Source: a virus. Taken from it: a stretch of DNA of 28,867 nt. The notes below the pieces were generated by a model that was given only the letters and a program-made list of their open reading frames with translations, did not search any database and was not told the origin of the DNA. Within the stretch, counting starts at the first letter, position 1. The number at the start of each line of letters is the position of its first letter. Made by a program: the position numbers and the translations under genes. The stretch spans positions 1 through 28,867 of IMG/VR virus record IMGVR_UViG_3300021963_000509; one strand, 5' to 3'. This document shows positions 1 through 28,867 of the stretch, piece by piece.

Positions 1-69
1 TGTCTTTGCCATCGCGACAAAATTCAAAAAGTTAAAAGATTCCTTAGGCACTTACGCAAGCTGGCCTAC

Positions 70-534
70 CTAGGCCGCTCCCCTCAGGTCGTTGTACGCC
101 TTCACGATCGGCTCGGCCTCAGCTAGGAATTGCTCCTTCAGCGCCTTATCCTGGGCAATAAATTTTGCGCCTCTGGACGCAAGCCACTGCCTTGCTTTCA
201 TAATAGGGAACAGGAAGTGCTTGGGTTCGCTTGGCTCGCTCATGGTGATTGGGTCGGGCAAGATTCCGATCCGCAGATATGTCTGACGCATAAGGCTTGG
301 ATCTGCATCGCCACTACTCAGTCGCTTCTGAGTGGCTGCGACTTTCTCATATCGTTTGCCAACCTCCTCGGTAATCCCAGCCTCCTCACATAGAGCCAGC
401 ACGTCCTTACCTTCAGTGCGTGCCACGGCAATGATCTCGCCTGCATCCGATGCCAGCGCAATCGTCCTGCCTACCAGCTCGATCGCCTTGTCGCGCGTTT
501 CGTTTAGTTTGTTTATTACAGATAGTAGTTTCAT
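70..534 (-). CDS. Hypothetical helical early protein
   Basis: A 154-residue, mostly alpha-helical, charged soluble protein that I do not recognise. The N-terminal half (about residues 1-70) is a run of predicted helices rich in Ala, Glu and Lys, vaguely like phage DUF3102-type proteins. The middle holds a short Pro-rich linker (around residues 92-105), followed by a second helical segment. There is no signal peptide or membrane segment. The start codon overlaps the stop of the upstream HTH gene (ATGA), so the two are probably translated together and this gene may assist that regulator. It is the last complete gene before the left edge. Positions 1-69 hold no supported gene, only a weak GGCCT/AGGCC stem near 62-75. 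Confidence 0.6.
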   Translation of the reverse strand: MKLLSVINKLNETRDKAIELVGRTIALASDAGEIIAVARTEGKDVLALCEEAGITEEVGKRYEKVAATQKRLSSGDADPSLMRQTYLRIGILPDPITMSEPSEPKHFLFPIMKARQWLASRGAKFIAQDKALKEQFLAEAEPIVKAYNDLRGAA

Positions 535-1004
535 TTCTTAATGCCTTTCTTTAGTGCGGCCATGTTGAATTTAGGTGCTTCACGCCGCCGCTTTGCGTGA
601 ACACGGTATGCCCGTTTGCGGTAGGATTCGCGGGCCTTCTCGCTCTTCTGCGATCGTGCTCGGATACCTAGCCGGTCATAGACTTCTGTGACCTTCTTAC
701 TGATCGCCTGCTTAGTGATGCCGTAACGCTTGGCCACGGCCGTCATTGATTCAGGCGAACGGTTAAGAGATATGTTCAATACCGCATGCCCCAGCGTGTC
801 CGTTCGGTTAGCCATAGCCGGGTGATCGGCAGACTTATCCATAAGGTGTTCTATCACTTTTGTGATAGTCGCAACCGTTGAGGTGGTGACCGTAATCTTT
901 AAGTCATCGCATGACTCAAAGACCAAGTCTTGCAGGCTGTCCATCATGCTGGCTGGATGTGGAATAACCGCCGGGATTCGTTCGATTGCTTCCTGATCTA
1001 TCAT
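531..1004 (-). CDS. Helix-turn-helix DNA-binding protein
   Basis: A 157-residue protein with a helix-turn-helix at about residues 83-113 (pattern SMTAVAKRYGITKQAISKKV), of the kind seen in sigma-70 region 4 and phage regulators. A strongly basic tail (about 114-141, many Arg and Lys) probably contacts DNA. No catalytic domain is visible. The ATG has an upstream GCGAGG ribosome site. The gene lies immediately downstream of the iteron-like repeat cluster at 1032-1151, so it may bind those sites as an autoregulator, origin-binding protein or late-gene regulator. A small-terminase role is possible, because such proteins also carry HTH domains and terminase genes are expected just beyond the left edge. 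DNA binding is well supported; the exact role is not. Confidence 0.7.
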   Translation of the reverse strand: MIDQEAIERIPAVIPHPASMMDSLQDLVFESCDDLKITVTTSTVATITKVIEHLMDKSADHPAMANRTDTLGHAVLNISLNRSPESMTAVAKRYGITKQAISKKVTEVYDRLGIRARSQKSEKARESYRKRAYRVHAKRRREAPKFNMAALKKGIKK

Positions 1005-1031
1005 ATTAGATTAACCTCGCTAATGCAGTCG

Positions 1032-1151
1032 TTAGTGCAGTAATGGAAATGGTGTAATGCATTAGTGCAATAATAGGCCCTAAAGGGCCTTTATTACTGC
1101 ACCTACATGCTCCGCAATACTGCACTAGTGCAATAAGGGTTACTGCACTAA
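1032..1151. repeat. Cluster of TTAGTGCARTAA repeats (operator or iteron array)
   Basis: The gap between the primase-ATPase and HTH genes is packed with copies of one 12-base motif in both orientations. TTAGTGCAGTAA is at 1032-1043, TTAGTGCAATAA at 1062-1073, the exact inverse TTACTGCACTAA at 1140-1151, an inverse TTACTGCACC at 1094-1103, and a perfect palindrome TGCACTAGTGCA at 1121-1132. Half copies (TAATGCA) lie at 1021 and 1055. This density is far above chance for a 130-bp gap. The array is next to a replication protein and directly upstream of an HTH gene, so it is either a replication origin with iterons or the operator of the HTH gene. Confidence 0.75.
1075..1090 (-). terminator. Short hairpin after the primase-ATPase gene
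   Basis: AGGCCC and GGGCCT form a perfect 6-bp stem around a 4-base loop, about 65 bases past the stop of the primase-ATPase gene. The following bases are AT-rich (ATTATT) but not a clean T run, so termination is only possible. It sits in the middle of the repeat cluster and could instead be part of an origin structure. Confidence 0.35.
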
Positions 1152-1153
1152 CG

Positions 1154-3112
1154 TTAAAAGGGCTCATTTGTCACCTTTTTGCTGAATAAACCAGCCTCAG
1201 TTTCTTCGATCAAACCGTCCTCTTTGGCCTGCTTCACACGGGCCTTCGCTTGCCGTTCCTGCAACCCGGTGGCCTGTTGTACAAATGCGACCACTTGGCT
1301 GTATTTAGCCCCTTCGGGTAACTTGCCCCAATCGATCGACATAGCCTTTCTGCCCACTGACTTTTCAGGCGCTCCTACTTCAATCCACGCCATCCCCCGG
1401 TCGGCATGTTTTAAGTGGACTAAAGGCTGCGTCTTACTGGCAATTAAATCGCTCGCAGTTACGCCAGAACGCAAGCCAGACCGCTTTCCGCGCTTGGTCA
1501 CCTCTAGCTTATATGTGTACGTTCCTTGCTCATCCTGGCCACAAGGCGACAGCATTAAAACGGCTCTTGCCCAATTCGTCAGCTCGCTTGAACCAAATCC
1601 GCTGTACGCCTTGTCGTGCCCTTGGTAACCGCTGCCGTCACGTGTTGGCTTTGGCGTATGGTGCATAAGCATCCAAGCAAATCCGCCAGATAGGGCGAGC
1701 GGGTTAAGCAAATTACGCAAAAAGCCACCGGCCGTCTCTTGGCTGGATAAGTCGCCACCGATAAAAGCCAGCAAGGGATCTACCCAGGCTAAGTCGGGCT
1801 TATGCTTATCACCTAGGCGACGCATCCTATCGACGAACCGCTCACCCGTGGACGTACAATCACGCACGATCACAATGTTCTGCTTCACCCGATCCAGCTC
1901 CTCTGCGGTCAAATCCAGCGCCTTTAAGATGCCTTGCAACGCCTCCGCCACGTCGCCCTCGTCGTTCTCCGCCTGCACGATAAGCGACTTCAACGGCTTA
2001 CCGTGTGGGCTTATGCCAAACAGATCACGCCCGGCCGCCCAGGTGATTGCGGCCTGTAAGCACAGCACGCTCTTACCAAGGCCACTGCTACCCACCCACA
2101 AAGCCGAACCACCACGGCAAATCCAACGCTTGCCAAGTAGTTGCGTTATATCGGCATCCTCTTTGAAATTGACCAACTGCTCCCAGCTATACGGCTCTGG
2201 AATATCACCGTAGATCGTGCGCTCCATCCATTCCATATAAGTCAGCGTAGGTGCGCCACACTCGACTAACTCCTGCTGCAACCCCGTGGCCGTCCTCATC
2301 GCACCTGGCAACCGCGACAACCGGCCTGCGTCCTTGTTGGCTGGATCTGGCTTGCTGTGCTCTAGGTGCTTGTAAATAAAGTCCACACGTTCAGCGAACT
2401 CCTTGGCATTGGCTGCCCGAATCTCCACCCATGCGTGCAGACTGCGTGATCCGCTCTTTATGATAGACGAAGTAGGCAACCCACTCCGCTTAATGATGGC
2501 CCACTGCTCTTGCAGCGTGCTTTCATCAAACTCGATTAGGCAGTGGCGAAACTTTGTGATCGATTCGGCTTTGCGGTTCTTGCCATTGTTCGCGTTAATC
2601 GACACGTAGACGCCCACTGCATCGGCCTGCCACTCCTTCAATCCGTCGCCTTTAAACAGCTCTAGCCATTCCTCTCGGCTTCGCGTCTCGCCTGCACCAT
2701 CTGGCCGCTCGCGGTCGCCGTCCTTAATCGATCGGCAGATATTGATACTATCACCCACGTCGAAGCAGGTGGTTAGAAACTTATCTACCGGCCCACTCTC
2801 CACGCTGATGGGCATAGGCGGCACTGGCAGATCCTCCCGAACGATGGCCCCGTTTTGATAGGCGTACTTGGCCTTTGGCTTCCACGCCTCCCTAGCTGGC
2901 TTACTGAACGCGGATCTGACCGCACTGACGGCCTCGTTCTGCGATAGCCCCACCTTGTAGGCCCAGTCCTCTGCGTTGGTAGTTGCGTCGAACTCCGTCA
3001 GCCCCTGGTCGCGCCATTGGCAGGCTAACTTAAAAAGCTGCGTGTTGCGCTCGCCTTCAGCGGCCCCGTTGCGGTGGATGGCTTCGATTGCGGGTGGGAG
3101 GGGTGCGATCAT
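1154..3112 (-). CDS. Primase-polymerase / RepA-like AAA ATPase replication protein
   Basis: A 652-residue multidomain replication protein. Residues about 10-75 resemble a PriCT-type helical domain (GERNTQLFKLACQWRDQGL). Residues about 160-290 look like an archaeo-eukaryotic primase (AEP) core: an acidic LIEFDE strand near 192-197, the SRSLHAWVE strand near 222-230, and the typical AGRLSRLPG motif at 262-270. Residues about 310-540 form an AAA_25/RepA-like ATPase with Walker A GSSGLGKS (341-348), a Walker B strand LAWVDPLL (442-449) and a conserved HHTPKP (484-489). The C-terminus (about 600-647) resembles a winged helix. Such fusions prime and unwind DNA at phage or plasmid origins. The adjacent repeat cluster fits an origin. 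The start overlaps the upstream stop by 4 bases. The PriCT-like domain at the N-terminus, rather than after the primase core, is unusual. Confidence 0.85.
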   Translation of the reverse strand: MIAPLPPAIEAIHRNGAAEGERNTQLFKLACQWRDQGLTEFDATTNAEDWAYKVGLSQNEAVSAVRSAFSKPAREAWKPKAKYAYQNGAIVREDLPVPPMPISVESGPVDKFLTTCFDVGDSINICRSIKDGDRERPDGAGETRSREEWLELFKGDGLKEWQADAVGVYVSINANNGKNRKAESITKFRHCLIEFDESTLQEQWAIIKRSGLPTSSIIKSGSRSLHAWVEIRAANAKEFAERVDFIYKHLEHSKPDPANKDAGRLSRLPGAMRTATGLQQELVECGAPTLTYMEWMERTIYGDIPEPYSWEQLVNFKEDADITQLLGKRWICRGGSALWVGSSGLGKSVLCLQAAITWAAGRDLFGISPHGKPLKSLIVQAENDEGDVAEALQGILKALDLTAEELDRVKQNIVIVRDCTSTGERFVDRMRRLGDKHKPDLAWVDPLLAFIGGDLSSQETAGGFLRNLLNPLALSGGFAWMLMHHTPKPTRDGSGYQGHDKAYSGFGSSELTNWARAVLMLSPCGQDEQGTYTYKLEVTKRGKRSGLRSGVTASDLIASKTQPLVHLKHADRGMAWIEVGAPEKSVGRKAMSIDWGKLPEGAKYSQVVAFVQQATGLQERQAKARVKQAKEDGLIEETEAGLFSKKVTNEPF

Positions 3113-3300
3113 TTTTTGGCAAACGCCCCCAGCGCCTTGACGATCACGTACTCAATCACTGCCTCTTGATCTTTTTTTAACTGCTTCAGCCCAAATGCGT
3201 GGAGAGCCTTTGCCGTTTTGGCGTCATAGGTTACGTCGACTAGAACTTGCTTGGGCGCAGGCCGTGCTTTGCCAAAAGTAATTTTGCCTAGATCCTTCAT
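3109..3300 (-). CDS. Small hypothetical protein
   Basis: A 63-residue Lys-rich protein of unknown function, starting MKDLGKITFGKARP. An in-frame start 13 codons further upstream exists. The inner ATG at 3298-3300 is chosen because an AAAGGAG ribosome site precedes it at good spacing and because its ATGA overlaps the stop of the upstream 58-residue gene. Residues about 20-60 (a strand, then two helices) are compatible with a ribbon-helix-helix-like fold, but I cannot confirm that. Its stop overlaps the start of the primase-ATPase gene, so it is translationally coupled to it and may help replication. Confidence 0.6.
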   Translation of the reverse strand: MKDLGKITFGKARPAPKQVLVDVTYDAKTAKALHAFGLKQLKKDQEAVIEYVIVKALGAFAKK

Positions 3301-3473
3301 TTGCGTTTTCTCCTTTTGCGGGGTTTGACTTCTTTCCAAACGTTAAAATCCTTGTCGCACTCAACCGACCAGAGCATCAGTTTCTGATAGAGCGATCCGG
3401 CTAAGCCCCAGCGGCACAAAGTCCTGCTAACCAGATCTCCTAACCAGTATAGAAGCCACGACAACGCCCTCAT
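3297..3473 (-). CDS. Small hypothetical protein, 58 aa, basic tail
   Basis: A 58-residue ORF read directly from the minus strand. It starts MRALSWLLYWLGDLVSR and ends in a very basic KPRKRRKRK tail. The N-terminal 30 residues are hydrophobic and aromatic and could form a short membrane or amphipathic helix. A GGAGAAG ribosome site precedes the ATG. Both ends are coupled: the ATG overlaps the upstream stop at 3470-3473, and the TGA overlaps the next start (ATGA at 3297-3300). The clean fit of both junctions is the main reason to believe it is real. Function unknown. Confidence 0.6.
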   Translation of the reverse strand: MRALSWLLYWLGDLVSRTLCRWGLAGSLYQKLMLWSVECDKDFNVWKEVKPRKRRKRK

Positions 3474-3646
3474 TTTTTCTTCTCCGCGTCTCGCTTCTGG
3501 TACGTCTGCGCCCGCTTCAGTAGCTCCTTGGCTATATGCAGCGCCATATCCAGCCGACTGCGTGCTATGACCAACCGGCCGTCGATCAGGCTTTTCTTAG
3601 CCCGCTCGAGGATTTCGATTTGCCAGGTTAAACGCTTTACGCTCAC
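3470..3646 (-). CDS. Small helical hypothetical protein (GTG start)
   Basis: A 58-residue helical protein beginning VSVKRLTWQIEILERAKK and ending in DAEKKK. A longer in-frame version would begin at 3727. The GTG at 3644-3646 is preferred because it forms a GTGA overlap with the stop of the upstream 42-residue gene, and because the residues before it do not look like protein. It is predicted to be two charged helices with no membrane segment. The function is unknown. The position in the early operon next to nuclease and replication genes suggests an accessory role. Confidence 0.6.
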   Translation of the reverse strand: MSVKRLTWQIEILERAKKSLIDGRLVIARSRLDMALHIAKELLKRAQTYQKRDAEKKK

Positions 3647-3771
3647 CACTGCCCCATTCCCCACCTGTGGCGATTGGCGCGGGCCTCTCGCACACAGTCG
3701 GCGTATTGCTCCGGCGTGTAAGTGCAAATCACGCGGGCGGAGAACATGGTGAGAAGATCGACTAGGCTCAT
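3643..3771 (-). CDS. Very small hypothetical protein, 42 aa
   Basis: A 42-residue ORF starting MSLVDLLTMFSARVICTYTP and ending in RWGMGQW. Its ATG overlaps the TGA of the upstream nuclease gene (3768-3771). Its own TGA overlaps the GTG of the next gene (3643-3646). Those two coupled junctions, in a chain where every neighbour is joined the same way, are the evidence that it is translated. The sequence shows one hydrophobic helix, then a short region with two Cys. No function is recognised. Confidence 0.5.
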   Translation of the reverse strand: MSLVDLLTMFSARVICTYTPEQYADCVREARANRHRWGMGQW

Positions 3772-4385
3772 AGCGCAGGCTCCTGGCTAAACAGCTTTTT
3801 TAGATAGGTTTCTGGATAGGCTTTTATGGCCCTATCTAATATGCACTGGAAAAACGACGGATCATTAGGAAGCTTACAAAGGATTGACTCGGATAGTTTT
3901 TCTAAATCCCAAAAGAATTCTAACGCCCTTGCGCTTGCATCGATCAAAAGCCTTTCTCGTTGTGCGTCCTGCCTATACAACTCGTAATTTTGCAGCAAAG
4001 AATTAAAGATATTTTCCTTTGTTTTTGCTGTTTCTTCATGGTTGAACTTCTCTTTCTTTATGTAAATGTTTGCCGGATTGTGCTCTTCAAGACGCTTGTA
4101 AATTATGCATCCGTCTGGATTGACGAGCGCAAAAATATCGGCCTCATCTTTGTTGTATGTTTTGTCGCCCCTCTTGCTTGTTCTAAAGGCAAAAGATGAT
4201 TTTGTTTTTAACTGATGCGTGCTTTTAACCTGAATCCGCAAAACCTTGCCGTTTTTTTCTGCTAAAATATCGTAAGGAAGTCCGTCGCCTGCTTTTGATA
4301 CATTTAGACCAAATCTAGTTAGATCTATTTGAACCAACATTTCTGCGGTTGCCCCTGCTTTCCAGTATTGCTTGGCTTCGCTCAC
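3768..4385 (-). CDS. PD-(D/E)XK nuclease-like protein
   Basis: A 205-residue protein whose first 110 residues match the PD-(D/E)XK nuclease fold: an N-terminal helix with Glu15, Asp39 in GLPYDIL, and the second metal motif IQVKST with Gln52 and Lys54. It is like the group I intron endonuclease/Holliday resolvase-type PDDEXK_11 family. The Q-x-K variant is common in that group. The C-terminal half (about 120-205) is helical and not recognised. Likely substrates are branched or foreign DNA. It may resolve replication intermediates. Both ends overlap neighbours by 4 bases. It looks more AT-rich than the surrounding genes, which may mean separate acquisition. Confidence 0.65.
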   Translation of the reverse strand: MSEAKQYWKAGATAEMLVQIDLTRFGLNVSKAGDGLPYDILAEKNGKVLRIQVKSTHQLKTKSSFAFRTSKRGDKTYNKDEADIFALVNPDGCIIYKRLEEHNPANIYIKKEKFNHEETAKTKENIFNSLLQNYELYRQDAQRERLLIDASARALEFFWDLEKLSESILCKLPNDPSFFQCILDRAIKAYPETYLKKLFSQEPAL

Positions 4386-4663
4386 AGCACCGCCTTTGGC
4401 AGCGGCCCCGCCAGTTTGTAGTGGTACTTGGTGGCGTCGTATTCCAGCGGATAGCCAAAGAAGTTACGCAGCAGATCAATGTCCCGCTGGATGGTTTTAT
4501 AACTGCATTCCAGTTTCACACCTAACCTAGCACAGCTCGGCAGCGTCAGATCCCGGCGCAGCATGCCAGCGATCACACCCAAGCGGCGGAACGTCGGCCG
4601 TGTGTCGCCGAGGCCAGCGGCTCTATTGCGTTTAGATGCAAACGTGGCAGCTTTTGTGCTCAC
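4382..4663 (-). CDS. Small winged-helix (HTH_11-like) protein
   Basis: A 93-residue basic protein. Residues about 25-90 resemble the winged helix-turn-helix at the start of WYL/YafY-type regulators: a recognition helix CSYKTIQRDIDLLR, then a wing with YPLEYDATKYHYKL. The WYL effector domain is absent, so this is a stand-alone DNA-binding domain. It lies between the secreted 3D-domain gene and the nuclease, overlapping both by 4 bases. It is probably an early transcription regulator or a DNA-binding partner of the nuclease. The fold is fairly clear; the target is unknown. Confidence 0.6.
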   Translation of the reverse strand: MSTKAATFASKRNRAAGLGDTRPTFRRLGVIAGMLRRDLTLPSCARLGVKLECSYKTIQRDIDLLRNFFGYPLEYDATKYHYKLAGPLPKAVL

Positions 4664-5088
4664 TTCATCACCTCCACCATCGCCACTTTCGGCAGACGCA
4701 TCGCGTTAAACTGCTTCTCACTTGCGGCAAACACGTCCACAACGGGCAACTTCCCACCGCTTGCCTTTTTGCTCTTAACGGCAGTGCCAGTATCCACGGC
4801 CACCCACTCCCGCTTGCCGCCCATCACGCGGATCTTTGACCACAGCGGAATGATGTCAGGATCGACGGCACAGTGACGGCCGGCCCGCAACCGGGTGCCA
4901 GTGCTCGACTGATAGCGACTCGACCATTCATCCTCACCAGGCCAATAGCCAGTGATCCGCACTTTGATTTTCTTCACGTCGATCTTTTTGGCGTCCGGCC
5001 GCATGTCGATCATCACGTTCGACGCCTGGGTGGCTGGGAACCCAAAGAACGCCAGAAACGTCAGCACTACGTTGCAAAGTGCTCTCAT
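4660..5088 (-). CDS. Secreted 3D-domain protein (MltA-like double-psi barrel)
   Basis: A 142-residue protein with an N-terminal signal peptide (about residues 1-22, cut near ATQA|SN). It is followed by a 3D domain named for three conserved aspartates: Asp76 in CAVDPDIIP, Asp99 in AVDTG, and Asp118 in VVDVF. The preceding TGYWPGEDEW and the TGTRLRAG segment are also typical. These domains occur in MltA lytic transglycosylases and RlpA-like or spore cell-wall proteins, where an Asp acts on peptidoglycan. Here the domain stands alone and should be exported to the periplasm or cell wall. It is odd that it lies among replication and nuclease genes, about 6 kb from the lysis genes. It may act early rather than in lysis. 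Confidence 0.75.
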   Translation of the reverse strand: MRALCNVVLTFLAFFGFPATQASNVMIDMRPDAKKIDVKKIKVRITGYWPGEDEWSSRYQSSTGTRLRAGRHCAVDPDIIPLWSKIRVMGGKREWVAVDTGTAVKSKKASGGKLPVVDVFAASEKQFNAMRLPKVAMVEVMK

Positions 5089-5237
5089 AGCCCAGCCCTT
5101 ATCCGATCGATCAGATCGTTCTCGCGGCCTTCAGCAGCAGCCAGCGCAGCCTTTGCCTCCGCCAGCTCACGGGCCAGCGACCGCACGCGGTTCAGTAACT
5201 GCTCGTGCGTGGATTGTTCGGGCAGGATCTCGATCAT
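5085..5237 (-). CDS. Small coiled-coil protein, 50 aa
   Basis: A 50-residue ORF starting MIEILPEQSTHEQLL. Its remaining length is a Leu/Ala/Glu/Arg heptad-rich helix (RVRSLARELAEAKAALAAAE), a clear coiled coil. A GCGGAGG ribosome site lies 6 bases before the ATG. The ATG overlaps the stop of the upstream membrane gene, and the TGA overlaps the ATG of the 3D-domain gene. A dimerising accessory protein is likely; nothing points to a specific role. Confidence 0.6.
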   Translation of the reverse strand: MIEILPEQSTHEQLLNRVRSLARELAEAKAALAAAEGRENDLIDRIRAGL

Positions 5238-5383
5238 TGCGGCCTCCGCAAAATAAATGTGTAGAAAATTAAAAACGCCGCAGTAACCCAGCCTATGTTT
5301 CCCTTGGCCGCATTAAGCAAGACCAGCCCTGCATACACTAATGGCAGCGCCTTATCGCAGCACCGTTCAATGCATTTAATCAT
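5234..5383 (-). CDS. Small membrane protein, 49 aa
   Basis: A 49-residue ORF starting MIKCIERCCDKALPLVYAG. It has two short hydrophobic segments (about 13-25 and 31-44) separated by a KGN turn, then a basic RRPQ end, so it is probably a two-helix inner-membrane hairpin. Both ends overlap neighbouring genes by 4 bases in the same ATGA pattern. It precedes a coiled-coil gene and an exported cell-wall-type protein, so the three could act together at the envelope. It resembles a holin in size, but it is far from the endolysin. Confidence 0.55.
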   Translation of the reverse strand: MIKCIERCCDKALPLVYAGLVLLNAAKGNIGWVTAAFLIFYTFILRRPQ

Positions 5384-6162
5384 ACCGCCACCTCACGCGG
5401 GTCGTACTTCTTCAGCCAGCGCCATACCTTGCAGATGGATGTGAACGCCTCGAACGCCTGGGCAACTTGCTCGGCGGTGTAGCGAATGTCCTGCAACTGG
5501 CCGGTGACTGGATCGATCAGTACGTTCCGGCATGCCATGCCCTCGTCTGTGAATGCGTACGCATAGGCACTGAGCTGTAAAAGATCAGTTTCATAGCCCG
5601 ATGCTTTTGAGACGCCCTTTGCGTCTTTCTTAAATTTGCGTGTTTTAAAATCGACCACCTCGATTGCTCCGTGAATGTCGGCGATTAAATCCACTCGCCC
5701 GGCGTAGCCTTCCGCCTCGTTGACTAGCACGGACTCGCTGGCGTGCACTTTAGTGACGCAGCACTCCCGCCATTCCTTTAGGCCCGCATAGTGATCCTCG
5801 TATCCTTTAACCAAGTCACCCGGCTCCTCGCCATTGATTATGATTTCAGCCAGGGAATGAATCTGCGTGCCTCTTATGGCAGCGGCCTCTACTTCCTTGC
5901 GGCTGTCTAGTACCACCCGCTTGGCAAAATCGGCCAACGATTCACCATCGTTGCGCGGGAGCGAAAGAGCCGCAGCGATCGCTTGCTCCTCCTTCCAATT
6001 CATCAGCCCCTGCTTGCTGGGGCCAGCAGCTCCAAGGATGGTGGTCACGGACGGATACGCCCCCACCTTCCGGGCGGATCGCAGATCACCGTGGCACGAC
6101 TCACCCGATGCCAGGTAATAGTGCGACGACTCCGTCTTTGCCGTAGCAATTAACGCAGCCAT
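5380..6162 (-). CDS. RecB/Cas4-like PD-(D/E)XK exonuclease
   Basis: A 260-residue nuclease of the PD-(D/E)XK superfamily, like phage recombination exonucleases and RecB/Cas4 nucleases. The diagnostic pieces are in order: RGTQIHSLAE with His102, GYAGRVDLI with Asp158, VVDFKTRK with Asp171 and Lys173 (the D-h-K metal motif), and the following QLSAYAYAF helix with Gln196 and Tyr200. Such enzymes chew one strand of double-stranded ends for recombination. No RecT, Erf or Bet annealase is visible beside it. The only DNA-binding partner upstream is the SSB-like gene at 6306-6788. The N-terminus (SVTTIL) is also typical of phage members of this family. Confidence 0.8.
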   Translation of the reverse strand: MAALIATAKTESSHYYLASGESCHGDLRSARKVGAYPSVTTILGAAGPSKQGLMNWKEEQAIAAALSLPRNDGESLADFAKRVVLDSRKEVEAAAIRGTQIHSLAEIIINGEEPGDLVKGYEDHYAGLKEWRECCVTKVHASESVLVNEAEGYAGRVDLIADIHGAIEVVDFKTRKFKKDAKGVSKASGYETDLLQLSAYAYAFTDEGMACRNVLIDPVTGQLQDIRYTAEQVAQAFEAFTSICKVWRWLKKYDPREVAV

Positions 6163-6257
6163 TACTGCCAGTCCTTCAGCAGTCGCATGGTCATTAGGGC
6201 CAGCACGACTGCGGTGGTTGGGAACACGATTTGAATTACTAAAGTTAGGATTTCCAT
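6162..6257 (-). CDS. Possible 31-aa membrane peptide
   Basis: A 31-residue ORF starting MEILTLVIQIVFPTTAVV and ending RLLKDWQ: a single membrane-spanning helix with a positive end. Its TAA shares a base with the next ATG (TAATG at 6160-6164), which suggests coupling to the exonuclease gene. The ribosome site is weak, so this is a low-confidence gene. It is the only content of the gap between the exonuclease and the SSB-like gene. Confidence 0.4.
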   Translation of the reverse strand: MEILTLVIQIVFPTTAVVLALMTMRLLKDWQ

Positions 6258-6305
6258 GGGGGGTCTTTCTGGCCTTGGCGGGATAGAACCACCTCGGCCA
6301 AGTGG

Positions 6306-6788
6306 TTAAAACGGCACGGGTGTTCCGTCGGCATCCAGCTCGACTACTGCTGGTTTAGGAGCGCCAGGACGATTGCACTTCCTGACAAAATCCTTATCGA
6401 CTTTGATTTTCGTTGCACCCGCCGGCAGAACGGCCTCCACATTGGCGTAGGTTGATCCGTCGCGATCCACATGAGTGACGAGGATCTGGCACGGCTTACC
6501 AATCAGGGTTTCCAAGTCCAGATTCTGCGGTGGCGCCTTTTTGGCGTAGGTTTTTAAGTCTTTGAACAAAGCCGCCTTCTCATGCAGGCTTAGTCCATAA
6601 CGCCGGCCTATGGTGTACGGCCGCCCGTCCTCCATCTTCTCAGCAATCTGCCAGACCAACCTGATCTGGTGCTTCTTTCCATACTGCGTTTCCACCACGC
6701 CGAGATCCTCAACGTCGCAGAACACTGCGTCGTGATTCCCTTCGGGTGCGGGGGTGTAAGTTCCCCCTCTGCTTGCTACGATTGGCAT
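6306..6788 (-). CDS. SSB-like phage DNA-binding protein
   Basis: A 160-residue protein of a phage family usually found beside recombination exonucleases and thought to have an OB fold like single-stranded DNA-binding proteins. Recognisable parts are APEGNHDAVFCDVEDLG near the start, QIRLVWQIAE in strand 2, GLSLHEKAALFKDL in the middle helix, and LIGKPCQILVTH followed by STYANVEAV. The C-terminus is acidic (VVELDADGTPVPF), as in many SSBs where the acidic tail contacts partners. I infer that it coats single strands produced by the downstream exonuclease or during replication. The start is well placed, with AAAGGAA upstream. Confidence 0.65.
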   Translation of the reverse strand: MPIVASRGGTYTPAPEGNHDAVFCDVEDLGVVETQYGKKHQIRLVWQIAEKMEDGRPYTIGRRYGLSLHEKAALFKDLKTYAKKAPPQNLDLETLIGKPCQILVTHVDRDGSTYANVEAVLPAGATKIKVDKDFVRKCNRPGAPKPAVVELDADGTPVPF

Positions 6789-6800
6789 ACTAGGATTTCC

Positions 6801-6830
6801 TTTCTTGGTTTCTTGGTTTTTGTTTCTTGG
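6801..6830 (-). repeat. Three CCAAGAAA repeats upstream of the SSB-like gene
   Basis: On the minus strand CCAAGAAA occurs three times in 30 bases (plus-strand TTTCTTGG at 6801-6808, 6809-6816 and 6823-6830). The first two copies are tandem. The array lies just upstream of the SSB-like ribosome site and could be an operator, a translational control site for an SSB-type protein, or simple-sequence drift. Confidence 0.45.
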
Positions 6831-6841
6831 ATTTGCGACGA

Positions 6842-7057
6842 CTACTCATCGTCACAAAAATCGTTATTTCGGTGCGGGGGATTAAGGTCTTGGAATTCGC
6901 GGTCGGCCAAGTGCCACGCGATCTCATGCTTGCGGGCCAAGTCCTTGGCTTGTGCTAGGTCGCCACGATTGATTGCCTTCACAACCCGCTCGGCTGAGTT
7001 GCGGCAGGCCATCACTTCAATGTTTTCGATTAGGCGGAATTTTGTTAGGTCAGTCAT
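6842..7057 (-). CDS. Small hypothetical helical protein
   Basis: A 71-residue acidic protein (MTDLTKFRLIENIEVM...NNDFCDDE). It appears fully helical, with a repeated Ala/Arg/Lys helix in the middle and an acidic C-terminus. There is no signal peptide, membrane helix or motif I recognise. It follows the 46-residue gene by two bases and precedes the SSB-like gene, so it belongs to the early recombination cluster. A partner or antagonist of a nuclease is possible, but this is guesswork. Confidence 0.55.
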   Translation of the reverse strand: MTDLTKFRLIENIEVMACRNSAERVVKAINRGDLAQAKDLARKHEIAWHLADREFQDLNPPHRNNDFCDDE

Positions 7058-7059
7058 AA

Positions 7060-7200
7060 TCAGCCCCTGCGGTTGTTGCCGTAGTAATCCGCGAAACGCT
7101 GATTCTCATATTCAGAGTCAGCCTTCTCCCGCTCATAGACGTCGTACTCGTAGTCCGGCTTGTCTTTGTTGATAGGTGTATCGTTGGTTGGTTCGCTCAT
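7060..7200 (-). CDS. Small acidic, Tyr-rich hypothetical protein, 46 aa
   Basis: A 46-residue ORF starting MSEPTNDTPINKDKPDYEY, very rich in Tyr, Asp, Glu and Asn. It is probably disordered or DNA-mimic-like in charge. A GGAGAAAAA ribosome site precedes the ATG, which overlaps the TGA of the upstream nuclease gene (ATGA at 7197-7200). The stop lies two bases before the next gene. The good ribosome site and coupled junction support it. No function is recognised. Confidence 0.55.
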   Translation of the reverse strand: MSEPTNDTPINKDKPDYEYDVYEREKADSEYENQRFADYYGNNRRG

Positions 7201-7529
7201 TTTTTCTCCTTCATCGAAAGGCGGAATGACTTGGCAGTCATCCCCACTGCTTCAGCCGTCAGGCACTTAGTTGTGAAGCGCCAGATGCGCCAGCCCAGGT
7301 CGGCTGCTGCACGATACTTTTCGCAATCTTTCACCATCCCCATCCCTCGCCCGTGACGGCCTCCAAACGGTAGGAACGCACCACCGTCCAGCTCGATCGC
7401 ACAGCGGGCAGATTTGCAGGCAAAGTCGAAACGCCATTTGCGGGTTGGGTGAAACGTGTGCTCGGCGACTAGCTCCGGGCCGCCAGCCACAGTCCAAAGC
7501 ACGATAAACTTTTTTGCCAGTGCGCTCAC
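7197..7529 (-). CDS. Vsr/DUF559-like nuclease
   Basis: A 110-residue protein of the small very-short-patch-repair-like nuclease group (DUF559 type). It has RKWRFDFAC with Asp35, the second motif CAIELDGGAF with Glu46 and Asp48, and the typical KDCEKYRAAADLGWRIWRF C-terminal helix and strand. Phages often carry such proteins near replication genes, and a role in nicking or resolving DNA junctions is plausible. It begins with GTG in a GTGA overlap with the upstream gene. It is the third nuclease of PD-(D/E)XK type in this early region. Confidence 0.65.
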   Translation of the reverse strand: MSALAKKFIVLWTVAGGPELVAEHTFHPTRKWRFDFACKSARCAIELDGGAFLPFGGRHGRGMGMVKDCEKYRAAADLGWRIWRFTTKCLTAEAVGMTAKSFRLSMKEKK

Positions 7530-7789
7530 GATTGCGCCCTCTTAAGCAGGCTTGCGACCACCTCTTGAATGCCGTCTAGGTCATTACGCAGCTTGCGGTA
7601 CTTGGTTTGCAGATCGATCAGAGCCGTCGTCTGGGATAGCTGAGCCGATCCGTACGATTGCGAGACGGAGATAGGCAGAATGCCCTCTGCTTCCAAATCG
7701 CGAACAGTAGCCGCAGGCGGATAGAACGCCCCGGCCACGCCGCCTTGGCTTTTAGGTGCGGGGGCACCGTTGTCCTTGGCGTAAATCAT
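7526..7789 (-). CDS. Hypothetical protein with C-terminal coiled coil
   Basis: An 87-residue protein. The first half is extended and Gly/Pro/Ala-rich, and the second half (about 50-85) is a heptad-type helix (LIDLQTKYRKLRNDLDGIQEVV) that should oligomerise. No known family is recognised. The ATG has a GGAGGG ribosome site within the upstream gene end, and the stop overlaps the Vsr-like nuclease start. Confidence 0.55.
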   Translation of the reverse strand: MIYAKDNGAPAPKSQGGVAGAFYPPAATVRDLEAEGILPISVSQSYGSAQLSQTTALIDLQTKYRKLRNDLDGIQEVVASLLKRAQS

Positions 7790-7947
7790 CTGCCCTCCCT
7801 AAAGAATCGACGCACCTGATCGACTACCCACCCAAACACTAGTACGGCCACGGTTAGCCCGGCAATTCCAGAGCCTACGAACAACGCCCAGCCAGTAATC
7901 AGCATGGATACCTGGGCGAGATCCCTCATGACTTCCCACGAGATCAT
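7786..7947 (-). CDS. Small membrane protein, 53 aa
   Basis: A 53-residue protein starting MISWEVMRDLAQVSML, with a strong hydrophobic segment of about 25 residues (ITGWALFVGSGIAGLTVAVLVF) and a basic end QVRRFFREGR. It is probably a single-span inner-membrane protein with a cytoplasmic C-terminus. An upstream in-frame ATG exists at 7974. The inner one is chosen because it forms an ATGA overlap with the stop of the preceding gene at 7944-7947. It could be a superinfection or membrane-anchoring factor; nothing specific is visible. Confidence 0.55.
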   Translation of the reverse strand: MISWEVMRDLAQVSMLITGWALFVGSGIAGLTVAVLVFGWVVDQVRRFFREGR

Positions 7948-8201
7948 TTGCTGGCCTCGTGTTGCTGTGCCCACATACGGAACACGGCGGGGTTAGGGTG
8001 ATAAATAAACGCTTCGGCGGTCAAATCGTACCCGCCGCGCGAATTTAAATTAAGTTGCTGGTAGTGCGCCCTTTTAGGCTCAGTAATTACCGCCGTGTTA
8101 CCGTTTCGGCGTAAGTCGTTGTAGTGATAAGACTCGGACGGGGTGGGATTTGAACCCACGGTTCTATCTCCTTCTTTGTTTTGATTGATTATGCTTTGCA
8201 T
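7944..8201 (-). CDS. Hypothetical protein whose N-terminus reads through the att site
   Basis: An open frame of 85 codons. Residues about 26-85 (YHYNDLRRNGNTAV ... FRMWAQQHEASK) look like real protein, with a possible small beta structure. Residues 13-24 (RTVGSNPTPSES) are simply the translation of the tRNA-like att sequence, a well-known false-protein signature. No good ribosome site precedes the ATG at 8201, and there is no internal ATG before residue 75. The true start is therefore uncertain. The gene may use a non-ATG start after the att core, or recombination may change its 5' end on integration. Function unknown. Confidence 0.4.
   Translation of the reverse strand: MQSIINQNKEGDRTVGSNPTPSESYHYNDLRRNGNTAVITEPKRAHYQQLNLNSRGGYDLTAEAFIYHPNPAVFRMWAQQHEASK
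8135..8159 (-). other. tRNA 3'-end-like attachment core (candidate attP)
   Basis: Read on the minus strand this is the T arm and 3' acceptor strand of a tRNA. A 5-bp T stem GTGGG/CCCAC encloses the invariant loop TTCAAAT, and it is followed by acceptor bases CCCGTCC and discriminator G. No D arm, anticodon or 5' acceptor strand accompanies it, so it is not a full tRNA gene. It lies about 90 bp before the integrase start. Tyrosine integrases commonly use tRNA 3' ends as attB and carry the same sequence as attP. No second copy is visible in the window. Confidence 0.8.
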
Positions 8202-8236
8202 GGTTGCTGTGTTTTGTTGCGTTAAACTGAGTAAAT

Positions 8237-8250
8237 GTTACCTTTGTAAC
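8237..8250 (+). promoter_or_regulatory. Inverted repeat immediately before the integrase start
   Basis: GTTAC and GTAAC flank a 4-base CTTT spacer and end one base before the integrase ATG. No AGGAGG-like site is present there. The repeat could be an operator or a small RNA stem that limits integrase translation. The short length makes this tentative. Confidence 0.35.
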
Positions 8251-8251
8251 T

Positions 8252-9349
8252 ATGGCCTATTCCTACATTAAGAAAGGCAATCCGTGGTTCTACATTCGTT
8301 TCAAAGATCCCACCGGCAAGTGGCGCACGAAAAGCACCCGCTACCGAATCGACAATACGCTGCATCGCGCCAAGGCAACGGCCGAGGCCGCCAGAATTGG
8401 AGTGAACGAAAAGCGAACGGACAACGGCCACGACTGGGTTGATGATTTGATCGAGAATCACCCCGTTTCCCCTCTGACAAAAGTGTATTACAGGAATTGC
8501 TGGCGTCATCTTGCTCGTTTTATTAGTGAGAAAAAAATAACTCTGCAAGCGTTTTCCGCATCCGATTGTGAAATTTATTTGAAGTGGCGTCAGAGCCTCC
8601 CACGTACTTCTGGCGGCAAGGCGGGCAGGAACCAAGCCTGCCAAGATCTGAAGATTCTTAAATGGATTCACCGCCAAGGCCGACTGCTTGGAAAGATGGA
8701 TTCTGTCGCGCTTCTGGATTACCGAATTAAAAGGGGGCAAATCAACCGCGTTAAACCTGTCTTTTCGGACAATGAAATTAAAATTACCCGGAAAGCCTTG
8801 GCCGTGGAAGGCGTGCCCGAATGGATGCGAATTAGCTTCGAGATCGCCCTGGCTACTGGGTGCAGATTGCGAGAGACGCAGATCCCGCTTGATTGCGTGG
8901 ACTTGAAAAACCGCGTGCTGACTTTCCCGACCCCTAAGGGTGGCGCTGGCAAATCGTTTAGTATCCCCATCCCGGCCGCTATCGAACCCATGCTGGCCAA
9001 GATGAAGGCCGAGGGCCGCGAGGTCACTTGTATCGTGCCCCGCACGCGAGCCTCGCTTTGCTGGCGTCGCCTGCTGGATATTTGCGGGCTTAAACGTCAC
9101 TGCTTCCATTCCCTTCGGGTAACCCGAGTGACGAGACTGCGGCTTTCAGGCTGTTCTCAATCTGTCGCCATGAGACTCGTGAATCACTCTTCGACGTTAG
9201 TTCACGAGCTTTACCAGCGGCACTGCGTGGACGACTTGCGCGATGCAGTGAACTTAGGCCAGTCTGCATTAGCCTCCACCGATCAAAATCCGACGGGATT
9301 ACCTTACCCGCGAGCAGCGGGAATCCCGGCAGTGCCTTCATTTGCTTGA
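8252..9349 (+). CDS. int: Tyrosine recombinase (phage integrase)
   Basis: A 365-residue tyrosine recombinase that should integrate and excise the phage at a host tRNA gene. The N-terminus (about 1-40) is an arm-binding-type segment (KKGNPWFYIRFKDPTGKWRT). Residues about 60-145 are the core-binding SAM-like domain. The catalytic domain shows Arg205 in ATGCRLRE, Lys229 in TPKGG, His286-x-x-Arg289 in HSLR, His312 in LVNHSS, and the nucleophile Tyr321 in ELYQRH. All expected residues are present. It is the only large plus-strand gene. The last 40 or so residues extend beyond the domain and are encoded opposite an excisionase-like gene, so the C-terminal tail is poorly constrained. The att-like tRNA end lies just upstream. 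Confidence 0.93.
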   Translation: MAYSYIKKGNPWFYIRFKDPTGKWRTKSTRYRIDNTLHRAKATAEAARIGVNEKRTDNGHDWVDDLIENHPVSPLTKVYYRNCWRHLARFISEKKITLQAFSASDCEIYLKWRQSLPRTSGGKAGRNQACQDLKILKWIHRQGRLLGKMDSVALLDYRIKRGQINRVKPVFSDNEIKITRKALAVEGVPEWMRISFEIALATGCRLRETQIPLDCVDLKNRVLTFPTPKGGAGKSFSIPIPAAIEPMLAKMKAEGREVTCIVPRTRASLCWRRLLDICGLKRHCFHSLRVTRVTRLRLSGCSQSVAMRLVNHSSTLVHELYQRHCVDDLRDAVNLGQSALASTDQNPTGLPYPRAAGIPAVPSFA

Positions 9350-9455
9350 TCCGCACGTAGCCGAGACCGTAGGCCGCACCTAATTGGCGAAGGGAAAGAG
9401 CTCGATCCTGCTTGCGCAGATTCATGGCAGTATCGTTGAGACGCCCCGAGCTCAT
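9090..9455 (-). CDS. Excisionase-like HTH protein, antisense to integrase 3' end
   Basis: A 121-residue frame whose residues about 18-70 match small MerR/Xis-type excisionases: a helix-turn-helix LSLRQLGAAYGLGYVRIKQM, then the wing and strand pattern FPLLAGKVIPSDFDRW. Such proteins bend attachment-site DNA and direct excision. An alternative start is the ATG at residue 11. Neither start has a clear ribosome site. Residues after about 70 run antisense to the catalytic part of the integrase gene for 260 bp. That stretch may be genuinely coding or merely open. The HTH part itself is convincing. It lies downstream of a ribbon-helix-helix gene on the same strand, so both may share one transcript. 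Confidence 0.6.
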   Translation of the reverse strand: MSSGRLNDTAMNLRKQDRALSLRQLGAAYGLGYVRIKQMKALPGFPLLAGKVIPSDFDRWRLMQTGLSSLHRASRPRSAAGKARELTSKSDSRVSWRQIENSLKAAVSSLGLPEGNGSSDV

Positions 9456-9461
9456 GAAGAT

Positions 9462-9623
9462 CTAGCTTTGCTCTCCCGATGCCTTTGCAAGCAGTTGAGT
9501 GATGAGCTGGGAAAGCGAAATACGACGGGCAGCGGCTAATTTTTGAGATGCTTTTTTCACAGCAACGGGCAGAACGATGTTGGTCTTTTCCGCTTTTAAA
9601 CCGCTGAGTGGACGACGAGGCAT
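9462..9623 (-). CDS. Ribbon-helix-helix DNA-binding protein (minus member of divergent pair)
   Basis: A 53-residue protein with a ribbon-helix-helix (Arc/MetJ-like) pattern: a beta strand KTNIVLPVAV, helix A (KKASQKLAAARR), and the turn and helix B ISLSQLITQLLAKAS. Such proteins bind operators as dimers of strands. Its sequence is clearly related to the protein at 9729-9872 (shared KTN, P, V-K, LA, SLS, IT and LL positions with one gap). It is read away from it across a 105-bp gap that carries GCGTAT/ATACGC repeats. Only a weak AAAGG ribosome site precedes the ATG. It is likely a regulator of lysogeny and of the excisionase gene immediately downstream. Confidence 0.7.
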   Translation of the reverse strand: MPRRPLSGLKAEKTNIVLPVAVKKASQKLAAARRISLSQLITQLLAKASGEQS

Positions 9624-9693
9624 ACGCCTTTGCTACGCACACACGGCGTATTAGCAACACATTTCTTTTTGGCATTAACTTTTCTTTTTAAAC

Positions 9694-9721
9694 TTGAATG
9701 CGTATTTATTGCGCATACAAT
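9694..9721 (+). promoter_or_regulatory. Sigma-70-type promoter with embedded operator
   Basis: TTGAAT (9694-9699) and TACAAT (9716-9721) are separated by 16 bp and look like -35 and -10 boxes. Transcription should begin near 9728, at the ATG of the plus-strand gene (9729), which has no ribosome site. The mRNA would be nearly leaderless. An inverted repeat ATGCG/CGCAT (9698-9702 and 9712-9716) fills the spacer. GCGTAT or its inverse recurs at 9622, 9646 and 9700. A protein bound there would block RNA polymerase. Confidence 0.55.
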
Positions 9722-9728
9722 CCTCCCT

Positions 9729-9872
9729 ATGAAAAAGGCGAAAACGAACCTTACGATCGACCCAAAAGTTAAGCGCAATGGTGAGCGTCTTGCCAAAAAG
9801 AACGGATTATCCCTTTCGGCATATATCACCACCCTGCTCGTCAAAGAGCTGGCCAAAGAAAATAGACGCTAG
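9729..9872 (+). CDS. Ribbon-helix-helix DNA-binding protein (plus member of divergent pair)
   Basis: A 47-residue protein: strand KTNLTIDPKV, helix A KRNGERLAKKNG, turn and helix B LSLSAYITTLLVKELAKE. This is a ribbon-helix-helix fold of minimal size. A longer in-frame start at 9630 is rejected, because its extra 33 residues are hydrophobic nonsense covering the promoter region. The ATG lies 7 bases after a good -10 box and lacks a Shine-Dalgarno sequence, implying a leaderless message. It is paralogous to the divergent protein at 9462-9623. Together they resemble a two-repressor genetic switch. The gene ends tail-to-tail (4-bp overlap) with the winged-helix gene on the minus strand. Confidence 0.7.
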   Translation: MKKAKTNLTIDPKVKRNGERLAKKNGLSLSAYITTLLVKELAKENRR

Positions 9873-10168
9873 TTTTTGGGCGATTTGCCTGGAATCAGGC
9901 GGTAGTGGGGTATTTTCCTGCAATGGCCTAAAAACTTCTTTCCCTTTGAATCAACGTGAGGCAATCGAACCACATAACTTTTTTTCTCAGCTCTGCCGTC
10001 TTTAACGAGATGCGCCAAAAGTTTATTGGCATAATTTGCCGACTTACCCCAAAGCTCGGCGATCTGGTTTTTAGTTAGCCAGCCATCGGGTACTACCTCC
10101 TGCCGGTACCCAGCGACATACTCAGTCAGGACGGTTGCCCAATCCGACTTTACACCGGGTATCGCCAT
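9869..10168 (-). CDS. Winged-helix DNA-binding protein
   Basis: A 99-residue protein with a winged-helix-like core: WLTKNQIAELWGKSANYANKLLAHLVKDGRAEKK, then a wing with SYVVRLPHVD and a basic end. The longer in-frame start at 10204 is rejected because an excellent AGGAGG sits 4 bases before the ATG at 10168. It overlaps the end of the phosphoesterase gene by 19 bases. It is probably a transcriptional regulator or DNA-binding accessory. As the last gene of the late operon before the lysogeny region, it could link late expression to the switch. Confidence 0.6.
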   Translation of the reverse strand: MAIPGVKSDWATVLTEYVAGYRQEVVPDGWLTKNQIAELWGKSANYANKLLAHLVKDGRAEKKSYVVRLPHVDSKGKKFLGHCRKIPHYRLIPGKSPKN

Positions 10169-10893
10169 ACGCCTCCTATGGGTGAAAGCACGTTCACCGT
10201 GCATCCCTGCCCGCCTTCTACGTACTCACCCCAGGCAACGCCGTGCTGCCATCTAGTAACGGATCGCTGGCGCCGGGCGTAGTGCATGCTGGGAATATCT
10301 GCTAGGCAGCCGATCGACCAGCCCACGGGTGCGCCGATGCTACGGCCTGCGATCCTATCCACCCGGTGCAAGTGGCCCATGACGACAGGCTTTCTGACCA
10401 TCTCTACGTGGTCGCGCACGGCTGATTCTGAAAACATAAACCCGTGGCCGAATGCCGTCCCGCCCAGATCACGCCAGCCTTTCTCAATATCATAAGGCAC
10501 ATACTGAGCCTTTAGATCCTTGCACATGTTATATATCTCGGACTTTGCAGACGTACAGCAATGGGCCACAATCGCGCTAGGCGAGTATTGTAAGGCGGTT
10601 AGGCGGTGCTCATGGTTTCCCTCAAATACGATCTGTGGAGCCAGTTCTCGTAGAAAATTTAGCCCTGCGTCAAAGTCCTCACGTATGCTGGTCGATCGCT
10701 CTGGGCTGTCAGGATCTTTGCGGGCTGAACCCATTAACCCAGATAAATCCAGAAAATCACCCAAGTGCAAAATGGTGTCCGGCTGCCACCGCCTTTTCAT
10801 CTCGAGCGCACTTTTGCAGGCAGCCGCATTCGCCAGGTGACCGTGTGAGCAGCTGACCGCCAGCCACTTTTTCCATTTCCGAATTACCTTCAC
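10150..10893 (-). CDS. Calcineurin-like metallophosphoesterase
   Basis: A 247-residue protein of the calcineurin-like phosphoesterase superfamily. It keeps the GDFLD motif (Asp46, Asp49), GNHE (Asn93, His94, Glu95), FGHG (His150) and GHLHR (His174, His176). The first motif, normally D-x-H, reads C15-S-H17, so the first metal-binding Asp is replaced by Cys. The enzyme may bind its metals differently or prefer another metal. Substrates for phage members include phosphodiesters, nucleotides or nucleic acid ends. It begins with GTG in a GTGA overlap with the MazG-like gene, suggesting joint nucleotide metabolism. Confidence 0.75.
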   Translation of the reverse strand: MKVIRKWKKWLAVSCSHGHLANAAACKSALEMKRRWQPDTILHLGDFLDLSGLMGSARKDPDSPERSTSIREDFDAGLNFLRELAPQIVFEGNHEHRLTALQYSPSAIVAHCCTSAKSEIYNMCKDLKAQYVPYDIEKGWRDLGGTAFGHGFMFSESAVRDHVEMVRKPVVMGHLHRVDRIAGRSIGAPVGWSIGCLADIPSMHYARRQRSVTRWQHGVAWGEYVEGGQGCTVNVLSPIGGVWRYPV

Positions 10894-11204
10894 TTTTTGT
10901 CGACTGCGCTAGGGAATCCTTCGAGCACAGCGAGAATCTGACGGCAACTCTCCCTGCTAGACGACGCGGCCACGCTCTCGTCACTCGCCCCCAGCAAAGC
11001 CAGATCGGCAATTACCGAAAGCTGCATGCGTAAGGTGTGTAGATACGTGCATAGGTCTAGGCATTCCTCCCACGCATCTTTCCACACGGGCCTGCGCCAC
11101 AACGCTCCCCCGTGCTGGTCTTGGCCTTTGCGGTACTTGGCATCCACGTCCTTCACTAGATCCGACAAGATGCTGGCCAAGTGCTTCTCGTGTTCGGGGC
11201 TCAC
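10890..11204 (-). CDS. MazG-like all-alpha protein
   Basis: A 104-residue helical protein resembling small phage MazG-like nucleotide pyrophosphohydrolase proteins. After an N-terminal helix comes KYRKGQDQHGGALWRRP, then WEECLDLCTYLHTLR with the E-E-x-x-D metal-binding pattern of the all-alpha NTP pyrophosphatases. The second E-x-x-D motif is not obvious, so it may be reduced or act on another nucleotide. It is coupled with the endolysin gene upstream and the phosphoesterase downstream. A GTG start fits the GTGA junctions used by its neighbours. Confidence 0.5.
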   Translation of the reverse strand: MSPEHEKHLASILSDLVKDVDAKYRKGQDQHGGALWRRPVWKDAWEECLDLCTYLHTLRMQLSVIADLALLGASDESVAASSSRESCRQILAVLEGFPSAVDKK

Positions 11205-11719
11205 CGGCTACTCCACGGCCGGCTGCTAACTAAGCTAGTGGCCTTTGATTTTTGCGGTATGTCTTTAACCTTAACCTGTTCCACATGTTTGCGTGGAATG
11301 TCACGCCATGTCTTGTAAGCACTGGTCTGCAAATGGCCTGTCTCCCAGCTGATGCCGACTAGCCCAAAGCTCAGCCCTACGTGCTCGCCTAGGCGAAAAG
11401 CGGTTTCATCATCCCAATCCGCAACCCATAGATCCGCATTCTTTGCCGTTCTTTTTAGCGGCACCCAATCGAACGCGAGGCCGTAATTGTGATAACTTTC
11501 ACCTGGTCTAGCCTTGGTCACGATCTTGCCTTTGCTTGTCCTTCCTTTTTGATAAAGCGCCGACTGCTCCTCCATTGTGCGACGGCCGCAGTAGATCAGC
11601 GGCTCGATCCGGCTGGTGACCATTTCATTGACCCAGCCCCTAACCTGTTTTTGAAAGCCGACGTCTAGTGTACCGATCGCCCGCATAGTGCGGGAGCCGG
11701 CCTCAGTTAGTGTAGTCAC
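11201..11719 (-). CDS. Endolysin: M15-type L-alanyl-D-glutamate/D-Ala peptidase
   Basis: A 172-residue peptidase of the VanY/M15 zinc family that cuts peptide bridges of peptidoglycan and releases phage progeny. It has CGRRTMEEQSALYQKGRT near the start, the zinc motif SYHNYGLAFD (His77, Asp84), and WETGHLQ (Glu126 as base, His129 as third ligand). All catalytic residues are present. There is no signal peptide, so export depends on a holin. The C-terminal 40 residues are basic and not part of the fold. The GTG start overlaps the TGA of the lipoprotein gene (GTGA). The four genes before it are small membrane or lipoproteins typical of a lysis cassette. Confidence 0.85.
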   Translation of the reverse strand: MTTLTEAGSRTMRAIGTLDVGFQKQVRGWVNEMVTSRIEPLIYCGRRTMEEQSALYQKGRTSKGKIVTKARPGESYHNYGLAFDWVPLKRTAKNADLWVADWDDETAFRLGEHVGLSFGLVGISWETGHLQTSAYKTWRDIPRKHVEQVKVKDIPQKSKATSLVSSRPWSSR

Positions 11720-11964
11720 TGCCTCGCTCGCTCGCGTTGAGTTTCTGCCAAGCTGTCAGAAAGCGCTTTGAGCGATTCCGCAAATAAGTCTCGATAAGCC
11801 TGTGGGCATGGGGGATTGGTGCGTTCGGCCTTGTCCCACTGGTAGATAAAGTAGCTGATGCTGTCCGGGCTAGGCGGCGGGCCGTCCTGCGTTTGCGAGG
11901 TCGTGGCACAGCTGCACAGCGCTAGAGCGCTAATCAGTAGGAGGGCGTTTAGTCCACCAGGCAT
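11716..11964 (-). CDS. Small lipoprotein (o-spanin candidate)
   Basis: An 82-residue protein with a lipoprotein signal: hydrophobic LLLISALALCSC near the start, cleavage expected before one of the two Cys, then TTSQTQDGPPPSPDS. A Pro-rich linker and a charged helix follow. The ATG at 11964 has AAGGGA upstream; an in-frame start 15 codons earlier gives a worse signal. It lies directly before the endolysin. Its start is embedded in another frame of the 55-residue membrane gene, which recalls Rz/Rz1 spanin gene pairs. I therefore favour an outer-membrane spanin role, but the sequence is not diagnostic. Confidence 0.6.
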   Translation of the reverse strand: MPGGLNALLLISALALCSCATTSQTQDGPPPSPDSISYFIYQWDKAERTNPPCPQAYRDLFAESLKALSDSLAETQRERARQ

Positions 11965-12097
11965 TGATGTCCCTTTGTCTTTTCCTGCGTTCAAGCTCGA
12001 TCGCCTCAAAGTTGCGCTGAAGGGGCGATTTGCGTTTTAAGAACCAGAGCACGATCCCGATTATTCCGCCCAACGCCGTGAGGATGCCGGCGATCAT
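11930..12097 (-). CDS. Small membrane protein overlapping the lipoprotein gene (i-spanin candidate)
   Basis: A 55-residue ORF: one N-terminal membrane helix (IAGILTALGGIIGIVLWFL), then a basic, charged helix (QRNFEAIELERRKRQRD) and a Trp/Pro end. The 3' end overlaps the lipoprotein gene by 35 bases in another frame. The layout of an anchored protein with a helical tail overlapping a lipoprotein gene is that of i-spanin/o-spanin pairs. However, it is much shorter than classic Rz proteins, so the two might not span the periplasm. The ribosome site is weak. Confidence 0.5.
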   Translation of the reverse strand: MIAGILTALGGIIGIVLWFLKRKSPLQRNFEAIELERRKRQRDINAWWTKRPPTD

Positions 12098-12103
12098 GGG
12101 CGA

Positions 12104-12274
12104 CTATTTTCTCGATAGCCGCTGTAACACGTCGACCACGGCCTGCAACGCCTTCTCAGGCTGGTCGCCAGGGATAAAGGATGCGACTGCGATAACTGCC
12201 GTTAGGAGGGCGGTGATCGCTCCAAGCACGCCGAGCCAATCGACGCTTAGTAAGGTGGGGATGAGTTGTTCCAT
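12104..12274 (-). CDS. Holin-like small membrane protein, 56 aa
   Basis: A 56-residue ORF starting MEQLIPTLLSVDWLGVLG, with one long hydrophobic helix (about 13-34: VLGAITALLTAVIAVASFI) and an amphipathic basic C-terminus (LQAVVDVLQRLSRK). An AAGGG ribosome site lies 6 bases before the ATG. Size, single or split transmembrane segment and position upstream of an endolysin make it a holin candidate. It overlaps nothing, but it follows the XhlA-like gene closely. Confidence 0.55.
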   Translation of the reverse strand: MEQLIPTLLSVDWLGVLGAITALLTAVIAVASFIPGDQPEKALQAVVDVLQRLSRK

Positions 12275-12289
12275 GCCCTTGGCGGGGTG

Positions 12290-12550
12290 TCAAAGGCTGA
12301 TCCGGCGCTTAATCAGTTCCCAGATCGTGCTAAACACTGCTCCGGAGACTAACGCCACAAGCCACAGTTTCGTCTTAATCGTGTGGGCGTCGCGCTCCAT
12401 GTTCGTCAGGCGGCCGTGATACTCGCCTAGGCTGGCTTGGGAACGTTCGAGTAAATCTAAAATTACCGACTGGCGAGTCTCGATCCTTGCGATTGATTCC
12501 CGGACTAGACTTAACCGTTCCGCAAGCTCTGCGACTTGATCGGTGCTCAT
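12290..12550 (-). CDS. XhlA-like coiled coil with C-terminal membrane anchor
   Basis: An 86-residue protein. Residues about 5-58 form a coiled coil (VAELAERLSLVRESIARIETRQ and following heptads), and residues 62-80 are a hydrophobic anchor (LWLVALVSGAVFSTIW) with a basic RRISL end. This tail-anchored layout matches XhlA-type hemolysin/holin partners found in phage lysis cassettes. It is translationally coupled to the small gene upstream (ATGA at 12547-12550) and stands three genes before the endolysin. It probably controls pore formation with the 56-residue protein. Confidence 0.6.
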   Translation of the reverse strand: MSTDQVAELAERLSLVRESIARIETRQSVILDLLERSQASLGEYHGRLTNMERDAHTIKTKLWLVALVSGAVFSTIWELIKRRISL

Positions 12551-12702
12551 AGCGTTGCCGTTTCTGCGCCTTCCGCAATCCGCACCATCTCCTCGCCCTT
12601 TTCGTTGTAAAACATTTCGATATACCCCTCGGCCTCAAGCCAGCGCAGGCTGGCAGTAAATTCACGCCAGCCGGGCGTGTTGCGATCGTCGGGAGCAGTC
12701 AT
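12547..12702 (-). CDS. Small hypothetical protein, 51 aa
   Basis: A 51-residue acidic ORF starting MTAPDDRNTPGWREFTASL, with a helix and a strand pair (WLEAEGYIEMFYNEKGEEMVRI). It looks like half a winged-helix or a small alpha/beta domain. It sits tightly between the tiny lipoprotein gene (stop adjacent at 12703) and the XhlA-like gene, and the TGA overlaps the latter's ATG. The packing on both sides supports it. Function unknown. Confidence 0.5.
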   Translation of the reverse strand: MTAPDDRNTPGWREFTASLRWLEAEGYIEMFYNEKGEEMVRIAEGAETATL

Positions 12703-12825
12703 TCATTTTACCTGGCCTGCGTCAGTAGCAGCTCCCATGTCGGAATAGCGCGGCAGGGCGTTGTTATGATCTACCGGCCGTGGCGAGCAGGAGCAAAGCA
12801 AGAGGGGCAGAAGGAGGAGGGGCAT
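12703..12825 (-). CDS. Tiny lipoprotein, 40 aa
   Basis: A 40-residue ORF starting MPLLLLPLLLCSCSPRPVD: a textbook short lipoprotein signal with Cys10 or Cys12 as the lipid site. It is followed by a 28-residue tail with no clear fold. This is the size of mature Rz1-type o-spanins, although less Pro-rich. The ribosome site is poor. It is the second lipoprotein in 1 kb, so one may be a spanin and the other a superinfection or entry-exclusion factor. Confidence 0.5.
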   Translation of the reverse strand: MPLLLLPLLLCSCSPRPVDHNNALPRYSDMGAATDAGQVK

Positions 12826-12846
12826 TTTAGTTGGATCTTATCTTTG

Positions 12847-13320
12847 CTATTCAAAAACTGCAAAACCACGACTCCAAACACCCGACACCGTGGCTAGAGT
12901 GCCACCACTATTATTGACTACTGCTAATGCTAGAGTCCAAAAACCAACTCGATCTGCTACTGTTTGACCACCAGACGGCAACAGTAGTGGGCTTGCCATC
13001 GTAAGCTCAAACCGCCATGAGTTGCTTCCGTTATTGCTTTCTGGGGTGCAAGTTAATGTTTGTGTAACAGTTCCAAGTGAAAAGCTGACAGTTCCGGTTC
13101 CATAAGCAATTACTCTTAAAGCAAATGTTTGAGCGACTGGGTTTGTTGTAAAAATTATAGAAGCACCGATTTTTATACTTTTAAGAAAAGACGGAACTGT
13201 AGCCAACCCGCTGGTAGCCTCATAAGAAAGGATATTATATGCACCAGCATTTGCTTGGGAATTGCTTCCACTAATGCTAAAGGGGACTTGAAACTTGTTT
13301 CTTGATGGATACAAAGGCAT
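12847..13320 (-). CDS. Hypothetical beta-rich virion protein
   Basis: A 157-residue protein made almost wholly of beta-strand-like segments (FALRVIAYGTGTVSFSLG, SGGTLATVSGVWSRG) with many Ser, Thr and Gly, as in fibre tips or decoration domains. No signal peptide or catalytic motif is seen. It follows the repetitive fibre-like gene at 13330-14508 by 9 bases, so it may be its partner or tip. No family is recognised. Confidence 0.5.
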   Translation of the reverse strand: MPLYPSRNKFQVPFSISGSNSQANAGAYNILSYEATSGLATVPSFLKSIKIGASIIFTTNPVAQTFALRVIAYGTGTVSFSLGTVTQTLTCTPESNNGSNSWRFELTMASPLLLPSGGQTVADRVGFWTLALAVVNNSGGTLATVSGVWSRGFAVFE

Positions 13321-13329
13321 CGCCTACTC

Positions 13330-14508
13330 CTAGCTAACTTCCGTCACCCTAGCCGTGCCAGCCGTTGCAAACACAGCCGAGTGAGTGATCGTCGTCTGAT
13401 GGTTCGGCACCTCGTAGTAATCCCCTGCCGATAGGCGAACTTGGTAGGCGATTGTGGTGCAAGTGGCTCCGGGTGCGATATGCAGATTACCAGCTCCCTC
13501 GTTAAAAATTGTCAGCACTTCCCTTGTCGCATTGTAGTTAGCCAGAACGGTAGAGGCGGTGGTGCTGGTAAAGTTAGAGGTGGTGACTGCCGTGCCTTGC
13601 AGGGCGAAGGTGTTGGCGGTGACCGTTCCGCTAATCGCAGGGAGCGAGCCGATGGTCACAGAATTGCCTACTGTAACGCTTCCGATTTGTGCCGTGCCTG
13701 CAGCTAAAGCAGGGAGCGATCCGAGCGATACTGGAAGGCTTGTTGCACTAACTAGTGAAGTGTTTCCGATGGCTTGGATTCCAGAATAAATATATGTGTT
13801 AGTTCCATTATATCCTTGCAACGACCCGCCCCAAGCTCCGCTAGTTGGAAACACTACTGGGATAGCTGTGACTACTGTGGATGCTATTGTGGTCGCTGTC
13901 TGCGAATATGCTAGACTAGCCGTGACGCTTCCAATCTGTGCCGTCCCTGCTCCAATCGTTACCGTTCCCCCGCCAATCGTCACCACGCCGATGCGGTTTG
14001 TGCCAGCGGGGAGGGCAGAGCCGATGGTGACTGTGCCAGAGATGGGGAGAGGATTAACTTCTGATATTTGACCCCCAACATTTGTTACTTGTACGGGTAC
14101 TACCCATCCATCATTTGCAGCTGCAATTCCCTCGTCATAAGCAATAATTGGTATTTGTGGAGTTGCTGTTGAGTTGGCATCTTTGCCCAAAACATTCGCC
14201 GTCACCGTGCCAGAGATAGCGGGGAGGGAGCTGACGGTGACGCTGTTGCTGGCCAACTGATCGTCGTAATAGATGACGAGGGCGGCCGTAGTCGTTAGCC
14301 CTGCAGTTGTCGCAACCAGGGTGAGTGAAGTATTTGCGCCAGAGGTGAAGGCAGATGCGGTGACGGAGCTATCCGCAAAGTTATACATAATCCGCCCGCG
14401 ATCGGCGGCCGTCACGAGCAGGAGCTGGTCGCGATCAATGTTCAGCCCGGTGAGCGTCAGGACGTTAGTGGCGGGCGAGTAGGAATAATTAGGCCAGATC
14501 TGTTTCAT
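13330..14508 (-). CDS. Repetitive beta-structured tail fibre-like protein
   Basis: A 392-residue protein with three parts. The N-terminal domain (1-90) starts KQIWPNYSYSPATNVLTLTG. A long repetitive middle (about 90-300) is built of short Val/Thr/Gly units such as LPAISGTVTAN (95-105 and 289-299, identical) and IGSVT, which should form a beta-helix or fibrous shaft. The C-terminal domain (about 325-392) has VLTIFNEGAGNLHIAPG and an ARVTEVS end, of a type found on phage surface proteins. It probably forms trimers on the tail or baseplate. The internal repeats make it prone to recombination and host-range change. Confidence 0.6.
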   Translation of the reverse strand: MKQIWPNYSYSPATNVLTLTGLNIDRDQLLLVTAADRGRIMYNFADSSVTASAFTSGANTSLTLVATTAGLTTTAALVIYYDDQLASNSVTVSSLPAISGTVTANVLGKDANSTATPQIPIIAYDEGIAAANDGWVVPVQVTNVGGQISEVNPLPISGTVTIGSALPAGTNRIGVVTIGGGTVTIGAGTAQIGSVTASLAYSQTATTIASTVVTAIPVVFPTSGAWGGSLQGYNGTNTYIYSGIQAIGNTSLVSATSLPVSLGSLPALAAGTAQIGSVTVGNSVTIGSLPAISGTVTANTFALQGTAVTTSNFTSTTASTVLANYNATREVLTIFNEGAGNLHIAPGATCTTIAYQVRLSAGDYYEVPNHQTTITHSAVFATAGTARVTEVS

Positions 14509-14524
14509 TTTCTAGTGTTCCTTG

Positions 14525-14656
14525 TCATCCCAAGGCGATTGCAAGCGCCACGGCAGTGCCGGTGGTTACGCCAGCGCCAGCAACCCCTGCCACAATCGGT
14601 GTGCCTACGGCAACCGTTATGCTGGCAGGCCCGCAGACTGTGGCCGTAATGGGCAT
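14525..14656 (-). CDS. Very small hydrophobic protein, 43 aa
   Basis: A 43-residue ORF (MPITATVCGPASITVAVGTP ... VALAIALG), composed mostly of Ala, Val, Thr and Gly. Its ATG shares a base with the stop of the upstream gene (TAATG). Its TGA is part of the TGACA boundary motif before the fibre gene. It could be a small virion beta protein or a membrane peptide. Evidence is limited to junctions and composition. Confidence 0.4.
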   Translation of the reverse strand: MPITATVCGPASITVAVGTPIVAGVAGAGVTTGTAVALAIALG

Positions 14657-14991
14657 TATTCGGTCACCTCACCTGCGATAGTGACCGAACCTTGTAAAAG
14701 GCGGATTTTAGTGGCGGCCGACGTGGTAAGTAGCAGATCCCATTTTCCTCCACTGATAGGTAGGGCGGAGGCCGTGGCAGCGTTTAACGCCAGAGTAAGG
14801 CTGCCGGTTGTGCCGGTAGCTGTGACGGCAGCAAATTCAGCCAGTAGGTTGCCGTTATAAGTGTCGCGGATCTGAGCTGCGGCAGTAGCGCCTACTAGGG
14901 AATACGTCGCACCCGTGCCATCTTTAACGGCGACTTCAAGGGCAAGATCCACACCCTGTTCGATAGTTAAATTATATACGCCAGCGGCCAT
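14656..14991 (-). CDS. Small tail/baseplate protein of the 'YNLTIEQG' family
   Basis: A 111-residue beta-sandwich-like protein of a common phage group: it begins YNLTIEQGVDLALEV, continues with a TYSLVGATAAAQIRD strand, a LTLALNAATASALP segment and a final LLQGSVTIAGEVTE strand. In other phages such proteins lie in the tail and baseplate cluster next to fibre genes and are thought to be receptor-binding or connector domains. No enzyme residues are visible. The TTGACA boundary motif lies 16 bases before the ATG. Confidence 0.55.
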   Translation of the reverse strand: MAAGVYNLTIEQGVDLALEVAVKDGTGATYSLVGATAAAQIRDTYNGNLLAEFAAVTATGTTGSLTLALNAATASALPISGGKWDLLLTTSAATKIRLLQGSVTIAGEVTE

Positions 14992-15028
14992 ACTTCTGGA
15001 AGGCGTATGTCAAAGGCTAATGGTTAAA

Positions 15029-15799
15029 CTATGGCAAGCCAAGCCCAGTTCCGAGGGTGGTTTTATAGAGATTGTATAGACTTAAATTTTCATCATCAGT
15101 TAGGGACTTATCAAATAAATGTGCAAAAGCGATTGTTCCAGACCAGAATAAAAAATTAGTTGCATAAGTACCAATCAAGAGTGGTGATGCGCTTAGTGTT
15201 ACTGCAGTTAAAGTCGTTCCAATTAGATTGCCTGCTTGATATGCTTTATATGATCCTCCTGTCTTATCGTAGTTTGCTCCGAAAAAATCGTTTAATGTGT
15301 ATGCGCCAAGACTAGTATCTGCACCATCGTCGGAAACTGTAAGCAAGCCAGTTGATCCTTTTACTCCAACCCAAGGCCCACCACCCTGAACTGCTATTCG
15401 GGTACCTGCAACAGAGGTTAATGAAGCTATTGTTCCAAAATTATGGCTAGTATATCCAGATTTTTCAGCAAATGGAACATTGATGTAATCATTAGTACCA
15501 TCAAAGTTAACTCCATCAGTTCCCCAAGTTGGGCCGTTTGTAAGCGTTCCATTTTTAGTTATCAAACCACCCAAACTATACGCAGTTGTTCCTGTTCCGG
15601 CGTTTTGCGATGAACGCAGGGGCCAAGAAATTATATTTGACCATAATCCTAAATTTTTTGTTCCTTTTACAAATTCATTGATTTGTGTTTTGGCTGTAGC
15701 ATCAGTAACTCCGGCAGTAGTAACATAAGCCGCCGCATCGGGGTCGAATCCTTGCGAAACGTTAATTTCGGCAAGTCTCAGGCCGAGGCCGAGGTACAT
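15029..15799 (-). CDS. LamG-like (concanavalin-fold) tail protein
   Basis: A 256-residue protein. Residues about 80-250 resemble a LamG/concanavalin A-like jelly roll: VNFDGTNDYINVPF is the typical entry strand, and GTIAFAHLFDKSLTDDENLSLYNLYK is the typical exit strand and helix. Such domains bind glycans, which suits adsorption to host surface polysaccharide. The N-terminal 75 residues may attach it to the tail. Its place among fibre genes supports a receptor-binding role. It is noticeably more AT-rich than the tail genes nearby. Confidence 0.6.
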   Translation of the reverse strand: MYLGLGLRLAEINVSQGFDPDAAAYVTTAGVTDATAKTQINEFVKGTKNLGLWSNIISWPLRSSQNAGTGTTAYSLGGLITKNGTLTNGPTWGTDGVNFDGTNDYINVPFAEKSGYTSHNFGTIASLTSVAGTRIAVQGGGPWVGVKGSTGLLTVSDDGADTSLGAYTLNDFFGANYDKTGGSYKAYQAGNLIGTTLTAVTLSASPLLIGTYATNFLFWSGTIAFAHLFDKSLTDDENLSLYNLYKTTLGTGLGLP

Positions 15800-15891
15800 G
15801 GCTTAATTTACCCAGGAGTAAGCGATATCAGCGGCGAATAGAAAAACGGTGGCGGCGTATGCCATATAAGTTAAAAAACCGTGTCAAAGGG

Positions 15892-16551
15892 CTAAAGCGG
15901 TTCGCCAGTTGTCGTGCTGTAGGTTCCGCCATAAGACCAGTATTCTTTTGCAGATACTATCGCTGTAACCGATCCAGATAAATTCGGCCCATAAAGAGTT
16001 CTTGGGACTGTTGAAACTCCAAGCACATCAAAAGTATATGTGCCCACTGGAACCCATCCTGCCTCTAGGGGATCTGACAATAGGGCGATACCTCCAATAC
16101 CCCAAAAAAAAGGCAACTTATAAATATCATCATTCTTCACAATAGCATTAGATTCAAATGTGTTATAGGGCGGAAAAACATAACCTAGCCCGACAAATAA
16201 ATTGGCAATGTTTTCAAATGGTTCCCCATTTAATGTCGCCCAAGGCACAAGCTCGGATGCAAATCCTATGTAAAATTTATCTTGCGAATTAAAACAAACT
16301 AAATCTTCTTCTTTTTCTATTGCCTCTGGATATCCGAATAGTTCATTTGGTGTGCCGCTAAAAGTCCATTCCGTGCCTGGCTCAACCAAAGTTCCAGTCA
16401 CAGAGATTTCCCATTTTCTTACCCGCCAAAATGGAGTCATAACTTCTTGAATCCCGCCAATAATATAATTTCCATCTCGAGGGAGTGTTGAAGAGTTCAC
16501 TAAACATCTTGGGAAATAACCGCTCCCACTTGCGTGTAATACCTTACCCAT
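15892..16551 (-). CDS. Hypothetical virion protein
   Basis: A 219-residue aromatic, Gly/Pro/Thr-rich protein that looks beta-structured (MTPFWRVRKWEISVTGTLVE; VPVGTYTFDVLGV). I do not recognise a family. Its position between the 565-residue structural protein and the LamG-like gene suggests a tail tip or fibre component. It is AT-rich like the LamG-like neighbour, which may mean the two were acquired together. A 90-bp gap to the next gene holds only a possible 20-codon ORF. Confidence 0.5.
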   Translation of the reverse strand: MGKVLHASGSGYFPRCLVNSSTLPRDGNYIIGGIQEVMTPFWRVRKWEISVTGTLVEPGTEWTFSGTPNELFGYPEAIEKEEDLVCFNSQDKFYIGFASELVPWATLNGEPFENIANLFVGLGYVFPPYNTFESNAIVKNDDIYKLPFFWGIGGIALLSDPLEAGWVPVGTYTFDVLGVSTVPRTLYGPNLSGSVTAIVSAKEYWSYGGTYSTTTGEPL

Positions 16552-16579
16552 AGGATTTCGTTAGGGCATCAGCCCAAGG

Positions 16580-18277
16580 TTAATAACCGATTACGGTGAT
16601 TCGGAACGTTTGCGTAGATTGCGCCTTGCTTGAATTTGTTGCATTTACCGCATCCACGTGAACTTGATTTGTCGCCACAACATGCCCAAAAAACGTCAAT
16701 CCTTCCGATACAGCACTTGGTAACCCGAGCAGGACTAGATCGTTAATCGCTGCTCCTGTTATTGCGACGGTTATGGACGTAGAGTCGTTTGCCCCCACAG
16801 TCCCAAACGCCAGAGAAGCGGTTGTCGTTAGGGTATCTACTGAAAGCGGCAGAACTCCGTAAGTAGTCGAGCCAGAACGGAGTAATCCTAGGCTTACCAA
16901 ACCGCTGACCACGTTCGGCCCGGCAGGCTGCGTGACTGGTGTGGAGTTATAAAACGCAAGCTTAGACGACGTGCTGACGCCAAAACGCGTCCCGGTAGTA
17001 GTTCCCAGCCCCACGTTATAGCCGTCCGTTATTGTAACGGCCGTGCCAGATAGATCCAACACGGTGGCCCCTGTTCCGATCGTGTTATTTTGCCAATCGA
17101 GGAATACCGATCCGCTTGAGTTGTATAGCTTGCGGTTAGTCGCATCCACGTTTGTGGCGCTGTCCTCGACAAAAGCTGCGTCAGTTTCTGCTTTTGTGTA
17201 GTAGCTGGCTTGAGCGGCCGGAACAGCAGATCCCGTGGTGATTAAATCCCTGCGAACTGTAATATCACTCTGCAGAACCGTCTTAGGCGTTCCGCCCTGG
17301 GTAAGTTCGACCTCGATCTTAGGCGTGATGGTATCTGTACCAGCTTCGGCAAACAGCTCGTCCAGCTCGGCTGTCGCCATGGTGACCGTGCTCTGCAGGA
17401 AGTTGCCAAAGATTACGCCGCTTGCGTCCAAGGTAAGGGCGGTCGTGATATTGGTTAAGCCAAGGTTGCGAACAAACGAAATTGAATAGTTCCCCGCATT
17501 GTTGCCAAGATCGACGCTTACGTTTCCAGCGCTGATCGTAGTGATGGATGATAGCGCCTCTGCAAAGCTGGCGGCAGTTGATCCGATAGGGATGGCGGTG
17601 GTTGAGTTCGGGCCAAAGTTAAGCACCACAGAACCGCCCTCTGCGTCAGATCCGATCGCTAGGTTGTAGGTTTCATTTTGCGTCGAAGAACCGTCCTGAA
17701 TTTTAGTTAACGAAACTACGCCAGCCGTAGGCGATGCTGTGAACGTATCCGCATACACTGCGGGGTTGCGAACTAGGCGAATGACTTGCTGGGCCGCTAC
17801 CGATGCGGCCGGAAACCTGCGGGTGTTTACCAGGACGGAGCTGGTCGGGAACAACGTGAAGGCTGAGCCGCCAAACGAAAGAGCCGTGTTGACCGTGGCC
17901 GCTGTGATTAGATAAGAAAAATTCTCGTTGCCATAGGTTGTGACAGTAACGCCCGTGCCTGCGATTGCGGAGATAGCGTTATAGACTTGAGCGCAAGTCG
18001 CGTTGAAAGAAATGGCCGATGATGTGATACTATTAAGAACCAGCTTGAACTGTCCGTCTGTTGGATCTCCATCGATCCCGCCGATCCCAAGTTTAAGCGA
18101 GGAACCCGCAGTATCTAAATCTCGCAAAAAGCCATTTTGATCTCTCTCTTGTAGGCGTAACCGTAAGTTATAGGAATCATTGCGGGTCAATGTGGGCAAT
18201 GTTCCGTTCTTGGCCGCACCACGGGAGACTAAGGCCCCGCTGGATGTATCAATATAAAGGTCTAGGGATTGTGCCAT
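16580..18277 (-). CDS. Large hypothetical tail/baseplate structural protein
   Basis: A 565-residue Ser/Thr/Ala/Val-rich protein with no cysteine clusters or catalytic motifs. The N-terminus (LDLYIDTSSGALVSRG, then YNLRLRLQERD) resembles a domain found in virion proteins. The middle (about 90-300) contains two alpha/beta repeats with similar organisation. Residues about 350-470 include LFAEAGTD-like and YYTKAETDAAF segments, the latter being a common linker motif of phage fibres. The C-terminus (about 470-565) is a beta domain. It is likely a baseplate or fibre-attachment protein. Confidence 0.55.
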   Translation of the reverse strand: MAQSLDLYIDTSSGALVSRGAAKNGTLPTLTRNDSYNLRLRLQERDQNGFLRDLDTAGSSLKLGIGGIDGDPTDGQFKLVLNSITSSAISFNATCAQVYNAISAIAGTGVTVTTYGNENFSYLITAATVNTALSFGGSAFTLFPTSSVLVNTRRFPAASVAAQQVIRLVRNPAVYADTFTASPTAGVVSLTKIQDGSSTQNETYNLAIGSDAEGGSVVLNFGPNSTTAIPIGSTAASFAEALSSITTISAGNVSVDLGNNAGNYSISFVRNLGLTNITTALTLDASGVIFGNFLQSTVTMATAELDELFAEAGTDTITPKIEVELTQGGTPKTVLQSDITVRRDLITTGSAVPAAQASYYTKAETDAAFVEDSATNVDATNRKLYNSSGSVFLDWQNNTIGTGATVLDLSGTAVTITDGYNVGLGTTTGTRFGVSTSSKLAFYNSTPVTQPAGPNVVSGLVSLGLLRSGSTTYGVLPLSVDTLTTTASLAFGTVGANDSTSITVAITGAAINDLVLLGLPSAVSEGLTFFGHVVATNQVHVDAVNATNSSKAQSTQTFRITVIGY

Positions 18278-18294
18278 TTGATGTCCTGCCTATG

Positions 18295-18525
18295 TCAATT
18301 CTTGGGGGTTAATACGACTAAGGTGTCAGGCGTTCCATTCGAGCACACATTAAGCGTTACTGTAGTAAAATCACTGGATATTTTAAATCCGTTCTCCTCC
18401 TCCGTAATAGTTATATTGCTTCCTGCGGTTGGCTTGGTGCATTCAATCCTGCGAATCAATTTATTAAAAAATTCTTTGGCAAGGCGAGATGCCCCAGAGA
18501 GTTCTTTTAGCTCAGGTTCTCTCAT
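18295..18525 (-). CDS. Small hypothetical tail-region protein
   Basis: A 76-residue protein starting MREPELKELSGASRLA: a helix, then a strand-rich second half (ITITEEENGFKISSDFTTVTLNV). A strong AGGAGG lies 12 bases before this ATG. A TTG three codons upstream is also possible but is too close to that site. No family is recognised. It lies between two structural genes and probably contributes to the tail tip. Confidence 0.5.
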   Translation of the reverse strand: MREPELKELSGASRLAKEFFNKLIRRIECTKPTAGSNITITEEENGFKISSDFTTVTLNVCSNGTPDTLVVLTPKN

Positions 18526-18546
18526 TGGCGTCAATTACCTCCTTAA

Positions 18547-19191
18547 CTAAAATGATATTACAGAAGCACTGTCTTCAGCGAATGTTGCTCTAGCAACCAG
18601 AAATATGCCTCTTCGCTCACAAGATAATGATTTCTGGGTATATCCAAAATATGCAAAAGATTCTGCGTATGTAGTTCGATTATAGGGCTCTCTAGGGTTT
18701 GCTGGCATTTTTGTGCCATTGATTGTGTCTGGCATAAGTGTTCTAGAGGCAAAAAATATATTCCCGGGTAGGGTAAGCCCACCAGCTCCGTTTGCGGAAA
18801 AATCAGTTTCGCTTTTATCAGTTAAAAACTCCGCCTCGATAACCATGTTTGGGCCATGTATTCCAGCGCCGGGCGTGGGGATTAGCCTGACCACTGCAGG
18901 GGGCAGGCCACTACTAGAAGTCAACCCAACATAGGTTACGTTTATTTCAGTCAAATCGCCGTCTTGTTCTCGAAAGGAAAAGTTTTCAACGGCCATGCGA
19001 GCAAACTTTGTGGAAGCGGTGGAGTAAGCAGAATGCAAAGTGCCAAAGCTAGGCTGCAAAGTTCTACGATCCGCTGTGCGCACGGTGTAGATTTCGTTTA
19101 ACGTTTCCAGCCCATTTCGTTCCGTAGAAAAATCTGCCCTGCGCAAGACTTTACTACCCGACGATGGAGATCCAACGATGACGGCACTCAT
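18547..19191 (-). CDS. Hypothetical tail protein downstream of tape measure
   Basis: A 214-residue protein with mixed beta structure (FSFREQDGDLTEINVTYVGL; GIFLVARATFAEDS), no membrane segment and no enzyme motif. It directly follows the tape measure gene (TAATG overlap), the position of distal-tail or baseplate hub proteins in siphophages. I infer a tail-tip role from position only. Confidence 0.5.
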   Translation of the reverse strand: MSAVIVGSPSSGSKVLRRADFSTERNGLETLNEIYTVRTADRRTLQPSFGTLHSAYSTASTKFARMAVENFSFREQDGDLTEINVTYVGLTSSSGLPPAVVRLIPTPGAGIHGPNMVIEAEFLTDKSETDFSANGAGGLTLPGNIFFASRTLMPDTINGTKMPANPREPYNRTTYAESFAYFGYTQKSLSCERRGIFLVARATFAEDSASVISF

Positions 19192-20666
19192 TAGGTTACC
19201 ATTGGCGCTGCGACTATTTTAGATAGGGCGTCGTTCAGTACGGTGTAGATATCGGACAGAGTTTTGCCGCCCTTGGATTCCTTGCCGGCTTCTTTTTGTA
19301 TAAACTCCCGGCGGCGGCTTTCCATGGTTCTCTGTATACCTTCTTTAGTTGTCCCGCTTGTTTGTTCCATTACCTTTGCGTCGAACTCTTGCTTGTTAAT
19401 TTTCTGCTGTTCCTTGGCTGCCTTGTCTCTTTCTTTCTGCACTGTTCGCGAAATGTCGCGGTCGCCAAGGCCAGCGGCAAAATTAAGCACTTCGCCTGCT
19501 GTGCCTGCTCTGGCTTGCTCAAATTGCCTACTGGTTCCGCCCGGGCCTGCGGCCATGCCCTTCTCCTTTTCGGCCTGCTCCTTCTCAGCTTTCATTTTTT
19601 CCTGCGCTGCTTTCACTTCGAGATTGGCAGCTTCCAACATTCTATCACGTTCGGTGTCTCTTTTGCGTTCGTAAGAATCGTTGGCCAGCTTCTTTTCGGC
19701 TTCTTCGTTTTTTAGTATATGCAAGGCCAAGTCAGTACGCTCTTTGATTGCGTCCTTTTCTGCTTTTTCTAATTGCTTCTGATTTGCGACGGCCTCGCCA
19801 GAATCTCCACGGCCGGGTGACTTCTTGGCCTTTTCAGCCGCAGCCCTTTCAGCCATTTTCTCAGTGCCTAAGTTGCTGGCTCTTTTGTAAATTTCCCTGG
19901 CGCCAGCAACGTTACCCGTGGCCGCTTCCTTTACTGCCATGCCGAGCATCACGGCAAGCTCGAGCGCAGCTTGTAGCCCTTGAATAAAGGGGTTTATAAG
20001 TGCTGCAAGGTTTCCAAATCCCATCGTGATATTGTTCTGCAATATTTTTATTTGATCCGATAGTTCTGACAGATTTGCAATCGTTTCATCTGAAAATACT
20101 CCCATCGAATTTCCCTGCTCAGTAATTGCTGCAGATCCTTGGTTAAGTACCTTTATTAGATCAGTTTGAGCCTTGCCAAGAAGTTCATTCACTATGACGA
20201 ATTGCCTTCCGTCATTAGCTCCACTTGCAAAGCTGTCCGCAATCTTTAGGAAAATATCTTCCGCTGTCATCGAGCGAAGTTCTTCTAGGCTAATGCCAAC
20301 TTCGGCAAACGTTGCCACTAGCGCCTCCGAACCAGTTTCGCCTGATACTGCTTTCTGTTGCGCTAGTGAAAGTTTATTTAAGCCAGCGCTTACCTGCTCA
20401 ACTCCACTGCCAAATACTGACGCCGCGTTACCCAGCATCTGTAGTTTGCTGGCTGATACTCCAAACTTTTCCGCAATATCTTGCAACTGATCGCCCTTCT
20501 CAATGGCCGAGCTAAAGCCTGAAATGAGTTTATCAAAGGCAAAGGCTCCGGCTAGGACTGAGCCGGTTTGTTTGGCAAATCGATCTAGGCTGGCGGTTGC
20601 TGATTGTAGACCGCGATCCAGCCCAGAGGCATCCAGTGCGAGCTTGGCTGTGGCTGTTGCGTCCAT
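19191..20666 (-). CDS. Tail tape measure protein
   Basis: A 491-residue protein with the usual tape-measure layout. The N-terminal helical region starts KLALDASGLDRGLQSATASLDRF. There is a helix-rich block to about 210, a hydrophobic stretch near 215-258 (GFGNLAALINPFIQGLQAALELAVMLGMAV), and a long charged coiled coil at about 270-430. At roughly 1.5 angstrom per residue it predicts a short tail of about 70 nm. It sets tail length and is ejected with DNA. It overlaps both neighbours at TAATG junctions. It lies two genes after the frameshifting chaperone, as expected for long-tailed phages. Confidence 0.85.
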   Translation of the reverse strand: MDATATAKLALDASGLDRGLQSATASLDRFAKQTGSVLAGAFAFDKLISGFSSAIEKGDQLQDIAEKFGVSASKLQMLGNAASVFGSGVEQVSAGLNKLSLAQQKAVSGETGSEALVATFAEVGISLEELRSMTAEDIFLKIADSFASGANDGRQFVIVNELLGKAQTDLIKVLNQGSAAITEQGNSMGVFSDETIANLSELSDQIKILQNNITMGFGNLAALINPFIQGLQAALELAVMLGMAVKEAATGNVAGAREIYKRASNLGTEKMAERAAAEKAKKSPGRGDSGEAVANQKQLEKAEKDAIKERTDLALHILKNEEAEKKLANDSYERKRDTERDRMLEAANLEVKAAQEKMKAEKEQAEKEKGMAAGPGGTSRQFEQARAGTAGEVLNFAAGLGDRDISRTVQKERDKAAKEQQKINKQEFDAKVMEQTSGTTKEGIQRTMESRRREFIQKEAGKESKGGKTLSDIYTVLNDALSKIVAAPMVT

Positions 20667-21511
20667 TATAGCCCCGCCTTTTTGCTCTCGTAATTAGCGA
20701 TAATGCCTAGCCGCTTGATCATTTTTAACACTTGTATGTCAATAGACTTCTGGATAGTTCCAGAGCTGATAACGTTGTTAATCCACGGGATAGTATTAGT
20801 CATTTGAACGTAGGGCTTAGAGAAAGTCCCTAGCCCCGTTTGACTCTGATCGTTCACGCGGCCGCCGCCCGTGTGCCTGTATACCCATTTAGGGATACCG
20901 CGAAAGCCGCCTAATATGCCGGCGCAAACTGCCCAGCCTGACTTTGCGATACCCACGTTTCCCCTCTTATCTTTAAAATATCGGGCGAGAGGGTTGTCCT
21001 TTGTAACAATTTGCCGAACAAATTGATTCTTAGGCACTCTCTTTGATTTGCCATACCGAGCTGATTCGTGATGTTTCCCACCGTCAAATGGCCCGACTTG
21101 CGTGCCTACGTAAGGTTGCTGACGTATTCTATTTAGAAGATCTTGGGCAGATTCAGTTCGCCTGCGCTTACTCCCGCCTGTTTTGCCCAAGACAAGAGCT
21201 GCCAATGCCTTCGCCATCTGTTCAGCGTTTTGCGTCTTAGTCTTGCCGTTGGGTAGCGAAAGTTTGGCTATATCCTTAGAGGCGCTAGCTGCCGACTTGT
21301 ACACGCGATCAATATCTCTAGTGACTGCCTTTTCACCGACTTTCTTTACATCATTTCCTAGTCCGAACGGCTGCGTGGAATTAGCCAAGCTAACGCAAAG
21401 CATGCGTGCCTGTATCCGCATCTCCTTTGAAGCCTCGGCCTTGGTATTGCCGATAAAAGCCTTCATGGCTTTCTGCAGTTTGCTGGCGTCGACTGTTAAA
21501 CTGGCGCTCAT
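20666..21511 (-). CDS. Hypothetical tail-region protein before tape measure
   Basis: A 281-residue basic protein. The N-terminus (LTVDASKLQKAMKAFIGNTKAEA) is a helix resembling the start of HK97 gp10-like or minor tail proteins. The middle (about 120-200) is rich in Lys, Arg and Gly, and the end is mixed. No confident family is seen. Genes between tail chaperone and tape measure are uncommon, so this may be a tail component or a DNA-contacting minor protein. Its ATG overlaps the stop of the chaperone T extension. Confidence 0.5.
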   Translation of the reverse strand: MSASLTVDASKLQKAMKAFIGNTKAEASKEMRIQARMLCVSLANSTQPFGLGNDVKKVGEKAVTRDIDRVYKSAASASKDIAKLSLPNGKTKTQNAEQMAKALAALVLGKTGGSKRRRTESAQDLLNRIRQQPYVGTQVGPFDGGKHHESARYGKSKRVPKNQFVRQIVTKDNPLARYFKDKRGNVGIAKSGWAVCAGILGGFRGIPKWVYRHTGGGRVNDQSQTGLGTFSKPYVQMTNTIPWINNVISSGTIQKSIDIQVLKMIKRLGIIANYESKKAGL

Positions 21512-21717
21512 AATCCTAATAGCCTCTCCATGTCACGGATCTCTTTTCCTTCAATATGCGCCGCACGCCTTAGCTTTACGCCGTCTATAAACATAAAGAC
21601 GTGATCGGCCTGATTGACCGCTACCAGTGGCAATTCCCACAGAATATAATCCATTGGCCAGCCCGTATGTTTTGCCAGGACAAACACGCACGCGGCGGTT
21701 CCTCCTGGCGCTAGGCG
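21508..21717 (-). CDS. Tail assembly chaperone T extension made by -1 frameshifting
   Basis: A 69-codon frame with no good start, continuing the G-like gene in the -1 frame. It carries the conserved signature GWPMDYILWELPLVAVNQ typical of the T part of tail assembly chaperones. The slippery heptamer GGGAAAC (minus strand, 21717-21723) is positioned so that G-GGA-AAC in the zero frame slips to GGG-AAA-C. This bypasses the TAG at 21711-21713. The fusion would be about 195 residues. Its stop overlaps the next gene's ATG. An internal ATG exists, but its position loses conserved residues. Confidence 0.75.
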   Translation of the reverse strand, partial: RLAPGGTAACVFVLAKHTGWPMDYILWELPLVAVNQADHVFMFIDGVKLRRAAHIEGKEIRDMERLLGL

Positions 21718-22094
21718 TTTCCCGGCGGTGCGGCTATGGCTGAAGGGATAACGTTTACCCGCGCCTTATTAGCTTCTGACAAGATCGAAGAGCACATGAT
21801 TGAGGCGGTGTTTCGATCCTCCTCGCTCATCTCGGCAATCCAATCCATCAGCTTTTCTCTAAACGCATCTTTATCCCAAGCTAGACGGATCGCTCTTTTA
21901 CGATCTTCCGCCAGTAGGATATGCAGATATATAAATGACCAGACAAAGTAGATGGCAGAATCGCTATCATCCCGCACCTGAAGCATCAGCAGGCGGCTGC
22001 CTTCGGTGTAAGGCGCGAGCTTCTGATTTTTGAAGTAGCGGTCGGGCGAAATGAGGGAGTTGTCCAGCTCCTGTAATAATGCTTCTTCGCTCAT
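21711..22094 (-). CDS. Tail assembly chaperone, G-like
   Basis: A 127-residue helical acidic protein ending SAIAAPPGNA. It occupies the place of lambda gpG, just upstream of the tape measure region. The last codons contain a GGGAAAC slippery site, from which a minority of ribosomes should make a G-T fusion that recruits tape measure and tube proteins. There is no other enzyme-like feature. The start overlaps the preceding gene's stop (ATGA). The identification rests on the frameshift signal plus synteny. Confidence 0.75.
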   Translation of the reverse strand: MSEEALLQELDNSLISPDRYFKNQKLAPYTEGSRLLMLQVRDDSDSAIYFVWSFIYLHILLAEDRKRAIRLAWDKDAFREKLMDWIAEMSEEDRNTASIMCSSILSEANKARVNVIPSAIAAPPGNA

Positions 22095-22465
22095 AGTTTT
22101 TTAATCATCGCCCGCTTTAATTCGGGGCTTGCCCTTTCTGAAATGAGTAGCGTTTGGCTACCACGCTTAATCGATAGGATGGGTTCGGCACGCTTCATCA
22201 GGCCCAGAAGTGTCTCTCTGTTCTCCAGAGCCGCACGCACGTATCTAATGGCGGCCTCTGGCTCAGATTTCATATCTGCCCAGGTGCGCTCCATTTCGGC
22301 TTTTGCATCCTGATCGCCGCCCGTGTTGAACCAGAACGTGAATTTTCTGTGGCCACCTTCTTCGACGATGCAGGTTACCGGATCGGATTCTCTAAGCTTT
22401 GCGCCAAAGGCCGCGACGGCCGCAGCCACTTTTATGTTTGTCGTTCCCCAGAAGCTATCAACCAT
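22091..22465 (-). CDS. Hypothetical tail-region protein
   Basis: A 124-residue protein: an N-terminal helix (IKVAAAVAAFGAKLRES), a strand HRKFTFWFNTGG, then helices rich in Glu, Arg and Lys. No family is recognised. It lies between the tail tube and chaperone genes and is coupled to the chaperone. A second chaperone or tail-tube assembly factor would fit that slot. It follows a strong hairpin after the tube gene, so its expression may be lower than the tube's. Confidence 0.5.
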   Translation of the reverse strand: MVDSFWGTTNIKVAAAVAAFGAKLRESDPVTCIVEEGGHRKFTFWFNTGGDQDAKAEMERTWADMKSEPEAAIRYVRAALENRETLLGLMKRAEPILSIKRGSQTLLISERASPELKRAMIKKL

Positions 22466-22478
22466 TTTAGGATCTCAT

Positions 22479-22498
22479 TAACCCGCCGGAGCGGGTTA
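22479..22498 (-). terminator. UNCG-capped hairpin at the end of the tail tube gene
   Basis: TAACCCGC and GCGGGTTA form an 8-bp perfect stem around UCCG, which closes as C(UNCG)G, an extra-stable RNA tetraloop. The stop codon TAA is the first part of the stem. No T run follows, so it is probably an attenuator or a 3' end that protects abundant tube mRNA rather than a full terminator. Confidence 0.6.
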
Positions 22499-22843
22499 GC
22501 TCATGTTAGGGAATCGAGTCGCCGATACGTCCACCGTGACGAATCCTTCGCTAGTACGATTAACGGTGACGCTATCGACTACGATCTTACCGCCGGTGCT
22601 GGTGGCATTTGCCAAGGTTGTGAGGACTGCGCCTGCGGTTGTCGCATAAGCGCCTGTGATGGTGGTAGAGAATGAGAAGGAATCAGTGGGGTTATACATT
22701 GCCGCCCCAACCACCTCGCCGCTCGCGTTGCGAATTTCTGCACGCTCGACGTTGCGGGTTTCTGTGAAAGATTGCACCAACCCACCGGCTTCAGCAGTAA
22801 TGCCAAACTGTAGGCCCGTTGTTCCGATTGTTGTGGCTGCCAT
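22496..22843 (-). CDS. Tail tube (major tail) protein candidate
   Basis: A 115-residue beta-rich protein with NASGEVVGAAMYNPTDSFSFSTTITG in the middle and a DVSATRFPN end. Size, composition and position fit a small tail tube protein that polymerises around the tape measure: after tail completion, before chaperone and tape measure, followed by a strong hairpin. No enzymatic residues are seen. A TTGACA boundary motif lies 16 bases before the ATG. The tube role rests on synteny and the general look of the sequence. Confidence 0.6.
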   Translation of the reverse strand: MAATTIGTTGLQFGITAEAGGLVQSFTETRNVERAEIRNASGEVVGAAMYNPTDSFSFSTTITGAYATTAGAVLTTLANATSTGGKIVVDSVTVNRTSEGFVTVDVSATRFPNMS

Positions 22844-22861
22844 ATTGCCTTAAATTTTGTG

Positions 22862-23308
22862 TCAACTCGCGATTGAATTCGGTTGTGCGATGACTGCCAG
22901 CTTGTAGGTGCGACGCATTGTACGCTCTTCATCGTCGGCCTCTGGCTCAATAGAATCCACCTTGGCGTTGTAACAGCGGGCAGATCCGATGGCCGTGGTG
23001 GCGTTTAACCTAGTCGCCAACGGGCTTGAATCATAGAAAGCCTGCAGAACCTTGGAGCATTTTCGAGTGTGTGCATCAAGGGTTGTGTCGTCATAAGAAT
23101 CATCCACCACGATTTCAACTGGCACGCTAAACACGCCAGATCCCTGCACCGGCTCTTCCGTTCCTAGCGTTGCTTTTATTACAATAGAGGGTGACAAGTT
23201 TTCCGTCTTGTCGTGGGACAAGTGATAAGTCACCCCGGTAACGGTTGTGGTTAGAAGCTCTTGAAAAGCAGCTTCAATTAGACGATCGAGCATGGTGACG
23301 GCGGGCAT
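22862..23308 (-). CDS. Tail terminator / tail completion protein candidate
   Basis: A 148-residue alpha/beta protein, helix first (MLDRLIEAAFQELLTTT) then strands (FSVPVEIVVDDSYDD) and a final TYKLAVIAQ strand. This arrangement resembles gpU-like tail terminators, and it directly precedes the tube gene. A clear AGAGGAG ribosome site lies before the ATG. It is the first morphogenesis gene after the metabolic cassette. Confidence 0.55.
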   Translation of the reverse strand: MPAVTMLDRLIEAAFQELLTTTVTGVTYHLSHDKTENLSPSIVIKATLGTEEPVQGSGVFSVPVEIVVDDSYDDTTLDAHTRKCSKVLQAFYDSSPLATRLNATTAIGSARCYNAKVDSIEPEADDEERTMRRTYKLAVIAQPNSIAS

Positions 23309-23325
23309 ATTCTAAACTCCTCTTG

Positions 23326-23940
23326 TCACCAGATCGGGCGAATGGACGGATCAAATGTGACCATGGCTTTACATCCAGCGCCACCATGCGGAAACGTTGG
23401 GGTGTAGTGGTATCGCTTGACGCAATCAGGCCAAGTCATCGTGGCCTTTCCCCTGGCTGCCTTTGGCGTATCCACGGATCGATCGTTATCCTCGACAATA
23501 AAGGTGCAGGGTAGATCTGCCCCAGCCACGTAGTTTACGGCCTCATAAAAATGGCCCTCATCCTCAGCTCCATCGCCCAAGAAGCACCAAACTTTTGCCG
23601 GGCTTCCCTGCTCTTTTAATGTGTGCGCCACTCCGGCCGCTATCCCGCAAGTGCCAGCCAACACGCTTGACGTGTAGAAATTTAGTTTACGGTCAAAGAC
23701 AAACATGGAACGACCTTCTTTAATCATTTGCTCAAGCACGTCAGGATCTCCGCCAGAGAGCAGATAGTGATAGTGGGATCTGTGGCTTGAGAAGATCCAA
23801 TCGCCTGGCTTGATGTCTTTGAATATCTCGATGAGCTGATCTTCATTCCCCCCGCATAGGTGAATCAGATATGGCAGCTTGCCCTGCTCAAATAGCGCCT
23901 TAATGCGCAGTTCAAAATCAATCAGATCCTGCTTGTTCAT
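23326..23940 (-). CDS. ThDP-dependent enzyme, E1-alpha-like (PP-domain) subunit
   Basis: A 204-residue protein matching the thiamine-diphosphate-binding half of 2-oxo-acid dehydrogenase E1-alpha and transketolase-like enzymes. It has FSSHRSHYHYLLSGGD (His53, His56), a Gly-rich GTCGIAAGVAHTLK helix, and the ThDP and metal motif GDG at 122-124 followed by 27 residues and Asn152 (EDNDRSV). The canonical family has about 320-370 residues, so it is a minimal form. Its partner is the E1-beta-like gene at 25025-25543, across the radical SAM gene. The product is unknown. Both halves together could bind ThDP and transfer an acyl or ketol group to a sugar. Confidence 0.8.
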   Translation of the reverse strand: MNKQDLIDFELRIKALFEQGKLPYLIHLCGGNEDQLIEIFKDIKPGDWIFSSHRSHYHYLLSGGDPDVLEQMIKEGRSMFVFDRKLNFYTSSVLAGTCGIAAGVAHTLKEQGSPAKVWCFLGDGAEDEGHFYEAVNYVAGADLPCTFIVEDNDRSVDTPKAARGKATMTWPDCVKRYHYTPTFPHGGAGCKAMVTFDPSIRPIW

Positions 23941-25031
23941 ACAAAGGCGTCGTGACTATCGGTGGCCAGCTTTTCAAACAGTGCCACCTTGGCGTGATTT
24001 GCGCATTCATGCAGGCAACTAACGCCAGGGTTAAAGTTTTTGTGCCATGCTCTCGCCTCTTCTCCGAACCATGCCTGGCTAAATGATTGATCCTTCATGG
24101 AGGCGATCCGGCCGTGATTGCTGTATGCGGTATTGTGGCATGCGTAGATATTGAGATCCGCACCTACCACGCAAACGGCCTGAGCGTAAAGACAGCGATG
24201 GAATGGCCGAACGGGCGACTTGCTTGGACTATCCAGATCGTAGGTCGTGTTAATGGTAAAATCTGAATCGCAAAAAGATTGGCACTCGGCCAGTTGTTCC
24301 CTCACCCTGGTTGCAATCGTGTTGTGATATTCTTTAAAGTTCTGCACGTACACGGGCGAAAAGCGGACGTTACTCACGCCTGAATCCTTGAGCTGCTTAG
24401 CAAACGGAACTAGTCCCTCGTAATTGTAGCGGGTAATAATAAAGTTAATCCCAAGATCGCAGCTCTCTGTTTTCGTGTTAGAAAAGTTTTTTATATTCTG
24501 CATCACGGAATCAAACGATCTGTCTGGAACGTTACGGCTCGACGCCATCTGCTCTGCGCTTGTGTAGTCCATCGAAATCCTCACCCACTTTGCTTTGCCC
24601 AATACTTCCGCCCTTTCCCCCGCAAGCAGTTGGCCGTTGGTAATAATGGATAGATCTAATCCAGACGAGACTGTCTTAGTCATAATCTCGACAATGTCTT
24701 TATGCAGCAAAGGCTCTCCGCCACCGCTAAAGGTGACGGCTTTAGTTCCGATGTTTGAAAGATCCTCTATTAGTTCTAGCGCCTTATCTCGTGGCATGAC
24801 GTCCCGCTCGTTCATGCTGGTGTGCATGCCAGCCTGTAGGTGCAAGTCAGGCCGATCCTTTGGCCGAGTTGTGCCGTCAGAATAGACGCAGAAACGGCAG
24901 GCGTGGTTACAGATATTCGTCGGCTTAATCCGCACGTAGATGGGTGCGGTGATAATATCGTCGCGAAAGCTGGCGATCTTATCCGGGAACGAAAAGATTT
25001 TAAGGTCGCTGTACTTGTTCTGCTTCACCAC
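23937..25031 (-). CDS. Radical SAM enzyme with SPASM-like C-terminus
   Basis: A 364-residue radical S-adenosylmethionine enzyme. The iron-sulfur motif is CNHACRFC (Cys41, 45, 48). FSGGGEPLLH (about 101-110) is the SAM-binding glycine-rich motif. The C-terminal part (about 275-345) has a SPASM-like set of cysteines (RCLYAQAVCVVGADLNIYACHN and SCLHECANH) that would hold auxiliary clusters. SPASM enzymes modify peptides, sugars or other substrates by radical chemistry. The gene sits between the two ThDP subunits, so it may prepare or modify the same compound. It begins with GTG (two adjacent GTGs) after an AAAGGA site. Function within the phage is unknown. Confidence 0.82.
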   Translation of the reverse strand: MVKQNKYSDLKIFSFPDKIASFRDDIITAPIYVRIKPTNICNHACRFCVYSDGTTRPKDRPDLHLQAGMHTSMNERDVMPRDKALELIEDLSNIGTKAVTFSGGGEPLLHKDIVEIMTKTVSSGLDLSIITNGQLLAGERAEVLGKAKWVRISMDYTSAEQMASSRNVPDRSFDSVMQNIKNFSNTKTESCDLGINFIITRYNYEGLVPFAKQLKDSGVSNVRFSPVYVQNFKEYHNTIATRVREQLAECQSFCDSDFTINTTYDLDSPSKSPVRPFHRCLYAQAVCVVGADLNIYACHNTAYSNHGRIASMKDQSFSQAWFGEEARAWHKNFNPGVSCLHECANHAKVALFEKLATDSHDAFV

Positions 25032-25543
25032 TCATCCTTTCGCTCAACCAGCATCGTGGATGTCCCAGCGCTCAGTCTGTGCAGTGCGTTTTGATATTCG
25101 CTCACTACGCTTTCCTTCTTTAGTTCTACGATTGGGAAATCGATCATTTTCCTAAGAGCTTCGGTAAAGTCCTGCGTATGGGTTGGCCCCGTGTAGAGCG
25201 GCTTGTTTTTGTTTCCTATAACTACCCGCAAGATGGCGGCAGGCTTGAATTGATTGCAGCTAATGTGCTGAGCTGCGCCCAGGTGATTCACAATGGCGTC
25301 CAGTGCATTGAGAATAAAATCCATCCGCTCAATAAAGACGACGGGTTTAAGCCCGGCCAAACTCAGGCCCGTGGCTAGTCCTACCATCAGATTTTCAGCG
25401 ACAGGCGTTTCAATCAGTTGTGAATCCGCAACATTATTGAGCGTGCCTGCTGCCCGGCCGCCTATCTTTACCCCGTAGCCTATAAACCTGACGGCCGGAT
25501 CGGCCGCCAATAAATCCATTGCCTGAGTCAGCTCCTTCTTCAC
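25025..25543 (-). CDS. ThDP-dependent enzyme, E1-beta-like (PYR-domain) subunit
   Basis: A 172-residue protein equal to the pyrimidine-binding domain of E1-beta/transketolase. IETPVAENLMVGLATGLSLAG carries the conserved catalytic Glu50, then PVVFIERMDFILNALDAIVNHLG and a GPTHTQDFTEALR loop. The usual C-terminal transketolase domain (another 150 residues) is missing. With the alpha-like subunit it would supply one complete ThDP site at a subunit interface. The GTG start overlaps the TGA of the GT9-like gene. The compact two-piece enzyme is unusual for a phage. Confidence 0.78.
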   Translation of the reverse strand: MKKELTQAMDLLAADPAVRFIGYGVKIGGRAAGTLNNVADSQLIETPVAENLMVGLATGLSLAGLKPVVFIERMDFILNALDAIVNHLGAAQHISCNQFKPAAILRVVIGNKNKPLYTGPTHTQDFTEALRKMIDFPIVELKKESVVSEYQNALHRLSAGTSTMLVERKDEW

Positions 25544-26304
25544 AGCAACCCTTCCTCTTCAAGAATATGGAGGGCGTGAAATGCGCTCCTAGCCATCTGA
25601 CCGCGTTCGGTAAATATGACTGTCTCGGTATCTGCACACAGCAAATGGAAGGCATTTTTGTTGTGAACGTTTAGGCACGGCCAACTCGGCCCGGTGGATG
25701 TACCGATGACGGCTTTTGCCTTTGCAGCCGTCGCCCCTATCCAAGTCACATTCTTGTTATCAAATGCCGGGCATAATCCAGTATCGACTGTGCTGATTAC
25801 CCGATGGCCCTTGCTAACTAGTTTAGATACTAGGTTGCGAAAGTCGTCGGGGTTAAAGTTTGTGAATTGACCAGACAGCCCTGGCGAATTTATCACAACA
25901 ATGTCGAAATCTGGTGCCATCGGAATGAAAGAATCTAAAGCCGGATAGTCAAACAGGAGGTCATCGACTTTCCGAATTGGATTCTTTACGCACATCCTGC
26001 TGGCCAGTTCCTCAAACCAGCATAGATGAAATTTGGCGAAGTTTAATTTGTCGGGATGACGCTCCCAATATCCGCCTGCATTACGCCAAGAATCAATACT
26101 ATCGGCTGGCGCTTGATCGATGGGCCTAATGTGTAGGCGTAAAGATATGTCGCTACGCAAGGCATCAATCTCCTCAAACTTGCACAGCTCTGGATTATGA
26201 TAGTGAGTAATCTCGAGATCTGGATTTTGCAGGCATAGCCGACGTAGAAAGTTTAACTGCACCAAGTTGTCGCCCAAACGCAGTGCGTTGTGGGTGTGAA
26301 TCAC
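25540..26304 (-). CDS. GT9-like (heptosyltransferase-fold) protein
   Basis: A 254-residue protein resembling the ADP-heptose-type GT9 glycosyltransferases. It begins with NALRLGDNLVQLNFLRRL, the usual N-terminal motif, and has a Rossmann-like centre (FDIVVINSPGLSGQF). The late motif KAVIGTSTGPSWPCLNV resembles the GT9 'GPxxH' loop. Family members have 300-350 residues, so this one is short. It could transfer a sugar made by the rest of the cassette, or act as a glycan-binding relative without activity. GTG start, GTGA junction with the double glycosyltransferase. Confidence 0.65.
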   Translation of the reverse strand: MIHTHNALRLGDNLVQLNFLRRLCLQNPDLEITHYHNPELCKFEEIDALRSDISLRLHIRPIDQAPADSIDSWRNAGGYWERHPDKLNFAKFHLCWFEELASRMCVKNPIRKVDDLLFDYPALDSFIPMAPDFDIVVINSPGLSGQFTNFNPDDFRNLVSKLVSKGHRVISTVDTGLCPAFDNKNVTWIGATAAKAKAVIGTSTGPSWPCLNVHNKNAFHLLCADTETVIFTERGQMARSAFHALHILEEEGLL

Positions 26305-27986
26305 GGGTTGCGTTCCTTAAATATCTTTTCGCCAAGCTCATAGTTCTCCTTGGCGTTGTGGCGTTTAAATTCCTCATCCTGTGCTGCACCCGTGAAGAGC
26401 GGATTATTGTGAGTGAATACGATGTCCTTAGCGGGAATGATTACGCCGTCGTATGCAGCCCTTTTAGAAAATTCGTTATCTGAGAATATGCCGGAGCAAG
26501 CGTCATATTCGGCGGCAAACATGGCGCCCTGATCTTGCAGTCGTGCTTTGGTTAGGATTGCCATGCACAGCAGATCGTCTTTGCGGTGGCCGTCGGAAAT
26601 CGCCAGTACCTTGGGCTTGCTGGTATCGCCAATCCTGTCGCTGATTATCTTGTCCCAATGCAGCGGAGGGTCCCAATCGTCGGAGCCTTGAATGATAATC
26701 TCTCCACGGGCTACTTCGGCTGCCCTGTTCCATGCGGCAATACATCCGCCTTTGCCTTTAACGATTCCCCAATTTTTCAGCATGTCGGCTTTAGGGTCGT
26801 CATCGTCGACCGAGTAGATCCACTCGACTGACGCTGGATCTGCCGCCTTTTTCATCCACAAAATGCGGGCGTTGATGGCTTCCTGTGGGCGGCCTCGCGT
26901 GGCGTGACAGACAGTAATCTTTACGGGCTTCTGTGCCCGCCACATGTTCTCAATCTTTTCTGCCTCGGCCGTATCGCCGACGGCCTTACATGCCGCAAGG
27001 TATAGATCGATGCACTCAAAGTCGTAAACAGTGCGCTGGGCGTTCCAGATCTTCACGCCCGGATCGGGCTGCACCATGGCCGATTTTAGCAAGTGATAAG
27101 CCTGCAACCACGCACCCACGCTGGCCTCTTCCCTGGCTAAATAGTAAATCGCTTCCCTACGCCCCGGGTTCATCTGATGTGCCTTTTGGTACAAACCAAT
27201 CCTAACCGTGCGATCTTGCGTGGCTGTCGCTTGATTGCAGGCGGCCTCGTAAGCCAGTGTTGCCTCTTGCCCCGGCCAGACGGCCGCAACGTGCGACCAA
27301 GGCTCTGATTCCGTCCTGCGATTGCCTAAGAATAGTTCCTGCTGGTAGTAGTAGGCATACTTGCCCGCCTCGCTTAACTGGCCTTGAAGGATGCGAAGAT
27401 TCCGATCGGCGCTGTTTGGCTTATAGCCACCGGGGTGATGCTCTACCCATACCGTCTGCTCGCCTACAGATTCTAACCCAGCATTAGGCAACAGCGCCTC
27501 ATGCACTGCGTAGTTCCACCTCCCAGACCATACGCCGTCTATACGCCGCACCATGCGCTCACGTACTGGCCTTAATTTGGCGTTTATAACGTCATAGACG
27601 CCAGCATAGATGCCGAGCTTGGGATTCTGCTCAAACGCTTCCACGCCCCTTTTAAGAGCGTTTTTAAGGTCTTTATGGGGCAAGTCATCGCAATCCACCC
27701 ATACCGCATAGTCGCCGGTGCAGGCATCCAGTGCGGTATTGCGGGCGGCGGCAAAGTTGTCGACGTGGGGCCAACTTGCCCCTGCCGGTGCGTTTTTATA
27801 TTCAACTATCTTGGCCCCTGACTTTTCGGCAATCGCCCGCGTGCCATCGTCAGGCCGAGCGCCCTGGGCCATGCAAATTACCAGCTCATCGCAGTATGGT
27901 AAAAATGCCGTTACAAAGCGCTGCATGAATTGCGCCTCGTGCCCGGCGATTGCGTAAATGGAGATTTTAGGATTTCGAGTGACCAC
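26301..27986 (-). CDS. Double glycosyltransferase with helical linker
   Basis: A 561-residue protein. Residues 1-200 are a GT2 glycosyltransferase (KISIYAIAGHEAQFMQRF; the D-x-D in WVDCDD, Asp98 and Asp100, and YAVHEALLPNAG). Residues about 205-350 are TPR-like helices. Residues about 353-540 form a second GT-A-like domain: KITVCHATRGRPQEA, a nucleotide-binding acidic run DDDD (394-397) and SDDWDP (435-440). It may add two sugars in turn. Targets could be virion proteins or the host surface. The GTG start is 2 bases after the stop of the preceding gene. It is the first gene of the cassette transcribed. Confidence 0.75.
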   Translation of the reverse strand: MVTRNPKISIYAIAGHEAQFMQRFVTAFLPYCDELVICMAQGARPDDGTRAIAEKSGAKIVEYKNAPAGASWPHVDNFAAARNTALDACTGDYAVWVDCDDLPHKDLKNALKRGVEAFEQNPKLGIYAGVYDVINAKLRPVRERMVRRIDGVWSGRWNYAVHEALLPNAGLESVGEQTVWVEHHPGGYKPNSADRNLRILQGQLSEAGKYAYYYQQELFLGNRRTESEPWSHVAAVWPGQEATLAYEAACNQATATQDRTVRIGLYQKAHQMNPGRREAIYYLAREEASVGAWLQAYHLLKSAMVQPDPGVKIWNAQRTVYDFECIDLYLAACKAVGDTAEAEKIENMWRAQKPVKITVCHATRGRPQEAINARILWMKKAADPASVEWIYSVDDDDPKADMLKNWGIVKGKGGCIAAWNRAAEVARGEIIIQGSDDWDPPLHWDKIISDRIGDTSKPKVLAISDGHRKDDLLCMAILTKARLQDQGAMFAAEYDACSGIFSDNEFSKRAAYDGVIIPAKDIVFTHNNPLFTGAAQDEEFKRHNAKENYELGEKIFKERNP

Positions 27987-27988
27987 GG

Positions 27989-28288
27989 TTAAATCTCTCG
28001 CAACCCGAGCACGTAACTACCGATAGAAGTATCAATCGATGCCACCCGATAGCTGACCGAGTTGGCCAGCAGAATAGAACCAATGGTGGGAGCGGTGGCC
28101 ATGTTCGCCACGTCGATGGTAAAGGTGGAGTTTAGATCCAGATCAAACCCGCCCAGCTCCACTGTTTCTTTGCGGGTGATCGTCGAAAGGATACCAGTGA
28201 CGCCAGTAGAACCAATGGTGGCCGCTGTACCAGTTTGAGCATAAAGAGCGGCCAGACTTTCTTTTAACGCTTCTGTGAATTCAGACAT
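27989..28288 (-). CDS. Head-tail joining / head completion candidate
   Basis: A 99-residue protein with a long helix (MSEFTEALKESLAALYAQTG) followed by beta strands (TVELGGFDLDLNSTFTIDVA; SVSYRVASIDTSIGSYVLGLREI). The pattern resembles small lambda gpFII-type head-tail joining proteins. Its position right after the major capsid gene fits. No other motif is visible. It precedes the metabolic cassette by two bases, so the cassette is cotranscribed with head genes. Confidence 0.5.
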   Translation of the reverse strand: MSEFTEALKESLAALYAQTGTAATIGSTGVTGILSTITRKETVELGGFDLDLNSTFTIDVANMATAPTIGSILLANSVSYRVASIDTSIGSYVLGLREI

Positions 28289-28308
28289 GAGGATTTCTTA
28301 AAGTGGAA

Positions 28309-28338
28309 AGGGCGGTGAGCCTTTCAGCCCACCGCCCT
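28309..28338 (-). terminator. Strong hairpin downstream of the major capsid gene
   Basis: AGGGCGGTG pairs with CACCGCCCT (9 bp) around a 12-base loop that can pair further (GGC/GCT). It begins 12 bases past the capsid stop. On the minus strand the stem is followed by TTCCACTTT, a weak T-rich tail. It is probably a partial terminator or mRNA stabiliser, giving more capsid than downstream message. Confidence 0.65.
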
Positions 28339-28349
28339 CCCCGAGTGAA

Positions 28350-28867
28350 TTAGCTACCGTTGATACGAACCAAGCTCGCGGGCTCTCCGGCTTTCACGCC
28401 GTAGATTAGGGCGTAGGTGCGTTGGAGCATGCCCTTGACCACGTCGTAGTTCTCACGAACTTGGACGGATAGGCCAGTGCGGGGTTCCGTCACAACCGAG
28501 ATGTCCCCAGGGATGGGAACGCCGGTCGGAACTTCAGGAACGCGGGTCGCGATCAACAGGGCTTCCTGTTGGGCGAAGAATCCGCCGAGCGTGATGCTGT
28601 TGGAAGGCACTGCGCTGTACTGGTTGATGTTGAATCCAGCAACGTTTCCGATCCCAGCCGTGCGAACGAGGTCGCCGGTGATCTGAGGATTGGCCACGAC
28701 GGTCGTGTCATTCAAGAGAGCGCCGTAGAAGCTGGGGTTAAGAACAGCGTACCGGCCGTTGACTGGCACGTTGCTGTTGTTGAGGGTGATTCCGGCCGAC
28801 ACTACCGAGCGGTAGGAGAAGGCGCTGGAAGCAACCGTCAATGCGCTGGTGAAGGTGGAGGAAGTCA
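28350..28867 (-). CDS. Major capsid protein, C-terminal part (cut by window edge)
   Basis: The last 172 or so residues of a protein that continues beyond the right edge. The first visible residues (TSSTFTSALTVASS) are in frame with no stop. The sequence GRYAVLNPSFYGALLNDTTV, a GFNINQYSAVPSN segment and QQEALLIATRVPE are typical of HK97-fold capsid C-terminal domains (like P22-type coat and related families). The end RTYALIYGVKAGEPASLVRI is also typical. A strong hairpin follows, as for highly expressed capsid genes. A TTG inside the frame is not taken as the start. Confidence 0.7.
   Translation of the reverse strand, partial: TSSTFTSALTVASSAFSYRSVVSAGITLNNSNVPVNGRYAVLNPSFYGALLNDTTVVANPQITGDLVRTAGIGNVAGFNINQYSAVPSNSITLGGFFAQQEALLIATRVPEVPTGVPIPGDISVVTEPRTGLSVQVRENYDVVKGMLQRTYALIYGVKAGEPASLVRINGS

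Follow-up and report, generated by a model that had tools for sequence, protein, structure and literature searches.

Where temperate phages have been seen in metagenomes only, an integrase gene is often present and no repressor can be recognized; the question raised by the locus described here is how such a phage might choose between lysis and lysogeny. The window is the whole 28,867-nt viral record IMGVR_UViG_3300021963_000509. An earlier note, made from its sequence alone, had singled out two very small divergent genes, RHH1 and RHH2, as a possible switch made of ribbon-helix-helix (RHH) proteins. The analysis led to the view, held with a probability of about 0.7, that the locus is the immunity region, or lysis/lysogeny switch, of a temperate tailed phage and that it is built from two paralogous RHH proteins. 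The RHH pair probably stands in for the usual CI/Cro repressors in a family of uncultured temperate phages. This reading is based on the divergent arrangement of the pair, its conservation, the clusters of half-sites, the exchange of the cassette between phages, the gene order, the presence of a cargo gene after RHH2 in some relatives and the fact that no CI-type repressor was recognized. The features of the locus are listed in Table 1.

Table 1. Genes and predicted regulatory sites, by position in the window.
Feature	Position	Strand	Description
HTH-like ORF	531-1004		
HTH-like ORF	4382-4663		HTH_11-like protein
Tyrosine integrase	8252-9349	+	365 aa; PF00589, E 2e-6 (Pfam); PHROG 1, E 4e-31
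Excisionase-like ORF	9090-9455	-	121 aa; begins 6 nt past the RHH1 stop codon
RHH1	9462-9623	-	53 aa; proposed Cro-like, lytic-side regulator
Left operator (predicted)	9623-9650	.	half-sites TACGC 9623-9627, TACGC 9634-9638, GCGTA 9646-9650
Divergent promoter/operator region between RHH1 and RHH2	9624-9728	.	105 bp
Possible RHH1 promoter, weak	9650-9678	-	-10 GCTAAT 9650-9655; -35 TTAATG 9673-9678 (by eye)
Predicted RHH2 promoter	9694-9721	+	TTGAAT 9694-9699, 16-nt spacer, TACAAT 9716-9721; sigma-70-like
Right operator (predicted)	9698-9716	.	GCGTA 9700-9704 and TGCGC 9710-9714, inverted, centers 10 bp apart
RHH2	9729-9872	+	47 aa; proposed CI-like maintenance repressor
HTH-like ORF	9869-10204		convergent with RHH2, stop codons overlapping

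RHH1 and RHH2 are real paralogous genes, and their products are ribbon-helix-helix-like. The two proteins are identical at 16 of 39 positions (41%; BLASTP E 9e-8, in a single comparison), and their profiles matched over 43 columns with a probability of 96.9% and an E-value of 1.7e-10. The description of a paralogous RHH-like pair diverging from a 105-bp spacer (9624-9728) was borne out. Both genes are under purifying selection, with a pN/pS of 0.21 for RHH1 over 49 distinct DNA versions and of 0.13 for RHH2 over 51. RHH1 matched Pfam RHH_5 with an E-value of 0.002, under the family cut-off, and a CopG-family chain in the PDB, also with an E-value of 0.002. RHH2 matched PHROG 582, an Arc-like repressor (E 1.5e-5), and Pfam DUF6364 (E 0.001) and CcdA (E 0.01), both under cut-off; the best PDB sequence match of its profile was CopG (E 0.026). 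The AlphaFold models have helices at residues 20-32 and 37-48 in RHH1 (pLDDT 72) and at residues 12-24 and 29-46 in RHH2 (pLDDT 86), and in both proteins the N-terminal strand of the RHH fold would form only in the dimer. The top Foldseek matches of both models were P22 Arc chains, with weak E-values, as is expected for proteins of only ~50 residues. The DNA contacts of Arc are taken here, as general knowledge, to be Q9, N11 and R13; in an alignment made by eye the corresponding residues are K, N and V in RHH1 and K, N and T in RHH2. In a phylogenetic tree, the RHH1 and RHH2 proteins fell into separate clades with support of 97/97, indicating one duplication older than the spread of the family, after which both copies were retained.

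RHH1 is the first gene of a predicted operon with the excisionase-like ORF, and both share their direction with the early genes. The pair had been placed beside excisionase and integrase genes. The integrase was confirmed by its matches to PF00589 and PHROG 1, but the excisionase-like ORF gave no family match in Pfam or PHROG searches and owes its name to position and appearance only. In 55 of 56 loci, an ORF of 121-122 aa begins within a few nucleotides of the end of RHH1. The final 260 nt of this ORF in the window (9090-9349) are antisense to the 3' end region of the integrase gene, where the catalytic tyrosine is encoded, and almost all relatives keep the frame open across this overlap. On the other side of the pair, the ORF at 9869-10204 is conserved in place and highly variable in sequence (39-90% identity, and about 31% in distant phages).

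The spacer contains five half-sites in two clusters, one for each promoter/start region. In the left operator, the half-site centers are 11 and 12 bp apart and the cluster ends on the RHH1 start codon. The right operator reads ATGCGTA-N5-TACGCAT in most relatives; its second half-site (9710-9714), TACGC in most relatives, is the degenerate TGCGC in the window. The center of this palindrome (9705-9709) is either TTTAT or the reverse complement, ATAAA, among close relatives, as if inverted.

Repeated GCGTAT/ATACGC half-sites had been claimed in the earlier note. Over the whole window the GCGTAT hexamer is near chance (17 occurrences vs. 11.9 expected), and therefore the evidence rests on local clustering and conservation, in which respects the claim stood. 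The GCGTA/TACGC pentamers occur 3.7 times per spacer in 46 distinct relatives compared with 0.21 times per 105 bp of the window. When the 46 distinct spacers were aligned, the half-site columns were the best conserved of the spacer, with 1.90 bits vs. 1.33 in the remaining columns, a value that was not reached when the half-site pattern was shifted circularly to 104 other positions. Repeated ends, exact in the records G001 and G002 (51 and 116 bp, respectively) and near-exact in G010, make these three records look like complete circular assemblies. G001 and G002 have exact half-site pairs in this spacer and nowhere else, and both have the exact right-operator pair GCGTA-N5-TACGC; outside the spacer there is one exact pair in the window and there are a few in G010.

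The right operator sits between the -35 and -10 elements of the predicted RHH2 promoter. A promoter with 9 of 12 matches was present in 78% of the 46 relatives vs. 1% of mononucleotide-shuffled spacers. The RHH2 ATG lies 7 nt beyond the -10 in the window and 6-8 nt beyond it across relatives, a spacing which suggests that the RHH2 mRNA is probably leaderless. By eye, the distant phage L218 shows a similar layout, TTGACA-17-TAAAAT-6 nt-ATG. On the opposite side, the three left half-sites span the stretch from the possible RHH1 -10 to the RHH1 start codon; a better form of the RHH1 promoter, TTAACA-18-GACAAT, was found by scan only in some relatives, such as L052. The RHH1 promoter is thus poorly defined, which counts against the switch reading.

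The divergent pair recurs in other phages. RHH1 as a query matched 55 loci in IMG/VR, and all 55 have a divergent RHH2 at a distance of 103-107 bp. An RHH2 profile picked up 71 loci, including L124-L127 at only 45-50% identity; those inspected that had enough upstream DNA also have RHH1, except L120. This last was rejected as a pair-bearing locus because only the later part of RHH2 matches and the pair is absent there. A broader RHH1 profile reached phages with a 40-55% identical RHH1 (L146, L210, L214 and L216-L219), and these seven distant phages keep a divergent RHH2 at about 97-112 bp. The RHH1 and spacer of L215 are the same as those of L216, but this sequence was too short to be counted. 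Another candidate, L220, has a divergent RHH-like ORF, but it was set aside as none of the genes around it is shared with the window.

An integrase was present in all eight records searched for one, and in the distant phages tested it adjoins the pair. Furthermore, the six distant loci that were checked for context share the local gene order of the window, namely phosphoesterase, HTH ORF, RHH2, RHH1, integrase and early genes, with single genes absent or swapped in some. Scans of a genome-contig collection with RHH1 and integrase profiles found no relative and no prophage copy, though with few short patterns they are weak evidence for absence, and INPHARED gave no match to RHH2 or the integrase. 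The temperate lifestyle is therefore deduced from the integrase gene. A separate observation concerns the structural gene region of the window, which includes metabolic-looking genes at 23326-26304 whose functions were judged by eye: thiamine-diphosphate-enzyme-like pieces (23326-23940 and 25025-25543), a radical-SAM-like protein (23937-25031) and a further gene (25540-26304). These genes had no match in G001, G002 or G010.

Six phages (L124-L127, L138 and L139) have a different pair, with an RHH2 that is 45-50% identical. The DNA on both sides of the L124-L127 cassette is 78-92% identical to that of the main-clade phages, which are relatives of the window. The break in identity, from about 85% to 40-55%, lies between the excisionase-like ORF and RHH1 (9410-9470), and in the exchanged phages the low values persist to the end of RHH2. 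Relative to the window, the integrases of G010 (the record of L126) and G001 are 92% and 89% identical, respectively, compared with about 45% and 91% for RHH2. Moreover, in the integrase tree L139 fell with L053 and the window, apart from the other exchanged phages, and its RHH proteins grouped with those of L124. Such swapping of the unit is what would be expected of an immunity cassette, and it is therefore probably the lysis/lysogeny switch. The half-sites of both clusters are shifted towards GCGCA in the exchanged cassette, whose two RHH proteins each have Tyr at the position that aligns with Arc R13. In L116 and L118, RHH1 and the left half-sites are changed, and RHH2 and the right operator are changed less. 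These comparisons of sequence are suggestive of covariation between the RHH proteins and their half-sites.

The statement that no CI-like repressor is visible was upheld by wider searches. HTH_3 gave no match above the cut-off in 20 records and S24 peptidase gave none in 12. Among the 49 ORFs of the complete G010, 14 Pfam families matched at 1e-3, and they included neither a CI-type or other repressor family nor an antirepressor family; its PHROG matches were listed as the best 25 of 56 families.

The possibility was considered that the pair is a secondary module that controls only excision or a superinfection function, and that the main repressor is another protein, for example the HTH_11-like product of 4382-4663. 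The immI region of P22 is a model for such an arrangement: its paralogous RHH repressors, Arc (53 aa) and Mnt (82 aa), which are about 40% alike (PMC7549136), stand beside the main repressor c2 (PMC7549136, PMC2629481). HTH-like ORFs that might encode a main repressor do exist in the window, at 531-1004, 4382-4663 and 9869-10204. Additionally, RHH half-sites were looked for at the integrase/early-gene promoter region (8202-8251) and none was found there, this region carrying instead a conserved element of its own, AATGTTACC. As a lysogeny repressor RHH2 would therefore have to reach the early genes through the RHH1 transcript, antisense through the integrase gene, or else another regulator exists; this counts against the switch reading. 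However, the ORFs at 531-1004 and 4382-4663 lie within lytic-direction operons and outside the exchanged stretch, the unit that is exchanged is the pair itself, and the Pfam matches of G010 argue against both a CI-type repressor and an antirepressor. A merely secondary role for the pair is accordingly regarded as unlikely. The element upstream of the integrase gene can be followed over 8190-8251 as TTGC.TTAAA...AATGTTACC...ATG in the main and exchanged clades, whatever their RHH type; possibly it is the integrase/early promoter, the site of another regulator or attP.

If the pair is the immunity switch, RHH dimers would occupy the GCGTA/TACGC half-sites at a spacing of roughly one helical turn, in the manner of Arc or CopG dimers. 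RHH2 would silence the prophage by blocking the RHH1-excisionase-like transcript and would also tune its own promoter. RHH1, made together with the excisionase-like protein, would shut off RHH2 as lytic growth begins, and the DNA specificities of the two proteins would overlap. Binding, roles, competition and the route of induction are the steps of this mechanism that are inferred.

The roles might also be reversed, such that RHH1 and the excisionase-like gene are expressed in the prophage and RHH2 is a Cro-like lytic regulator. Weakness is typical of maintenance promoters, lambda PRM among them, whereas the RHH2 promoter is the one nearer to consensus, as a lytic role for RHH2 would predict. 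This arrangement is nevertheless improbable, given that RHH1, the excisionase-like ORF and the early genes are all read in one direction and that RHH2, in exchanged and distant phages, heads an operon with cargo resembling secreted or membrane proteins. By eye, the gene after RHH2 encodes a protein of ~160 aa whose start resembles a signal peptide in the exchanged phages and L218, and a small membrane-like protein in L214 and L219. The place after RHH2 is the usual one for prophage-expressed genes, and the ~160-aa cargo gene is possibly a superinfection exclusion or lysogenic conversion gene. The cargo genes at 3191-3670 in L124-L127 and at 2584-3069 in L218 have a VGGGG motif common to the exchanged and the distant phage. 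The window is without such cargo, the ORF after RHH2 being convergent.

An antitoxin-like or plasmid-style pair of autoregulators with no role in lysogeny would account for the weak matches to CcdA, HicB-like antitoxin profiles and CopG, but it is highly improbable, as the neighboring proteins tested had no match to a toxin family in Pfam or PHROG and immunity accounts better for the constant position beside the integrase and for the exchange of the cassette.

The proposed immunity switch resembles P22 immI in having two paralogous small RHH-like proteins, probably of the same fold, in one locus with short pseudo-symmetric predicted operators and, if the proposed roles are correct, in having one repressor for lytic growth and one for maintenance. 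The P22 pair, however, controls the antirepressor gene ant, whereas here RHH1 precedes the excisionase-like gene and no ant was found; likewise, P22 has c2 as its main CI-type repressor, whereas here none was recognized and the pair adjoins the integrase. SSV1 F55, from an archaeal virus, is an RHH protein of 6.3 kDa which keeps up lysogeny and acts as a repressor of the early genes and of its own promoter (PMC5569661). It differs in being a single protein with tandem ATAGATAG sites at archaeal promoters and no opposing paralogue described (PMC5569661). Lambda shares with this locus the divergent regulators, one type of half-site at both promoters (here seen in the DNA sequence only), cassette exchange, which in lambda is heteroimmune, and cargo after the maintenance repressor (rex after CI, and in some relatives a gene after the proposed repressor RHH2); CI and Cro also have opposite roles, as is proposed for RHH2 and RHH1. 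In contrast, CI and Cro are HTH proteins, and SOS induction works through a self-cleaving domain of CI. Here there was no HTH_3 or S24 match, and induction must therefore work otherwise than in lambda. CopG, which acts in the copy control of plasmid pLS1, is a 45-aa RHH repressor and in this is like RHH2, but it is a lone plasmid autoregulator.

The earlier note had regarded a lysogeny switch of two related RHH proteins competing for one operator region as novel. A switch is backed by the comparative evidence, with competition as a proposed step, but its novelty was overstated because P22 Arc/Mnt and SSV1 F55 precede it. No paired RHH phage switch was found in open papers, subscription papers being outside the scope of the search. 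The apparent novelty lies in an RHH pair that occurs by itself, with no CI-type repressor recognizable, across a broad group of tailed phages. The odds are judged to be about even for the wider proposal that this group has the pair as its main and sole lysogeny switch, with RHH paralogues, possibly as heterodimers, replacing CI and Cro and with induction proceeding without a self-cleaving repressor.

A paired-RHH switch of about 100 aa in total would explain one group of temperate phages that appear to have no repressor. It would also offer a minimal two-component switch, with operators that co-vary, for the study of how specificity evolves after duplication. Furthermore, a divergent RHH pair beside an integrase would serve as a marker for immunity regions in metagenomes.
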